Positions 1 to 60,345 of a stretch of DNA of 60,345 nucleotides are shown in pieces (the first letter of the stretch is position 1; each line of letters starts with the position of its first letter). Origin of the DNA: Syntrophus sp. PtaU1.Bin005 (GTDB taxonomy: Bacteria > Desulfobacterota > Syntrophia > Syntrophales > Syntrophaceae); assembly GCA_002067745.1 (NCBI GenBank), contig MVRU01000008.1:1-60345 (forward strand), given 5' to 3'. The notes under the pieces were generated by a model. It was not told the DNA's origin and did not search any database. It saw only the letters and a program-made list of their open reading frames with translations. Made by a program: the position numbers and the translations under genes.

Positions 1-1251
1 GACATTGACGGCTTCCCGGATGGCCTGCATCTCGCCGCGCATCGCGGTGACCATGGCGGCAAAGGCCCTGCCCATCACGTCTCTGTCCGACGGGGTTTTC
101 ACCGTTACCGTGAGGTTTCCGTTGGCGATCTGCTGGAACAGCTCGGCTTTTTCCTGGAGAGACTGGGTCATCTTCATGAACGACCGCGCCAGCACCCCGA
201 TTTCATCCTGACGGTTCTCGTCCGAAATCTGAACACTGAGATCGCCCTCAGCAATCTGCTCCGCCGCTGAAACGACTTTTTCGAGCGGACGGGTCAAACT
301 CCTCGAAAACAAGTAGAAAAAAGCGGCAGCGATCAGCAGAGAGACGACCCCTACGCCAGCGATCAGGTTGCCGGTAAAGATCGCCGGCTTGAGCAGCTCC
401 GACCGGGATATCGTCGTGAGCGCCGTCCAGCCTGCAACTTTCATGTTTGAAAAGGCAAGTACCTTGTCCATGCCCTCGAATTGATATTCCACCACCCCGG
501 TTTCCTGATTCGCGACCTTTTCCACCATGTGCTCCAAACCTTTGACCTGCTTGTAGTTGAGCTTCAGGATGTTCTCCTTCACGGGGTGCGCCAATATGTA
601 ACCCTCTTTGTCCACCAGCAGGGAATAGCCGGTTTGACCGATTTTTACCCTGTTCACCATATTCATCAGGTGGGTGACATTGATCATGCAGCTCGCCACA
701 CCGATGATTCTTTGATTCTTTCCCGAGAAAATCGGGCAGGCGGCCATGCAGACGAGATTGCCGGTCGCTTTGGATTTGACCACATCGCCGAGGTTGCACT
801 GGCCCTGAAGGGCCTTTCGGTAGTACTCCCGGTCCGAGGCATTGATTCCGACATCCCTTCCCTTGACACCGTCGGCAAAGACAAGCCCGTCCCGCCCGAA
901 AAGGACGATCGTATCATAACGGTCGCCGGCGGCCTCCCGTATCTTGCCGAGTTCGCGCTGAGCGAGGGCGATTTCACTCCCGCTTGCCTCTCTGCCGGCC
1001 TCTGCCACCTTTTCCGCGGCAGCCACAACACTGTTGGAAAGTGAAATCGCCTGGGCAAGGCGCAGTTCCTCCGAAAGTCCAAGGTCGATGGTATCCGACA
1101 ATACCTTGGACACATTCAGCATCTCTTCATGGGCAATAGACGAAATGCTGTCTGTCGCCTTGTAAACCGAGGCAATGCCGATCACGATCAAGGGAATGAC
1201 AACAACCAGAAGGCCACCGGCCAGCAGCTTCGTCCCCAGTTTTCTCTTCAT
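1..1251 (-). CDS. Methyl-accepting chemotaxis protein, 3' part missing
   Basis: This is an inner-membrane chemoreceptor, read from an ATG at 1251 and still open at base 1 after 417 codons, so the signalling domain lies outside the window. Residues about 8-28 form a transmembrane segment. A periplasmic Cache-like sensor region follows (about 35-285, with motifs such as FGRDGLVFADG and YILAHPVKEN). A second membrane segment sits near 290-315. A HAMP domain starts near 318, and a second HAMP-like stretch near 365-417 suggests a poly-HAMP linker. The gene is the last visible member of a CheW-CheR-CheW-MCP unit and starts 31 bases after the preceding CheW. The ligand cannot be told from the sequence. 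Confidence 0.9.
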   Translation of the reverse strand, partial: MKRKLGTKLLAGGLLVVVIPLIVIGIASVYKATDSISSIAHEEMLNVSKVLSDTIDLGLSEELRLAQAISLSNSVVAAAEKVAEAGREASGSEIALAQRELGKIREAAGDRYDTIVLFGRDGLVFADGVKGRDVGINASDREYYRKALQGQCNLGDVVKSKATGNLVCMAACPIFSGKNQRIIGVASCMINVTHLMNMVNRVKIGQTGYSLLVDKEGYILAHPVKENILKLNYKQVKGLEHMVEKVANQETGVVEYQFEGMDKVLAFSNMKVAGWTALTTISRSELLKPAIFTGNLIAGVGVVSLLIAAAFFYLFSRSLTRPLEKVVSAAEQIAEGDLSVQISDENRQDEIGVLARSFMKMTQSLQEKAELFQQIANGNLTVTVKTPSDRDVMGRAFAAMVTAMRGEMQAIREAVNV

Positions 1252-1282
1252 CTTTCGCCTGTACCCCTTTCTTTATATAGCC

Positions 1283-1855
1283 TCATCCCTCGTCATTGAC
1301 CAGGATCCGGTCATCGGAGAGGATTTTTTCCGCCTGCAGCACAATCGTACCCGTATCCGTGACACCGGCCAGATAGTTTTCACGAACGCCGGTCAGGGTC
1401 GGGAGGGATGGCTGCAGGGAATCCTTCGGAATCTCCTGGATGCCCAGAAGGCCGTCGGCAACAATCCCCACCTCCATCGTTCCATGACGGACAACAATCA
1501 GTTTATGGAGGTCCGTCAATCCGCTGTCAGGAAGATCGAAAAATTTTTTAATGTCCATGACGGACAGAATCCGCCCCCGGACATTTGCGATTCCCAGGAT
1601 GAAACCGGGCAACCCGGGCAGATACGTCAAATTCCGAAGCGGCATCGTCTCGGTGACGCACCGGGCTTCGATGGCATACCGCTCCCCTGCCAGCATAAAG
1701 GAAAGGACCTCCAGGCAGGGAACGGATTGAGCCGATGCCTCCGGCTCTTTCGCCAGGCGCAGGGCGCGCTCCTTCAGAATTCTTTTAATGTCTTCCCCGT
1801 CCGTAACCGGTGAAGCGTCCTTGGATTGCCTCGATTCCGCCAAATCGCCCCTCAC
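1283..1855 (-). CDS. cheW: CheW-like chemotaxis coupling protein
   Basis: A 190-residue cytoplasmic CheW-domain protein, expected to couple receptors to a CheA-type kinase. An N-terminal tail of about 45 charged residues precedes the domain, which runs from LSFMLAGERYAIEARCV to the C-terminus and contains the usual GIANVRGRILSVMDI and IVADGLLGIQEI blocks. The start is a GTG at 1855, twelve bases after the CheR stop. It is the second CheW of this operon, downstream of the CheR-TPR gene and upstream of the receptor, as wspD is placed in Wsp-type clusters. Family assignment is firm; its specific partner is inferred from context. Confidence 0.93.
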   Translation of the reverse strand: MRGDLAESRQSKDASPVTDGEDIKRILKERALRLAKEPEASAQSVPCLEVLSFMLAGERYAIEARCVTETMPLRNLTYLPGLPGFILGIANVRGRILSVMDIKKFFDLPDSGLTDLHKLIVVRHGTMEVGIVADGLLGIQEIPKDSLQPSLPTLTGVRENYLAGVTDTGTIVLQAEKILSDDRILVNDEG

Positions 1856-1867
1856 TTAAAGAAAAGA

Positions 1868-3436
1868 TCATCCTCCCGGTGGGAAGAAACTCTGCATCTC
1901 CGCCATCACGATAATGTCTCGTAACCTCCCGGCCGTCACCCCATCGGATTCCGGGATGATATCCTCCGGCTGATAGTTCTGCAGCATCAAAAGGGCATGT
2001 TCAAAATGCTTCGACGAGAGGGTGATCCGCCCTCTTTGCCGGGCAAGGCTGCCCAGGGTAAAATGGGCCAGAACAAAATCCGGCTTCAGATAAAGGGCGC
2101 AACGAAGGGCCTTCTCCGCTTCATCAAAGGCCTTCTGCTCAATGAGAATAACAGCCCGGAGATAGTGACAGCCCGGATCAAGCTTATGAATTGAAAGTGC
2201 TTTTTCACACGCCGTTCGGGCTTCCTGGAGATTCCCCGAATCCGCATAAAGCCTGGCCATCAGTGCATACCCCTGGAAATGTTCCGGATTCTGCTCAAGA
2301 AAGGCCTTCAGGATGTCTTCGCATTCCCGGTGGCTTCCCTCCCGGAAAAGGTGCAGGGCCTTTTCACAGGGGCATTCCTCTGCTTCCTCGGCAGCCGTTT
2401 CCCCGACCGGAAGTTCAGGAGGAAGGGGCGCATTCCGTTCCAAGAGCGGATCCGCACTCCACAATGCAGCGGAAACAGTCGCATCCCCCGGCGGAACGGA
2501 CGGCTCGCTCAAGGAACCGGACGGGCCGTTGGCCGCCATTCCCTCTTCAGGGGCATTCCAGGGGGAATAGAGCGCCAGTTCTCCTCCCCGATTCTCCTCC
2601 TTCTGGTAGAGAATCACCCCGGGAAAGGTGACCGAAACAAATGAAGTCGAGAGCAGATGAAAGCCTTCCGTGACACTGGGAATGGCCCAGCCGCCATCAA
2701 TGAGCGCCCGGTGGAACCGTTGGATGATCCTTTTCGCCAGCGCGGGCTCCATATACATCAGGACATTCCTGCAGAAGATGATGTCCATGGCGTTCGTGTT
2801 GTTGAAGAGCGAAGGATAAGGATCCGAAGCCAGGTTAAGATAATTGAAGGTGACCATCTCCCTGATCTTGTCTGAAATCCGGTAGCTGCCGTCCATCGTC
2901 CTGGTAAAATACTGATCCTTGAGCCATTGGAAACTACCGCGGAACGACCATTCCCGGTAAATTCCCTGGGCGGCTCTTTCCAGGAAACGCGCATTGATAT
3001 CCGTAGCCAGCAGGGTGATCCGCCATTTTTCAATGTCCGGAATAAGGCGTTGCAGCAGGATGGCGAGCGTGTAAGGCTCTTCACCCGTTGCACAGCCGGC
3101 GCTCCAGATCCTCAGATATTTCATGCGCCGGCGGGAAGCGATCAACTCCGGAAGAATATATTTTTCCAACGCCTCCAGGCTGATCATTTCCCGGAAAAAA
3201 TAGGTTTCTCCAATCGTCAGATAGCTGGCCAGCATCTCAACCTGCCGCCGCGTCAGCTTTGTGGAAAGCAGCCAGGAGACGAACGGCTCGATGGAGCCAA
3301 AAGAGAATTCCCCCGCAGCCGACAACAGGCGCCGCTTCAGGTCCGGCAGACGATCCTGCGGAAAGTGCAGCCCCATCTGGAGGGTGATCCACTGGGTCAA
3401 CTGCCGCCATTGTTCATCAGAAATCAACCGGTCCAT
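1868..3436 (-). CDS. CheR-type receptor methyltransferase with C-terminal TPR repeats
   Basis: Predicted S-adenosylmethionine-dependent glutamate methyltransferase acting on chemoreceptors. The N-terminal helical CheR domain is followed by the catalytic domain with ETYFFRE near residue 78, the SAM-binding IWSAGCATGEEPYTLAI near 110-126 and FCRNVLMYM near 222. After a proline-rich linker (about 285-345) come tetratricopeptide repeats from about 350 to 490, giving 522 residues against about 280 for simple CheR. CheR-TPR fusions flanked by two CheW genes are typical of WspC-like alternative chemosensory systems. The gene begins 6 bases after the upstream CheW stop, so the two are surely co-transcribed. 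Confidence 0.93.
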   Translation of the reverse strand: MDRLISDEQWRQLTQWITLQMGLHFPQDRLPDLKRRLLSAAGEFSFGSIEPFVSWLLSTKLTRRQVEMLASYLTIGETYFFREMISLEALEKYILPELIASRRRMKYLRIWSAGCATGEEPYTLAILLQRLIPDIEKWRITLLATDINARFLERAAQGIYREWSFRGSFQWLKDQYFTRTMDGSYRISDKIREMVTFNYLNLASDPYPSLFNNTNAMDIIFCRNVLMYMEPALAKRIIQRFHRALIDGGWAIPSVTEGFHLLSTSFVSVTFPGVILYQKEENRGGELALYSPWNAPEEGMAANGPSGSLSEPSVPPGDATVSAALWSADPLLERNAPLPPELPVGETAAEEAEECPCEKALHLFREGSHRECEDILKAFLEQNPEHFQGYALMARLYADSGNLQEARTACEKALSIHKLDPGCHYLRAVILIEQKAFDEAEKALRCALYLKPDFVLAHFTLGSLARQRGRITLSSKHFEHALLMLQNYQPEDIIPESDGVTAGRLRDIIVMAEMQSFFPPGG

Positions 3437-3442
3437 GCCCCT

Positions 3443-4078
3443 CTATGAGAATTGCAGCAGTTCCAAATCCAGAAGATCATGATCCTTCGGGGAGAGATAG
3501 CTTTCCGGATTCTGAAAGATCAGGAGTTCCTCACCGTTTTTGACAATGCCCTCGACGGACTTCAGCGAACGTGTAATCTCCTCCGCAGCGGTCCACTGCC
3601 CTTCATTGCATTCCTGCAATCCAAGAACGTCATCCACCCAAAGGGCTGCCATCCGTCGCTCAAGCTGCAGAACAATCAGACGATCACTCAATTTCAGGCC
3701 TCGCTCCGGAAGACCGCAGCACAGGCGAAGGGAAACGACCGGGACGATCCCGCCCCGTATGTTGACGACCCCGGCAACAACCGAAGGCGATCCCGGCAGC
3801 GTCGTTATTTCGACCATGGGAACCACCCTCTGCACAAAGGATATGTCGAGGGCATAGTTCCGATTCTCGACGCGAAACACCAGAAGCCGGCAGGGAAAAT
3901 GTTTCAAGCTCTCATTCATAAAAAAGCGGACACTGCGTTTACTATCATGTTTTTCTTGAATATTGAAGCATTCAGATTCCATCCTTAAGAGATTTTTTCC
4001 AGGTTTCGGGATGGGTCTCTGTCCGGGCTGCAAGAACAGCGCTCCGACAGCGCCTCCTGTGCGCCCTGCGGTCTGCAC
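3443..4078 (-). CDS. cheW: CheW-like coupling protein, first gene of the visible chemosensory operon
   Basis: CheW domain running from CRLLVFRVENRNYALDIS to about residue 195, with the hallmark VVAGVVNIRGGIVPVVSLR block and a later WVDDVLGLQE segment. The start is uncertain. GTG at 4078 has a GGAGG eight bases upstream but gives a 50-residue unconserved N-terminus. ATG at 3982 has only AAGG directly in front, and ATG at 3919, immediately before the domain, has no clear ribosome site. It is the promoter-proximal gene, followed closely by CheR-TPR. The function, linking receptors to a histidine kinase, is from the family. Confidence 0.88.
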   Translation of the reverse strand: MQTAGRTGGAVGALFLQPGQRPIPKPGKNLLRMESECFNIQEKHDSKRSVRFFMNESLKHFPCRLLVFRVENRNYALDISFVQRVVPMVEITTLPGSPSVVAGVVNIRGGIVPVVSLRLCCGLPERGLKLSDRLIVLQLERRMAALWVDDVLGLQECNEGQWTAAEEITRSLKSVEGIVKNGEELLIFQNPESYLSPKDHDLLDLELLQFS

Positions 4079-4129
4079 GGGCGCGGCCTCCGAGGTGGAG
4101 CCACCTTCTTTCTCAAAATTTTCAACACC

Positions 4130-4158
4130 TTTATAAACGAGAGAACCGGTTTTGTCAC
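4130..4158 (-). promoter_or_regulatory. Sigma-70-type promoter for the chemosensory operon
   Basis: On the minus strand GTGACA (4153-4158) is followed after exactly 17 bases by TATAAA (4130-4135). Each box matches the consensus at five of six positions. It lies between the radical SAM gene stop (4224) and the first CheW, so transcription would start near 4123. A short perfect stem, AGGTGG/CCACCT (about 4092-4105), would fall in the leader just before the GGAGG that serves the GTG start at 4078. Confidence 0.6.
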
Positions 4159-4223
4159 GAAATCGTTGAAAGAAAAAGGGCAGGCGGGGCGGCGCGGACG
4201 CTCACGGGGATTTTCTGCAGATT

Positions 4224-5915
4224 TCAGGGATATTCCGATAATGCCTTCCGATATTCACGAATCAGAACAGCCTTGTCGATCCCGTGATCGATGAAATCCC
4301 AGGGGAGGAATTCCGAGAGGCCCTTGGGGCGGTAGACATAAAAATCCGGATTGAGAGGAACTTTTTTCAGTGCCTGGGACCAGTTGCCCTCCAGTTGATG
4401 AACCTCTGCGAGGATTTGGCCGACCCGGCGATCCCCCAGGGAGAGCAGCGTCTGAATGTAATTCCATTTGGGGAGATCGTGAAAAACCTGCACGGGCCCC
4501 TCATTGTGAAGGGCCTTTTTGATTCTTCGAAGTTTTTTTTTAACGTCCTTCACCTCCTCCAGGGGATGCCACTGGAAAGGGGTGAAAGGCTTGGGAATGA
4601 ACTGATTGACGCTCAAGGTGATCCGCCTGAAGGGTTTTTTCCCCTTTGAAAGCTGGAGGGCCTGGTGGCGGATTTTCCGCGTAAGACGAATGAGACCTTC
4701 GATGTCCGCCTCGGTTTCCGTCGGCAACCCGACCATGAAGTACAGGCGTATTTGCCGGATACCCTGTTGAACCAGGTGCTCCAGGGCAGAAAAGATATGA
4801 TCCTCGGAAATTCCCTTGTTCAGGACATCCCGCAGGCGCTGTGTTCCCGCCTCCGGTGCCAGCGCCACGGTCTCCACCCCCGCTTCCCGGAGCAGACCGG
4901 CCATTTCCGCAGATACTCGATCCATGCGCAGCGAACTGAGGGCAAAAGTGCCTCCCCCTTCGAGAATACAACGGCACAGATCGGCCAGTTGGGGATGGTC
5001 GGAAACCGCCGTGCCCAGCAGACCGATTCTCTTTCCTTCGGAAATACCCCGAACGAAAGAGGGTTCAAGGGCCTCCTTTCGCCGAAAGCGGACGGGCCGG
5101 TACACGAACCCGGCGGCACAGAAGCGGCATCCCCGTGCACAGCCGCGGCTTACCTCCGCCAGGAAGAGATCGCCGAATTCTGAACCCGGTGTTGAAATGA
5201 CCTGATCGGTTCGAAACGCGGAGAGGTCCTTTTCCCATCGTCTCCGGATTTTCCGGGGCAGTGAGGAATCAACGGGCTGAACATCCTCCAGCGTCCCATC
5301 GGGCCGATAAGAAACGGAATAAAGCTGAGGGACATAAACGCCCGGCACACGCCGCTGTACGTCAAAAAGGAGCTCCCGGCGATCCGGACCCTGAATCAAG
5401 GCTTCCCGGTACAGAGCGGCCAATTCAGGAAGCGCCTCTTCCGCTTCCCCTATGAGGAAAAGATCAATGAACGAACTCAAAGGCTCGGGATTGAGGGTTA
5501 CAGCAATCCCCCCGGCCATGACCAGCGGCTCGAAATCTTTGCGCAGCGAGGCCTGAAGTGAAATTCCAGCCCCCGCGAGCAGGGCGAGCACATGGGGATA
5601 ATCGTTTTCAAAGGGGATGGAAAAGGCGATAATATCAAATTCTTTCAGGGGTTTCTGGGATTCCAGGCTAACCGGACTCTTCCCCCGGGGTGCATCGCCT
5701 TCTCCCGGTGGAGAGAAAAAGACCCTCTCGCAAAGGCAGAAAGGCAGATCGTTCAGAAGGCTGTAGACCGCCTGGTAGCCGAGATTTGCCATTCCGATGC
5801 GGTAAGCATTCGGGTAGGCGAGACAGACCGTCAACTTGTCTCCCCAGGCCTTCCGGCAGTATCCTTTCTCCTGCGCTAAAAGCTGTTGATCCCTCTTGTG
5901 CTGCTTCCAGGACAT
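4224..5915 (-). CDS. Radical SAM protein of uncharacterised family with B12-binding-like N-terminus
   Basis: A 563-residue radical SAM enzyme. Residues about 28-200 look like a degenerate cobalamin-binding-like region ending in VMAGGIAVTLNPEPLSSF and FLIGEAEEALPEL. The iron-sulfur motif follows as C259-x3-C263-x2-C266 (SRGCARGCRFCAAG). The later LAPEAGTQRLRDVLNKG and YFMVGLPTETEADI segments belong to the radical SAM barrel. It recalls the family often found next to or fused with a small DUF2344-type protein, but no such partner is in this window. No clear Shine-Dalgarno precedes the ATG at 5915. It is downstream of ftsZ on the same strand after a 162-base gap, and the substrate is unknown. 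Confidence 0.85.
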   Translation of the reverse strand: MSWKQHKRDQQLLAQEKGYCRKAWGDKLTVCLAYPNAYRIGMANLGYQAVYSLLNDLPFCLCERVFFSPPGEGDAPRGKSPVSLESQKPLKEFDIIAFSIPFENDYPHVLALLAGAGISLQASLRKDFEPLVMAGGIAVTLNPEPLSSFIDLFLIGEAEEALPELAALYREALIQGPDRRELLFDVQRRVPGVYVPQLYSVSYRPDGTLEDVQPVDSSLPRKIRRRWEKDLSAFRTDQVISTPGSEFGDLFLAEVSRGCARGCRFCAAGFVYRPVRFRRKEALEPSFVRGISEGKRIGLLGTAVSDHPQLADLCRCILEGGGTFALSSLRMDRVSAEMAGLLREAGVETVALAPEAGTQRLRDVLNKGISEDHIFSALEHLVQQGIRQIRLYFMVGLPTETEADIEGLIRLTRKIRHQALQLSKGKKPFRRITLSVNQFIPKPFTPFQWHPLEEVKDVKKKLRRIKKALHNEGPVQVFHDLPKWNYIQTLLSLGDRRVGQILAEVHQLEGNWSQALKKVPLNPDFYVYRPKGLSEFLPWDFIDHGIDKAVLIREYRKALSEYP

Positions 5916-6077
5916 GGCAATACCAGATCCGCATGATTCCCGCTGCGGCGATTTCTCCTTCCCGGCATGTGTGCGGTCAATGGCTCTGAATCCCGCAATC
6001 GGCTTCCGGGTAGCCCCCTGTCAAAGCCCTGGCTGCGTCCGGATCGCCTTGCCGGTCTTGTGAGATGCAACCCGGGA

Positions 6078-7232
6078 TCAATCCGCCTGGCGCCGCAGGA
6101 ATGTTGGAATTTCCAGGTCGGGATCCTCCGTATCGTCAATCAGCCCCATCCGGATGACGTTCATATCGCTGTTACCGGAAGCGCTCTTGCGCATGAACGC
6201 CGGGACGGCAATGTCGCGATTGCGGTTCGCTCCCAGGGAAGCCAGATTGGCCAGGCCCTGGCGCTTCTTTCCAACATCCTCGAAGCCGGTGGCGATGACG
6301 GTAATCCGTATCTCATCGCCCATGGATTCATCGACAACCGTACCAAAAATGATATTGGCCTCATCATGCGCCTCCGCCTGAATCAGCGAGGAGGCCTCAT
6401 TGATTTCAAAGAGGGTCATGTCCGGACCGCCGGTAATGTTCAGCAGCACACCCCGCGCCCCCTGGATCGTATTGTCTTCCAGAAGCGGCGACGAAATGGC
6501 CCTCTGCGCGGCTTCCACTGCACGGTTTTCCCCGCTGGCTGAACCGGTGCCCATCAGGGCAAGCCCCATTTCCGACATGACGCTTTTCACATCGGCAAAA
6601 TCCAGGTTGATCAGCCCGGGAATCGTGATCAGGTCGGAAATCCCTTTGACGGCCTGATACAGGATATCATCCGCTTTTTTGAACGTCTCAAGAAGGGAGA
6701 GGTTTCTTCCACCCAGGCTCAGGAGCCGCTGGTTGGGAACCACGATGAGGGTATCGACAATCCTTCTCAAGTCATCAATGCCTTCATCCGCCTGACTGTT
6801 GCGCTTCTTGCCCTCGAACTGAAAGGGCTTCGTCACGACGGCCACCGTCAGGGCCCCCAGCTCCTTGGCAATTTCAGCCACGACGGGAGCTCCCCCTGTC
6901 CCCGTGCCACCGCCCTGGCCGGCGGTTACAAAAACCATGTCCGCCCCTTCCATGTGCTGACGGACCAGGTCCCGAGTCTCCATGGCGGCCCTTTTCCCCA
7001 CATCCGGATTCGAACCGGCCCCAAGACCCCGGGTGACCTCCTCGCCCAGCTGAATTTTCACGGATGCGAGCGATTGCCCAAGGGCCTGCGCATCTGTGTT
7101 GGCTACGATAAAATCAACCCCCTGAAGGTTGGAGCGAATCATGGTATTAATTGCGTTTCCACCACCACCACCGATACCAACGACCTTGATCTTTGCCGAA
7201 CTGAAATTTGATGATTCTGACAATTCAAACAT
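6078..7232 (-). CDS. ftsZ: Cell division GTPase FtsZ
   Basis: Tubulin-like GTPase that polymerises into the cytokinetic ring. The 384-residue protein has the nucleotide-binding [13 protein letters not shown] loop near residue 20, the tubulin signature GGGTGTG at 107-113 and the T7 loop NLDFADV that completes the neighbour's active site. A short linker ends in the conserved C-terminal peptide [13 protein letters not shown], which binds FtsA and other partners. A GGGGGG ribosome site lies 3 bases before the ATG. It is the last gene of the dcw cluster, 9 bases after ftsA. Nothing is unusual in it. Confidence 0.98.
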
Positions 7233-7241
7233 GATTCCCCC

Positions 7242-8468
7242 CTAGAAGAATTCTAATAACCATTTTTTGAATCTGGCGAATGCGTCCCCCGCATTCCCTT
7301 TATCGCCTTTCCTCACAACGATCTTGGATAGATTCTTGCTGCCGTACAGGACAAGGCCGACCCCCGTTGCATGCATGGGGCTGTTCACCACATCGGTCAA
7401 CCCCCCGATGCCCTTGGGATACCCTCTCCGGACCGGCATATTGAAAATCTGCTCCGCCAGCTCCGTAATGCCGTCCAGGAGGGATGTCCCACCGGTCAGC
7501 ACGACGCCCGCGGCCAGAACATCTTCATAGCCGGAACGAACGATCTCTTTATATGCCATGGTCAAAATTTCTTCGGCACGCGCTTCAATGATCCGTCCCA
7601 GAATCTGCCGCGATACGGAACGGGGCTCTCTTCCCCCCACGCTGGGAACCTCAATGGTGTCCTCCTTGGAAATCATAGGCGGATAGGCGCAGCCGAAGTC
7701 GATTTTTATCTTTTCCGCCTCATTGAGGGGCGTCCTGAGGCCCGTGGCAATATCGCTGGTCACATAGTTTCCACCGACGGAAATCACCGCCGTGTGGCGG
7801 ATACTCCCCTCACCAAAAACGGCGATGTTCGTCGTGCCCCCTCCGATGTCCAGCAGAGCCACTCCCAGATCCCGCTCATCATCGCTGAGAACGGCCTGGC
7901 TGGCCGCCAGATGCTCGAGGACGATGTCGTTGATGTCCAGGCCGACACGGGTGACGGATTTCTCAATATTCTGTATGGAGGTCCCTGAACCGGTCACCAC
8001 ATGGACCTTGGCCTCCAGCCTGACCCCGGACATGCCCACAGGGTCCCTGATCCCGTCCTGTTCATCCACAACATAGCTCTGGGCAAGGGTATGGAGAATC
8101 TGCCTGTCCAAGGGGATGGCGATCGCCTTGGCCGCTTCGATGGCCCGCTCCAAATCATCGTTTCCGACCTCCCGCCCCTTGACTGCTACAATGCCGAGGC
8201 TGTTTTGCGCCTTGATATGCCCGCCGGCGATTCCCGTGAAAACGGATCCGATTTCACACCCGGACATGCGCTCAGCCTCTTCAACCGCCTTTTTGACAGC
8301 CTCTACCGTGCTGTCGATATTGACCACGACCCCTTTTCTCAATCCGTCCGAGGGATGCGAACCAATGCCGATAATATCAATTCCCGTATCTGTTATTTCT
8401 CCGACAATGGCACAGGTCTTTGTCGTGCCTATATCCAATCCGACGATGACATTTCCCTGCATACCCAT
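7242..8468 (-). CDS. ftsA: Cell division protein FtsA
   Basis: Actin-fold ATPase that tethers FtsZ to the membrane and helps recruit later division proteins. The 408 residues open with GNVIVGLDIGTTKTCAIV (phosphate 1 motif) and contain ALLDIGGGTTNIAVF and a GVVLTGGTSLLDGI adenosine motif. The C-terminal peptide FKKWLLEFF has the form of the amphipathic membrane-targeting helix. Two in-frame ATGs (8468 and 8462) are possible starts. The gene stands between ftsQ and ftsZ, its standard position. Confidence 0.97.
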   Translation of the reverse strand: MGMQGNVIVGLDIGTTKTCAIVGEITDTGIDIIGIGSHPSDGLRKGVVVNIDSTVEAVKKAVEEAERMSGCEIGSVFTGIAGGHIKAQNSLGIVAVKGREVGNDDLERAIEAAKAIAIPLDRQILHTLAQSYVVDEQDGIRDPVGMSGVRLEAKVHVVTGSGTSIQNIEKSVTRVGLDINDIVLEHLAASQAVLSDDERDLGVALLDIGGGTTNIAVFGEGSIRHTAVISVGGNYVTSDIATGLRTPLNEAEKIKIDFGCAYPPMISKEDTIEVPSVGGREPRSVSRQILGRIIEARAEEILTMAYKEIVRSGYEDVLAAGVVLTGGTSLLDGITELAEQIFNMPVRRGYPKGIGGLTDVVNSPMHATGVGLVLYGSKNLSKIVVRKGDKGNAGDAFARFKKWLLEFF

Positions 8469-8523
8469 GTATTCCGTCCACCTTTCTTGATAGATGTGAT
8501 GCCGATCCGATCTTCCGATTGCG

Positions 8524-9369
8524 CTACAGCTTGTATTCCTTCCGCAGATTTGCAGTCCCTGCGGGAGCGGGGATATTTCTCCTGGAAACAGTCACTTTCA
8601 GGGGATTTCTCAAATCGATCCGGAAGAACCCTCCACCAAGGGGACGCCGTTCCAGATCCTCGAGAATCGGAGACAGGCGCTGCAATTTGTCCCCATAGCC
8701 GTCAAACCCGAGGACAAGGCACAGTCCGTTGTCGGTAAAAACCGAAAGCCCCAGAACCTCATTGCCTTGAATCTCCGATATCCGCTCAAGGGTTGGATAC
8801 GATTTGGAAACCGCAAGATCGCCTAACAGGCGCAGTGCGCTCTTCAGCAGCGACTCGTTCAATTTGCCCTGAATGTAAAGACCCGTCAGCACAGGAAGAT
8901 CGATTTCATCGTTCTTTCCCAGCTTCTTGAAGATAACGCCTTCCCGGTCCATCAGATAAAGATTGGCATCCTGTCGAATCACGGCGACGGCGGAACGCTC
9001 AACAATCTGAAGCACGAGGCGGTCCGGCAGCTCTCGGCCGATCGTGGCCGTCTTTATCCAGGGATTCGCTGTGATCCGCCGCAAAATGGCTTCTTCATTC
9101 AACGCCAGCAGACTCTGTGAAGACGTTACCGAACTGAGACGAAGCACTTCCTTTTCCGTGACTTCCCGGCACCCGCGAACGACTGTTTCCCGTATATGGA
9201 AACAGGGTGCGCTGATGGTGAAGTTGTAAACGAAGATCAGCAGAACGCCGATGACCATCACCGCACAGACCAGCAGAATCGACCGGGTCATGTCCAGGAA
9301 GATGGTTCTGCCGCGACGTTTCAACCGATACTTTCTTGCTTCCAGCTTTCTTCTGAAAGCCCTCTTCAT
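8524..9369 (-). CDS. ftsQ: Cell division protein FtsQ (POTRA domain)
   Basis: Bitopic inner-membrane protein of the FtsQBL complex. The 281-residue product has a basic cytoplasmic tail (about 1-28), one transmembrane helix (about 28-50, ILLVCAVMVIGVLLIFVYNF), then a POTRA domain (IRETVVRGCREVTEKEVLRL) and a FtsQ domain with NPWIKTATIGRELPDRLVLQI. The ATG overlaps the murB stop by four bases, indicating translational coupling. No ddl gene separates it from murB, unlike many proteobacterial dcw clusters. Confidence 0.95.
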   Translation of the reverse strand: MKRAFRRKLEARKYRLKRRGRTIFLDMTRSILLVCAVMVIGVLLIFVYNFTISAPCFHIRETVVRGCREVTEKEVLRLSSVTSSQSLLALNEEAILRRITANPWIKTATIGRELPDRLVLQIVERSAVAVIRQDANLYLMDREGVIFKKLGKNDEIDLPVLTGLYIQGKLNESLLKSALRLLGDLAVSKSYPTLERISEIQGNEVLGLSVFTDNGLCLVLGFDGYGDKLQRLSPILEDLERRPLGGGFFRIDLRNPLKVTVSRRNIPAPAGTANLRKEYKL

Positions 9370-10292
9370 CCATCCTCTCCGACAATCTGGACCTCGGCTT
9401 CCAGATGGACGTCCCGGCAGTCTCTTACCCGAATCCTGACCTCTTCCATCAGATCCATAATTTCGGCAGTCCGGGCATGCCCCAGATTGACGATAAAGTT
9501 GCCGTGCAGTTCAGAAACCATGGCATCTCCCCGGCGTGTCCCCTTCAGTCCGGCTTCCTCAATCAGCCGCCCGGCAGGCATACTTCGAGGATTTTTAAAG
9601 ATGGAACCCGCATTGCGCAGGTTCAGCGGATGCTTTCTTTTTCGCAGGGAAAGGATTTCCTCAATCTTCGCCGCGATCTCTTCCCGGTTGCCCGGAGACA
9701 GAACGAACTCGGCACTGACGATCACAGCGGCATCAGGAAGAACCAGGCGACGGTACTCAAAGGAGAGATCCCGCCGGGACAGGGTCTCCAGCTCCTGGTG
9801 CTCATTCAGAACGGCAATCTCCGCCACCACGTCCTTCATTTCGATCCCATAGGCCCCGGCATTCATTCGAACCGCCCCACCGACACTACCGGGGATGCCG
9901 GCGCAGAGCTCCATGCCGGTCAGGGATTCCCGCTGGCAGAGACGCACGATCGCCGCAAGGGCGACCCCCGCTTCGGCCCGGACCCGCACCTTCCCTTCGG
10001 CACCTGGCACCCAGGACAGTTGTTTGAGCCCCTGCAGAGAGACAGCAACCCCACGGTACCCTCCATCCCGGACAAGCAGATTGGTCCCGTTGCCCAGGGC
10101 CAGAAAAGGCACCCGGCTTTTCCGAAGGAGGGAAAGCAGATGAGCCAGCTCCTGCCGATTCTGAGGGAAGACCAGGACGTCCGCAGGCCCCCCCACCCCC
10201 ATGGACGTATAACGGCCCAGGGGTTCATCAAAGAGGACGGGGCCCGAAACACAGGATGTCAACTGCTCTTTGAAAGAGGCGTCAAGCGGCAC
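9366..10292 (-). CDS. murB: UDP-N-acetylenolpyruvoylglucosamine reductase MurB
   Basis: Cytoplasmic FAD enzyme that reduces UDP-GlcNAc-enolpyruvate to UDP-MurNAc with NADPH. The 308-residue protein shows the FAD-binding blocks TSMGVGGPADVLV near residue 30 and FLALGNGTNLLVRDGG near 75, ELCAGIPGSVGGAVRMNAGAYG near 130, and the C-terminal NAGSIFKNP and ISELHGNFIVN-type region with Glu in the catalytic tail. The length and the lack of the extra loop fit the type II (short) MurB. It overlaps murC by 11 bases at its start and ftsQ by 4 at its end. Confidence 0.97.
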   Translation of the reverse strand: MPLDASFKEQLTSCVSGPVLFDEPLGRYTSMGVGGPADVLVFPQNRQELAHLLSLLRKSRVPFLALGNGTNLLVRDGGYRGVAVSLQGLKQLSWVPGAEGKVRVRAEAGVALAAIVRLCQRESLTGMELCAGIPGSVGGAVRMNAGAYGIEMKDVVAEIAVLNEHQELETLSRRDLSFEYRRLVLPDAAVIVSAEFVLSPGNREEIAAKIEEILSLRKRKHPLNLRNAGSIFKNPRSMPAGRLIEEAGLKGTRRGDAMVSELHGNFIVNLGHARTAEIMDLMEEVRIRVRDCRDVHLEAEVQIVGEDG

Positions 10293-11709
10293 GGGATTTT
10301 TTAACCTCCTTCAGTCGGTTCAACAGGGACATCCCCACGGAATTGACGCTTCCCGCGCCCTGGGTGATGACCAGATCCTCCGGCTGAACGATGGACAGCA
10401 GATAATTCGTGATTTCTTCAAAACCAGGCATGTAGAGCACTTCGCGCTGGGTGAAGGAGCGGATGCCGTCACAAAGAGCAGCCGCCGTCACCCCTTCAAT
10501 GGGATCCTCGCTGGCGGGATAGATGTCCGTCACGATCAGAAGATCCGCCTCAGTAAAGGCTCCCAGAAATTCGCGGAAAAGGGCCTGGGTCCGCGTGTAA
10601 CGGTGGGGTTGAAACACCACGATCATCCTGTCCTTCCATACCTGTCTCGCCGCCGCGAGCGTCGCGCTGATTTCCGTGGGGTGATGGCCATAGTCATCCA
10701 CAACGGTGACTCCGGCTTCTTTTCCCTTGATCTCCAGTCTTCGGCCCACGCCGACATAACTTTTCAACCCCTCCCGGATGGCCGCCATGGTCATCTCCAG
10801 TTCCCTTGCCACCGCAACCGTGGCCAGGGAATTATAAACGTTAAAGAGACCCGGGACGGAAAGCTCCACATTTCCCAGATATTCCGTTCGGCAATAGAGC
10901 TTGTACTCCGTCGTTCCCCCGTTAAAGCGGATATCCTCCGCCCGGTAGTCCGCAGTCGGCTCCAGGCCGTATGTGAGCGTCTTCCGCTTGATGTCCGGAA
11001 GGATGGCTTTGACGTTGGGATCGTCCTGACAAAGAACGACGGATCCGTAAAAGGGAACGATATTGGCAAACTGGAGAAAGGCGGTCTTGATGTCCTCGAT
11101 GTCCCGGTAATAATCGAGATGCTCCCGGTCGATATTGGTAATGACGGCCAGAGACGGAGACAGTTTCAGGAAAGAGCCGTCGCTTTCATCCGCCTCGGCC
11201 ACGATGAAGTCCCCGTGGCCCATCCGGGCATTACTCCCGATGCTGCCCAGCTTTCCGCCGATCACCATGGTTGGATCCAGCCCGCCTGTGGCCATCACCG
11301 TCGCGATCATCGAGGTGGTCGTCGTCTTGCCGTGACTCCCCGATACGGCGATGGACACTTTCATCTTCAGCAGCTCCGCCAGCATTTCCGCCCTGGGTAT
11401 GACGGGAATCGCCCTTCGATGCGCCTCCAGCACCTCGGGATTGTCCCGCCGGACCGCCGTTGAGGTCACCACCACATCGGTATCGCCCAGGTTAGCGGCC
11501 TGATGCCCCTGAAACACCGCAGCGCCAAGCGCAACAAGATGTTCGGTGGTGTCCGAAGTTTTCAGGTCCGATCCGCTGACGGCATAGCCCAGATTCAACA
11601 GGACCTCGGCAATTCCACTCATCCCGATACCGCCGATCCCGACGAAATGAATGCGACGTACCTTTTTGCGCATGACATCTGTTACTCTGTAGAGCCTCAT
11701 GGCGTTCAA
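10282..11709 (-). CDS. murC: UDP-N-acetylmuramate-L-alanine ligase MurC
   Basis: ATP-dependent Mur ligase adding L-alanine to UDP-MurNAc in the cytoplasm. It contains the N-terminal nucleotide-fold motif FVGIGGIGMSGIAEVL (about 22-37), the ATP loop GSHGKTT at 124-130 and the C-terminal DDYGHHPTEI (typical of MurC). The 475-codon reading begins with TTG at 11709, which has AAGGGG seven bases upstream. ATG codons at 11700 and 11673 are alternatives but are less well placed. A 102-base AT-rich gap with promoter-like elements separates it from murG. Confidence 0.97.
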   Translation of the reverse strand: MNAMRLYRVTDVMRKKVRRIHFVGIGGIGMSGIAEVLLNLGYAVSGSDLKTSDTTEHLVALGAAVFQGHQAANLGDTDVVVTSTAVRRDNPEVLEAHRRAIPVIPRAEMLAELLKMKVSIAVSGSHGKTTTTSMIATVMATGGLDPTMVIGGKLGSIGSNARMGHGDFIVAEADESDGSFLKLSPSLAVITNIDREHLDYYRDIEDIKTAFLQFANIVPFYGSVVLCQDDPNVKAILPDIKRKTLTYGLEPTADYRAEDIRFNGGTTEYKLYCRTEYLGNVELSVPGLFNVYNSLATVAVARELEMTMAAIREGLKSYVGVGRRLEIKGKEAGVTVVDDYGHHPTEISATLAAARQVWKDRMIVVFQPHRYTRTQALFREFLGAFTEADLLIVTDIYPASEDPIEGVTAAALCDGIRSFTQREVLYMPGFEEITNYLLSIVQPEDLVITQGAGSVNSVGMSLLNRLKEVKKSRAA

Positions 11710-11761
11710 CGGTATTCCCCTTTGCTGTAAGGGCTAAAATCCCTTTATGTAGTGTAAATTT

Positions 11762-11802
11762 TTGATCATATACACTATATGTTGTATAATGTCCACCGAA
11801 AA
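11762..11802. promoter_or_regulatory. AT-rich promoter-like dyad between murG and murC
   Basis: The plus strand carries TTGATC (11762-11767), a 17-base spacer and a perfect TATAAT (11785-11790), which would fire rightward into murG as antisense. The spacer and -10 include an inverted repeat, TATACA (11769-11774) and TGTATA (11783-11788), eight bases apart. On the minus strand the same dyad gives TATAGT (11774-11779), with a poor -35 (TTTTCG, 11797-11802) at 17 bases, in position to serve murC. The element is markedly AT-rich against its surroundings. Which direction is active cannot be decided by eye. Confidence 0.45.
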
Positions 11803-11811
11803 AAAACTTTG

Positions 11812-12897
11812 TTATTTCTTGATCATGGCCAGGCAAGTATCAACAATGTCCGAAGCGGCGTAAATATTTCCCATATTCGCCGCATTTGCCGCAATCTCTT
11901 TTAACCGGGAAGGATGATCATATAAATTTTTAATTTCATCCACCAGCCGGCGGCCGTCGAGCTCTTTCTCCGGAACCATGACGGCCGCCCCCGCCTTGAG
12001 CAGAACCTTGGCATTTTCAGTCTGATGGTCCCCGATGGCATAGGGGAAGGGGATGAGGATCGCCCCTTTCCCCATGGCGGTGATTTCGGCGATGGAGGTC
12101 GCACCTGCCCTGCAGATCAAAAGGTCCGCGGACTCGTAAGCGGAAGCCATGTCCTGGATGAAGGGGACAACCCGGGCATTGAAACCCCCGGCGGCATAAG
12201 CGGCCGACATGCTCTCGCAATCCCGCTCCCCCGTCTGATGGACAATGGAAAGGACCCCCTGAAGAGGCTTCAGAAAAGGCAGGGCATCCAAAACCGCTGA
12301 ATTGATGGCATGCGCCCCCTGGCTGCCGCCGAATATCAGCAGGGAAAATTGATCCGTCACTTTTTCAACCACCGGCTTACCGGTGAAAAAGGCGGCCCGG
12401 ATCGGATTTCCCGAAACCCTTGTCTTTTTCGCGGGGAACCATTTTCCCCCGTCGGCAAAGCTGAGAAAGACGCGATCCACAAAACAGCCGAGAATCCGAT
12501 TGGTCAGACCGGGAATGGAATTCTGCTCGGCAATGGCTGTGCGAATCCCCATGAGGCGGGCCGCAGCGACAGCCGGACCCGAGGCATAGCCTCCGACTCC
12601 GATCACGATGTCCGGCCGGAAGGAGCGGATGATCCGCACCGACTGGAGGAAACTTCCCGGAAGCTTTAAAAGGGCCAGGGTCGACCGGATCAGTCCCCGG
12701 CCCTTGATGCCTTCCACGTTCAGCAATTCCAAGGGAAAACCGATTTTCTTGAGGACTTTCTGCTCGATGCCCCGGTTCGTGCCGACAAACAGGATCCTGT
12801 TCCCCTCACTGCGGCGCAGCCATTCCTCCGCAATGGCTACACCGGGGAAAAGATGGCCTCCGGTGCCGCCCCCGGCTATGAGTACCCGGACCGTCAT
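11812..12897 (-). CDS. murG: Lipid II synthase MurG
   Basis: Peripheral inner-membrane glycosyltransferase that adds GlcNAc to lipid I, giving lipid II. The 361-residue GT-B protein has the N-terminal GGGTGGHLFPGVAIAEEW loop, FVGTNRGIEQKVL, VGVGGYASGPAVAAA, and the C-terminal donor-binding segments LLIFGGSQGAHAIN and LICRAGATSIAEI. The ATG overlaps the ftsW stop by four bases. The gene is followed by the 102-base regulatory-looking gap before murC. Confidence 0.97.
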   Translation of the reverse strand: MTVRVLIAGGGTGGHLFPGVAIAEEWLRRSEGNRILFVGTNRGIEQKVLKKIGFPLELLNVEGIKGRGLIRSTLALLKLPGSFLQSVRIIRSFRPDIVIGVGGYASGPAVAAARLMGIRTAIAEQNSIPGLTNRILGCFVDRVFLSFADGGKWFPAKKTRVSGNPIRAAFFTGKPVVEKVTDQFSLLIFGGSQGAHAINSAVLDALPFLKPLQGVLSIVHQTGERDCESMSAAYAAGGFNARVVPFIQDMASAYESADLLICRAGATSIAEITAMGKGAILIPFPYAIGDHQTENAKVLLKAGAAVMVPEKELDGRRLVDEIKNLYDHPSRLKEIAANAANMGNIYAASDIVDTCLAMIKK

Positions 12898-14069
12898 TGC
12901 GATTCACCCTTTTTCTCTGAAAAGGTTGAAATATTCAGAAGAATGCCTATCGCGGCCAGACTCATCACCAGGGACGTCCCTCCGTAGCTGAGAAAGGGAA
13001 GGGCCAGGCCCTTGAGGGGAATCAATCCCATCACCCCGGCAATGTTGATGACGGCTTCGAGGGCAAGAAGCATGGTTAACCCTGCGGCAACCAGGGTTCC
13101 GAAGAGATCCGGGGCCTTGAACGCGATGAGGAATCCCCGGACGATGAGCACGACAAACAGGGCGATGACCACAAAAACTCCGACAAACCCCGCTTCTTCG
13201 GCAATAATGGAAAGGATGAAGTCCGTATGAGGCTCAGGAAGATAGAAAAGCTTCTGCATGCTGTCACCGACTCCCACACCGAAGGCGCCCCCGGAACCAA
13301 AGGATATCAGGGACTGAATGACCTGGAAACCCGACCGCTGGGGATCCTGCCAGGGATCAAGGAAGGCCGTCAGCCGCTTGATCCGGTAGCTTTCGTGGAC
13401 CAGAAACCAGATCCCCACGGGAATGAGACCCGCCAGCAAAGCGCCGAGATGAACCAGCCTGGCACCGGCCATATAGAACATGAGCAGCAGAATGACCGAC
13501 ATGATGGCGCAGGTGCCGAAATCCGGCTCCAGAATGATCAGCAGCATGATGACCGCCGTGACGCTCAGCGGCACCGCCACCCCGCGGCTGAAGTTCTTCC
13601 TGTAATCAATCTTGCGGTTCAGGAAATGGGCAAGAAAGAGAATCATGCAGATTTTAACCAGCTCGGAAACCTGGAAAGAAAAAAAACCCATTCTGAGCCA
13701 TCTTGTCGCGCCGCCGGCACGGACGCCCAGGTGGGGGATGAGAACCAGCGAAAGGAGGACAATGCTGACCAGGATCCCTGGATAAGCCGCCTTTTTTAGA
13801 TAGTAATAGGGAATCTTCGCCATCAGAAGCATGATTCCGAAGCCGAGGACAACAAAAACGACCTGCTTTTTCAGAAAATACCACCCGTCATGATGGTGGG
13901 CCTGACTCGCCGCGGCCATGATCGAACTGGAGCTGTAAATCATGACCGTCCCGATGCTCACGAGAATCAGCACCGCCAGCAGGAGAACGAGATCCGGCCT
14001 TTTGTCCCCTTCGGGAAATTCGGAAATCGGCAGTTCCGGCAGCGATATTTTCTTTAAAAATCCGATCAT
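12894..14069 (-). CDS. ftsW: SEDS peptidoglycan polymerase FtsW
   Basis: Polytopic septal glycosyltransferase that works with FtsI. The 391-residue protein is almost wholly hydrophobic, with about ten predicted membrane helices starting near residue 25. It keeps SEDS signatures: GGATRWLRMGFFSFQVSEL, the acidic QPDFG-like segment as LEPDFGTCAIM, EPHTDFILSIIAEEAGFVG and LPFLSYGGTSLVMSLAAIGI near the C-terminus. The location between murD and murG makes FtsW rather than RodA the right call. It overlaps both neighbours by four bases. Confidence 0.96.
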   Translation of the reverse strand: MIGFLKKISLPELPISEFPEGDKRPDLVLLLAVLILVSIGTVMIYSSSSIMAAASQAHHHDGWYFLKKQVVFVVLGFGIMLLMAKIPYYYLKKAAYPGILVSIVLLSLVLIPHLGVRAGGATRWLRMGFFSFQVSELVKICMILFLAHFLNRKIDYRKNFSRGVAVPLSVTAVIMLLIILEPDFGTCAIMSVILLLMFYMAGARLVHLGALLAGLIPVGIWFLVHESYRIKRLTAFLDPWQDPQRSGFQVIQSLISFGSGGAFGVGVGDSMQKLFYLPEPHTDFILSIIAEEAGFVGVFVVIALFVVLIVRGFLIAFKAPDLFGTLVAAGLTMLLALEAVINIAGVMGLIPLKGLALPFLSYGGTSLVMSLAAIGILLNISTFSEKKGESQ

Positions 14070-15427
14070 GCCAGGGCCCTCACTTCCTCCTGAAAAAATT
14101 CGCCACGAGCCTTATAGTTGTTGAATTCATCGAAGCTCGCACATCCCGGAGAGAGCAGAACGACATCCCCGGCGCCGGCCTGTCCGCGGGCAGCCGCAAT
14201 GGCCTCTTTCAGGGTCGGCGCCATGAGGGTGGGAACGATTTCACCGATCCGCTCCCGGATCTTTTCCCTCGCCTCGCCAAAGAGCACCAGGACCTTGACC
14301 CGGTTCGGCAGGAGGTCGCTCAGGGATTCGAAATCCCCGTCTTTGTCCCGGCCTCCCATGAGAAGGACAAGGGGTTCCGAGAAGCTTTCGATGGCCCTTT
14401 TGACGGCTCCGACATTGGTGCCCTTGGAATCGTCATAAAATTTTACGCCCCCGATCTCCCGGGTGAATTCTATCCTGTGGGCAATTCCTGAAAAATTCGC
14501 CACCGCCTGGATGACCTCTTCCCGGGTGCATCCGCAGGCGCGGCACGCCAGGATGGCGGCCATGACATTCTCGATATTGTGAGCCCCCGGCAGACGGATG
14601 ATGTTCAAGGGGTAGCTCTCCCGCCCACCCTGGCCGTTGTGGTAAATCAGCTGCTCCCCTTCCCGGTACAGACCGACATCAACGCTCTGTGACGAGCTGA
14701 AAAAACGGACCCGCGACGGAAGGGATTCCGCCAAGACGGCCGAACGCGGTTCGTCGGCATTGAGGACGGCAAGATCCCCCTTCCCCTGATTATTGAAGAT
14801 CCGTTCCTTGACGGCCCTGTACGCCTCGAAGGACCCGTGGTAATCGACATGATCGCAGGTCGTATTCAGAAGCAGGGCCGCAAAAGCGTGAAACGCCTCA
14901 ACCCACTGAAGCTGGAAGCTGCTGACCTCGACAACCGCATAGTCAGCATCCTGCGGTCCCGCCACGTAATTGGCCAGGGGATTTCCGATGTTCCCGCCGA
15001 CAAAGACTTTCCGTCCGCTCTTTGCCAGGATTTCCCCGATCAGGGTCGTGGTGGTTGTTTTTCCGTTGGTCCCGGTAATGGCAATCATGGGTGTGCGGAG
15101 ATATCGGCTGGCCAGTTCCAGTTCACTCACAACGGGGATGCCTCTCTCCAGGGCTTCCTTCAGCAGGGGGTGAAGGGGCGGAACGCCGGGTGACGGCACC
15201 ACCATGTCCACGGAAGACAGCGCCGAAGTGTCGTAGCGGACCCACTCCACGCTCGCGCGGAGATCCTGCCCAAGCTGGGGAAGCACATCCTTTTCCAGGG
15301 AGAGGTCTTTTGCATCGGTAACGGCGATCCGGACGCCCCGCGCAGCCAGAAATCGTGCGGAAGCGATGCCCGTCTTCCCCCAGCCGATGATGAGAGTTTT
15401 CTGTCCCGACAGATCCATAAATGACAC
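14066..15427 (-). CDS. murD: UDP-N-acetylmuramoylalanine-D-glutamate ligase MurD
   Basis: Cytoplasmic Mur ligase adding D-glutamate to UDP-MurNAc-L-Ala. The 453-residue product has an N-terminal Rossmann-like domain (TLIIGWGKTGIASARFL), the ATP loop GTNGKTT at 119-125, NTTCDHVDYHGSFEAY in the central domain and FYDDSKGTNVGAVKRAIESF, the MurD form of the C-terminal motif. It starts one base after the mraY stop and its stop overlaps the ftsW start. Confidence 0.97.
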   Translation of the reverse strand: MSFMDLSGQKTLIIGWGKTGIASARFLAARGVRIAVTDAKDLSLEKDVLPQLGQDLRASVEWVRYDTSALSSVDMVVPSPGVPPLHPLLKEALERGIPVVSELELASRYLRTPMIAITGTNGKTTTTTLIGEILAKSGRKVFVGGNIGNPLANYVAGPQDADYAVVEVSSFQLQWVEAFHAFAALLLNTTCDHVDYHGSFEAYRAVKERIFNNQGKGDLAVLNADEPRSAVLAESLPSRVRFFSSSQSVDVGLYREGEQLIYHNGQGGRESYPLNIIRLPGAHNIENVMAAILACRACGCTREEVIQAVANFSGIAHRIEFTREIGGVKFYDDSKGTNVGAVKRAIESFSEPLVLLMGGRDKDGDFESLSDLLPNRVKVLVLFGEAREKIRERIGEIVPTLMAPTLKEAIAAARGQAGAGDVVLLSPGCASFDEFNNYKARGEFFQEEVRALA

Positions 15428-15428
15428 C

Positions 15429-16508
15429 CTAGCGAAGCTTTAAGGTACTGATGGCCAGCAGAGCCAGCAGGATGGAGATGATCCAGAAGCGGACGATCAC
15501 TTTCGGTTCAGCCCACCCCTTCAACTCGAAATGATGATGAATCGGAGCCATCCGGAAGATGCGCTTCCCGTGCGAGAGTTTGAACCACCCGACCTGGAAG
15601 ATGACGGAGAAGGTTTCCAGGACGAAAACGCCGCCCACGATGGCCAGCAGGATCTCCTGCTTGGTCGCGACGGCCAGACAGCCCAGCGCTCCCCCAAGGG
15701 AAAGAGACCCGGTATCTCCCATGAACACCTGGGCCGGGTAGGTATTGTACCAGAGGAATCCGATCCCGGCTCCCACGATAGCCCCGCAGAAAATGCTCAG
15801 TTCTCCGACGCCGGCCACACCGGGAATCTGCAGGTAGGAGGCGATTTTGTAATTCCCCGCAAAATAGGCGAAGAGCAGATAGGTCATAAAGCAGGTAATC
15901 GCCGGCCCAATGGCCAGGCCATCCAGCCCGTCCGTCAGATTCACGGCATTTGCGGCCCCGACGATGATGAAGGTCGAAAGAAGAACATAACCCCACCCCA
16001 GATCCGGCAGGGCCGTTTTAAAGAACGGAATGGCGACGATGGAGCTGAATCCCGGCTTGGCGTACAGGACAATGCTGACCAGGAGGGCGATGGCCACTTC
16101 GAAGGCAAGCCGCACGTTACCGGGCACCCCCTTGGAATTGTGACGTGTCAGTTTCCGGTAATCGTCGGCGAAGCCGATCAGTCCGTAACCCAGGGTCACC
16201 ATGAGCACGAGCCAGACGTAATCGATCGTAAGATTGGCCCACAGAAGGGTCGAAGCCACAACGGCAAAGATGATCAGGATCCCGCCCATCGTCGGCGTCC
16301 CCTCCTTGGCCAGATGCGCCTCGGGACCGTCATTCCGGATGACCTGCCCCATCTTCAACGCCTGCAGCTTCCGGATCAGCCATGGTCCCAGGATAAAGCA
16401 GATGACCAGGGCGGTAATGGTGGCATAAATCGTCCGAAAGGTGATGTATCGGAAGACATTGAGATAGGAATAGGTCTCGTGCAGCGGATAAAGAAGATGA
16501 TAAAGCAT
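15429..16508 (-). CDS. mraY: Phospho-MurNAc-pentapeptide transferase MraY
   Basis: Integral membrane enzyme that joins phospho-MurNAc-pentapeptide to undecaprenyl phosphate, making lipid I. The 359 residues include about ten membrane helices. Polyprenyl-phosphate transferase motifs are present: [10 protein letters not shown] near 72, FADDYRKLT near 115 with the Asp-Asp pair, [15 protein letters not shown] near 188 and [12 protein letters not shown] near the C-terminus. It begins 14 bases after murF and is followed by murD after a single base. Confidence 0.97.
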
Positions 16509-16522
16509 CCTGTCTTCCCCGT

Positions 16523-17950
16523 TCAGGCCGATGTTCGGTCAAGGATTTTCTTGACGATCTCTTCCATTTTCATCCTCCGTGACCCCTTGACCAGAATCCA
16601 GTCCCCCTGTTCCACGAAGGAGAGGATGGGATCAACGATTTCGTCGGCGTTCTCAAAAGAACGGATCCTTTCCCCCGGCAAGCCGCCTTTGGCGGCGCCG
16701 GCCGCCGTCGACCGGGAAAGGGGCCCTTTAAGATACAGCCTCCCAACATCCGTGGCAGCGGCTTCGAGCCCGACGGCTTCGTGAAGCTGCTCCGCAGACG
16801 GCCCCAGCTCCAGCATGTCGCCCAGGATTGCCACGCTGCGTGAGCTCCCCTTCAGAGTCTGGATGGTTTTCAAGGCTTCGCGAACGGATGCCGGGTTGGC
16901 ATTGTAGGTGTCATCAACGAGAAACGCGCCATTCGGCAGGCAGTGGATTTCGAAGCGAGCGGTTACAGGACGGAAATTCCGGAGACCTTGAGAAATTTTA
17001 TCGATGCCGAGCCCAGAAGCCCTGGACAACGCGGCTGCAGCCAAGGCATTGTATATGTTGTGCATACCGGAAGCAGAAAGCCGGACGGAAACCGAATCCG
17101 GACCACAGTTCAAACGGAAAGACTGCCCCGCTACGCCCTCTTTCGCAATATCCGAAGCAGTCAAATCGGCCTGGGAGATCACCCCGTAGGTCACTGTTCT
17201 TCCCGTCCACAAACGCCTCAATGGCGCCATGGCCTCATCATCTGCATTAAATACGGCCACACCGGATCTGGACATGGTGCCATAGAGATCGCCCTTCTCC
17301 TCACGGATGTTCTCGAGCGTCTTCAAGCCTTCCAGATGGGCGGGGCCGATATTGGTAACGAGCCCGATATCAGGTTCCGCTATTTCTGTCAACCGCTTGA
17401 TTTCACCCCGGGCATTGGTTCCCAGCTCCACAATGGCCAGGTCGTGGCTTCGTTCCAGGCGGAGCAGGGTGAGAGGCAACCCGATCAGGTTGTTGAGGTT
17501 CCCCTCCGTTTTCAGTACGGAAAACGTCTGCTCGAGGACGGCGGCGGTCATTTCCTTGGTCGTTGTCTTTCCGGAACTGCCCGTTATGGCTATGACGGGC
17601 TGGCCGGATCGTCTCCGCCAGAAGCGGGCCAGATCGCCCAGGGCCCTTAAGGTATCCTCCACGACAATGACCGGGCAGCTTCCGGGAATTTTTGAAACCG
17701 TCTCCAGCATACCGGCATGATGGGCATCCATCAGAAGCCCGCCGGCGCCTCTCGCAATGGCCTCCCCCAGGAAATCATGGCCGTCGAAACGATCCCCCTT
17801 CAAGGGAATATAGAGATTGCCCTGAACAAGCTGCCGGCTATCGGTTGACACACCGCGGAGACGGCAAGCCGCCTCGCCCTGCAGAAGCTTTCCTCCCGTC
17901 GCCGTGACTACCTCGTCAGCCGGGAATTCCGGCCCGAATTTCTGATTCAA
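16523..17950 (-). CDS. murF: UDP-MurNAc-tripeptide-D-Ala-D-Ala ligase MurF
   Basis: Cytoplasmic Mur ligase that adds the D-Ala-D-Ala dipeptide. The 475-residue product carries the ATP loop in [30 protein letters not shown] and [15 protein letters not shown], the MurF-type C-terminal signature. The first codon is TTG at 17950, backed by GGGGAGG with a seven-base spacer, and no in-frame ATG lies nearby. It follows murE after a 186-base gap, the largest break within the cluster's mur genes. Confidence 0.97.
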
Positions 17951-18136
17951 AGGAAGACCTCCCCATCCTGTATGGAATTGTCCTGTCCGTCTTAAACGCA
18001 GGAGAAAGAACCATTCCGCTGTACCAGATTCTCTTCTTCGGCAAAGGATCGTTCAGCTTCAGGTTATCAGGAATTATTGTGAGCTCTCAGGCGAGCAGAG
18101 GAATTCCGAACAGAGCGGACCCGCACCAAACCGGCG

Positions 18137-19693
18137 TCATTCATGATCGATCTTTGTGCTTGAAGGTGAACTCTCCAGGATTTCTTTCGCAGTCTCCCTG
18201 TCATCGAAATGGAGACGATTTGTTCCAATAATCTGGTAATCTTCATGCCCTTTACCGGCAATCAAAACGATATCTGAAGGCCGGGCCGACCGGATCGCCG
18301 CCTCAATGGCCTGCCGCCGATCGGGGATCACGACATATCCCCTGCCGGCCGGCTCCAATGGCCATTGCTCCGGAGATCCCTTGGGAATGGACTGACGATT
18401 GATGCCCACCTCGATATCCCCAATGATGGCCAGCGGGTCTTCCGATCTTGGATTATCGGAAGTCAGGATCGTCAGGTCGCTGTAATTTGTCGCCACTTTC
18501 CCCATGAGGGGCCTCTTTCCCCGGTCGCGGTCGCCGCCGCATCCAAAGACCGTGATCATCCGTCCTTGTTTGAAGGGGCAGAGGCTCTCAAGCACCCGCC
18601 GAAGCGCATCATCCGTGTGGGCATAATCGACGAACACCCGGGGCTGGGCCAATCCGCTCACCTTTTCGAGCCGTCCGGGCACCGCCGTCATCGTTTCGAT
18701 TCCCCGGCAAATGGCCTCCGTGGGGATCCGCAGGGCAATGGCGGCGGAAACAGCGGCCAGAACATTCGACAGATTAAATTTGCCGATCAGGGGAGAGGCC
18801 ATTTCGAAACTCGCGGGACCTACCTCGATGACCGCTTTGATTCCGTCGAGGGAAAGATCAAAGCAAGAGGGGCGTACATCGGCATTCTCTTCGATTCCAA
18901 AGGTAAGAGGCCTGTTCCCCGCCCCGGTTTCCCGGACGAGACGCTTCCCCCAGGGATCATCGACATTCACCACCATGGAATGCCGGCGAAGCTTCCGCCC
19001 CCCGGGAAGCACTTCCGAAAAGAAACGCTTCTTCGCCTGGTAATAATTTTCCATGGTCTTGTGGTAGTCCAGATGGTCCTGGGTGAGATTGGTAAAAATT
19101 CCAAGATCAAAACGGCAATCGTCGACGCGCCGGAGGTCAATGGCATGGGAAGATACCTCGGCAACCAGATGGGTCACGCCGCTTTCCGCCATATCCCTCA
19201 AAATCCGCTGCAGGTCCATGGATTCAGGCGTCGTGTTGGGGGCGGCCATCCTGATTCCGGGATAACGGTAATTGACGGTGCCCAGAACGCCGCAGCGGAA
19301 TCCCGCCGCCGCAAAAATCGATTCAAGGATATAGGTGATGGTGGTTTTGCCGTTCGTTCCCACCACGCCGACCGCAACCAGCGATGATGAAGGATCGCCG
19401 TAGAACGTTCTCGCCAGACGCCCCAGGGCTTTCCTCCCGTTTTCCACACAAATCTTCGTGATGTCCGGGGGCGTTGTAACTTCTCTCTCGCAAACGACGA
19501 CCTTGGCGCCGTGGCCTATCGCATCGTCGATATAGTCATGGCCGTCGGATTTAAGACCTGATATCGCCACAAAGAGTGAATTCGACGAACACTGCCGTGA
19601 ATTGTAGCACAGGGACGTCACGTCCATCGCGCTGTCCGCGGGGCCGGTCATTCCCATAATGTCGAGTCCATTCAATAAGGCGGAAAGATTCAT
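18137..19693 (-). CDS. murE: UDP-MurNAc-Ala-Glu:meso-diaminopimelate ligase MurE
   Basis: Adds the third residue of the peptidoglycan stem. The 518 residues include SRQCSSNSLFVAISG-type uracil-binding N-terminus, the ATP loop GTNGKTT at 112-118, NLTQDHLDYHKTMENY, and DNPR at 413-416. DNPR is the established signature of meso-diaminopimelate-specific MurE, so the cell wall is expected to be the usual Gram-negative type. The gene lies 18 bases after ftsI. The 186 bases that follow, up to murF, hold only a 25-codon ORF whose ATG overlaps the murE stop. Confidence 0.97.
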   Translation of the reverse strand: MNLSALLNGLDIMGMTGPADSAMDVTSLCYNSRQCSSNSLFVAISGLKSDGHDYIDDAIGHGAKVVVCEREVTTPPDITKICVENGRKALGRLARTFYGDPSSSLVAVGVVGTNGKTTITYILESIFAAAGFRCGVLGTVNYRYPGIRMAAPNTTPESMDLQRILRDMAESGVTHLVAEVSSHAIDLRRVDDCRFDLGIFTNLTQDHLDYHKTMENYYQAKKRFFSEVLPGGRKLRRHSMVVNVDDPWGKRLVRETGAGNRPLTFGIEENADVRPSCFDLSLDGIKAVIEVGPASFEMASPLIGKFNLSNVLAAVSAAIALRIPTEAICRGIETMTAVPGRLEKVSGLAQPRVFVDYAHTDDALRRVLESLCPFKQGRMITVFGCGGDRDRGKRPLMGKVATNYSDLTILTSDNPRSEDPLAIIGDIEVGINRQSIPKGSPEQWPLEPAGRGYVVIPDRRQAIEAAIRSARPSDIVLIAGKGHEDYQIIGTNRLHFDDRETAKEILESSPSSTKIDHE

Positions 19694-19711
19694 TTTCGGC
19701 AGCCCTTTTTT

Positions 19712-21709
19712 TCAATTCCCGTGACTGAAGATCACGGAGCAGGAGGCGGTCCGTGTCATCGGAGATCCAGGCGCTGGATGCTGCTGCGTCGCCCAGCCGT
19801 TGCCTGCGATTTTGACTTCAATGCCACGCTGTTTCGCTTTTCTGAGGACATCCCGGATACTGAGGCCGAGGAAATTGGGCATCAGGGCTTCATCGGTCAG
19901 CATGTTCGCCGGCGCCACGCCGGGTGAAAGATCACCGGAAGAAGAAACCAGCTTCAGCTTCATGTTTCCGCCTTCTTCCTGGTCCAGCTCCGGAGTTGGA
20001 TTGGGACGAATGTGAGGTTTAAAGCATGTCAGGATCTGTTCTCCAATCGCCTTGAAAACCGGAGCGGCGGCAACGCCACCCCAGCGGTCTTTTTGCGGTT
20101 CATCGAGAATAACCAGGATCGCAACCTGGGGGTCCTCAGCAGGGAAAAATCCCATGAACGACGTTTTCACCCGTTCGGATGAATAAGCATTCCGTGCATG
20201 ATCATATTTCTGCGAGGTCCCGGTCTTTCCGGCAACGGAGACGCTCTCTATCCGGGCGTTCTTCCCTGTTCCGTCCTCCTGCCCCACGATATCGGTCATG
20301 ATGGCCGTGAGATGCCTCGCCGTATTCGGCGATATGACCCGCCGAACTGCCGTGGGCGAGTAGCTGCTTACAATCTGACCCTTTTTATCCACAAGAGCCC
20401 GAACGACATAGGGTTTCATCATGGTTCCCTGATTGGCGATCGTGGACAGCGCGGTGATAAGCTGAATGGCGGTGACCGAAATTCCCTGCCCAAAAGCGAC
20501 CGTTGCCGCGTCCACCCTCGTCCAGTCGCCGACGGGGCGGAGCAGTCCCGGAATCTCCCCTGGAAGATCGATCCCTGTCCTCGCCCCGAAACCGAAGCTG
20601 CGGATATAGTCGTAAAATTTTTCCTTTCCCAGCTTTTCCGCAATCTTGACCGATCCGATATTGCTCGAATATTTAAGAATATCATGAACGGAAAGCATGG
20701 CGTGGCGCTTCCGCTTGGCTTCGTGAATCACCCGGTTGCCGATGGCATAGGCCCCATTTTCACAGTAGAAGCGGTCGCTTTCCCGGACGGCCCCCTCTTC
20801 GAGGGCGGCAGCAACCAGGAAGGGTTTGAAGGTTGATCCGGGGTCAAAGCAGTCTGTAACCGCTCTGTTCTTTTTGTTTTCCGAAGAGACGGTCCTCAGC
20901 GCATTGGGATCGAAGCCCGGAGAATTGGCCAGCGCCAGGATTTCTCCCGTCTTGGGATCCATCACAATCGCCAGCCCCCCCTTGGCTCCTTTGTCCCGGA
21001 CAGCGGCTTTGAGCTGAGATTCCACAAGGTGCTGAATGCGGCTGTCTATGGTGAGAACGAGGCTCAAGCTTTCGTCAGACGAAATCGAAGCCTTTTCCAC
21101 CCTGGGGAAAAGCACGTTGCCTTTTGCATCCCGCGTCCAGACAAGCTTTTCCGGTGTGCCCTTCAGGTATTGATCGTATTTGATTTCCAGCCCCTCCAGC
21201 CCGACCGAATCGTAACCTACCAAACCGACCAGCTGGCTGGCCAGTTCTCCGTTGGGATAAAATCTTTTGGGCTCCTTGACGAGAAAAATTCCCTCGATGC
21301 CCGCATCCTCCACCTTCCTGGCAATCTCGGAAGGGATTCTGCGGGCAATCCAGCAGAATCTTTTCGAGTGAAGAAGCTTTTTCATCACTTCCTGCCGGTC
21401 AATGTCGAGAATGGAGGCTATTCTGACGGCCGCATCGACGGGGCGGGCCATTTTCGAAGGATCCGCACAGACCGAATCGACCTGCAGACTCGCCGCAAGT
21501 TTTTCACCATTCCGGTCAAAAATGATCCCCCGTTCCGGCGGCAGTTGGAGGGTCTTGGTATGCTGCCTCTGTGCAAGCTCCTTCAAGGCCTTGCTGGACA
21601 TAATCTGCAGATGAATGGCCCTGGAAAAAAGGGCAACGAACAAAACGACAAAAAAGACCAGCAGCGTCACCAGCCGAAACCTCAGCCATTTGACGGATTC
21701 CGTGTTCAT
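19712..21709 (-). CDS. ftsI: Septal peptidoglycan transpeptidase FtsI (PBP3) with PASTA domain
   Basis: Class B penicillin-binding protein that crosslinks septal murein. The 665 residues include one N-terminal membrane helix (about 11-30) and a PBP dimerisation domain. The transpeptidase domain follows with STFK at 292-295 (catalytic Ser292), SSN in YSSNIGSVKI, and KTGTS. A PASTA domain closes the protein (about 608-665, beginning MPNFLGLSIRDVLRKAKQRG), a feature seen in deltaproteobacterial and Gram-positive relatives but not in E. coli FtsI. The start overlaps the ftsL stop by four bases. Confidence 0.97.
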   Translation of the reverse strand: MNTESVKWLRFRLVTLLVFFVVLFVALFSRAIHLQIMSSKALKELAQRQHTKTLQLPPERGIIFDRNGEKLAASLQVDSVCADPSKMARPVDAAVRIASILDIDRQEVMKKLLHSKRFCWIARRIPSEIARKVEDAGIEGIFLVKEPKRFYPNGELASQLVGLVGYDSVGLEGLEIKYDQYLKGTPEKLVWTRDAKGNVLFPRVEKASISSDESLSLVLTIDSRIQHLVESQLKAAVRDKGAKGGLAIVMDPKTGEILALANSPGFDPNALRTVSSENKKNRAVTDCFDPGSTFKPFLVAAALEEGAVRESDRFYCENGAYAIGNRVIHEAKRKRHAMLSVHDILKYSSNIGSVKIAEKLGKEKFYDYIRSFGFGARTGIDLPGEIPGLLRPVGDWTRVDAATVAFGQGISVTAIQLITALSTIANQGTMMKPYVVRALVDKKGQIVSSYSPTAVRRVISPNTARHLTAIMTDIVGQEDGTGKNARIESVSVAGKTGTSQKYDHARNAYSSERVKTSFMGFFPAEDPQVAILVILDEPQKDRWGGVAAAPVFKAIGEQILTCFKPHIRPNPTPELDQEEGGNMKLKLVSSSGDLSPGVAPANMLTDEALMPNFLGLSIRDVLRKAKQRGIEVKIAGNGWATQQHPAPGSPMTRTASCSVIFSHGN

Positions 21710-22053
21710 CGCTTAGCCCCGCTTCCTCCAAGATGGATGATCTGTTCCCTCTCAGGGTAGGTCATCTGCAGTTTCTCTTTCACAATCGCTTCAATGCGAC
21801 CCGGTGCCTTGAGCGTTGCAATATCAACTTTCAACTGGCGCTGTTCTTCCAGGAGCTGCCCCCTGCGATTCATCTCCTCGGCAATTTTATAATCCAGCTC
21901 CGTCATTCGAACGTGCGACCAGACATACACCAGGGCTACGCCCATCAGAACGAAGGCCGCGATGATCAGGTGCGTATACTTCACCCCCGTTGATTTGCTC
22001 TGCTCCGGCGACTCCTCGGGAGGCGGCATGTCCGGCGAATCGTCGATCGTCAA
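21706..22053 (-). CDS. ftsL: FtsL-like cell division protein
   Basis: A 115-residue bitopic protein in the ftsL position between rsmH and ftsI. An acidic cytoplasmic tail (1-26, rich in Pro, Glu and Asp) is followed by one membrane helix (about 27-46) and then a heptad-like region (about 50-85) typical of the FtsL coiled coil. A conserved-looking RIEAIVKEKLQMTYPEREQI segment, as in FtsL/FtsB family tails, comes last. Sequence identity in this family is low, so position and topology carry the call. It starts 3 bases after rsmH. Confidence 0.88.
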   Translation of the reverse strand: MTIDDSPDMPPPEESPEQSKSTGVKYTHLIIAAFVLMGVALVYVWSHVRMTELDYKIAEEMNRRGQLLEEQRQLKVDIATLKAPGRIEAIVKEKLQMTYPEREQIIHLGGSGAKR

Positions 22054-22056
22054 GGG

Positions 22057-23004
22057 CTAAATCCTTTCCGCAGTTCGCAGTCTCGCACTTCGTGATCGGG
22101 GATTGGCATCCACCTCGCTTGAGGACGGCGTGATGGGCTTTCTGTTCAAAACGGTCAACCGGGGACGTTGTCCACAGACGCAAAAGGGAATGTCGGGCGG
22201 ACAGATGCACCCCTTCTCCAGAGAGCGGAACCGGGTTTTGACCATGCCGTCTTCCAGGGAGTGAAAGGAAATGATGGAAAACCGCCCCCCCGGCTTCAGG
22301 CAGTCGATCCCCTCGTGGATGGCCCTGTGAAGGTTGGAAAGTTCATTGTTAACGTAAATCCTGAGTGCCTGGAAGGTGCGCGTCGCGGGATGAATTTTCC
22401 TGTGCCGGGCAGACCCGGGCAATGCGCCGGCGACGATGGCGGCCAATTCCGTCGTTGTCCGAATCGGGGCGTCTTTCCGTTTCGCTGCAATCGCCCGGGC
22501 TATCCGACCTGCCATGATTTCTTCTCCGTACCGTCTTATGATGTCCTTCAATTCCCTTTCGGAACAGGAATGAAGAACATCATAGGCGCTTCGACCGGAT
22601 TGCGGGTCCATGCGCATGTCAAGAGGCGCCTCATGAAGGAAGCTGAACCCCCTTTCCGCTGTGTCCAACTGATGGGAAGAAACCCCAAGATCCAGTAAAA
22701 TACCGTCGACTTCAGAGATCTTTTCGCCTGCAAGCACGGCTCGAATATCGGCATAGTTCGCCTTGACAAGCCGCTTTCGCCGGCCAAAGGCCTCCAGGCG
22801 TTTCCCTGCGGCCTCCAGGGCCTGGCCGTCGACATCCATCCCGAGAAGAAATCCAGCGGGGGCCGATCGTTCCAGGATGAGCGCGGCGTGCCCTCCCCCG
22901 CCAACCGTTCCGTCAACGTAAATACCGCCGCTATGGCAACTCAGTGAAGCAACGGCTTCTTCAAGAAGCACAGGCTCATGATAGGAATCCCCCTCGGCCG
23001 GCAT
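22057..23004 (-). CDS. rsmH: 16S rRNA m4C1402 methyltransferase RsmH (MraW)
   Basis: SAM-dependent enzyme that methylates the N4 position of C1402 in 16S rRNA. The start is placed at ATG 23004, two bases after the mraZ stop, because an upstream in-frame start would overlap mraZ by 64 bases. This gives 315 residues. Motifs are YHEPVLLEEAV, YVDGTVGGGGHAALIL (SAM loop), ILLDLGVSSHQLD, ERGFSF, ATRTFQALRI and FSIISFHSLED. Its usual 2'-O-methylation partner at the same base, RsmI, is encoded at 40764-41624. Confidence 0.97.
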   Translation of the reverse strand: MPAEGDSYHEPVLLEEAVASLSCHSGGIYVDGTVGGGGHAALILERSAPAGFLLGMDVDGQALEAAGKRLEAFGRRKRLVKANYADIRAVLAGEKISEVDGILLDLGVSSHQLDTAERGFSFLHEAPLDMRMDPQSGRSAYDVLHSCSERELKDIIRRYGEEIMAGRIARAIAAKRKDAPIRTTTELAAIVAGALPGSARHRKIHPATRTFQALRIYVNNELSNLHRAIHEGIDCLKPGGRFSIISFHSLEDGMVKTRFRSLEKGCICPPDIPFCVCGQRPRLTVLNRKPITPSSSEVDANPRSRSARLRTAERI

Positions 23005-23006
23005 TC

Positions 23007-23453
23007 TCAGAGCCCGAGTTCCGTCATGTAATCCCCGAAACCATCGAGATTCCCCGATGTATCCTGACAATCCTTCTCATAGAGGTCCCGATTCCAGATT
23101 TCGATAACCCGCAGCATGCCGGCAAGGACGATCTCTTTTTCCAGGCTTGCATAGGCGCGAAGGCTTGGGGGAATCAGGACCCGCCCCTGGTTGTCGATGG
23201 TGCAGCTGACGGCGCCCGCCATGAAAAAACGCTGAAAAGACCGGCTTCTTTTGTCGAGCAGGGGGGCCTGCCGGATTTTGTCTTCGAGAAGCGACCACTC
23301 CTTTTCAGGAAAAACCATGAGATAACCGTCCCATTTCGCAATGATCAGGCGATTGTCATAGTAAGCAGCCAGAACCTCACGGAATTTAGCCGGAAAAATG
23401 ATACGCCCCTTGTCATCAATGGTATGGGAATATTCTCCCCGAAAGCCAGCCAT
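23007..23453 (-). CDS. mraZ: Transcriptional regulator MraZ
   Basis: DNA-binding repressor/regulator of the dcw cluster and its first gene. ATG at 23453, preceded by GAGGGGTGGG, gives 148 residues. An upstream in-frame start at 23501 would lie inside the promoter and is rejected. The protein has the two SpoVT/AbrB-like halves: [21 protein letters not shown] near residue 5, and [18 protein letters not shown]-like [14 protein letters not shown] near 80. AGTGG repeats directly upstream match its expected binding site, so autoregulation is likely. Confidence 0.96.
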
Positions 23454-23457
23454 CCCA

Positions 23458-23492
23458 CCCCTCACATCCACTTTAAACCACTTTACTCCACT
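23458..23492 (-). promoter_or_regulatory. MraZ operator: AGTGG repeats at 10-bp period
   Basis: On the minus strand AGTGG occurs at 23488-23492, 23478-23482 and 23468-23472, and a degenerate fourth copy AGGGG lies at 23458-23462, each exactly ten bases from the next. This matches the established form of MraZ boxes, which are short GTGG/TGGG-type direct repeats at one-helical-turn spacing upstream of mraZ. The repeats sit between the predicted transcription start (about 23494) and the mraZ ribosome site, a position suited to repression. Confidence 0.85.
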
Positions 23493-23500
23493 AGGCTGCA

Positions 23501-23529
23501 AATATAAAGAGGGGATTCCTGTTTGTCAA
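23501..23529 (-). promoter_or_regulatory. Sigma-70-type promoter Pmra
   Basis: The minus strand reads TTGACA (23524-23529), a 17-base spacer, then TATATT (23501-23506): a perfect -35 and a five-of-six -10 at ideal spacing. The site begins 8 bases past the mltG stop at 23537, and the predicted start falls just ahead of the AGTGG operator repeats. It should drive mraZ and the genes that follow. Confidence 0.85.
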
Positions 23530-23536
23530 GGAAAAA

Positions 23537-24559
23537 TCACGCGTCTTTTTCCTTTGCAAGTCGGTATCTTAGAATAGCATCATTGTGTTCTTTCAGAGTC
23601 TTGGAAAACTGGTGGGATCCGTTGCCCTTGGACACGAAATAAAGATACTCCACCCTGGCGGGATTCAGCACAGCCAGGAAAGAGTCCTTGCCCGGATTCG
23701 CGATGGGACCCGGTGGAAGACCTTCTATGCGGTAGGTATTGTGGGAGGTTGGCATCGACAAATGACGACGCGTGATTTTTCCTTCGAAAGGCGCCATGTG
23801 GTAAACGGCTGTGGGATCGCTTTGAAGACGCATGCCTATTTTCAATCTGTTGAAAAAAACCGCTGCGATGAGAGGTTTTTCCGCACGATGGCCCGTTTCC
23901 TTGCCGATCAGAGAAGCCAGCGTGACAAATTCGTTCAAGGTCAGCCCCATCGCTCCGGCCTTATCGATCATTCCGGGATCGATGACGCTCCAGAATTGTT
24001 CCACCATGCGGCGAATCAGCTGTTCCGGGGTGATGACGTCGTCGAAAAAATAGGTATCCGGATAGAGGTAACCCTCGGCGCTGCCTTCTTCAATCCCCAG
24101 GCTCCGCAAAAACGTCCGGTCCGTTGCCAGGGACAGAAATTTTTTTTCATCAACAAGATGCAGCCTGGCCAAATGGGCGGCCAGCTCCCTCAAATTCATA
24201 TCCTCGGGAACGGTAATTCTGCAGACATCGGTTTCACCTCGTGAAAGTTTGTTTACAATGGCCAGCGGGGTCATCTTCCCGGAGAAGGTATATTCTCCCG
24301 ATCTCAGATGTCTTGCGGCACCCTTCGTCAGAACCAGGACGCAGAAAAAGGGGGTGTTGCGAACCAGCCCCTCCTTCTGCAGCTTGTCCACCACCTCGAA
24401 AAATCCTGTTCCCGGAAGAATTCTCACCTTTTTCACTGGAAGAACCGGGTCTACCGGCCGGTCGATATAAAGGAGAAACCAGCCCGCCGTCAAATAAGCC
24501 ACGATCAGCAGGAGCCGCGTCAGCAGGACGTTTTTCTTACTTCTTTTTTTTCTTTTCAT
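23537..24559 (-). CDS. mltG: Endolytic murein transglycosylase MltG
   Basis: Inner-membrane lytic transglycosylase (YceG family) that cleaves nascent glycan strands and is thought to end polymerisation. The 340-residue protein has a very basic N-terminus, a single membrane helix (about 11-31), a LysM-like region (VRILPGTGFFEVVDKLQKEG) and the catalytic domain with Glu221 in LASLIGKETG, then FFNRLKIGMRLQSDPTAVY and GLPPGPIANPGKDSFLAVL. It overlaps the ruvX stop by four bases and precedes mraZ, placing a wall enzyme just upstream of the dcw promoter. Confidence 0.95.
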   Translation of the reverse strand: MKRKKRSKKNVLLTRLLLIVAYLTAGWFLLYIDRPVDPVLPVKKVRILPGTGFFEVVDKLQKEGLVRNTPFFCVLVLTKGAARHLRSGEYTFSGKMTPLAIVNKLSRGETDVCRITVPEDMNLRELAAHLARLHLVDEKKFLSLATDRTFLRSLGIEEGSAEGYLYPDTYFFDDVITPEQLIRRMVEQFWSVIDPGMIDKAGAMGLTLNEFVTLASLIGKETGHRAEKPLIAAVFFNRLKIGMRLQSDPTAVYHMAPFEGKITRRHLSMPTSHNTYRIEGLPPGPIANPGKDSFLAVLNPARVEYLYFVSKGNGSHQFSKTLKEHNDAILRYRLAKEKDA

Positions 24560-25008
24560 GAGCCCTTTTCAACTTCGGTATCCGGTGATCTTTTTTCTTT
24601 TGAAAAGGCGTCCAGGTAAGACTGGAGGATCAGGCTAGCCGCCAGGCTGTCAACCACGGCTTTTCGCTTTTTAGGGGGAACCCCGGACCGGAAAAGGATT
24701 TCTTCCGCCTCCTTCGTCGTCAGGGTTTCATCCCATAACACGACCGGGATGCCCAGGGAGGCCTCCAGACGGTGGGCAAAGCGTGCAACCTTTTCGCACT
24801 GGATCCCCTCCGTTCCATCAAGCCGAAGGGGATAACCGATGACGATTGTCTCCACTCCATATGTCGTGACAAGAGCGGCAACGGACTCCACATCCCTTCG
24901 CCAGGATTTGTGGAGGATCGTTGTCAGAGACTGGGCCGTCAATCCAAGTTCATCGCAGAGGGCGACGCCGATCCGCTTCTCCCCATAATCAAGGCCCAGG
25001 ATGCGCAT
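24556..25008 (-). CDS. ruvX: RuvX/YqgF family RNase H-like protein
   Basis: A 150-residue RNase H-fold nuclease family member, linked in other bacteria to 16S rRNA 5' maturation and earlier proposed as a Holliday junction resolvase. Motifs are ILGLDYGEKRIGVALCD (first catalytic Asp), VIGYPLRLDGTEG, LWDETLTTKEAEEIL and the final VDSLAASLILQSYL with the last acidic residue. It is the first gene of the ruvX-mltG pair, translationally coupled through an ATGA overlap, and is divergent from eno. Confidence 0.93.
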   Translation of the reverse strand: MRILGLDYGEKRIGVALCDELGLTAQSLTTILHKSWRRDVESVAALVTTYGVETIVIGYPLRLDGTEGIQCEKVARFAHRLEASLGIPVVLWDETLTTKEAEEILFRSGVPPKKRKAVVDSLAASLILQSYLDAFSKEKRSPDTEVEKGS

Positions 25009-25152
25009 ATCAGGACAGACTCCTTTTTTTAAGGGGACTGCTTAACAATACCCTCCTCCCTTTGCAACAGAAAAAAACAGTTCCTGTGCGTTCAACACGC
25101 TTGAATCGTGATCATTTCTCGGTTGTTTCCGGGATTAAAGGCTTCATCGGTC

Positions 25153-25181
25153 TTGAAAACTACGTGGTTATGGTTTAGAGT
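25153..25181 (+). promoter_or_regulatory. Sigma-70-type promoter for eno
   Basis: TTGAAA (25153-25158) is followed after 17 bases by TAGAGT (25176-25181). The -35 matches at five of six positions and the -10 at four. Transcription would begin near 25188, giving a leader of about 35 bases to the enolase ATG at 25224. Confidence 0.55.
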
Positions 25182-25190
25182 GACGTTTAA

Positions 25191-26510
<1,320 letters not shown>

Positions 26511-26571
26511 GGTGCCTTTCCGCACAGAACGGGCGAATCGTATACGCATGCGGCAACGTCGGGCATTTATT

Positions 26572-26615
26572 GAACCCTGAATTCGGGATGCTTCCAGTTC
26601 AGGGTTCGTCTTTTT
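26572..26615 (+). terminator. Rho-independent terminator of eno
   Basis: A ten-base stem GAACCCTGAA (26572-26581) pairs with TTCAGGGTTC (26598-26607) around a 16-base loop. The sequence GTC then TTTTT (26611-26615) follows. It lies 61 bases past the enolase stop. Confidence 0.75.
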
Positions 26616-26985
26616 CATTACCGTCGCCGGAGCCTGCGACCGCACCTTCGCTTCTCTGAGTGCACCGAAAATGCCCCGAAGCGGCAGGGCATTCCCTAAC
26701 CGCATTTCCTTCAGCGTCATCGTCAACAGGTCCAGGTTTCCCAGGATCAGGGAAGAAGAAGATCGGGAAAGGACTCCGGGGGGCGAACGTTCGCAGGCCA
26801 GACTCGGGGAAGGTGGAGTGAGGTTGGAGCGCCGCCTTCCGCCAGGGATTGAAAATATCTTGACGGGCTGCAGAGTTTCCTTTAGGGTTAATCTTTCTTA
26901 TCATCCATTGAACGTGATGCGCAGGCGGATAACATCCACAGGACGCTGAAGGCAATGCGAAAATCATCTGAGGAAAGGGAATTTT
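26616..26985. other. Gene-free stretch between the eno terminator and the next gene
   Basis: I see no convincing gene in this stretch. A long minus-strand reading frame crosses it (26599-27267), but most of its length is antisense to the following plus-strand gene and its composition (Pro, Arg, Phe, Gly rich) is that of a shadow. A TTGACG near 26859 with a weak TAGGGT 17 bases later is the best promoter candidate for the next gene. AGGAAAGG just before 26986 is its ribosome site. Confidence 0.5.
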
Positions 26986-27333
26986 GTGGATAAATTTACT
27001 CAAGTACCGCTGAATAAAATTGAATTCAATCAGAACAACCTCTACCGGGAAGACTCCTTCACGGATATGCAGGTCGGTTCGATCCGCGTGCTCATCCCCG
27101 TAAAACCGGACGGCTCGGAGGATTCTTCCAGAGCGGCCCTCTTCATCGGTCAGGCCCAGGTCATGTCTCCACAGGGCCCCCTGCCTCTTCAGGGCCCTAT
27201 TGAGGCAAAATCCCTGAGCGAAGCCATGGATAAATTCCCGCAGGCCATGGAGCAGGCGCTGAAACAAATGCTCTCCGAGGTCAGAGAGTATCAGCGTCAG
27301 CAGGAATCAGGGCTCATCCTGCCTGGCAAATGA
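26986..27333 (+). CDS. Small conserved cytosolic protein of unknown function
   Basis: A 115-residue soluble protein without signal peptide or membrane segment. It starts with GTG at 26986 with AGGAAAGGGA about six bases upstream. It reads as mixed alpha/beta: a beta-rich first half (VPLNKIEFNQNNLYRED, IRVLIPVKPDGSED, LFIGQAQVMSPQGPLPL) and a helical second half rich in Met, Glu and Gln (LSEAMDKFPQAMEQALKQML). I recall similar proteins annotated only as cytoplasmic protein in other Deltaproteobacteria. It converges on ptsI with a 49-base gap. No function is proposed. Confidence 0.75.
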   Translation: MDKFTQVPLNKIEFNQNNLYREDSFTDMQVGSIRVLIPVKPDGSEDSSRAALFIGQAQVMSPQGPLPLQGPIEAKSLSEAMDKFPQAMEQALKQMLSEVREYQRQQESGLILPGK

Positions 27334-27382
27334 TTCCAGCAGAAGGAGCCAAGGGGGATGCTCTGTACCGCGACGGGCGTCC

Positions 27383-29167
27383 CTATTGTCCAGCCCCCTG
27401 GAACTCCTCGGGAAACCGCCTCCTCATGTAATGCTCCACATAATCGCGTATTTCCGTCGCGGAATTGAATGCAAGGACTTTATTCAACAGTTCGCGGGAT
27501 TCCTGCAGGGTGGCATTCTGGATGATCTTCTTCATCCGGGGAATCCCCAGGGGATTCATGCTCAGCTCATCCAGTTCAAGGCCAAGAAGAATCAGCGCGT
27601 AGAGGGGTTCCCCCGCCATCTCGCCGCACATCGCCACGCGGATGCCGTTTCGGTGCCCGGCGGCTGTAATCTGTGCGATGAGCCTTAACACGGCAGGATG
27701 AAGGGGCTCGTAGAGGTAAGCGACCCGCTCGTTGATCCGGTCGATCGCCAGGACATACTGGATCAGATCATTGGTGCCGATGCTGAAAAAATCCACTTCC
27801 TTCGCCAATTCTTCCGCAACGATGCCCGCGGAAGGCACTTCAATCATCACCCCGATTTCAATATCGCGGCCGATGGGAACATGTTCTTCAATCAGGTCCC
27901 CTTTGACGATATCGAAGATGCGCTTGGCTTCATGGATCTCCTCGATGCCGGAAACCATGGGGAACATGACCCGGAGCTTGCCGAAGGCGCCGGCGCGGAT
28001 AATGGCCCGCAACTGCACCTTGAACTGCTCGACTTCCTTCAGACAGAAACGTATGGCCCGCAGTCCGAGCTGAGGGTTCATTTCTTTGGCCAGTTTCGGA
28101 TCGGAGGTAAACTTATCGCCACCCAGATCGAAGGTCCGAATCGTCGACCAGGCCAGTCCCTCGATTCCGACGACCTGACGGTAATGGGCAAAATGCTCCT
28201 CCTCTGTCGGCAGACGATCCCGGTTGATATAGATGAATTCCGTCCGATAAAGGCCGATTCCTTCTGCGCCATGAAGAACCGCTGAAGGGATTTCTTCAAT
28301 AAATTCTATGTTGCAGCCGATATCAACGCGGCAGCGATCTTTCGTCATGGCCGGAAGCCGGGCATATTTCAGGAAATCTTCCTGAACGAGCTCATAATGC
28401 TTCTTCTTCTCCTGGTAACGCCTGGCCACTTCCGGATCGGGATTAACGATAATCAGCCCCGATGTTCCATCAATAATCAAGTCGTCATTGGTTTTAACGA
28501 CGCGCGTGATGTTCTGCAGACCCACAATGGCCGGAATTTCAATCGAACGGGCGACAATGGCGGTGTGGGATGTTTTGCCACCCATATCCGTGGCGAATCC
28601 CAGGACCTTGTGAACCATCATCTGGGCCGTATCAGCCGGAGAAAGATCCGAAGCCACAACAATAACCTCTTCCCGGATTTCGGAAAAGGGCGTTCTCTTT
28701 TCTCCCGAAAGATTGCGGAGGATTCGCTTTCCCACATACTGGATGTCACTGAATCGACTGCGGATATATTCATCCTCCACCCGGTCGAACAATTCCCGGT
28801 ATTGATCCAGGGTCATTCGGACGGCCCATTCGGCATTGACGCACGATTCCTTGATATGCCCGACGGTGTGGCGGATGAACGCCTGATCCCGTAACAGCAT
28901 AAGATGGACATCAATAATATACAGGGGCTCGGAACCGATCTTGCCATGAATGCCATCCTTGATGGCACGGAGCTCCCTCTCGGACTCCTTTAAAGCGGCT
29001 TCAAAGCGCTTGATTTCCTGAGGGATCAGGGATGTGTCACTCAGTTTGTACAAGGAAAGATCACTTCCCAGCGGATCAAAGAGGAAAGCCTTCCCACAGG
29101 CGATCCCCGGGGAAACACCGATCCCTTTCAACACGAACGTCTTTTTAACATCGTCCGTTATGCTCAT
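27383..29167 (-). CDS. ptsI: Phosphoenolpyruvate-protein phosphotransferase (PTS enzyme I)
   Basis: Cytoplasmic enzyme that takes phosphate from PEP and passes it to HPr. The 594 residues have the N-terminal HPr-binding helical region and the phospho-His domain with GGKTSHTAIVAR (His201). The PEP-binding barrel follows with GIGLYRTEFIYINRDRLPTEEEH, MFPMVSGIEEI, DFFSIGTNDLIQYVLAIDR and the catalytic-Cys segment VAMCGEMAGEP. No GAF domain is present, so it is the sugar-type EI rather than PtsP. It is last in the IID-HPr-EI unit and its start overlaps the HPr stop by four bases. Confidence 0.96.
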   Translation of the reverse strand: MSITDDVKKTFVLKGIGVSPGIACGKAFLFDPLGSDLSLYKLSDTSLIPQEIKRFEAALKESERELRAIKDGIHGKIGSEPLYIIDVHLMLLRDQAFIRHTVGHIKESCVNAEWAVRMTLDQYRELFDRVEDEYIRSRFSDIQYVGKRILRNLSGEKRTPFSEIREEVIVVASDLSPADTAQMMVHKVLGFATDMGGKTSHTAIVARSIEIPAIVGLQNITRVVKTNDDLIIDGTSGLIIVNPDPEVARRYQEKKKHYELVQEDFLKYARLPAMTKDRCRVDIGCNIEFIEEIPSAVLHGAEGIGLYRTEFIYINRDRLPTEEEHFAHYRQVVGIEGLAWSTIRTFDLGGDKFTSDPKLAKEMNPQLGLRAIRFCLKEVEQFKVQLRAIIRAGAFGKLRVMFPMVSGIEEIHEAKRIFDIVKGDLIEEHVPIGRDIEIGVMIEVPSAGIVAEELAKEVDFFSIGTNDLIQYVLAIDRINERVAYLYEPLHPAVLRLIAQITAAGHRNGIRVAMCGEMAGEPLYALILLGLELDELSMNPLGIPRMKKIIQNATLQESRELLNKVLAFNSATEIRDYVEHYMRRRFPEEFQGAGQ

Positions 29168-29433
29168 GATTCACCAAATTTATCCTCAAAAAGCCCTTCG
29201 AGACTTTCTATGGCCTGAAGGGCATCGGCACCTTCCGCCCGGACCGTCACCCGGCTTCCTTGAGGACAGGCCAGGGTCAGGATGCCCAGGAGACTTTTTC
29301 CATTAACCTCCCGACCATCTCTTTCCAGAACAATTTTTGACTTAAATCCTCTGGCGGCACTTACAAGTTTTGCCGCAGCGCGGGCATGAAGACCCAGTTT
29401 ATTTTTCAGTTCAAACGTCCGAATTTCAGTCAT
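29164..29433 (-). CDS. ptsH: Phosphocarrier protein HPr
   Basis: An 89-residue HPr starting at ATG 29433, which overlaps the IID stop by four bases; a longer in-frame start at 29520 would lie inside the IID gene. The phosphorylated histidine is His16 in KLGLHARAAAKLV. Ser47 in NGKSLLGILTLACPQG aligns with the regulatory serine that HPr kinase modifies in other bacteria, but no HPr kinase gene is in the window. It sits between IID and EI. Confidence 0.95.
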   Translation of the reverse strand: MTEIRTFELKNKLGLHARAAAKLVSAARGFKSKIVLERDGREVNGKSLLGILTLACPQGSRVTVRAEGADALQAIESLEGLFEDKFGES

Positions 29434-30185
29434 TTTACTGTGCACAGAAGGAAAACGATCACCACCATCCCGTACAGAATGTGCGCGGGAGACACCCCCT
29501 TCTTGACGGCCCAGAAGCACAAGAGGATACAGAAAAGCACCCCGATTTTCATGCCGATCCGCACCAGGGGAACAAGGGGAACCGCAACGTCTTTCGAGGC
29601 GATGAATGCCGCCAGAAGGGCAAGAAAGGACAGGGAAATCCAGCGGATCTTCCTTGCCTTCCCGAGAAGGTCCAAGCGCCGCACAAAATCGATCCCCATT
29701 TTACCCAATCGGTAGCCCTCGGTAAATCCCTTCCATCGCACCCATAAAGCCACCGAATTGTACATGCAGAAGGCAATCAGAGGCGCGGCAACAGATTCAT
29801 GAACGGCCAGCAGCACGCCGGCCAAGGCGGACAGCGGACGATACGCTCCCCAGAAAAATGAATCCCCTATAGCCGCGTAGGGTCCGCAAAGGGCGTTTTT
29901 CAAGGTGCCGGCATCTTCATTTTGGATGGATTGCTTCTTCAGGTTTTCCTCTTCAATGTGAACAACCGAGCCAAGAATGGGGCCGGTCATATAAGGATGG
30001 CTGTTAAACAATTGCAGGTGCCGCACCAGCAACTCCTGCGTGCGCCCCCGATCACGGTTCAGCAACCGGATAAAAGGAATCAGGGCATAGACAAAACCCA
30101 GATTTTGCATTCTCCAGAAATTAAAGGACGCCTGGATCAAGAGGGACCGCAAAAAAATTGAAACCAGCCGGGAAGATTTCATCAC
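29430..30185 (-). CDS. PTS mannose-family IID component
   Basis: Membrane subunit of a mannose/fructose/sorbose-class phosphotransferase permease. The 251 residues contain FLRSLLIQASFNFWRMQNLG near the N-terminus, FNSHPYMTGPILGSVVHIEEE, GPYAAIGDSFFWGAYRP, GFTEGYRLGKMGIDFVRRLD and C-terminal hydrophobic helices (about 175-195 and 212-250), all typical of IID. The genes for IIA, IIB and IIC that normally precede IID are absent: the region upstream is a divergent promoter region. The unit may serve a regulatory PTS or have its other subunits elsewhere. Confidence 0.9.
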   Translation of the reverse strand: MMKSSRLVSIFLRSLLIQASFNFWRMQNLGFVYALIPFIRLLNRDRGRTQELLVRHLQLFNSHPYMTGPILGSVVHIEEENLKKQSIQNEDAGTLKNALCGPYAAIGDSFFWGAYRPLSALAGVLLAVHESVAAPLIAFCMYNSVALWVRWKGFTEGYRLGKMGIDFVRRLDLLGKARKIRWISLSFLALLAAFIASKDVAVPLVPLVRIGMKIGVLFCILLCFWAVKKGVSPAHILYGMVVIVFLLCTVK

Positions 30186-30213
30186 AAAGATCCCTTAATT
30201 TCCGCAACACAGC

Positions 30214-30242
30214 TTGCTAGCACGAAACTGCCATGAAGTCAA
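30214..30242 (-). promoter_or_regulatory. Probable promoter of the IID-HPr-EI unit
   Basis: The minus strand shows TTGACT (30237-30242), a 17-base spacer ending in TGC, and TAGCAA (30214-30219). The TG one base before the -10 gives it extended -10 character. Transcription would start near 30207, about 20 bases before the IID ATG at 30185. Confidence 0.5.
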
Positions 30243-30300
30243 TGAATTCGGCTGAGGCTTACAAAAATTTTCTTCCGGGAAAGGACTCGCCAAGTTTTGC

Positions 30301-30329
30301 TTGACAGGCCCCGATTGTTCTGTTAGTGA
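30301..30329 (+). promoter_or_regulatory. Possible promoter of the PxxKW protein gene
   Basis: A perfect TTGACA (30301-30306) is followed after 17 bases by TAGTGA (30324-30329), preceded by TG at the extended -10 position. The -10 is weak by itself. The predicted start near 30336 leaves about 36 bases to the ATG at 30372. Confidence 0.42.
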
Positions 30330-30371
30330 TCACGCCCTTGGATATTAAATAAAGCTCAAGAGGTAAGAGAA

Positions 30372-30653
30372 ATGCTTTGTTCAACAATCAAACCGGGAAC
30401 CGACTGCGGATTCATGACCAAAAAAGGGTGCAGCTATGCCGGCGGTTCCTGCAAACCCGTTATCGACAGTTGCCTCGGATGCAATAAGATCGTTGAATTT
30501 GAAAGTGGAAACTACTGCAAACTCTATCCCGAGCCTGCCATCAAATGGCTCAAGGGAAAATGTCCCAGCGCTTCCCATGTCAAGCTCGAAATCAAGGAAG
30601 TCCAGGCGATCAACCCGCTGAAGGCCTCCAAGCGGGCTTCCAAGAAAAAATAA
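30372..30653 (+). CDS. PxxKW family cysteine-rich protein
   Basis: A 93-residue cysteine-rich protein with no signal peptide. The cysteines at positions 3, 12, 20, 27, 34, 37, 48 and 64 fall within the first two thirds, including a CLGC pair, and the name-giving PAIKW motif is at about 55-59. A lysine-rich tail ends the protein (ASKRASKKK). The family is recognised in Deltaproteobacteria by this motif but has no assigned function; the cysteine spacing would suit a bound metal or iron-sulfur cluster, which is an inference. The gene stands alone, divergent from the PTS unit. Confidence 0.85.
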   Translation: MLCSTIKPGTDCGFMTKKGCSYAGGSCKPVIDSCLGCNKIVEFESGNYCKLYPEPAIKWLKGKCPSASHVKLEIKEVQAINPLKASKRASKKK

Positions 30654-30701
30654 TCTCTTGATTGATCGGCCGGTGAAAAATCCGGCCATAGTCAACAATA
30701 A

Positions 30702-30755
30702 AGCCCTTTGAAAACACAGCCTGGTCCCGCCGGGTTCCGCATTTTTCAAAGGGCT
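30702..30755 (-). terminator. Large hairpin, likely terminator of the thrS-merR operon
   Basis: A 13-base perfect stem (30702-30714 with 30743-30755) encloses a 28-base loop that itself can form CCTGG/CCGGG. On the minus strand the 3' arm runs into TTTATTGTT, giving a modest T-rich tail. It is 94 bases past the merR stop at 30849. It could also end the convergent PxxKW transcript, though on the plus strand it is followed by A-rich sequence. Confidence 0.5.
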
Positions 30756-30811
30756 GAGGAAAAAATCGTTCGACAGGCGCGGTGTACGCCTCGACATCCT
30801 GTATGAAGATG

Positions 30812-30832
30812 CCTCACTGTGGCACGGTGAGG
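30812..30832. repeat. 21-bp near-perfect palindrome
   Basis: The sequence from CCTCAC to GTGAGG is a palindrome with only two mismatched positions across 21 bases, just past the merR stop (30849). It lacks a T tract on either strand, so it is not a simple terminator. It has the size and symmetry of a dimeric-regulator binding site. Confidence 0.4.
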
Positions 30833-30848
30833 TAAAAAATCTGTTTTA

Positions 30849-31196
30849 TTATTCTTTGAGCCACTCCCGAAGTTGTGTCAATCCCGTCTTGATTTCCGCC
30901 AGCTTCCGAGCCGTATCCGTTTCGCCGGCTTGAGCCTCGCGTCCCCGCTTCCGCAGAAGAAGCTGTCTTTTCGCACCTTTTATCGTAAAGAACTCTTCGT
31001 AGAGGAGGGTCTTGATCGTCATCAGTTCTTGAACATCCTGTCTCCGGTACAGCCTTTGATCGGCTTTTGTCCGAACCGGCCGCACGGACTTGAATTCCGA
31101 TTCCCAGTAGCGGAGGACAGAAGGCTCAACCCCAAGAATTCGGCTCACTTCGCTGATGCGGAAATATGCTTTTTCCGGGGGAAGGACATCGTTCAT
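30849..31196 (-). CDS. MerR-family transcriptional regulator
   Basis: A 115-residue protein with a MerR winged helix-turn-helix at about 12-75: FRISEVSRILGVEPSVLRYWE, then VRPVRTKADQRLYRRQDVQEL. A short helical C-terminus follows with no cysteine cluster or ligand domain, so it resembles the small MerR-like proteins that follow ihfA in many Deltaproteobacteria rather than metal sensors. It is the last gene of the thrS-to-merR run, 153 bases after ihfA. Target genes are unknown. Confidence 0.92.
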   Translation of the reverse strand: MNDVLPPEKAYFRISEVSRILGVEPSVLRYWESEFKSVRPVRTKADQRLYRRQDVQELMTIKTLLYEEFFTIKGAKRQLLLRKRGREAQAGETDTARKLAEIKTGLTQLREWLKE

Positions 31197-31349
31197 TATG
31201 AATTTTGTCGCTGATCCCGATCTTCAGAAATCAGATAAAAAAATGATGTTTTCAGTTCCCCTGCCTCAACACCTGAATGAACGGTGAGTTGAATCGAAAA
31301 GGCCTGCCCGGCTTTCCGAAGTTAAGGCATACCATTTTTCCTGAAGACT

Positions 31350-31625
31350 TCAATCGTTGAGCGCTTTCCTGAGGACCTGGCTGGATTTGAAAGTCAAAAC
31401 CCTGCGTTCTGAGATGGAAATTTCATCTCCGGTCTGCGGGTTTCTTCCTCTTCGCGATTTTTTCTCTTTAACGACAAAATTACCGAAACCGGATATCTTG
31501 ATCTTTTCACCCCGCCCGAGACTTTCCTTAATGATATCAAAAACAGACTCGACGATGCGGGCCGAGTCTTTTTTGGAAAAACCCAATTTTTCATATACAT
31601 TCTGAATGATATCTATCTTAGTCAT
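31350..31625 (-). CDS. ihfA: Integration host factor alpha subunit
   Basis: DNA-bending HU/IHF-family protein of 91 residues. The start at ATG 31625 is fixed by AGGAGGT seven bases upstream; a longer in-frame start at 31694 would overlap pheT. It opens MTKIDIIQNVYEKLGFSKKD, has the core ISGFGNFVVKEKKSRRGRNP with the intercalating proline arm, and ends VLTFKSSQVLRKAL. The place after pheT is the same as in E. coli, which supports ihfA over a generic HU. Confidence 0.95.
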   Translation of the reverse strand: MTKIDIIQNVYEKLGFSKKDSARIVESVFDIIKESLGRGEKIKISGFGNFVVKEKKSRRGRNPQTGDEISISERRVLTFKSSQVLRKALND

Positions 31626-31665
31626 TTGAGACCTCCTTGAAATGGTACAGATGCTCTGGCGCCAA

Positions 31666-34080
31666 TCATCTGATCTGAGCTCCCGTCCGGTCAACGATCC
31701 GTTGAACGATCGTTGAGTGAACCCGGTTCACCGTATCATCCGTTAATGTCGCAGTAAAGGACCGGTACGTAAACCTCAACCCCAGACTCTTCTTTCCTTC
31801 AGGAATGCCAGCACCGGCATATACATCAAAAATACGGACTCTTTCAAGCAAATCTTCACCTGTTGAAAGGGCCATATCCAGCATGTCACCCACTTCCATG
31901 GTCGAATCGATGACGAAGGCAACATCCCTCGAGCTCTCCGGATAACGTGAAAACTCCCTGTAGGTGACACTCTGTGGAACCTCCCCGGAGATGGCATCTA
32001 CATCCAATTCAAAAACCAGGGCGCGGTTCTTCAAATCCATGCGGGAAAGCACATCCGGATGAACCTCCCCCATGAACCCTATGGATTTTTCACCGAGAAA
32101 AATTCCACAGGCCCTGCCCGGATGGAGGAAGGTCTCGCGCGCCTTTGAACGGAACTGAACCCCATTCAGCCCCAAGCTGTCGGTCAGGCTTTCAACGCAG
32201 CCTTTCAAATCGTAGAAATCGACACCCGGCTCTCCCAAAGACCACAACTCATCATCCCGCATGCCTGTCATAAGACACCCCAACCGCTTCTTCTCCGTGG
32301 GCAGTTCTCCAGGCTTCCCCTGCAGAAAGATTTTGCCGAACTCAAAAATCTTCAGATTATAATCCCCGGCATTGACATTTTCGCGCATCACCTTAAGCAG
32401 GCCGTAAATCAAGGTGGTCCGCATGACCGACTGCTCTTCCGTCAGCGGATTTGAAATCGAAACGACCTTTCTGCGCTCATCCTCAACATTCAGCGCCAGG
32501 ATATCAGCGGCATCTGGAGAAATAAAGCTGTAGGTAATGACTTCAGATAATCCATTGCTTGTCAGGTGGTTCCGAATCTTTTCCTCGAGGACTCTTCTTA
32601 AACTCCTGTGAGCCGGAACCATCCCCGCGAGAGGGAGCGTCACCGGGATATGATGGTAGCCATGGATTCTTGCGATTTCTTCCACGAGATCAATCTCGCG
32701 GGTAATATCGACTCTGAAGGAGGGAGGCTTGACCAGATATTCCTCTTCTCCGCCCTCTTTCCGGCTGACTTCCATACCCAGATTTTCCAGGATTTTCGCC
32801 ATGTCCGCCGCAGGGATCTTCGTTCCCAGAACAGCATTGGCTCTCCCGCAGCGCAGGGAAATTTCCTCAACGGTCTTTACCTGCCTCGGATGTTCGTCAA
32901 TCCTTCCCCTGCAGATCGACCCTCCAGAGAGCTGGGCGGTCAATTGGGCGGCCCTGTCCAGCGCCCGAACAAGGCCTTCCGGATCAATCCCGCGCTCGAA
33001 GCGAAAGGCCGCATCCGTACTCATGCCCAAATCCCTGGCTGAGCGCCGGATGGAGGAGGGCGTAAAGTAGGCGCTTTCCAGGAGGATATCCCGTGTATCC
33101 GGCTTTATTTCCGAATTGAATCCCCCCATGATGCCGGCAATAGCCACCGGTTTGACGCCGTCACAGATCATCAGGGTGTCGGCCTTGAGAATACGCTCCT
33201 TTTCGTCGAGGGAGACGAATCGCTCTCCCTGCGTTGACCGCCGGACCACGATACGGTTCTCCTCCAGAAAACGGTAGTCAAAGGCATGAAGGGGCTGCCC
33301 CAGTTCCATCATGACAAAGTTCGTCACATCGACGACATTGCTGATGGAACGAAGCCCGACGGCTTCAAGGCGCAACCGCATCCACAGGGGGGAAGGCCCC
33401 ACCGTTACATTCCGGACCATGCGCGCCGTATAACGCGGGCAGAGATCGGGATCAAGGATTTGCACCGAAGCAAGCCCCTGGATGTCTTCATCCCTTTCCT
33501 GGAAGCGGATCTCCGGCAGACGGACCGTCCGGCCGGTGAGAGCGGCTATTTCCCGGGCGATGCCGATCATGGAGAGGCAGTCGGAACGGTTTGGCGTGAT
33601 TCCGATGTCAAAGACCGTATCCTTCAAGTCGAGGACCTCGGCAAGGTCGCCTCCCAGGGGAAGATCGGGAGACAGGATCATGATGCCTGTCGCATCTTCA
33701 CCGATGGCCAATTCCTCCTCGGAGCAGAGCATCCCATCCGAGTACTCGCCACGCAGCTTTGAACGCTTTATGGTATAACCTCCCGGAATGGTCGCACCCA
33801 CCCTGGCCAGGGGCACAACATCACCCTCGTGGATATTGTCCGCTCCACAGACGATGGGCAGGGTTTCAGCTCCCGTTGTCACGTCACACAGGTGAAGTTT
33901 GTCGGCGTTGGGATGGGGGCGGATTGACAGAATCTTCGCCACCACGACATGATTAAAGGAGGGTCCAACTTCCCGCACCGCATCAACTTCGAGGCCGGTC
34001 ATGGTCAGACAGTCCGCAACCTCGGCGGGCGTCAGATCAATGTCCACATAGTCTTTAAGCCATCTTAAACTTACTTGCAT
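31666..34080 (-). CDS. pheT: Phenylalanyl-tRNA synthetase beta subunit
   Basis: Beta chain of the tetrameric PheRS, which charges tRNA-Phe and edits mischarged Tyr. The 804 residues match the full-length bacterial form. The N-terminal tRNA-binding EMAP domain (about 40-150; VVVAKILSIRPHPNADKLHLC) is followed by the B3/B4 editing domain, B5 (near 400-475), a catalytic-like core with ITYSFISPDAADIL, and the C-terminal ferredoxin-like anticodon-binding domain (SRYPESSRDVAFVID to the end). It starts 38 bases after pheS. Confidence 0.97.
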   Translation of the reverse strand: MQVSLRWLKDYVDIDLTPAEVADCLTMTGLEVDAVREVGPSFNHVVVAKILSIRPHPNADKLHLCDVTTGAETLPIVCGADNIHEGDVVPLARVGATIPGGYTIKRSKLRGEYSDGMLCSEEELAIGEDATGIMILSPDLPLGGDLAEVLDLKDTVFDIGITPNRSDCLSMIGIAREIAALTGRTVRLPEIRFQERDEDIQGLASVQILDPDLCPRYTARMVRNVTVGPSPLWMRLRLEAVGLRSISNVVDVTNFVMMELGQPLHAFDYRFLEENRIVVRRSTQGERFVSLDEKERILKADTLMICDGVKPVAIAGIMGGFNSEIKPDTRDILLESAYFTPSSIRRSARDLGMSTDAAFRFERGIDPEGLVRALDRAAQLTAQLSGGSICRGRIDEHPRQVKTVEEISLRCGRANAVLGTKIPAADMAKILENLGMEVSRKEGGEEEYLVKPPSFRVDITREIDLVEEIARIHGYHHIPVTLPLAGMVPAHRSLRRVLEEKIRNHLTSNGLSEVITYSFISPDAADILALNVEDERRKVVSISNPLTEEQSVMRTTLIYGLLKVMRENVNAGDYNLKIFEFGKIFLQGKPGELPTEKKRLGCLMTGMRDDELWSLGEPGVDFYDLKGCVESLTDSLGLNGVQFRSKARETFLHPGRACGIFLGEKSIGFMGEVHPDVLSRMDLKNRALVFELDVDAISGEVPQSVTYREFSRYPESSRDVAFVIDSTMEVGDMLDMALSTGEDLLERVRIFDVYAGAGIPEGKKSLGLRFTYRSFTATLTDDTVNRVHSTIVQRIVDRTGAQIR

Positions 34081-34118
34081 AATGATCTTTTACTCACGAA
34101 TGAGATACCACCCTGTTA

Positions 34119-35135
34119 TTAAAACTGCTGAAGAAACCGCCATTCGTTCTCAAAGAAAAGGCGGATGTCGGTAATCCCGTATTTGAGCATGGCAATACGC
34201 TCCACTCCCAGGCCGAAGGCAAACCCTGTAAACTCTTCCGGATCATAACCGACATTCTCAAAAACGGCAGGATCTACCATGCCCGACCCGAGGATTTCCA
34301 GCCAGCCGCTCTGCCCGCATATGCGGCAGCCGCTGCCTTTGCACATGACGCACCGGATATCCACCTCTGCGCTGGGCTCCGTAAAGGGAAAATAGCTGGG
34401 CCGGAAGCGGATCACCGTTTCCTCCCCGAAGATCTGCTTGAGAAACGCGTCGAGAATGCCCTTGAGGTCGCCGAAAGTGACGCCCCTGTCGACCAGCAGG
34501 CCCTCAACCTGATGAAACATCGGCGTATGGGAAACGTCGGAATCCGGGCGATACACGCGCCCTGGAGAAATGATTCTCACCGGGGGCGCCTGCTTCTCCA
34601 TGATCCGAATCTGAACGGGAGAGGTATGGGTACGCAGCACGACCGTTTCCTCGATATAAAACGTGTCCTGCATGTCCCTGGCGGGGTGATCCTTGGGGAT
34701 GTTCAGAGCCTCGAAATTGTAATAATCCTTTTCAATCTCCGGCCCGTCAACAATGGAAAAACCGATTCCTGAAAATATGGCACAAATTTCTTCGAGAACC
34801 TGTGTAACCGGATGGATCCGGCCATAGCCGCTGCGCCTGCCGGGCAGCGTGACATCAATCGCCTCTCTGCGAAGGGCGTCCTCCCTTTTCAGAGCGGCCA
34901 GGGCCCCCTGGGCTTCTTCAAAGCTTGAAGCCAGGATGTCCTTGATCTCGTTTGCCCGCTTTCCGTAAAGCTGCTTCTCCTCGATGCTTAATTGGCCTAA
35001 ATTGCGCAGATACTGGGTCAGCAGTCCCTTTCTTCCCAGGAATTTGACCCTTACGGCAGACAGATCCGCTTCGGCTTTCGCCGCCTTTATCTCAGTCTCC
35101 GCCTCCTTCCGCAGTTTCTCCAGATCTTCAATCAT
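34119..35135 (-). CDS. pheS: Phenylalanyl-tRNA synthetase alpha subunit
   Basis: Catalytic chain of PheRS. The 338-residue product has an N-terminal coiled coil (about 1-90; [18 protein letters not shown]) and the class II core with [41 protein letters not shown] (motif 2 region), [30 protein letters not shown], and [14 protein letters not shown] (motif 3). [17 protein letters not shown] insertion resembles a small zinc knuckle. The ATG overlaps the rplT stop by four bases. Confidence 0.97.
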
Positions 35136-35491
35136 GAAACAGGCTCACGCTTTGCGAGAAGAACGATTTCCGAAAACCCGCGGGGGTCATTAATGGCGAT
35201 ATCGGCCAGCACTTTTCGGTCAATCTCTACATTGGCCTTTCTCAAGCCGTCCATGAGCCGGCTGTAGGTCAGACCCTGTGCGCGCGAAGCGGCATTGATT
35301 CTGGCAATCCATAGCTTCCTGAATTCCCTCTTCCGTACCCTGCGATCCCGAAAGGCATAACTCAAAGCCCGGTCCACGGCTTCCGTCGCCGTCCGCAGCA
35401 ACCGGCTCCTCGCACCAAAGAACCCTTTGGCTAATTTGAAAATCTTTCTTCTCTTTTTCTTGGCGGTAACACTTCTTTTAACCCTAGGCAT
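35132..35491 (-). CDS. rplT: 50S ribosomal protein L20
   Basis: A 119-residue, highly basic ribosomal protein that organises 23S rRNA early in assembly and represses its own operon in other bacteria. It opens [17 protein letters not shown] and contains [15 protein letters not shown], the classic L20 core, then [20 protein letters not shown]. It follows rpmI by 63 bases and is coupled to pheS by a four-base overlap. Confidence 0.98.
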
Positions 35492-35554
35492 GATCCTAAG
35501 CCTCCTATGTGTAATTCCACTCCCTGTTCCTCGGCTCCGAAAAGACGGCGCCTC

Positions 35555-35752
35555 CTACAGATAGGGAATCAGTCGTTTAATCTGCCTTTCATCCCTTTTG
35601 TCAAGAATGGCGGATTTTCTCAGGTTTCTTTTACGCTTTGTCGTTTTTGTCGTCAGAATGTGGCTGGCATTGGCATGGTGCCTCCGGACTTTTCCGCTGC
35701 CGGTCAGTTTAAAGCGCTTCGCAGCGCCACGGTGTGTTTTTAGTTTCGGCAT
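35555..35752 (-). CDS. rpmI: 50S ribosomal protein L35
   Basis: A 65-residue basic protein starting at ATG 35752 ([18 protein letters not shown]), with the family's [18 protein letters not shown] segment and a C-terminal [10 protein letters not shown]. An in-frame start seven codons upstream is rejected because it lacks family similarity. The 141-base gap between infC and rpmI is where the L20-binding operator lies in E. coli. A weak TTGCCG/GATATT pair there could be an internal promoter. Confidence 0.97.
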
Positions 35753-35893
35753 TCTTCTCCCCTTGGTCTCCAAGCTGCCCGCAGAGGCAGTTCAGTCTGT
35801 TAGAATATCGTACAATCAAATAAAACACGGCAAACAGGATTCCCTGCCCCTAAATCCCGGAAAGGAACGAAAACCCCGCTATGTCATGATCCG

Positions 35894-36403
35894 CTATTTC
35901 TTAGGGGATAAAACCATCACCATACTTCTGCCTTCCAGTTTCGGCTGTTGATCTATGGTGCAGCTGTCACCCAATACACTTTTTATCTCTTCCAGGAGCC
36001 TACGCCCGATCTCCGTAAAGGCGATTTCCCTTCCCCGGAACAGGACGCTCACTTTTACCTTGTCATGCTGTTCAAGAAACTTTTTGATATGCTTGACCTT
36101 GACTTGAAGATCGTGCTCCTCAGTCTTCGGTCTCAGCCGAATCTCCTTTACCTGGATGGTGCTCTGGCTTTTCTTGGCCGTCTGAAGCTTCTTGCTCTGC
36201 TGGTACCTGAACTTTCCGTAATCCATGATCCGGCAGACAGGCGGCGCGGAAGTGGCGGCGACTTCCACCAGATCCAATCCCTCTTTCCTCGCTTCAGCCA
36301 GCGCCTCAGCCAGGGTCAATATCCCCAACTGCTCTCCCGTATGGCCGATCACCCTGACCGCGGGCACCTTGATCTCAGTATTGATCTTCAGATCCTTAGC
36401 TAT
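35894..36403 (-). CDS. infC: Translation initiation factor IF-3, apparent AUA start
   Basis: IF-3 prevents premature subunit joining and checks the start codon. The conserved domain includes VRVIGHTGEQLGILTLAEAL, LDLVEVAATSAPPVCRIMDYGKFRYQ, then KKLQTAKKSQSTIQVKEIRLRP and a C-terminal domain, with a total of 169 residues. The reading frame upstream of the GTG at 36367 continues through IAKDLKINTEIKV to an in-frame stop at 36422-36424 without meeting ATG or TTG. An ATA at 36401-36403 lies exactly six bases after AGGAGG (36410-36415), so initiation at AUA is the best reading. Rare-codon starts in infC underlie IF-3 autoregulation in E. coli. Confidence 0.95.
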   Translation of the reverse strand: MAKDLKINTEIKVPAVRVIGHTGEQLGILTLAEALAEARKEGLDLVEVAATSAPPVCRIMDYGKFRYQQSKKLQTAKKSQSTIQVKEIRLRPKTEEHDLQVKVKHIKKFLEQHDKVKVSVLFRGREIAFTEIGRRLLEEIKSVLGDSCTIDQQPKLEGRSMVMVLSPKK

Positions 36404-36481
36404 TGGACACCTCCTGCATCGTTAAAAGAATATACCTGGATTTCCTTCCCCTGCCGCTGAAGCATGGCGCTTCCGTCCGCA

Positions 36482-38398
36482 TTACAAATACCGCCTGCAC
36501 CTATCCTGCACAAGCTCAATAAAGGAAGAAACCGGCATGGCTCCCAGATTGTCCCCGCCACGCTCTCGGGGCGCGACCTGCCCCGACGCCATTTCCTTGT
36601 CGCCGATCACCAGCATGTACGGTATTTTCTGGGTCTGAGCTTCTCGAATCTTATAACCCAGCTTCTCGTTTCGAAAGTCTGACTCCACGCGAATCCCGGC
36701 TTCCAGAAGCTGCGAACAGACCGTTTCTCCATACGGGATGTGCCGGTCCGTGACCGTAACGAGAACGGCCTGCACCGGAGACAGCCAAAGGGGAAAGGCC
36801 CCGCCGTAATGCTCGATCAGAATTCCCATGAACCGCTCAATCGCACCGAGAATAACGCGATGAAGCATCACAGGCCGATGTTTTTCGCCATCCGCCCCGA
36901 CATACGTGAGATCAAACCTCTCCGGCAGGGTAAAGTCGCATTGGATAGTCGCACACTGCCACTTTCGCTTCAGCGCGTCCTTGAGCTTGAAATCAATCTT
37001 GGGGCCGTAAAACGCGCCGTCGCCTTCGTTGATATCATAGCTCATGGCGTTGTCCTTTAGGGCGTTCTCCAGAGCGGAAGTCGCCAAGTCCCAGTCCTCG
37101 TCGGTCCCTATGGAGTTTCCCGGCCGGGTGCTCAATTCGACTTCATATTCGAACCCGAAGATTTTCATGGCATAGCCGACAAAATCCGCGATGGCCCGGA
37201 TTTCCGAATTCAGCTGTTCCGGGGTGCAAAGGATGTGGGCGTCATCCTGGGTAAACTGCCGCGCACGCATCAGGCCGTGCAGAACCCCCGTCTTTTCATG
37301 CCGGTGGACTGTGCCAAGCTCAAAGTAGCGAAGGGGAAGATCCCGATAGCTCCGCATCTTGGATTTGTAAATCAGCATATGGGAAAGGCAGTTCATCGGC
37401 TTGATCCCGTAGGATTGCCCTTCCACTTCGGTGAAATACATGTTTTCCCGATAGTGATCGAAGTGGCCGGATTTCTTCCAGAGATCCACCTTCAGAATCT
37501 GAGGCCCCATGACCATGCCATACCCGCGCTTCAAATGTTCCTTCCTCTCCCAATCCTCTATCAGGGTGCGCAGCATGGTCCCCTTGGGATGGAAGATGAT
37601 CAGCCCGGCTCCCGCCTCTTCGCTGACCTGGAAAAGATCGAGATCCCTTCCCAGCTTGCGGTGGTCCCGCTTTTTGGCCTCTTCGATAATCCGGAGATAC
37701 TCCTCCAGATCCTTCCGCGTGGCGAAACCGGTTCCATAGATACGCTGGAGCATCTTGTTCCGCTCGTCTCCGCGCCAGTATGCGCCGGCGACGTTGAGAA
37801 GCTTGAAGGCACGGATCATGGACGTCGAGGGGATGTGAGGCCCCCGGCAGAGATCGGTGTAGCCGCTCTGCCTGTAAAGGCTGACGGTTTTCACCTCTTC
37901 GGGCAGATCCTTTAACAGCTCGACCTTGTAAGACTCGCCCTTGCCCTGGAAAAAGGATATGGCCTCCCCGCGGGAAACCTCTTCCCGCATAAACGGAAGA
38001 TCTTCCTTTATAATTTCCTGCATCCGGGTTTCTATTTTTTCGAGATCCTCCAGGGTGAAGGTGTTGTCATATTCAAAATCGTAATAAAAGCCGTCTTCAA
38101 TGGCCGGACCGATACTGACCAGCACCCCGGGGAAAATATCCTGAACGGCCTGAGCCATCACATGAGATATGCTGTGCCGAAGAATTTCCAGACCTTCACG
38201 GGACGCGACATCGACCAGTTCCAGTGTTCCGTCCTCGGTGAGCGAGCGGTTCATGTCAATGAGGCCCCTGTTGAATCTGGCCGCTACGGTCACAGCAAGC
38301 ACCCTCGGATTCAAGGAAGATACGACTTCCTTTACGGTGACTCCTTCCGGATAAGCCCGCTTTGATCCATCGGGTAAAACAATCTTGATTTCCTTCAT
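36482..38398 (-). CDS. thrS: Threonyl-tRNA synthetase
   Basis: Class II synthetase that charges tRNA-Thr and edits Ser. The 638 residues include the N-terminal TGS domain (1-63), the editing domain with [14 protein letters not shown] and the zinc-liganding Cys/His set ([13 protein letters not shown]), then the catalytic core with [44 protein letters not shown] and [19 protein letters not shown]. An anticodon-binding domain completes it. It heads the thrS-infC-rpmI-rplT-pheS-pheT-ihfA-merR run, with a structured leader upstream. Confidence 0.98.
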
Positions 38399-38437
38399 AA
38401 TCCCAATATTAACATCCAGGTTAAGGACTCTTTAATT

Positions 38438-38487
38438 CCCTTTATTAAAGAAAGGGCATCAGCGCGTTATCTTTGCGGATGCCCTTT
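38438..38487 (-). promoter_or_regulatory. Mutually exclusive hairpins in the thrS leader / after tRNA-Val
   Basis: On the minus strand a ten-base stem pairs 38478-38487 with 38451-38460 around a 17-base loop and runs into CTTTAAT, like a terminator. The 3' arm's CCCTTT can instead pair with AAAGGG at 38438-38443 just downstream. These two pairings share one arm, as in attenuators. The structure is about 65 bases after tRNA-Val and 40 bases before thrS, so it may simply terminate the tRNA transcript. Confidence 0.45.
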
Positions 38488-38552
38488 CCCAACAGATCAT
38501 ATCTTCTTGAGTCGGTGAGACGAATCGCTCTGCAGGCTTGCATTGTAAAAAA

Positions 38553-38627
38553 TGGTAGGCACGCAGGGATTTGAACCCTGGACATCCACCGCGTCAGGAT
38601 GGCGCTCTCCCCCTGAGCTACGTGCCT
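38553..38627 (-). tRNA. tRNA-Val (anticodon GAC)
   Basis: A complete 75-base cloverleaf is read on the minus strand. The acceptor AGGCACG pairs with CGTGCCT, followed by discriminator A and an encoded CCA (38553-38555). T8-A9 is followed by the D arm GCTC/GAGC, an anticodon stem CCATC/GGTGG (one T-G pair) with loop CTGACGC giving GAC, variable loop of five, and T arm CAGGG-TTCAAAT-CCCTG. It decodes GUC and GUU. It stands alone between pgsA and thrS. Confidence 0.95.
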
Positions 38628-38659
38628 TCACGCTTATCTTACCGCCAAACAGGGCGTAA

Positions 38660-38688
38660 TACCTAACAACAAATCGGTCTCTTGTCAA
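38660..38688 (-). promoter_or_regulatory. Promoter of tRNA-Val
   Basis: The minus strand carries a perfect TTGACA (38683-38688), a 17-base spacer, and TAGGTA (38660-38665) preceded by TG one base upstream, an extended -10 arrangement. Transcription would begin near 38653, about 26 bases ahead of the mature tRNA. Confidence 0.6.
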
Positions 38689-38827
38689 GGCAAAAACTAA
38701 ACTCCTTTGCTTTTTCCCGCCTTCTTCCCATCCCTCGGGAAGAGAACCCGGGAAAAGATTTCTCGGCCTGCCATCTGACAGGTTTACCCGTTCAGTATCC
38801 CGCACACAAAGCCCGTTGCAAAAGGCC

Positions 38828-39367
38828 CTACTGCAGAGAATTGATTAAGCGAATGCCACGGATCAAATAGACAATTCCGGATAGAATCGTCACCAGGGCG
38901 GTTACCCAGTACATCAGATACATTCCGCTGTATTCCCCTCCGCCGGCCAGGCCATGGACCATCAACACCATCAGCACCGTCAGAAGTTGTAACATGGTGG
39001 TGACCTTGCTGATGAAGGCGGGGCGGATTTCAACGGATATGGACATAAAGGACAGAACCGCAATGCCGAGCAAAATGATGCAATCCCTGCTGATGACGAC
39101 GACGGTGAGCCACCCGGGAAGAATTCCCAGGATGGCGAGCGTCAAAAAACTGCTGGTTAACAGGGCTTTATCGGCAATGGGATCCAGATAGGCCCCCAGC
39201 TTCGTCTGCTGCTTCAGAGTGCGCGCCAGAAATCCGTCCAGCCCGTCGGACAGACCGGAAACGGCAAATACGATGAGGGCCTTGAAATACGAGCCTTCCA
39301 TCAGAAAGATGACCAACACGGGGGTGAGAATAATGCGCAGCAGAGTTAAAATATTAGGTATATTCAT
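38828..39367 (-). CDS. pgsA: CDP-diacylglycerol-glycerol-3-phosphate phosphatidyltransferase
   Basis: Membrane enzyme making phosphatidylglycerol phosphate, the first committed step to phosphatidylglycerol. The 179 residues hold about five membrane helices and the CDP-alcohol transferase motif DGFLAR-x8-G-x3-D-x3-D as DGFLARTLKQQTKLGAYLDP plus IAD (about 43-65), with all the metal-binding aspartates. The start MNIPNILTLLRIILTPVLV is typical of PgsA. It is read toward the tRNA-Val gene. Confidence 0.94.
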   Translation of the reverse strand: MNIPNILTLLRIILTPVLVIFLMEGSYFKALIVFAVSGLSDGLDGFLARTLKQQTKLGAYLDPIADKALLTSSFLTLAILGILPGWLTVVVISRDCIILLGIAVLSFMSISVEIRPAFISKVTTMLQLLTVLMVLMVHGLAGGGEYSGMYLMYWVTALVTILSGIVYLIRGIRLINSLQ

Positions 39368-39531
39368 TCGAGGATCGGCGATTCCCCCGTTGCAGAAATC
39401 GGTAAAGAATGGCCCCTTTCAATTTCCGTCAGGAATGATAAAGAACCCGATGGGATTTCCGATAGAAAATCCGCTTTAATATTGATCCGGAAGCCCATCA
39501 CCTTCCATCACAAAGCCGTCCGTCCGCCAAT

Positions 39532-40137
39532 TCACCCAAGAACCTCGGAACTGTCAGGGATTCCCTTCATCGCCTGATCAACCAGTTCCTGAATCGCGTC
39601 TTCATAGACCTGGGCGCCCTTTAACCGAAGGGAATCCTTTGACAGGCCATAGGTTCTCTTGATGGTGCTGTAGGAACTCCGCCAGAGCAACTGGCCGCTT
39701 CTGGCGCTCCGCAATTCAAAAACAGCGGAAACGGACAGAGGCGAATAGAGCCAATAATAATGGGTCCGGCTTTCCTGCAGGTCGCAATAAAGAACGGCGT
39801 CAACCTGCATCTGCCTTCCCAGTTCCCGGGAACATTCCGCTTTATCCTGTATCTCCGGCTCCTTAACCTGTTCGCCGTTCAATGTCTCATCAACAAACTG
39901 GGCCATAATTTTGGGATATCCCTTGAAGTAAAGGGCGTTCTGGATCTTTTCCCTCAAAAGCCGGGCGGCCTGCTGATCAGAAGTCTCATTGAAAACGGGA
40001 AACACGGCAATCCGATGAACCTCTTCCCTGTTGCCGTCTTTCAACACAGCGGCCGATTTTCCCGGGGCACACCCCGAAAGAATCAGCACGGTCACCAACA
40101 GCACGGAAAAGATAACATTTCTGCTTCGGTATATCAT
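39532..40137 (-). CDS. Putative lipoprotein, GNA1162/DUF799-like
   Basis: A 201-residue lipoprotein with a hydrophobic signal (about 8-21) and lipobox LSGC, giving a lipid-modified Cys near residue 23. The mature part has RIAVFPVFNETSDQQAARLLRE, YFKGYPKIMAQFVDETL, DAVLYCDLQESRTHYYWLYS and LLWRSSYSTIKRTYG. These resemble outer-membrane-associated GNA1162-type proteins, whose function is not settled. It begins one base after the stop of the acidic 151-residue protein, so the two are co-expressed. Confidence 0.75.
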   Translation of the reverse strand: MIYRSRNVIFSVLLVTVLILSGCAPGKSAAVLKDGNREEVHRIAVFPVFNETSDQQAARLLREKIQNALYFKGYPKIMAQFVDETLNGEQVKEPEIQDKAECSRELGRQMQVDAVLYCDLQESRTHYYWLYSPLSVSAVFELRSARSGQLLWRSSYSTIKRTYGLSKDSLRLKGAQVYEDAIQELVDQAMKGIPDSSEVLG

Positions 40138-40138
40138 A

Positions 40139-40594
40139 CTATACAGCCTCCTCCTCAGAATCCTGTTTCAATTTTTCGATTTCTTCTCTAATGACTCTTT
40201 CCGCAATGACCGGAATCATTTCCCGGGCCATTTTTTCAACGGTTTCCGTAATCAGTCTCCCCACTTCTTCCTGCGAAAGGCCATGGGGCTGATCCAGGAT
40301 CGGCTTTTCTTCTATGGCATCGACGAGATCATGGATGATATCTGCCGGCGGTGGTTCCTTTTCATAGCCTCTTCCATCGATCACCAGGACCTCATGAGGC
40401 TCCCTGTTCCGCAAAATATCCGGCTCCTCGACAACATCGTTGAGATCATAAATTTTTGTCCGGGAGTCCTCAACGATCTCGTTAAGATCATAAATCCTGT
40501 CCCCAGGCCCCGGCAGATGCTGTTTCATCGTGCCTTTATTTATGGCGAATTCCCCGCCCCTGCTGAATTCCGGAACCTCTGAATCTCCGCTCAT
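40139..40594 (-). CDS. Acidic protein with short repeats, function unknown
   Basis: A 151-residue, strongly acidic soluble protein. Three related short motifs are visible: RIYDLNEIVED (about 33-43), KIYDLNDVVEE (about 47-57) and IIHDLVDAIEE (about 85-95). The helical C-terminus, ITETVEKMAREMIPVIAERV then IREEIEKLK, resembles the tails of some deltaproteobacterial response-regulator-like proteins, including the Pro in the middle of the helix. It precedes the lipoprotein gene with a one-base gap. No function is claimed. Confidence 0.8.
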   Translation of the reverse strand: MSGDSEVPEFSRGGEFAINKGTMKQHLPGPGDRIYDLNEIVEDSRTKIYDLNDVVEEPDILRNREPHEVLVIDGRGYEKEPPPADIIHDLVDAIEEKPILDQPHGLSQEEVGRLITETVEKMAREMIPVIAERVIREEIEKLKQDSEEEAV

Positions 40595-40677
40595 CCCTTT
40601 ACTCTCCGGTTTTTATGATCGCTGACCCTGCAATTCTTCCGTATGCCCTTCTCTGGTTAAAACCCGAATTCTTCAGG

Positions 40678-40706
40678 AAATTATCATAGATATCCACTTA
40701 GTTCAA
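40678..40706 (-). promoter_or_regulatory. Possible promoter of the acidic protein-lipoprotein pair
   Basis: TTGAAC (40701-40706, minus strand) is followed by an AT-rich stretch containing GATAAT (40680-40685, 15-base spacer) and TAATTT (40678-40683, 17-base spacer). One of these probably acts as the -10. The site is about 85 bases ahead of the ATG at 40594, in the gap after rsmI. Confidence 0.4.
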
Positions 40707-40763
40707 TACATTATCGCTGAAGCCCCCAATTTCCATCCTTCCGGGAACCGCGAAGGAAACGCC

Positions 40764-41624
40764 TCAGCGATCAGGTCCGGGATTTTCAGAAATGACGGCA
40801 ATCACAATTGCATAAACCCGCTTCCTGGATATTCCCGTTTCTTCGACGATCCGGTCCACGACATCCCGATCGGACAAACCGGTTTCCTCCCGATGCCGGA
40901 AATAGAGGCTTCGAACGTCTTCGTCAGACCAGGCCCTGGACTCCGGCTCCCGCCCCGCGATGACCAGTGTGATTTCCCCTTTGATCCGCCTGTCGCGCAG
41001 GCCGGCCAGAAGGTCCTGCAGCCTGCCCCGTGAAATCTCCTCATGAAGCTTTGTCAGCTCTCGCGCAATCACGATCTCCCGGTTGCCGAAAGCAGAACCG
41101 ATGTCTTCCAGGGAAGCCGGCAATCGGTGGGGAGCTTCATAGAAAATCATTGTCCGTGATTCATTGTGTAACGAAGCCAGCAACTCCCTCCGCCTGTTTC
41201 CCCTGGCAGGCAGGAACCCCATGAAAACAAAGGAATCCATTGGAATACCGGAAACGCACAGGGCCGCGATACAGGCGGACGCCCCCGGGATGGGAATCAC
41301 CTGGATGCCGCATTCCAGGGCCTGGCGAATCAATACAAAACCCGGATCGGAGATCCCGGGGGTTCCCGCGTCAGAGACGTAGGCCACATCATGGCCTTCC
41401 TTGAGCCGATCCATCAACGTCCGGCTCCTTTTGAATTCATTGTGCTCATAAAGGCTGATCAGGGGCGTGCTGATCGAATAAGCTTCAAAGAGCGTGCGGG
41501 TTCTCCGGGTGTCCTCGGCGGCAACCAGAGAGACCCCCTTGAGAACCCGGATCGCCCGGAGGGTGATATCCTCCAGATTGCCGATCGGTGTCGCCACAAC
41601 GAAAAGTTTTCCTGATTCTTGCAT
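40764..41624 (-). CDS. rsmI: 16S rRNA 2'-O-ribose C1402 methyltransferase RsmI
   Basis: SAM-dependent tetrapyrrole-methylase-fold enzyme that modifies the ribose of C1402, completing the m4Cm made with RsmH. The 286 residues open LFVVATPIGNLEDITLRAIR and include LVAAEDTRRTRTLFEAY, YVSDAGTPGISDPGFVLIRQ, PIPGASACIAAL and FMGFLPARGNRRRELL, followed by a C-terminal winged-helix-like tail. It is divergent from uxs, separated by 240 bases. Confidence 0.96.
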   Translation of the reverse strand: MQESGKLFVVATPIGNLEDITLRAIRVLKGVSLVAAEDTRRTRTLFEAYSISTPLISLYEHNEFKRSRTLMDRLKEGHDVAYVSDAGTPGISDPGFVLIRQALECGIQVIPIPGASACIAALCVSGIPMDSFVFMGFLPARGNRRRELLASLHNESRTMIFYEAPHRLPASLEDIGSAFGNREIVIARELTKLHEEISRGRLQDLLAGLRDRRIKGEITLVIAGREPESRAWSDEDVRSLYFRHREETGLSDRDVVDRIVEETGISRKRVYAIVIAVISENPGPDR

Positions 41625-41725
41625 ACTTTATTCCCTTTTAAGATATTCCCGATGAGACAGGTTCATCCCATGATCGCTCGGATACAACATCAAGGCGGCA
41701 GACGGGTCGATGAAAGTCTCAACAC

Positions 41726-41740
41726 TGGCACGATATTTGA
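41726..41740 (+). promoter_or_regulatory. Sigma-54-like -24/-12 element upstream of uxs
   Basis: TGGCACG (41726-41732), four bases, then TTGA (41737-41740) agrees with the sigma-54 consensus TGGCACG-N4-TTGC at all but the last base, with the GG and GA doublets ten bases apart as required. The C to A change at the -12 GC is the weak point, because that doublet is usually essential. Start would be near 41752. Confidence 0.35.
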
Positions 41741-41752
41741 CATAAAAAAGAT

Positions 41753-41779
41753 TTTACATTTTGGTGCTGATGCTATAAG
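41753..41779 (+). promoter_or_regulatory. Extended -10 sigma-70-like promoter upstream of uxs
   Basis: TATAAG (41774-41779) is preceded by TGC, an extended -10 form, and TTTACA (41753-41758) lies 15 bases ahead of it, which is shorter than ideal. Transcription would start near 41786, about 80 bases before the uxs ATG. Confidence 0.4.
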
Positions 41780-41864
41780 GATATCGGCGTAAAATCAAGC
41801 GTCCCGAACAGCTTCTGAAGAGTCTTGAACACAAATCAACGGAAACATCCCTGCAGGCATCGTC

Positions 41865-42797
41865 ATGCGCATATTGATTACCGGTGGAGCCGGCTTTCTT
41901 GGGTCCCATCTCTGCGAGCGGCTGCTCGCTGAGGGTCATGATATCCTCTGCCTGGACAATTTTTTCACCGGCAGCAAGGACAACATCCTTCACATGGTCA
42001 GCAATCCCCGATTCGAGCTGATCCGTCACGACATCACCCTGCCCATCTACCTGGAGGTGGACCAGATTTACAATCTCGCTTGTCCGGCTTCTCCCGTTCA
42101 TTATCAGCACAACCCCATTAAAACCATCAAAACCAACGTCATGGGCGCCATCAACGCCCTGGGGATCGCCAAGCGGGTTAAAGCCAGAATTCTTCAGGCG
42201 TCCACGTCGGAGGTCTACGGTGATCCGGAGGTCCATCCCCAGCATGAAGCATACTGGGGGCGGGTCAACCCCATCGGGATACGCAGCTGTTACGATGAAG
42301 GGAAAAGGGCCGCGGAATGCCTGATGATGGACTACCGCCGCCAGAATGGCGTGGATGCGAAGATCGCCAGGATTTTCAACACCTATGGCCCCCGCATGGC
42401 CTTGAACGACGGCCGTGTCGTCAGCAATTTCATGATTCAGGCCCTCACAGGAAGAGACATCACCATTTATGGCGACGGTTCGCAGACCCGGTCATTCTGT
42501 TATGTCGATGACCTGGTCGAAGGCCTGATCCGGTTGATGAACACACCGCCGGAAATCTCAGGACCGGTCAACCTGGGCAACCCGGTGGAATTCACCATTC
42601 TCGAGCTTGCCGAAAAAATTCTCGCCATGACGGCCTCATCTTCCCGGATTCTTTTTTTGCCCCTGCCTCAGGACGATCCCATCCAACGGAAGCCGGAGAT
42701 TTCTCTCGCCAGGAGGATTCTGAACTGGCAGCCGGGCACTTCGCTTGAAAAGGGATTGGAACTTGCGATATCCTATTTCCGGAACAGGCTGGGTTGA
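41865..42797 (+). CDS. uxs: UDP-glucuronic acid decarboxylase (UDP-xylose synthase)
   Basis: Extended short-chain dehydrogenase/reductase that turns UDP-glucuronate into UDP-xylose with bound NAD. The 310 residues have the NAD loop GGAGFLG at 7-13, [19 protein letters not shown], the Ser/Thr of [16 protein letters not shown], the catalytic Tyr143-x3-Lys147 in [11 protein letters not shown], then [20 protein letters not shown] and [19 protein letters not shown]. These blocks are characteristic of UXS, including the animal form. It lies 46 bases ahead of ugd, which makes its substrate. Confidence 0.93.
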
Positions 42798-42843
42798 ACC
42801 CCGTTGACGGAATCTCCTCAACTCATTCCAAGGATGGAGTCTT

Positions 42844-44220
42844 ATGACATTTGAAAAGCATATCCTCTGCATCGGCGCCGGTTACGTCGGCGGCCCCACC
42901 ATGGCCATGATTGCCCACCAGTGCCCGCAGTACAGAGTGACGATTGTGGACATCAACCCCGACCGCATCGCCCAGTGGAATTCCGATGTCCTGCCGATCT
43001 ATGAACCGGGCCTCGATGAGCTCGTCAAGGCCACCCGGAACCGCAACCTCTTTTTCAGTACGAACATCGAACAGGGCATCCGGGAAAACGAGATCATCTT
43101 CGTCAGCGTCAACACGCCCACCAAGACCTTCGGAACGGGAGCCGGCATGGCTGCGGATCTTCAGTACTGGGAGAAGACGGCCCGCCAGATCCTGGAACAC
43201 TCCACTTCGCCGAAAATCGTCGTTGAAAAAAGCACCCTCCCGGTCCGCACCGCCCAGGCCATGGAGCGCATCCTCAACACATCGCAAAACCATGTCCGGT
43301 TTGACGTCCTTTCCAACCCGGAATTTCTTGCCGAAGGAACGGCCATCAATGATTTGAAAAACCCGGATCGGGTTCTCATCGGTTCCCGGGAGACGGAAGA
43401 GGGGTTGAAAGCAAGAAACACGCTGGCTGAAATTTATGCAAACTGGGTCCCCCGGGAGAAGATTCTCACCACCAACATCTGGAGCAGTGAGCTTTCGAAG
43501 CTGGTATCCAACGCCTTTCTGGCCCAGCGGGTTTCCTCCATCAATGCCATCTCCGCCCTCTGTGAAAAGACGGAGGCCGACATATCCGAAGTGGCAAGGG
43601 CCATCGGGACGGACAGCCGCATCGGCTCCCGCTTTCTGAATGCCAGCATCGGTTTCGGGGGCTCCTGCTTCAAGAAGGATATTCTCAACCTGGTCTATCT
43701 CTGCCGATACTACGGCCTCGAGGACGTGGCCGATTACTGGGAAGGCGTCATAAAAATCAACGGCTACCAGCAGGAACGGTTTGTCAGGAACATGCTGACC
43801 GCCATGTTCAACACCTTGTCAGGCAAGCGGATCTGCCTTTTCGGGTTCGCTTTCAAGGCCAACACGGGCGATACGCGGGAAAGCCCGGCCATTTACGTCG
43901 CCCGCCGGCTTCTGGAAGAACAGGCCGAGGTCGTGATCACGGATCCCAAAGCCCTTGATAACGCCAGAATCGATCTGGCCGACGCCCGGGGCACGGTCCA
44001 TTTTGTGGATGATCCCTACGAGGCTGCCAGGGGATGCCATGCCATCGCGATCATGACCGAGTGGGCGCTCTACGGCGAACTCGATTATGCTCGGCTTTAC
44101 CGTCAGGCGGAGAAGCCAGCCTTTATTTTTGACGGCCGGAATATTCTGGACCCCCGACGCTGTTTTGAGCTGGGCTTCAATGTCTTTTCCATCGGGAAGC
44201 GACCCCTGACCCATTTCTAG
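42844..44220 (+). CDS. ugd: UDP-glucose 6-dehydrogenase, eukaryote-like form
   Basis: NAD-dependent enzyme oxidising UDP-glucose to UDP-glucuronate in the cytoplasm. The 458 residues have the Rossmann loop IGAGYVGGPTMAMIA, VNTPTKTFGTGAGMAADLQY, EKSTLPVRTAQAMERIL, NPEFLAEGTAINDLKNPDRV, WVPREKILTTNIWSSELSKL and catalytic Cys275 in GFGGSCFKKD. This pattern, and the greater length, match my recollection of animal UGDH better than the roughly 390-440-residue bacterial enzymes. Paired with uxs it supplies UDP-xylose, probably for surface polysaccharide. Its stop is four bases from that of the convergent DHH fusion gene. Confidence 0.95.
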   Translation: MTFEKHILCIGAGYVGGPTMAMIAHQCPQYRVTIVDINPDRIAQWNSDVLPIYEPGLDELVKATRNRNLFFSTNIEQGIRENEIIFVSVNTPTKTFGTGAGMAADLQYWEKTARQILEHSTSPKIVVEKSTLPVRTAQAMERILNTSQNHVRFDVLSNPEFLAEGTAINDLKNPDRVLIGSRETEEGLKARNTLAEIYANWVPREKILTTNIWSSELSKLVSNAFLAQRVSSINAISALCEKTEADISEVARAIGTDSRIGSRFLNASIGFGGSCFKKDILNLVYLCRYYGLEDVADYWEGVIKINGYQQERFVRNMLTAMFNTLSGKRICLFGFAFKANTGDTRESPAIYVARRLLEEQAEVVITDPKALDNARIDLADARGTVHFVDDPYEAARGCHAIAIMTEWALYGELDYARLYRQAEKPAFIFDGRNILDPRRCFELGFNVFSIGKRPLTHF

Positions 44221-44224
44221 CCTC

Positions 44225-46879
44225 TCAGACCCGAGGCGGCTCCCCCGGGGATCGCTCCCCCCGGGTCTCTGCCAGCCGGGATTGCGCAAACGCCAGGGCA
44301 CCGGCAAAATCGCGGATTTCCCCGTTCAGGCACCGGTCACGGATTTCCTTCAGGCAGGCGCCCAGCTCCCGGTTTCCGGAAAACCCGATAGCCAGAAGAT
44401 CCCGGCCCGAAATCGGCGGTCTGTAGTTCCGCCACGTTGTCACATAGGTGGAAAAGATCTTTTTGAAGCTGGCAGATTTGGATCGCGACATGGCGTACAG
44501 AATTTCTTCCAGGGACGCTTTTTCCAGGATGTCGACCGCCTGCGACGGCAGAATGTCAGGCAGGGACGCCATTCTTCGCATGATTTCCCGAACCTTCTCC
44601 CGTGAGGAAAGGAGGATTTCGGCATCTTCTCTCCTCAATCCGAAGGCATCCCCGAGAGCAACGACGGTTTGAGGATCCATGGACTCCGTCATCGCCAGAA
44701 AGTAGAGGAACCAGACCCGGACTTTTTCGCGGGTGTAGAGAAGGCGGAACCACAGGAGCGTTTCTCGAACCGCATGGAAGGCCTCCCGCATCGGCTCATC
44801 GAAAATCAGGTCCGGATGGATCGCCTCAAGCACCTTCAATTCCCGGAGCCGGTCCATGCAGCGGATCGGATCCTCTTCCTGGAGGATCTGCCTCATTTCA
44901 TGAAAAATTCTTCTTCCTGGGATATTCCGGAGGAAACCGGCGTGAACGGCTGAGGAAACCAGGGAGATCGTCTGCTTGCCCAGGGAAAAGCCGCGACGCT
45001 TCTCAAATCGAACGGCCCGGAGAATCCGGGAAGGATCCTCGACAAAGCTCAGGGAGTGCAGGACCCGGATCTTCTTTTCCCGAATATCCCGCTGGGCGCC
45101 GAAGTAATCGATCAGCTCGCCAAACCGTTGGGGATTCAAGGCCACGGCCATGGTGTTGATCGTAAAGTCCCGCCGGGAAAGATCCAGTTTCAGATTGGAT
45201 TCCTCCACCTCGGGAAATGCGCCGGGCATCCGGTAATATTCCAGCCTTGCCGTGGCCACGTCAATTCTCACCCCCCCGGGAAGGCGGATCACGGCCGTCT
45301 TGTACTTTTCATGTGGAGAGACCTTGGCGCCGAAAGCGTTTCCCAGAACCCTGGCGAACACCACGCCGTCCCCTTCCACCACCAGGTCCACATCCAGATT
45401 ATCGACCCTCATCACCATGTCCCGGACAATCCCTCCCACAAGAAAAAGATGGAATCCCATGGTCTCGGCCAGCTCTCCCGCCTTTTTCAGCAGTTCATAG
45501 ATATTCTCCGGCATTCTTTCCCGGAGAAGGTACCGTACGGATTTTCCTGGAACCCCTGCCGATGAGCCCTGCTCAATCTTTGTCATCCGCTCGTGGAGGA
45601 TCCTCATCAGGTCCGTACGGGTGATGACTCCCACGGCCTTGCGGTCCTCAACGACCGGAACCAGTCGCTGATTCCCGTCAATCACGAGGCTGCGGATCTC
45701 TCCCACGGAAGCCTCCGGGCGAACGGTCCGGACATCCCGGATCATGTAGTCCCTGACCTTTGCCGCCCCCAGATCATGGCCTTGGGCACGGCTGACCACC
45801 TGGCGCGTCACGATCCCGCGGATCCGTTCATCGGAAGATTTCACGATCAGGGCGTTGATATGGTACTTGTTCAGGAGTTCGCTTGCCCTGTTGATGCTTT
45901 CGTCGAGATCGATCCCTTTGACCGGGAAGGTCATGATCTCCCGGGCGGAGAGGAGGGGCCTCGTTTCCGCCCGGATATGCCGAATCAATGACGTCTCCGC
46001 CTGATGAAGATTCAGGTCTCGCAGGGAAGCCGCCGCCGCCGACGCATGGCCGCCACCGCCGAAGAACGCGGCGACCTGCGCCGCATTGAGCTGCGGTTGG
46101 GAGCTCCGGGCCACCAGATAGATGCGATCGCCCATCTGCCCCAGTGCGAACAGGGCATCCGCGGCATACATGGCCCTCAATTTGTGGACCAGGATGGCAA
46201 AGTCTTCCACGTAACCTGGTGAAGAGGCCTTCGAAACAAGGACATGGAGGCCGTTGACCTCCAGCGTGCGGATGTTTTTGATCAGCTGGTCGAGCACATC
46301 CACCTGCTCCGCACTGAGCTCCCGGTAAATCGTCCGTGCGACCTGATCCATATCCGCCCCCCAGGTCATCAGGGCCGCCAGCGCCAGGCAATCATCCGGC
46401 GTCGTGGAGGGGAAAAGAAGAGATCCCGTATCCTCATAGAGGCCCATGGCCATGACCGTGGCAATCTCAGGGGGCGGCCGCAGCCCCCGCTCATTGAGAA
46501 CCTTGACCATGAGGGCCACCGTTGAGCCCAGTTCCTCGCAGTACTCCAGATCCCCGGCAATGTCATCGGGCGACGAGCCATGGTGATCATAAAGGATAAC
46601 CGTCAATCCCTCCCGGCCCGGAAGTTGGGAAAACCTGCCGATCCGGGATGCCTGCCTTGTGTCCACCACGATCATTCTCGATACGGCATCCAGATCGAGC
46701 TGCCGGGTCTTCACCATGTCCTCACGAACCAGGGATGGAGCATCCAGTAGATAATCGCGGACACTCTTCTCCTGTGAACCGGGAAAGACGATCAGGGCAT
46801 CGGGATACAGAATCTTCGCCGCCAGCATGGATCCCAGGGCATCAAAATCCGTCTGAATATGAGAGGTAATGATATCCAT
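44225..46879 (-). CDS. DHH phosphoesterase - twin CBS - tRNA nucleotidyltransferase fusion
   Basis: An 884-residue multidomain cytoplasmic protein. A DHH phosphoesterase domain (DFD at 11-13, DTR near 73, DHH at 98-100) is followed by DHHA1 with GGGGH at 274-278. Two CBS domains lie at about 312-362 and 376-428. A class II poly(A) polymerase/CCA-adding domain follows with VGGIVRD at 481-487, the catalytic LDVD at 495-498, RRDFTINTMAVAL and EDPSRILRAVRFEKR. This fused architecture is known in Deltaproteobacteria and Aquificales. The tail should add A or CCA to tRNA 3' ends; the DHH part resembles nanoRNase/c-di-NMP phosphodiesterases. It follows the metallophosphoesterase by 6 bases. Confidence 0.95.
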   Translation of the reverse strand: MDIITSHIQTDFDALGSMLAAKILYPDALIVFPGSQEKSVRDYLLDAPSLVREDMVKTRQLDLDAVSRMIVVDTRQASRIGRFSQLPGREGLTVILYDHHGSSPDDIAGDLEYCEELGSTVALMVKVLNERGLRPPPEIATVMAMGLYEDTGSLLFPSTTPDDCLALAALMTWGADMDQVARTIYRELSAEQVDVLDQLIKNIRTLEVNGLHVLVSKASSPGYVEDFAILVHKLRAMYAADALFALGQMGDRIYLVARSSQPQLNAAQVAAFFGGGGHASAAAASLRDLNLHQAETSLIRHIRAETRPLLSAREIMTFPVKGIDLDESINRASELLNKYHINALIVKSSDERIRGIVTRQVVSRAQGHDLGAAKVRDYMIRDVRTVRPEASVGEIRSLVIDGNQRLVPVVEDRKAVGVITRTDLMRILHERMTKIEQGSSAGVPGKSVRYLLRERMPENIYELLKKAGELAETMGFHLFLVGGIVRDMVMRVDNLDVDLVVEGDGVVFARVLGNAFGAKVSPHEKYKTAVIRLPGGVRIDVATARLEYYRMPGAFPEVEESNLKLDLSRRDFTINTMAVALNPQRFGELIDYFGAQRDIREKKIRVLHSLSFVEDPSRILRAVRFEKRRGFSLGKQTISLVSSAVHAGFLRNIPGRRIFHEMRQILQEEDPIRCMDRLRELKVLEAIHPDLIFDEPMREAFHAVRETLLWFRLLYTREKVRVWFLYFLAMTESMDPQTVVALGDAFGLRREDAEILLSSREKVREIMRRMASLPDILPSQAVDILEKASLEEILYAMSRSKSASFKKIFSTYVTTWRNYRPPISGRDLLAIGFSGNRELGACLKEIRDRCLNGEIRDFAGALAFAQSRLAETRGERSPGEPPRV

Positions 46880-46885
46880 GAAGTG

Positions 46886-48082
46886 TCAGTTCCTCCCGCC
46901 GGATGATTGCCCTGTCTGCCTTCCGCTGACGCGCTCCACCGGATTGCCCGCCGCTACCAGATCGATCACCGTCACTTCCGGAGGGCTGAGAAAGCGGATG
47001 GGCGGCCCCCAGGTTCCCGTTCCCCGGCTCACATGAAGGCGGGAAATGTCGGATAGGCGGAAGGAGCCCGAGTGGAAGGGGAAATACCACCGGGTGATGA
47101 GGCTGAAGGGGAAGATCTGACCCTTATGGGTATGGCCGGACAGCTGAAGATCAAACCGGTCCACGGCATGTTTGTCCACCAGGGGCAGATGCTTCAACAG
47201 GAGGGTAAAATGCTGCACCGGCATCGTGTTCAGCAGCTCCCCTTCCTCAACCGGGCGATGCCCTTCCACCGCCCGTCCGGTCGGATCGTCGATCCCCACG
47301 ATATTGATCAATCCGGCAACCGTCACCCCCTCTCCCCGAAGCATCTGAAACCCCGCCTTGCGGGTGAATTCCGACGCCTGCGCAATCCCGGCGTAGAATT
47401 CATGATTGCCCGTTACCGCGTACTTGCCCAGACGCGGCCGGAGTTCCTGGAAAAGGGGAAGAACCTTCTCTATGCTGTTGATCTGTCCGTCCACAAGATC
47501 TCCGGTGGAAAGGAGAAGATCCGGCCCCGCCTCCTGAATGACCCGGACCATCCTGGAGACAAACCCGGGACCGTTCATCAGGCCGATGTGGATGTCGGAA
47601 ATCTGGACAAGCCGCAGGCGGCCTGTTTCCGGGGGGATCTTGTCCGTTTGTATGGTCAGCGACTCGATCCGTATGTTGCGGGCGTCAAACCAGCCGTAAA
47701 CGAAGATTCCCAAAGCCAGGAACAAGGGGAGGAAGAAGGCAAACCGGGCTGACAACAGAAAGGGAACGGCTTCCATTCTCCAGACCAACCCCGAAAGGAA
47801 AACAAGAAGGCGGCAGAGGTCGAAGGCCAGGGCAAAAGCAGCAAAGAGGAACAGTATCCCCATCCAGGCATAACCCGCATGGGACAAGATCCGGGCGGCC
47901 CACTCCAGACCGTACCGTTCCGAAATCCGGATCAGGGCCGGGGCGACAATCATCAAGGCCATGACCGCTGCCACAAGCACGGAGATCACGGGCCCCGGGA
48001 AAAAGGCCGATCGGATCTTCCAGAAGGCGTACCCGTGAAGGCCGCCGTAAAGCAGGAAGAACATCAGCAGAAATCGAAACAT
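46886..48082 (-). CDS. Membrane-anchored metallophosphoesterase
   Basis: Predicted membrane protein of 398 residues with a calcineurin-like phosphoesterase domain. The start is ATG 48082, five bases after the lemA stop, since an in-frame upstream start would overlap lemA. The first 130 residues form about four or five membrane helices. The catalytic domain carries all metal motifs: QISDIHIG, STGDLVDG, VTGNHEFYAG and SGHTHKGQIFP. It is similar to YkuE-type enzymes, whose substrates are uncertain. It lies in the TPM-nucleotidyltransferase-LemA-phosphoesterase-DHH series. Confidence 0.92.
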   Translation of the reverse strand: MFRFLLMFFLLYGGLHGYAFWKIRSAFFPGPVISVLVAAVMALMIVAPALIRISERYGLEWAARILSHAGYAWMGILFLFAAFALAFDLCRLLVFLSGLVWRMEAVPFLLSARFAFFLPLFLALGIFVYGWFDARNIRIESLTIQTDKIPPETGRLRLVQISDIHIGLMNGPGFVSRMVRVIQEAGPDLLLSTGDLVDGQINSIEKVLPLFQELRPRLGKYAVTGNHEFYAGIAQASEFTRKAGFQMLRGEGVTVAGLINIVGIDDPTGRAVEGHRPVEEGELLNTMPVQHFTLLLKHLPLVDKHAVDRFDLQLSGHTHKGQIFPFSLITRWYFPFHSGSFRLSDISRLHVSRGTGTWGPPIRFLSPPEVTVIDLVAAGNPVERVSGRQTGQSSGGRN

Positions 48083-48086
48083 ACTT

Positions 48087-48662
48087 TTAAAATTTGACCT
48101 TCGGTGCCGCCTTGGCCGCCCCGGGCGCCTCGAAAAAGGCTGCCGTCTGAAAGCCGGACGCCGCAGCCACAAGGCTGTTGGGAAAGCGACGGACGGCCAC
48201 GTTGTAGTGTTTAACCGCTTCGTTATAACGGCGCCTTTCCACGGCTATGCGATTTTCCGTACCGGCCAGTTCATCCTGAAGGCGGAGAAAGTTCACATTG
48301 GACTTGAGATCGGGATATTGCTCCACCACCACCAGAAGCCGGCTCAAGGCTCCCGAAAGTTCGTTGTTGGCCTCGATCTTTTCCGGAACCGTTGCAGCCC
48401 CTCCGACACGGGCCCGGGCATTGGTCACTTCGATCAGGACCTCCTTTTCCTGATTGGCATATCCCTTCACTGCTTCAACGAGGTTCGGGATCAGGTCATA
48501 TCGGCGCTGAAGCTGGTTCTCCACCTGGGCCCAGGAGCTGTTCATGGATTCGTCCAACGTAACAAAATTATTGTATATCCCCTTGACAAAGGAATACAGA
48601 GAAAAAAGGACAACCACCGCGACCGCCGCGCCGACAAGAAAATTTCTCCCGCCTGCCGTCAT
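48087..48662 (-). CDS. lemA: LemA family protein
   Basis: A 191-residue protein with a short cytoplasmic or periplasmic tail, one membrane helix (about 8-25) and a long helical domain containing SMNSSWAQVENQLQRRYDLI, PNLVEAVKGYANQEKEVL, EQYPDLKSNVNFLRLQDELA and GTENRIAVERRRYNEAVKHY, the LemA core. The start is ATG 48662, backed by GGAGG seven bases upstream; TTG and ATG codons further upstream (48719, 48707) lack such a site. LemA genes commonly pair with TPM-domain genes, as here. The molecular function is not established. Confidence 0.93.
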   Translation of the reverse strand: MTAGGRNFLVGAAVAVVVLFSLYSFVKGIYNNFVTLDESMNSSWAQVENQLQRRYDLIPNLVEAVKGYANQEKEVLIEVTNARARVGGAATVPEKIEANNELSGALSRLLVVVEQYPDLKSNVNFLRLQDELAGTENRIAVERRRYNEAVKHYNVAVRRFPNSLVAAASGFQTAAFFEAPGAAKAAPKVKF

Positions 48663-48807
48663 ACCTCCACCTCCCCGCGTCATCTGTTGTTGTTCCTGAC
48701 CCTCCATCAGCCTGAACAATGGACATGAAAGGCCTGAATCCTTGTACCGGAACGGTCAGATTCAGGCGGGAAATCGCACATTTTGGATCCCCGGCCCTGA
48801 AGGCGGA

Positions 48808-49533
48808 TCACGCCTCTTCGGCCAGCACACACAACCTGGAAATCTGCTTCATAAGCTCATTCAACAGGCTTCCCAATACAACGGCACTGTGGCTGTCTTC
48901 CCCGTCCCGGATTTCCGCAGCCCTCAGGAAGGGTCCCAGATCAAGGGAGAAGGCCGAGGCCATGGCCTTGATCACATCCCGCCTCAAGGAAGGAATCTCC
49001 CGCCCCTTGAGATACAGAAAGGCGCCGAAAAGAGCCGTGAAAGCGGTCAGAGATCTTGCAACAAGATCCCTCATCGCGGATTGGCGCCCCTCCGATTCCA
49101 GGTAGCCTTTCCTCAGAAGAAACAGCTTTCCCTTCAGCTCCCGTTCAAGCTGCAGGCGCAATGCCCCGGAATCGATGGCAAGAGACTGCAGGACATCCTG
49201 GCCATATACCAGGCGATAGTTCTTCTTCATATTCAGAAATTCAACGGGATAGGAATCCAGGGAGGAGCTCAGATCGCTCCGGGTCAAAATCAGGGGTGCA
49301 GCCACCCTCCTGCGTCTCCATTTCCCGGCGACCGGGACCGCCCTCTCCAGGCGCTCCACGCCTGCATCATCCACAATCAGCAGAAAGTTCAAGTCCGATT
49401 TTCCCGGTCGGTAATCTCCCGTGCAGCCGCTGCCGTAGAGGATCACGGACGTCAGCCCCTCTCCGAAAACCTGTCGATAGTCCGCCGTCATTTCGGGAAA
49501 GATTTCCTCGGGATTGTTCGGAATCTTCACCAT
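48808..49533 (-). CDS. Nucleotidyltransferase-fold protein with altered active site
   Basis: A 241-residue soluble protein with a minimal nucleotidyltransferase domain in its first 110 residues. The motif reads LYGSGCTGDYRPGKSDLNFL, so the usual G-S...D-x-D becomes SDLN, with Asn in place of the second metal-binding Asp. A helical C-terminal half follows. The start is ATG 49533, with AGGGGG nine bases upstream; an upstream in-frame start would lie inside the TPM gene. It is 13 bases after that gene and leads to lemA. Loss of one Asp makes catalysis doubtful; a binding role is possible. Confidence 0.82.
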   Translation of the reverse strand: MVKIPNNPEEIFPEMTADYRQVFGEGLTSVILYGSGCTGDYRPGKSDLNFLLIVDDAGVERLERAVPVAGKWRRRRVAAPLILTRSDLSSSLDSYPVEFLNMKKNYRLVYGQDVLQSLAIDSGALRLQLERELKGKLFLLRKGYLESEGRQSAMRDLVARSLTAFTALFGAFLYLKGREIPSLRRDVIKAMASAFSLDLGPFLRAAEIRDGEDSHSAVVLGSLLNELMKQISRLCVLAEEA

Positions 49534-49546
49534 GCTTCTATCCCCC

Positions 49547-50329
49547 TTAAAAATGACGGCCGGCGCCGCCTCCGCCGCTGCTGCCTCCCCCGAACCCGCC
49601 GAACCCACCCCCGAAGCTCTCAAAGCCCTCAAAATCCCCGTCACCGCCAGCTCTCCGGCGGGCACCGCTGAACAAAAGAGGATCGATTTCACGCCCCTTC
49701 CGGGTTCCCATCAGGAGGAGGAGAAGAAGAATGAACAGGATAAGGAACCATGATCCGGCCCCTCCGCTCCGCTGCCCAGCCGCGCGGCCCACAGGCCGCC
49801 CGGCTTCCGGTCGGTCTGTCAGTGTCACCCCGGCTTCTTCAGCCAGAACCCCGGAAATGGCTTCGACGGAGCTGGCAAGGCCACGGCTGTATTCCCCTCG
49901 CTTCAGATAGGGAAGAACCTTTTGATCCAGAATTTCCCCCACGCGCCCGTCGGGAAGGACCCCCTCCACACCGTAACCGGTTTCAATCCAGATCGTTCTC
50001 TCCTGCAGAACCAGGACAATCAACACCCCCCGGTCTTGCCCCCGCTTCCCTATCCCCCAGAAGGAGTAAAGACGATTGGCATACTCCTGGATGTCATGGC
50101 CCCCAATCGCCGAAAAGGTTGCGACAACCACGGCCGCCCCTGTTTTCTCAAGGACTTCCCGGGCAAGGGCCTCCGTCCGGGCAACATCTCCGGCGGACAT
50201 CACTCCGGCAAAATCATTGACGGCTCCCCGCGGCGAGGGGATGGCATCCTGGGCCCCTGATGATCCGGAGATGAACAGAGCCGTCAGGATCGTCAACAGA
50301 ACGACAGGGACATTCCTCGACCAATCCAT
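49547..50329 (-). CDS. TPM-domain membrane protein (YgcG-like)
   Basis: A 260-residue envelope protein. ATG 50329 starts a signal peptide (about 1-27, ending near SGSSGA). The TPM domain spans about 30-170 with GAVNDFAGVMSAGDVARTEA, WGIGKRGQDRGVLIVLVLQE and IETGYGVEGVLPDGRVGEIL. One membrane helix (about 195-212) follows, then a Gly-, Phe- and Ser-rich tail ending in GGGGAGRHF. TPM-LemA pairs are recurrent in bacteria and TPM proteins have been tied to membrane or photosystem quality control. Upstream in-frame codons to 50458 are not favoured. Confidence 0.92.
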   Translation of the reverse strand: MDWSRNVPVVLLTILTALFISGSSGAQDAIPSPRGAVNDFAGVMSAGDVARTEALAREVLEKTGAAVVVATFSAIGGHDIQEYANRLYSFWGIGKRGQDRGVLIVLVLQERTIWIETGYGVEGVLPDGRVGEILDQKVLPYLKRGEYSRGLASSVEAISGVLAEEAGVTLTDRPEAGRPVGRAAGQRSGGAGSWFLILFILLLLLLMGTRKGREIDPLLFSGARRRAGGDGDFEGFESFGGGFGGFGGGSSGGGGAGRHF

Positions 50330-50501
50330 CCGACTCGCCCGAACCACGCCTGGATTTTTCAAGGCCTTCCCGCCCTGGAAAAAAGAGGGATCAATAAACC
50401 ATAACCTTCTAAAAATTAATGAGGAATATAATGTTCGATCGGCAGGCGTTGAAGACACGCGGCACGCCTGTGCCCTTTTCTTCAGATCGCTTCCATTCCG
50501 G

Positions 50502-50795
50502 TTATCTATTTTTCATCTCGGACATCAGGGAGTCGAAATGGGTGATGTCGATCACAGGGGAGGTTGTGAAGGAAATGCCTGTCAGCATGCTCAGTGCGGC
50601 AGACACCGCCAGGGCCTTCTCAATCGTAGGAAATTCAACGGTAAAGACCAGATCATGAATTCCCAAAACGGCATACATGGAAATCACCCGGCCTCCGTTA
50701 TGTTCGATGATCTCTACGGACTTCCCGGTTCGCTCCGGCGACATCCCCTCCAAAGAATCCCGGCTGTATTTCCCGAACATCATGAATACGGGCAT
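50502..50795 (-). CDS. GYD domain protein
   Basis: A 97-residue small cytoplasmic protein of the GYD family, opening MPVFMMFGKYSRDSLEGMSP and containing EIIEHNGGRVISMYAVLGIH then DLVFTVEFPTIEKALAVSAA. The fold is expected to be a ferredoxin-like dimer, of unknown function. ATG 50795 has GGGGGAG six bases upstream. The reading frame extends far upstream to 51287 but that part is antisense-like and overlaps the radical SAM gene, so it is not used. It is transcribed alone from a strong predicted promoter at 50917-50945. Confidence 0.88.
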   Translation of the reverse strand: MPVFMMFGKYSRDSLEGMSPERTGKSVEIIEHNGGRVISMYAVLGIHDLVFTVEFPTIEKALAVSAALSMLTGISFTTSPVIDITHFDSLMSEMKNR

Positions 50796-50916
50796 TTCAG
50801 CTCCCCCTTCCTCAATCGCCTGTAAAGATCTCTCCTCATCGGCCTGCTCTCCAGGATAGCGATCGGGCCGCAAAAATGGAAACAGGATTCCGCAACCATC
50901 TGCTTTTCCACGCAAC

Positions 50917-50945
50917 AGTATAGGCATAAGGCTCCCGCGTGTCAA
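50917..50945 (-). promoter_or_regulatory. Sigma-70-type promoter of the GYD gene
   Basis: The minus strand carries TTGACA (50940-50945), a 17-base spacer and TATACT (50917-50922): a perfect -35 and a five-of-six -10. The start near 50910 leaves an unusually long leader of about 115 bases before the ATG at 50795. Confidence 0.75.
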
Positions 50946-51027
50946 TGAAAGACAGACTCCCGGGTGCAGGCGGAGCAAGGATGCAGCCGGATCCGAATTG
51001 CGGCGTCTGACCGCCCCTGGTGCCGGG

Positions 51028-52569
51028 TCAAAGCCTGGACGTGCCGGAGGACAGGGAAAAGAACGGCGCATGATTGGATGTAAACACGGGAGGGTCCCGG
51101 AGGAGAATTTCCCGGATCGCCGGATGACGTTTGAATCTGCGGTCCAGAAAATGCCGGACGCGGAGTCGATCCCAGCCCAGGGGATGGATAAAATCGAGAT
51201 ACAGGGAAAGATCGCCGGAATAAAAAGTTCGAGTTTGCAGGGATGACACCTCCGCACTCCAGGCCGGCAGGTTAAAGACCGCCACATTCAGATAATCGAT
51301 GCAGTGCGCGTGTTCGGCAACAAAGGCAAGCGTTTTCTCTGCCGATTCCCGGGATTCGGCCGGTGTTCCAAAAAGCAGATACACGTAAGAGGCAATCCCT
51401 GCTTTCTTCAGCGTTTTCAACACTTCCGAGGCCCTGGTCAGAGAGATACCCTTTGAAAGGGCATCCAGCACGTTCTGATCGCCGGATTCTAGCCCCAGTT
51501 TGAGCATGACGCAGCCGGAGCGTTTCAGTAAACGGCAGAACTCCGGATCTCCAAGATGCTCTTCAATTCTCGCAAAGCCATACCAGGGCGCTCCCGGCGG
51601 CGCCTCGATCACGGCATTGAGCAGAGCCGGACTGAGGGCGTTATCCAGGAGGTGGATCAGGGCCGGTCGGTACCTTTGAACCAGGACCTGGAGCTGAGAA
51701 ACGGACCGGTCCGCGGGGATGGGCGTATAGGGTTGCCCTTCAGCCTTTTCGGGGCAGAAGGCGCAGCGTCGCCAGTAGCAGCCCCGGGAGGCGCTGTAGG
51801 GCAGAATAAAGCCGGGAGCCAGATACGGATTTTTCCACACATCCCCGTAATCGGGCAGACAGTCCTCATGGTCCAACCCGCTTCCCAGGAGTTCGAGAAG
51901 GGGCCCCTCGCCTGGTCCGACAATCATGTCGTCCACGAGTCCGGAAAAGGGGTTCCGCCAGTTGGGGGAACTCATCCAGGAGGTCACCAGCCCTCCTCCC
52001 AGAACGAGCTTCACGGAAGGGTATTCCCGCCGCAGGAACCCCATCATGGCAAAGGTGCAGAGCGCCTGGCTGAGAAAATTCAGTGAAAAGCCGATCATCG
52101 GGGGAGAAAGGGCTTCCAGCAGCCCCGACAATCGGCCGTGGAAGTAAGGATAAAAAGGATTGGCTTCCGGAAGTGATGCGGCGGCAAGCAGGTCGTCACT
52201 GCGAAGGGGCGAGAGGTCTTTCTCCTCATAGTTGGCCAGGGTCAGATGGGTGCCGGATTTTCTGCCCGTTGAGAATTCCAGGACTCGATTCAGATCACGG
52301 ATCGACCGCTGGTAGCGATCGCGGTTTCGATAGCCCCCCCAATCACCAAGATCCTGAAGGTGATCCTGGAGGTGATTTCGAGCGCGGCGGGTCCAGGTAT
52401 CCGAAGCAGCGCCTGTCACGGCCTTATCCGTCAGAAGATAGAGCAGTCCCTCCAGATTGGCATCCACCACGGTACAGGTCCGTCCGTGGCATCTCAGTGC
52501 GCCGGCAAGCTTCGCCAGGCCGGCAGGGGATTCACAGGGCTTGACAACAGGGGGGTGGATTAAAAGCAT
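51028..52569 (-). CDS. B12-type radical SAM protein
   Basis: A 513-residue radical SAM protein. The N-terminal 220 residues suggest a cobalamin-binding Rossmann region (LLIHPPVVKPCESPAGLAKL at the start, GFSLNFLSQALCTFAMMGFL, KLVLGGGLVTSWM). The iron-sulfur motif is C264-x4-C269-x2-C272 (SRGCYWRRCAFC), a spacing that differs from classical Cx3Cx2C but recurs in B12-type radical SAM families. LKLGLESGDQNVLDALSKGI and YLLFGTPAESRESAEKTL belong to the barrel. The substrate is unknown. It lies 31 bases after the Nudix gene on the same strand. Confidence 0.88.
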   Translation of the reverse strand: MLLIHPPVVKPCESPAGLAKLAGALRCHGRTCTVVDANLEGLLYLLTDKAVTGAASDTWTRRARNHLQDHLQDLGDWGGYRNRDRYQRSIRDLNRVLEFSTGRKSGTHLTLANYEEKDLSPLRSDDLLAAASLPEANPFYPYFHGRLSGLLEALSPPMIGFSLNFLSQALCTFAMMGFLRREYPSVKLVLGGGLVTSWMSSPNWRNPFSGLVDDMIVGPGEGPLLELLGSGLDHEDCLPDYGDVWKNPYLAPGFILPYSASRGCYWRRCAFCPEKAEGQPYTPIPADRSVSQLQVLVQRYRPALIHLLDNALSPALLNAVIEAPPGAPWYGFARIEEHLGDPEFCRLLKRSGCVMLKLGLESGDQNVLDALSKGISLTRASEVLKTLKKAGIASYVYLLFGTPAESRESAEKTLAFVAEHAHCIDYLNVAVFNLPAWSAEVSSLQTRTFYSGDLSLYLDFIHPLGWDRLRVRHFLDRRFKRHPAIREILLRDPPVFTSNHAPFFSLSSGTSRL

Positions 52570-52600
52570 CGTGCCGCTTCTTCAAGAGAACCTTTGTTTT

Positions 52601-53152
52601 TCATGGTTTGAACGGGTGTTCCAAATAGAATCGACAGAAGGCCGCGATGACAAGGGCATGATTAATCTCGCCATCCCTGATCAGTCTGGGAATCTCCGAT
52701 AGAGGCTTCAGGATGACCTCGATATCCTCCTCTTCATCCTGTTGCTGCACCCCGACAGGATAAACATCCTGGGCCAGAAACGTATGGCAGAGGTTGTTCT
52801 GGATGGCTGGATTGGGATAAACAGCCCCTAAAGGGGCGAGCACGCGTTCCGCATAACCCGTTTCCTCTCGGAGTTCCCGTCGCGCAGCTTCTTCCGGAGA
52901 ATCGGAATCTTCCACAAGCCCGCCGGGAATTTCCAGGGTGACACTGCGTACTCCATGGCGGTACTGCCGGATCAGGACAACGTCGTTTTGGGATGTGATG
53001 GGAATGATATTGACCCAGGGAGATGCCTCCACCACAAAAAAGTCCGAGGGCCGGCCAGTCCGGGGAGAAACGGCACGATCCTTCCGCAGGGAAAAGAGCC
53101 TGCAGAAACGTTCCGGCTCACTTGATAACAGGGTCCAGTCTTTAAGGGGCAT
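52601..53152 (-). CDS. Nudix hydrolase, ADP-ribose pyrophosphatase-like
   Basis: A 183-residue Nudix protein likely to cleave ADP-ribose or a related nucleoside diphosphate derivative. The Nudix box GGLVEDSDSPEEAARRELRE followed by ETGY matches GX5EX7REUXEEXGU and lies at about 77-100. Upstream, VVLIRQYRHGVRSVTLEIPG is the typical ADPRase-type approach to the box, and downstream YPNPAIQNNLCHTFLAQDV is also of that group. ATG 53152 is weakly supported by AAGGAG. It precedes the radical SAM gene. Confidence 0.92.
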   Translation of the reverse strand: MPLKDWTLLSSEPERFCRLFSLRKDRAVSPRTGRPSDFFVVEASPWVNIIPITSQNDVVLIRQYRHGVRSVTLEIPGGLVEDSDSPEEAARRELREETGYAERVLAPLGAVYPNPAIQNNLCHTFLAQDVYPVGVQQQDEEEDIEVILKPLSEIPRLIRDGEINHALVIAAFCRFYLEHPFKP

Positions 53153-53193
53153 CGCTTATCTCACTCCTTTTCTTGCAGTCAACGAGCTTGAAC

Positions 53194-53223
53194 TTGCCAA
53201 ATTTTCTGGATTTCGTTTATCAT
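53194..53223 (+). promoter_or_regulatory. Promoter of the DUF2007-like gene
   Basis: TTGCCA (53194-53199), an 18-base spacer and TATCAT (53218-53223), each with five of six consensus bases. The start near 53230 is about 63 bases ahead of the ATG at 53293. The site is divergent from the Nudix gene. Confidence 0.5.
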
Positions 53224-53292
53224 GCATTCCAGATTATTTCAATTTTCCGTGGCGACAGAATAACAAGGATCCGGGGATGAGGGGGATTGAGA

Positions 53293-53532
53293 ATGGAGCA
53301 GAACAAATGGCGGGTTGCGTACGTGGCTTCAGGAATGACGAATGCCCATATTATAGAAGGACGCCTGAAAGCAGAGGGGATTCCCACCCACCTCATTTAT
53401 GAGACGGCTGGAATCCTTTATGCCACAAATCTGGACGGCCTCGGTGAGGTAAAAATCCTGGTTCCCGCTGAAGATCTGGAAAGAGCCCTTCGTGCTCTGG
53501 ATCAATCTTACGAGGATGATGACCTCCAGTGA
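53293..53532 (+). CDS. DUF2007-like small protein
   Basis: A 79-residue protein with the plan of DUF2007 (putative signal-transducing) proteins: WRVAYVASGMTNAHIIEGRL, then KAEGIPTHLIYETAGILYAT, and VKILVPAEDLERALRALDQ. The fold should be a small alpha/beta ACT-like unit. ATG 53293 has AGGGGG a few bases upstream; a TTG two codons earlier is less likely. Its last 140 bases overlap the tail of the convergent methyltransferase gene. Confidence 0.82.
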   Translation: MEQNKWRVAYVASGMTNAHIIEGRLKAEGIPTHLIYETAGILYATNLDGLGEVKILVPAEDLERALRALDQSYEDDDLQ

Positions 53533-54310
53533 CCCCTTCCTGCTTCATCCCGATGGCAGCGCCCTGGAGGGCCTGGCTGCCCTTGGAATTGGCCCCCAGC
53601 GGTTCGCGGATCAAATCCTGGATGGTCCGGTAGGTAGCCTGAACGGAAAAGGAAAAGCCCAGGAAGGCCCCGAAGGGATTTTTTCTCATGGGAATATGCC
53701 GTTCGAGACCCGAAAGATACGTGTACCACTCCAATGGGAAAAAGAGGACGCTTCCCCAGTATATGGGAACTCCAGGCAGCAGGTTTCTGACCAGACGTAC
53801 AAGCTGCAATCCTCCCAGAGGTTGAACGGGGCTTTCCCCCGTTGAGGAACAGAAAAATTCTCTGTGGCCGCCATGAGGATTCATGATGGCGTACCGGTTC
53901 CACGTCCCCAGAAAGACCCTGTCCCGTGAAACGCGGACCGCCTCGCTGACGGCTTTTTGGGGATCCTCGACGAATTCCAGCGAGGCAATCATGGTTACAA
54001 TATCGAATTCATTGTCGGAAAATGGAAGGTCTTCAGCCCGCCCGGCATGAATATCCGCCCGATGCCCCAGCTTCCTTTGAGCAGCCTCAACTCTTTCACG
54101 GGACGGATCAATCCCTGTAACACTGCATCCCTGATTTCTGAAGAACATGAGATGTTCTCCCGTTCCGCATCCAACATCAAGGAGCCTTTCTCCAGCACGG
54201 GGGAAGACTAGATCACGGATCAATTCCTCCCTCCGGACTTGGACAAAGCTCTCCGCGAAAGATCTCTTTTCCTTGTCCAGGGAAGGATTTATACTCCCAT
54301 GCACCGGCAT
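53393..54310 (-). CDS. SAM-dependent class I methyltransferase
   Basis: A 305-residue methyltransferase of unknown substrate. The SAM-binding domain (about 30-140) has LLDVGCGTGEHLMFF, VTGIDPSRERVEAAQ, AEDLPFSDNEFDIVTMIASL and FVEDPQKAVSEAVRV in the order expected of UbiE/COQ5-like enzymes. The start is ATG 54310, preceded by GGAGAGGT and by a promoter; the frame's earlier start at 54445 is upstream of that promoter's start site. The last 47 residues (from about GVTGGHHP on) are antisense to the DUF2007-like gene and look like non-homologous read-through tail, so the original stop may have been lost. Confidence 0.87.
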   Translation of the reverse strand: MPVHGSINPSLDKEKRSFAESFVQVRREELIRDLVFPRAGERLLDVGCGTGEHLMFFRNQGCSVTGIDPSRERVEAAQRKLGHRADIHAGRAEDLPFSDNEFDIVTMIASLEFVEDPQKAVSEAVRVSRDRVFLGTWNRYAIMNPHGGHREFFCSSTGESPVQPLGGLQLVRLVRNLLPGVPIYWGSVLFFPLEWYTYLSGLERHIPMRKNPFGAFLGFSFSVQATYRTIQDLIREPLGANSKGSQALQGAAIGMKQEGVTGGHHPRKIDPEHEGLFPDLQREPGFLPHRGRPDLWHKGFQPSHK

Positions 54311-54365
54311 ACCTCTCCCCATCCCCTCGCTTTTCAGCCTGTTTGTGCCTTCCTCGCCGTTTCCA

Positions 54366-54394
54366 TTTCTAACACACTTCCATTTTGCGGGCAA
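54366..54394 (-). promoter_or_regulatory. Promoter of the methyltransferase gene
   Basis: The minus strand carries TTGCCC (54389-54394), a 17-base spacer and TAGAAA (54366-54371). Each box matches the consensus at four of six positions. The start would be near 54359, about 50 bases ahead of the ATG at 54310. Confidence 0.45.
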
Positions 54395-54750
54395 GAATTG
54401 ATAAGTTGCGGAGGAAAAGGTGGAATTCTCCCTTGACAGGGTCATTTTTCTTTATTAGAAATTCTGCAATAAAAAGACTTCTCGTGAAGCTGGCCTTCGA
54501 TCTTTTCTGATGTTTGCAGATTTTCTAAAGGATGTCTTGCCGCTCTATCCGGATTTTTCTGGCTTCTTCTAAACCTGCTATTCCACGGAACAGTATCTTC
54601 ATACATTCTCCTGGTGCAAAGGCCTGAAAACTGCGAATCGATTTGTTTGTACCGGCATAATTTTTTCATTGAGAACGTCATCGCTTTAACGATACGACCG
54701 CAATAGGTTCATTTGACGGTTCATCATATTTGAAATACAGGGGGCAGGTC
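54395..54750. other. Gene-free, relatively AT-rich stretch before greA
   Basis: I see no convincing gene here. A 79-codon minus-strand frame (54442-54681) has no recognisable motif, a Ser/Arg/Lys-rich composition and no ribosome site, and is not called. The base composition is visibly richer in A and T than the flanking genes. Weak promoter-like pairs on the plus strand (TTGAGA near 54669 with GATACG) may serve greA. An AGGGGG at about 54739 is the greA ribosome site. Confidence 0.5.
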
Positions 54751-55236
54751 ATGGAAAAGATGCCAATCACGAAATCGGGTTTCGAAAATCTCAAGAAAGA
54801 GCTTGAACATCTGAAGACGGTTCTGATTCCCGCCAACATAAAGGATATCGAAACGGCAAGAGGGCACGGAGATTTGTCAGAAAACGCCGAATACACGGCG
54901 GCCAAGGAAAAGCAGTCCTTTTTGCACGGAAAACTGCAGGAGATTGAAAACAATCTCGCCCTATCCAACATCATCGATCTGAGCAAGTTAAGCAACGACA
55001 AGGTTGTTTTCGGCGCTAAGGTTGTCATTGAAGAGATCAGTTCCGGAACACAGACAAATTATCAGCTTGTGGGTCCCTTCGAATCCAACATCAATGCAAA
55101 CAAGATTTCTGTTACGTCTCCCATTGGAAAGGCCTTGATCGGCAAATCGATCGGCGACGAAGTGAAGGTTCAGACACCCGGAGGAACTCGCAATTTCGAG
55201 GTTGTGGATATTATGATTGACCCGTCCGAGTTTTAA
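54751..55236 (+). CDS. greA: Transcription elongation factor GreA
   Basis: RNA polymerase secondary-channel factor that stimulates cleavage of backtracked transcripts. ATG 54751, six bases after AGGGGG, gives 161 residues. The N-terminal coiled coil runs from about MPITKSGFENLKKELEHLKT to 75, with GDLSENAEYTAAKEKQ holding the acidic tip (Asp/Glu). The FKBP-like C-terminal domain contains QLVGPFESNINANKISVTSP and IGKALIGKSIGDEVKVQTPG. It is a single-gene unit that shares a bidirectional terminator with atpC. Confidence 0.97.
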   Translation: MEKMPITKSGFENLKKELEHLKTVLIPANIKDIETARGHGDLSENAEYTAAKEKQSFLHGKLQEIENNLALSNIIDLSKLSNDKVVFGAKVVIEEISSGTQTNYQLVGPFESNINANKISVTSPIGKALIGKSIGDEVKVQTPGGTRNFEVVDIMIDPSEF

Positions 55237-55291
55237 TGACCTGAACCGGAAAGGGTGCTTCTTTATCCAGCGAACCTCTTCAGCAGGGAAT

Positions 55292-55331
55292 AAAAAGCCG
55301 GCACTGAGAAAAATCCTCACTGCCGGCTTTT
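55292..55331. terminator. Bidirectional terminator between greA and atpC
   Basis: AAAAAGCCGGCA (55292-55303) pairs with TGCCGGCTTTT (55321-55331). The stem is extended inward by TGAG/CTCA, and T tracts follow the stem on both strands. It lies 56 bases past greA and 29 bases past the atpC stop, so it can serve both convergent units. Confidence 0.88.
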
Positions 55332-55359
55332 ATGTCCCGTCTATTCTGAACTTCAGACC

Positions 55360-55767
55360 TCAGGCCTTCTCCGATACACCGATCCGAGTGACAGCCCTCT
55401 GCAGAGCTATGCTGAGCATCTCGAATTCCAACTCATCCTTGGACAATTTGGTCAGTTTCTCCTCGGCACGCTCTTTGGCTCTCATTGCTCTTTCTCTGTT
55501 GATCGTTTCAGCACTTTCTGCCGTTTCAACGAGAACCGTTACTTTATTCGCTGTCACTTCCGTATAGCCCGTATTAACTGCGAAATATTGTTTCTTGCCT
55601 CCTACGGTAAAGCTTAACTCACCTATTTCTACAGAACTGAGCAACGTTTCGTGCCCTCTCAACACCCCGAATTCACCTTCCGTTCCAGGTATGGTGACTT
55701 CTTCAACCTCACCGCTGAAGGCCATTTTCTCCGGGGTGACGATCTCCAATAACAGTTCTTCGGCCAT
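55360..55767 (-). CDS. atpC: F1 ATP synthase epsilon subunit
   Basis: Central-stalk subunit that couples rotation and restrains ATP hydrolysis. The 135 residues have the N-terminal beta sandwich ([60 protein letters not shown]) and the two-helix C-terminal part ([20 protein letters not shown] onward). It is the last gene of the atp run, 15 bases after atpD. Confidence 0.97.
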
Positions 55768-55782
55768 TGCTTTCCCCTGTCC

Positions 55783-57219
<1,437 letters not shown>

Positions 57220-57292
57220 TTAGTCCTTCAATTATGATATCGGATGTTTCCTTCTCCGATTATTCCATAACTCTTCTTGAATATTTCTAAAG

Positions 57293-58168
57293 TTATCCTT
57301 TCGCCAAGGCTTCTGTTCCACCAACGATATCCATCAATTCCGCCGTGATCGCGGACTGCCTCACCTTGTTGTATTGCAGGGTCAGCGTTCTGATCATCTC
57401 GTCGCAGTTCCTCGTCGCGTTATCCATGGCTGCCATCCTGGCTCCATTTTCTCCGGCGGACGTCTCAAGGAGCGCCCTGAAAATGAGGACATGGAGATAC
57501 ATGGACAAAAGCTTCTCAATCAATACTTCTTCAGATGGCTCATAGACATAATCGATGGTTTTATCCGGGTCCATTTCGCCTTCCTGTCCGACGGAAGGCA
57601 GAGGCAGCAACCTGACAACAACGGGCCTCTGCATGGAGACATTCCGGAACTCGTTGTAAATAATGTAGAGCTCATCGAACTCCTCGTTTACAAAGGGCGT
57701 GATGACGTCATCCGATATCTCTACGGCCAGATTAATGTCGAATTTACCGAGGATATCCGTTTTCTCGTTGATGATGGGATATTTTCTTCTGAAGTAATCC
57801 CGGCTCTTCCTTCCCACGGGCGTCAGCTCCACAGAAAGTCCCGCCGCCATCTTTTCCTTTACAAATCGTTCGGATGATTTGATCAGATTGGTATTGAAAC
57901 CGCCGCAAAGTCCCCTGTCGGAACTCATGCACAGGACCCTGATCTTCTTCGGCTCCCTTGCTGCAAGCAGCGGATGGGCCTCGGGGTTCACCCGAAGCGC
58001 AAGGCTGTCCAGCACCTCCATGAATTTCATGGCGTAGGGACGAAAGCTCTCCATCCTCGCCTGAGCCGCGCGGAACTTCGACGCAGCCACCATGTTCATG
58101 GCCCGGGTAATCTGTTTGGTTTTCTGTACCGCAGCTACTTTTCTTTTAATGTCCTTTAATGCGGCCAT
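57293..58168 (-). CDS. atpG: F1 ATP synthase gamma subunit
   Basis: Rotor shaft of F1. The 291 residues begin ALKDIKRKVAAVQKTKQITR then AMNMVAASKFRAAQARME, the N-terminal helix. SDRGLCGGFNTNLIK is in the middle, and the C-terminal helix carries ARMAAMDNATRNCDEMIRTL then TLQYNKVRQSAITAELMDIV. Hundred-base gaps separate it from atpA and atpD, larger than others in this operon, but I see no terminator or promoter in them. Confidence 0.97.
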   Translation of the reverse strand: MAALKDIKRKVAAVQKTKQITRAMNMVAASKFRAAQARMESFRPYAMKFMEVLDSLALRVNPEAHPLLAAREPKKIRVLCMSSDRGLCGGFNTNLIKSSERFVKEKMAAGLSVELTPVGRKSRDYFRRKYPIINEKTDILGKFDINLAVEISDDVITPFVNEEFDELYIIYNEFRNVSMQRPVVVRLLPLPSVGQEGEMDPDKTIDYVYEPSEEVLIEKLLSMYLHVLIFRALLETSAGENGARMAAMDNATRNCDEMIRTLTLQYNKVRQSAITAELMDIVGGTEALAKG

Positions 58169-58268
58169 TAAAATTACTCCTTTATCTCTGGTTGTCGGCC
58201 TGATTCAAGCCTTAGCTTCCTGATTGATATCTAAAAAAATCATCTTTTTTTCAGACGAGAATGTTATC

Positions 58269-59783
58269 TCAGCCGGCTACAAACACGGAGTCGAAGGCGG
58301 TAAGGGCGTCCTTTAACTTCTGCTCCAGTTCGGGAGACAATACCTTCTGATCATCAATGTCCTTCATGACGGCTGCGTACTTGTTCTTCATGAACGCCAG
58401 CACCTGCGGCTCGTATTCCTTAATCTTATCCACGTCATACTTGTCAAGGAAACCGCGCGTACCCGCATAGAGAACCACGACTTCCTCAGCCAGGCTCATC
58501 GGCTGGAACTGCGGCTGCTTCAAAATTTCAACCAGACGGACTCCTCGATCGAGCTGTGCCTGGGTTGCCTTGTCCAGGTCGCTTCCAAACTGTGCAAAGG
58601 ACGCCAGTTCGCGATACTGGGCGAGATCAAGTTTCAGCGTACCGGCGACCTGTTTCATGGCCTTTACCTGGGCAGCCCCGCCGACTCGTGAGACGGACAA
58701 GCCGACATTAATCGCAGGACGAATACCGGAGAAGAACAGGTTCGGCTCCAGGTAAACCTGGCCGTCCGTAATGGAGATGACGTTCGTGGGAATATAGGCC
58801 GACACGTCGCCCGCCTGGGTTTCGATGATGGGAAGTGCCGTGAGGGAACCGCCCCCCAGATCTGCGCTGACTCGAGCCGATCGTTCCAGAAGCCTTGAGT
58901 GGTTGTAAAAAATGTCTCCCGGATAGGCTTCGCGTCCAGGCGGCCTTCTCAGCAGCAGGGAAATCTGGCGGTAAGCCACGGCCTGTTTGGAAAGATCATC
59001 ATAGATGATGAGGGCATCCTGGCCCCGATCACGGAAATATTCACCGATGCTGCATCCTCCATAAGCGGCGATGTACTGCAGGGTCGCCGGGTCACTGGCA
59101 CAAGCGGCAACGACGCAGGTGTAAGACATCGCGTCGTGCTTCCTCAAGTTTTCGACGATCTGTGAAACCGTTGATTTCTTCTGGCCGATGGCAACATAAA
59201 TGCATTTCACGCCCGTGTCCTTCTGGCGGATGATAGCATCAATTCCAATGGCCGTTTTGCCGATCTGGCGGTCACCAATGATCAGTTCCCGCTGCCCTCT
59301 ACCAATGGGGGTCATGGCATCAATCGCTTTAAGGCCGGTGTACATCGGCTCATTGACGGGCTGACGCTTGATAACACCCGGGGCGATCATTTCGATTCTA
59401 CTGAACTCCGTAGCTCCCAGCGGCCCTTTTCCATCAATGGGCTCTCCTGTCGCGTCGATGACTCTTCCCAGTACCGCTTCTCCAACGGGAATCTGGGCAA
59501 TCTTTCCTGTCCGCTTGACAATGTCCCCTTCTTTGATGTGGGTCACTTCGCCGAGAACGGCCACACCGACATTGTCGGCTTCGAGGTTAAGAACCATTCC
59601 CATAATTCCGCCGGGAAATTCCAGCAGCTCCATGGCCATTGCATTCTCAACGCCGTATACTCTGGCAATACCATCTCCAACGGAAAGCACGGTACCTGTT
59701 TCGCTGACATCAAGCTTCCGTTCATAGTCCCGAATTTGTTTGGAAATAATCTGACTTATTTCCTCTGCCTTGATTGTATCCAT
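58269..59783 (-). CDS. atpA: F1 ATP synthase alpha subunit
   Basis: Non-catalytic nucleotide-binding subunit of F1. The 504 residues have an N-terminal beta barrel, the Walker A loop [16 protein letters not shown] near 170, and [20 protein letters not shown] then [20 protein letters not shown], which is the alpha/beta family region, with [20 protein letters not shown]. It begins 3 bases after atpH. Ion specificity of the enzyme depends on subunit c, which is outside the window. Confidence 0.98.
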
Positions 59784-59786
59784 GGT

Positions 59787-60332
59787 TTATACTGCCTCCC
59801 CCAAGAGATTCCTTATATTGTTCAATTGAGTCTTCATGCTTCCATCGTAGAGTGTATCCCCAACCCGAATGACAATTCCACCGAGCAGGGAACGATCTTC
59901 CTCAATGGTAACCTCTGTCTGCTTCCCGGTCATCTGCTCGAGACCCTTCTTGATCTCCGTTGTTGCTTCTTCCTTCAAAGGAAAGGCCGTCTTCACACTG
60001 ACCCGAACTCTCTTCAAGACGTCATCCATGAGTTCACGGTAGTAATCCGCAATCTCGGCAAGCATACCTATTCTCTTCTTGTCCACGAGCAATTTCAAAA
60101 AGTTCGACGTCATTGCAGACATCTTTATCTTCTGAAGGATCGCTTCCACAACAGCCTTCTTCTCTGCCTGACCAAAGACCGGATTTGCGAGAAACTCTTT
60201 CAGATTCTTGTCTTCCTTAACGATCCGCGCGAAGCTGCTTAACTCACCATAGTACTGTTCGTAAAGCTTGTCCTCGCCGGCAATGTCAAAGAACGCCCTG
60301 GCATATCGCTTTGCAATACCGCTGTTGATCAA
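59787..60332 (-). CDS. atpH: F1 ATP synthase delta subunit
   Basis: Peripheral-stalk subunit joining F1 to the b subunits. The 181 residues start SGIAKRYARAFFDIAGEDKL, the OSCP/delta hallmark, and end with the conserved LGGIVIRVGDTLYDGSMKTQ and LNNIRNLLG. The first codon is TTG at 60332; GGTGAG about six bases upstream may overlap the stop of the preceding gene, presumably atpF, which lies beyond the right edge. Confidence 0.95.
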   Translation of the reverse strand: MINSGIAKRYARAFFDIAGEDKLYEQYYGELSSFARIVKEDKNLKEFLANPVFGQAEKKAVVEAILQKIKMSAMTSNFLKLLVDKKRIGMLAEIADYYRELMDDVLKRVRVSVKTAFPLKEEATTEIKKGLEQMTGKQTEVTIEEDRSLLGGIVIRVGDTLYDGSMKTQLNNIRNLLGEAV

Positions 60333-60345
60333 TGTTTTCTCACCA

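Follow-up and report, generated by a model that had tools for sequence, protein, structure and literature searches.

A putative autoregulatory MraZ operator with three boxes in 10-bp phase ahead of the dcw cluster in Syntrophus and its class

Introduction

Although MraZ ranks with the most widely conserved regulators of bacteria, to our knowledge its operator has been characterised in few species. Pmra of Escherichia coli K-12 is reportedly one of these, the MraZ operator there being attributed to work by Eraso et al. in 2014. The K-12 leader reads AGTGGGAAATTGTGGGGCAAAGTGGGAATAAGGGG and shows a GTGG core, a 10-bp step, AAAGTGG, and AGGGG at the fourth register. In Mollicutes the operator consists of AAAGTG[T/G] repeats (Fisunov et al. 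2016, cited in PMC8475190), and PMC8475190 states that MraZ of Mycoplasma genitalium represses its cluster and places the sole motif in the mraZ promoter region. Complexes of M. genitalium MraZ with its promoter have already been solved (9r4j and 9sz7). For Burkholderia cenocepacia, PMC7761207 describes a site of four 7-nt repeats with 3-nt spacers that overlaps the start site, together with binding of MraZ to the PmraBc fragment.

Here we analysed a 60,345-nt stretch of DNA from Syntrophus sp. PtaU1.Bin005 (hereafter, the window), whose putative mraZ operator belongs to a type described before in E. coli and mycoplasmas, here in an understudied class. Like the K-12 leader, that of the window carries three GTGG cores at 10-bp steps just past the -10 hexamer and before mraZ, with AGGGG next, whereas the K-12 boxes read GTGGG and its -10 is weaker (TAAACT with a spacer of 18, as picked by script). 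The likeness to Mollicutes lies in AAAGTGG, present in two of the window boxes, in an array found essentially only at mraZ and in the same predicted MraZ fold, but the window belongs to a higher-GC genome with a fuller dcw cluster, and its MraZ is 26–28% identical to the M. genitalium chains in fold alignments. PmraBc of B. cenocepacia resembles the window in its 7-nt repeats, its 3-nt spacers and its position downstream of the -10, with four repeats reported there and three conserved here.

Results

A near-consensus promoter is followed by a phased repeat array

The elements of the control region, all on the minus strand, are as follows.

23524..23529, minus strand: -35 hexamer TTGACA, exact in 141 of 142 class leaders
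23501..23506, minus strand: -10 hexamer TATATT, 17 nt from the -35; the spacer is 17 in 130 of 142 class leaders
23491..23497, minus strand: predicted transcription start zone, placed by promoter spacing
23488..23492, minus strand: putative MraZ box 1, AGTGG, with GTGG at 23491-23488; core kept in the class
23478..23484, minus strand: putative MraZ box 2, AAAGTGG, with GTGG at 23481-23478; AAA precedes box 2 in 120 of 135 arrays
23468..23474, minus strand: putative MraZ box 3, AAAGTGG and then ATG, with GTGG beginning at 23471; most of the class has GTGGAGG
23458..23463, minus strand: GAGGGG, most likely the mraZ Shine-Dalgarno sequence and previously called a degenerate fourth box; site of the best anti-Shine-Dalgarno pairing

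The first-pass annotation of this DNA had described a TTGACA-N17-TATATT promoter, repeats at exact 10-bp steps ahead of mraZ and AAAGTGG in two copies, and all three descriptions were borne out. TTGACA-N17-TATATT (23529-23524 and 23506-23501) agrees with 11 of 12 consensus positions, and the two other promoter-like sites between 22500 and 25500 reach 9 of 12. Transcription would start 6–8 nt past the -10, near 23494, where the nearest purines are A23497, G23496, A23492 and G23491. AGTGG occurs at 23492-23488, 23482-23478 and 23472-23468 and is succeeded by AGGGG at 23462-23458, each step being exactly 10 bp, and boxes 2 and 3 are the two copies of AAAGTGG. The gap between the -10 and the first GTGG is 9 nt, and by sequence the array sits downstream of the -10. 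Two AGTGG motifs 10 bp apart are expected 0.08 times in the window and were observed twice, while three in phase are expected about 0.0002 times. The phased three-AGTGG pattern has one occurrence in the 2.9-Mb genome and its reversed control none, and the phased array is far above chance.

The array is conserved across the class sample

Conservation was assessed in 149 genomes of the class, all from one order and many of them drafts or metagenome-assembled genomes, and the counts below are not independent events. MraZ was found in 143 of these, and 142 leaders were read after leaving out one (G146) in which the MraZ N-terminus was unmatched; the array is kept in that genome while the N-terminal half of mraZ is not matched (G146:C28:14448-14839), pointing to a deletion or an assembly error. 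Start codons were set by script, with two moved by hand (L076 and L078) and two probably misassigned (L134 and L141).

The first-pass annotation had named a lack of the phased repeats in related genomes as one possible refutation of its reading; GTGG-N6-GTGG-N6-GTGG is present in 135 of the 142 class leaders. Triple GTGG at periods 6–9 and 11–15 was found in none of the 142, and 200 shuffled sets likewise gave none. Among the seven leaders without a perfect array, five differ by one mismatch, L120 has undetermined bases and L141 matches at 10 of 12 positions; the last (genome G055) has no convincing box array, a doubtful start codon and an MraZ below the family cut-off. By pattern alone, the array occurs in 136 of 149 genomes, representing 49 of 52 genera, and in each case at mraZ. 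The six class genomes without an MraZ match are also without the array, although their assemblies may miss the region. The -10 hexamer is TATAGT in 92 leaders, TATCTT in 17 and TATATT, as in the window, in 11 of 142.

Box arrays are common in the wider phylum

We extended the comparison to a phylum sample of 118 genomes, of which 112 had MraZ; four of the latter were class genomes, leaving 108 other leaders. Thirty of these were available as loci, 60 were fetched and 18 were left out as redundant by family. With E. coli, the sole representative from outside the phylum, this made 91 leaders, and 88 remained once L257, L261 and L273, for which the script gave no start codon, had been dropped. 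A triple array was present in 45 of the 88 and at least a double at 10 bp in 73; no other period tested between 6 and 15 gave GTGG doubles in more than 3 of 88 leaders. Fifteen of the 88 lack a GTGG pair at 10 bp, some of them carrying GTG or GTGTC repeats, and the exact GTGG core is therefore not universal. GTGTC, the T form of the Mollicutes AAAGTG[T/G], was seen twice in L274 and once each in L277, L298 and L304. In L271, L280 and L282, TCCCAT (the reverse complement of ATGGGA) occurs amid the boxes and resembles one in inverted orientation. Box type was compared with MraZ residues by eye only.

The boxes of the different groups differ mainly in the base that follows GTGG. It is A in 315 of 405 class boxes and G in each of the three from E. 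coli; the 147 wider-phylum boxes have G (72), T (47), A (22) or C (6) at this position. The repeat consensus had earlier been judged closer to the Mycoplasma form than to a TGGGN form of E. coli, which was overstated, as E. coli K-12 shares the 10-bp GTGG core and likewise carries AAAGTGG. TGGGN and AAAGTG[T/G] appear to be one box described in two ways.

Box 3 overlaps the ribosome-binding site in most of the class

The best anti-Shine-Dalgarno pairing in the window leader falls on GAGGGG at 23463-23458 (-7.9 kcal/mol), where a standard anti-Shine-Dalgarno was assumed because the genome gave no match to the 16S 3'-end pattern. Elsewhere in the class the arrangement differs. The consensus for the class reads GTGGAG[T/C]AAAGTGGNTTATTGTGGAGG; in 135 of 142 leaders the start codon comes 9–16 nt past the third GTGG core. 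AGG follows the last box in 123 of 135 class arrays and GGG in 8. In 131 of the 135 the best pairing falls at least partly on a GTGG core, which indicates that box 3 normally holds the ribosome site of the class, compared to 14 of 44 wider-phylum triple arrays, several of these 14 pairings being weak or badly spaced.

The four class arrays with the best pairing elsewhere are those of the window, G019 (leader L110), G067 (L037) and L083, the last of which still has AGG behind box 3, with a better match further downstream. GG is missing after box 3 in the window and G019 (GTGGATG), in L037 (GTGGAGT) and in L134 (GTGGAGA, with a doubtful start codon), and three of these four arrays have a separate Shine-Dalgarno sequence. 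Only the window and one congener combine GTGGATG at box 3 with a separate Shine-Dalgarno sequence one turn downstream. Where the ribosome site moved away, AGG was lost and GTGG kept, such that the constraints imposed by operator and translation are separable.

Spacing from the promoter varies

The gap between the -10 and box 1 is -2 or -1 nt in 8 and 6–11 nt in 134 of the 142 class leaders; a stricter promoter search, covering 134 class leaders, gave one gap of 39 nt. In the wider set, gaps range from -2 to 13 nt (32 triple leaders, E. coli included). A fixed helical phase between the -10 and the operator, suggestive in the class, was dropped on this spread, and the variable distance implies no constant placement with respect to RNA polymerase. 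In L070, L074, L076, L078, L080, L081 and L114, box 1 merges with the -10 (TATAGTGG or similar); these leaders belong to three genera (g7, g41 and g6) and have the array about one helical turn nearer the promoter.

The exact array appears to mark essentially one target in the class

Away from mraZ, the 149 class genomes hold 12 exact arrays by manual count, and the reversed control gives 19. In the genome of the window the one exact match is at mraZ, and one-mismatch arrays elsewhere number 5 compared to 10 in the control. A wider MraZ regulon was rejected on these counts, off-mraZ exact arrays being no commoner than the control. Judged by pattern, the exact array appears to mark essentially one target in the class sample, in agreement with M. 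genitalium, for which PMC8475190 gives the only motif at mraZ. Of the six phylum genomes without an MraZ match, one contains exact arrays, two scattered copies (L325 and L326), and the other five contain none.

The array heads a standard dcw cluster

The genes around the array, all on the minus strand, are as follows.

23537..24559, minus strand: mltG, upstream of mraZ, ending 7 bp before the -35
23007..23453, minus strand: mraZ, 148 aa with two MraZ domains (PF02381, TIGR00242), start codon ATG at 23453-23451
22057..23006, minus strand: rsmH (mraW), start tentative, reading frame open from 23070
21706..22053, minus strand: ftsL-like reading frame with a TTG start, above the FtsL Pfam cut-off and just below the TIGR02209 cut-off
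19712..21709, minus strand: FtsI/PBP2-type transpeptidase with a PASTA domain

The array lies directly upstream of mraZ, and mraZ, rsmH, the ftsL-like gene and the FtsI/PBP2-type gene form a standard start of a dcw cluster. The mraZ product scores above the cut-off for both PF02381 and TIGR00242, with PF02381 matching two stretches. In an alignment of 29 MraZ sequences, D13, G16, R17, D87 and R91 are invariant and G90 nearly so, which we take to be the D-x-x-G-R-type motif in each of the paired MraZ domains. Of five structure models of the window MraZ, with mean pLDDT from 75.9 down to 41.9, the best was compared by Foldseek and matched MraZ of M. pneumoniae as well as the 9r4j and 9sz7 complexes of M. 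genitalium, at E values of 9e-13 to 6e-8.

Upstream of mraZ, ruvX and mltG lie on the same strand. A simple scan of the minus strand between mltG and mraZ gave no terminator-like site, and read-through from mltG is therefore possible. Sequence resembling mltG was found no further than 1.5 kb from mraZ in each of 30 class loci (out of 142) and, in the wider phylum, in 2 of 30, as searched with the window MltG at E 1e-5, which may miss diverged mltG of the wider phylum; among named relatives, mltG-like sequence is upstream of mraZ on the same strand in 74 of 80. These 80 loci, all from close relatives, overlap the genomes surveyed above and served solely for naming, for this mltG comparison and for the structure alignment. 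The presence of mltG beside mraZ is a possible class-specific extension of the dcw neighbourhood.

Discussion

We interpret the region as an autoregulatory MraZ-box operator, with a near-consensus sigma-70 promoter, three boxes, feedback by MraZ and AGGGG as the ribosome-binding site, and assign this reading a probability of roughly 0.93. In hand are the sequence, its conservation, the strict 10-bp period, near-uniqueness in the genome and the predicted MraZ fold, from which we infer binding, repression, the start site and feedback. The promoter would drive mraZ, rsmH, ftsL, ftsI and further genes, and a ring of MraZ, the product of the first of these, would bind the three GTGG boxes one helical turn apart, contacting a single side of the helix from about +1 to +30, a span that would include the start and the leader. 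Bound in this way, MraZ may block initiation or promoter escape at its own promoter, and the result would be negative feedback on the cluster. Ribosomes would load at box 3 itself (GTGGAGG) in most of the class and one turn downstream of it in the lineage of the window. The earlier description of a Pmra control region thus stands for a sigma-70-type promoter with 10-bp phased MraZ boxes before mraZ, but not for the number of boxes or the preferential likeness to Mycoplasma.

The number of boxes depends on how AGGGG is read. It could be a working, weaker MraZ site that completes a true four-box operator, as in B. cenocepacia, and it does keep the exact 10-bp register, as does the AGGGG of E. 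coli K-12. GGGG also stands in register between true boxes in three wider-phylum leaders (L252, L258 and L259), a real fourth GTGG is present in 4 of 44 wider-phylum triple arrays, and a four-box MraZ complex has been solved (9sz7). We nonetheless consider a fourth site unlikely. AGGGG is without the T of GTGG, a GTGG at the fourth register (+30) was found in 1 of 135 class arrays when scored up to the start codon, the register varies among four congeners (AGGGG, AGGGG, TAGGC and AGAGG), and in the window the best Shine-Dalgarno pairing coincides with it. The four boxes of the first-pass annotation are not upheld by these counts, and AGGGG is, judging from the sequence comparison, most likely the Shine-Dalgarno sequence of mraZ, with an operator of three boxes. 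Going further and reducing box 3 to a box-like Shine-Dalgarno sequence would leave an operator of two boxes, which would fit the overlap between Shine-Dalgarno sequence and GTGG core in 131 of 135 class arrays. This is highly improbable given that the window, G019 and G067 lost the AGG after box 3 and kept an in-register GTGG, and that third boxes also occur in the wider phylum, where the best pairing lies off the cores in 30 of 44 triple arrays.

Other readings place the function in the guanines or in the RNA. A G-quadruplex has been proposed for PmraZ of Staphylococcus aureus, in a guanine-rich stretch just past the mraZ promoter (PMC11796246), and the G-rich leader of the window could be a regulatory element of that type. 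There is very little chance of this, as a G-quadruplex needs neither a strict 10-bp period nor the T of GTGG, kept in 135 of 142 leaders, and the tracts here are mostly GG with 8-nt loops; the strict period, as it appears in the sequence comparison, led us to drop the idea. It seems more likely that the S. aureus stretch contains MraZ boxes. The repeats also lie within the predicted 5' leader, where they could form an RNA motif such as a riboswitch or an attenuator, but this we hold to be scarcely credible. In 8 of 142 class leaders box 1 runs into the -10, which would leave part of the box out of the transcript, and an RNA element was rejected since the leader has no Rfam match at gathering cut-offs and folds no better than shuffled sequences (z -0.2). 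The ordinary fold of the leader fits a DNA element.

The proposed autoregulatory three-box operator can be set against 230 leaders, 142 from the class and 88 from the wider set with E. coli, in which the 10-bp GTGG array is the rule in the class sample and common in the phylum. The comparison splits an operator constraint (GTGG) from a translation constraint (AGG), and this separation makes both the three-box model and the coupling between operator and ribosome site readily testable by a few point changes. The modest variant here, which we did not find noted in the open-licence literature searched, is an operator box that, as far as sequence patterns indicate, usually doubles as the ribosome site in the class. 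GTGGAGG is probably read twice in the class, by the MraZ ring on the DNA (box 3) and by the ribosome on the mRNA, with the Syntrophus lineage providing a natural split in which the ribosome site lies one turn downstream. If so, the double-read GTGGAGG would couple how strongly MraZ represses to its own translation.
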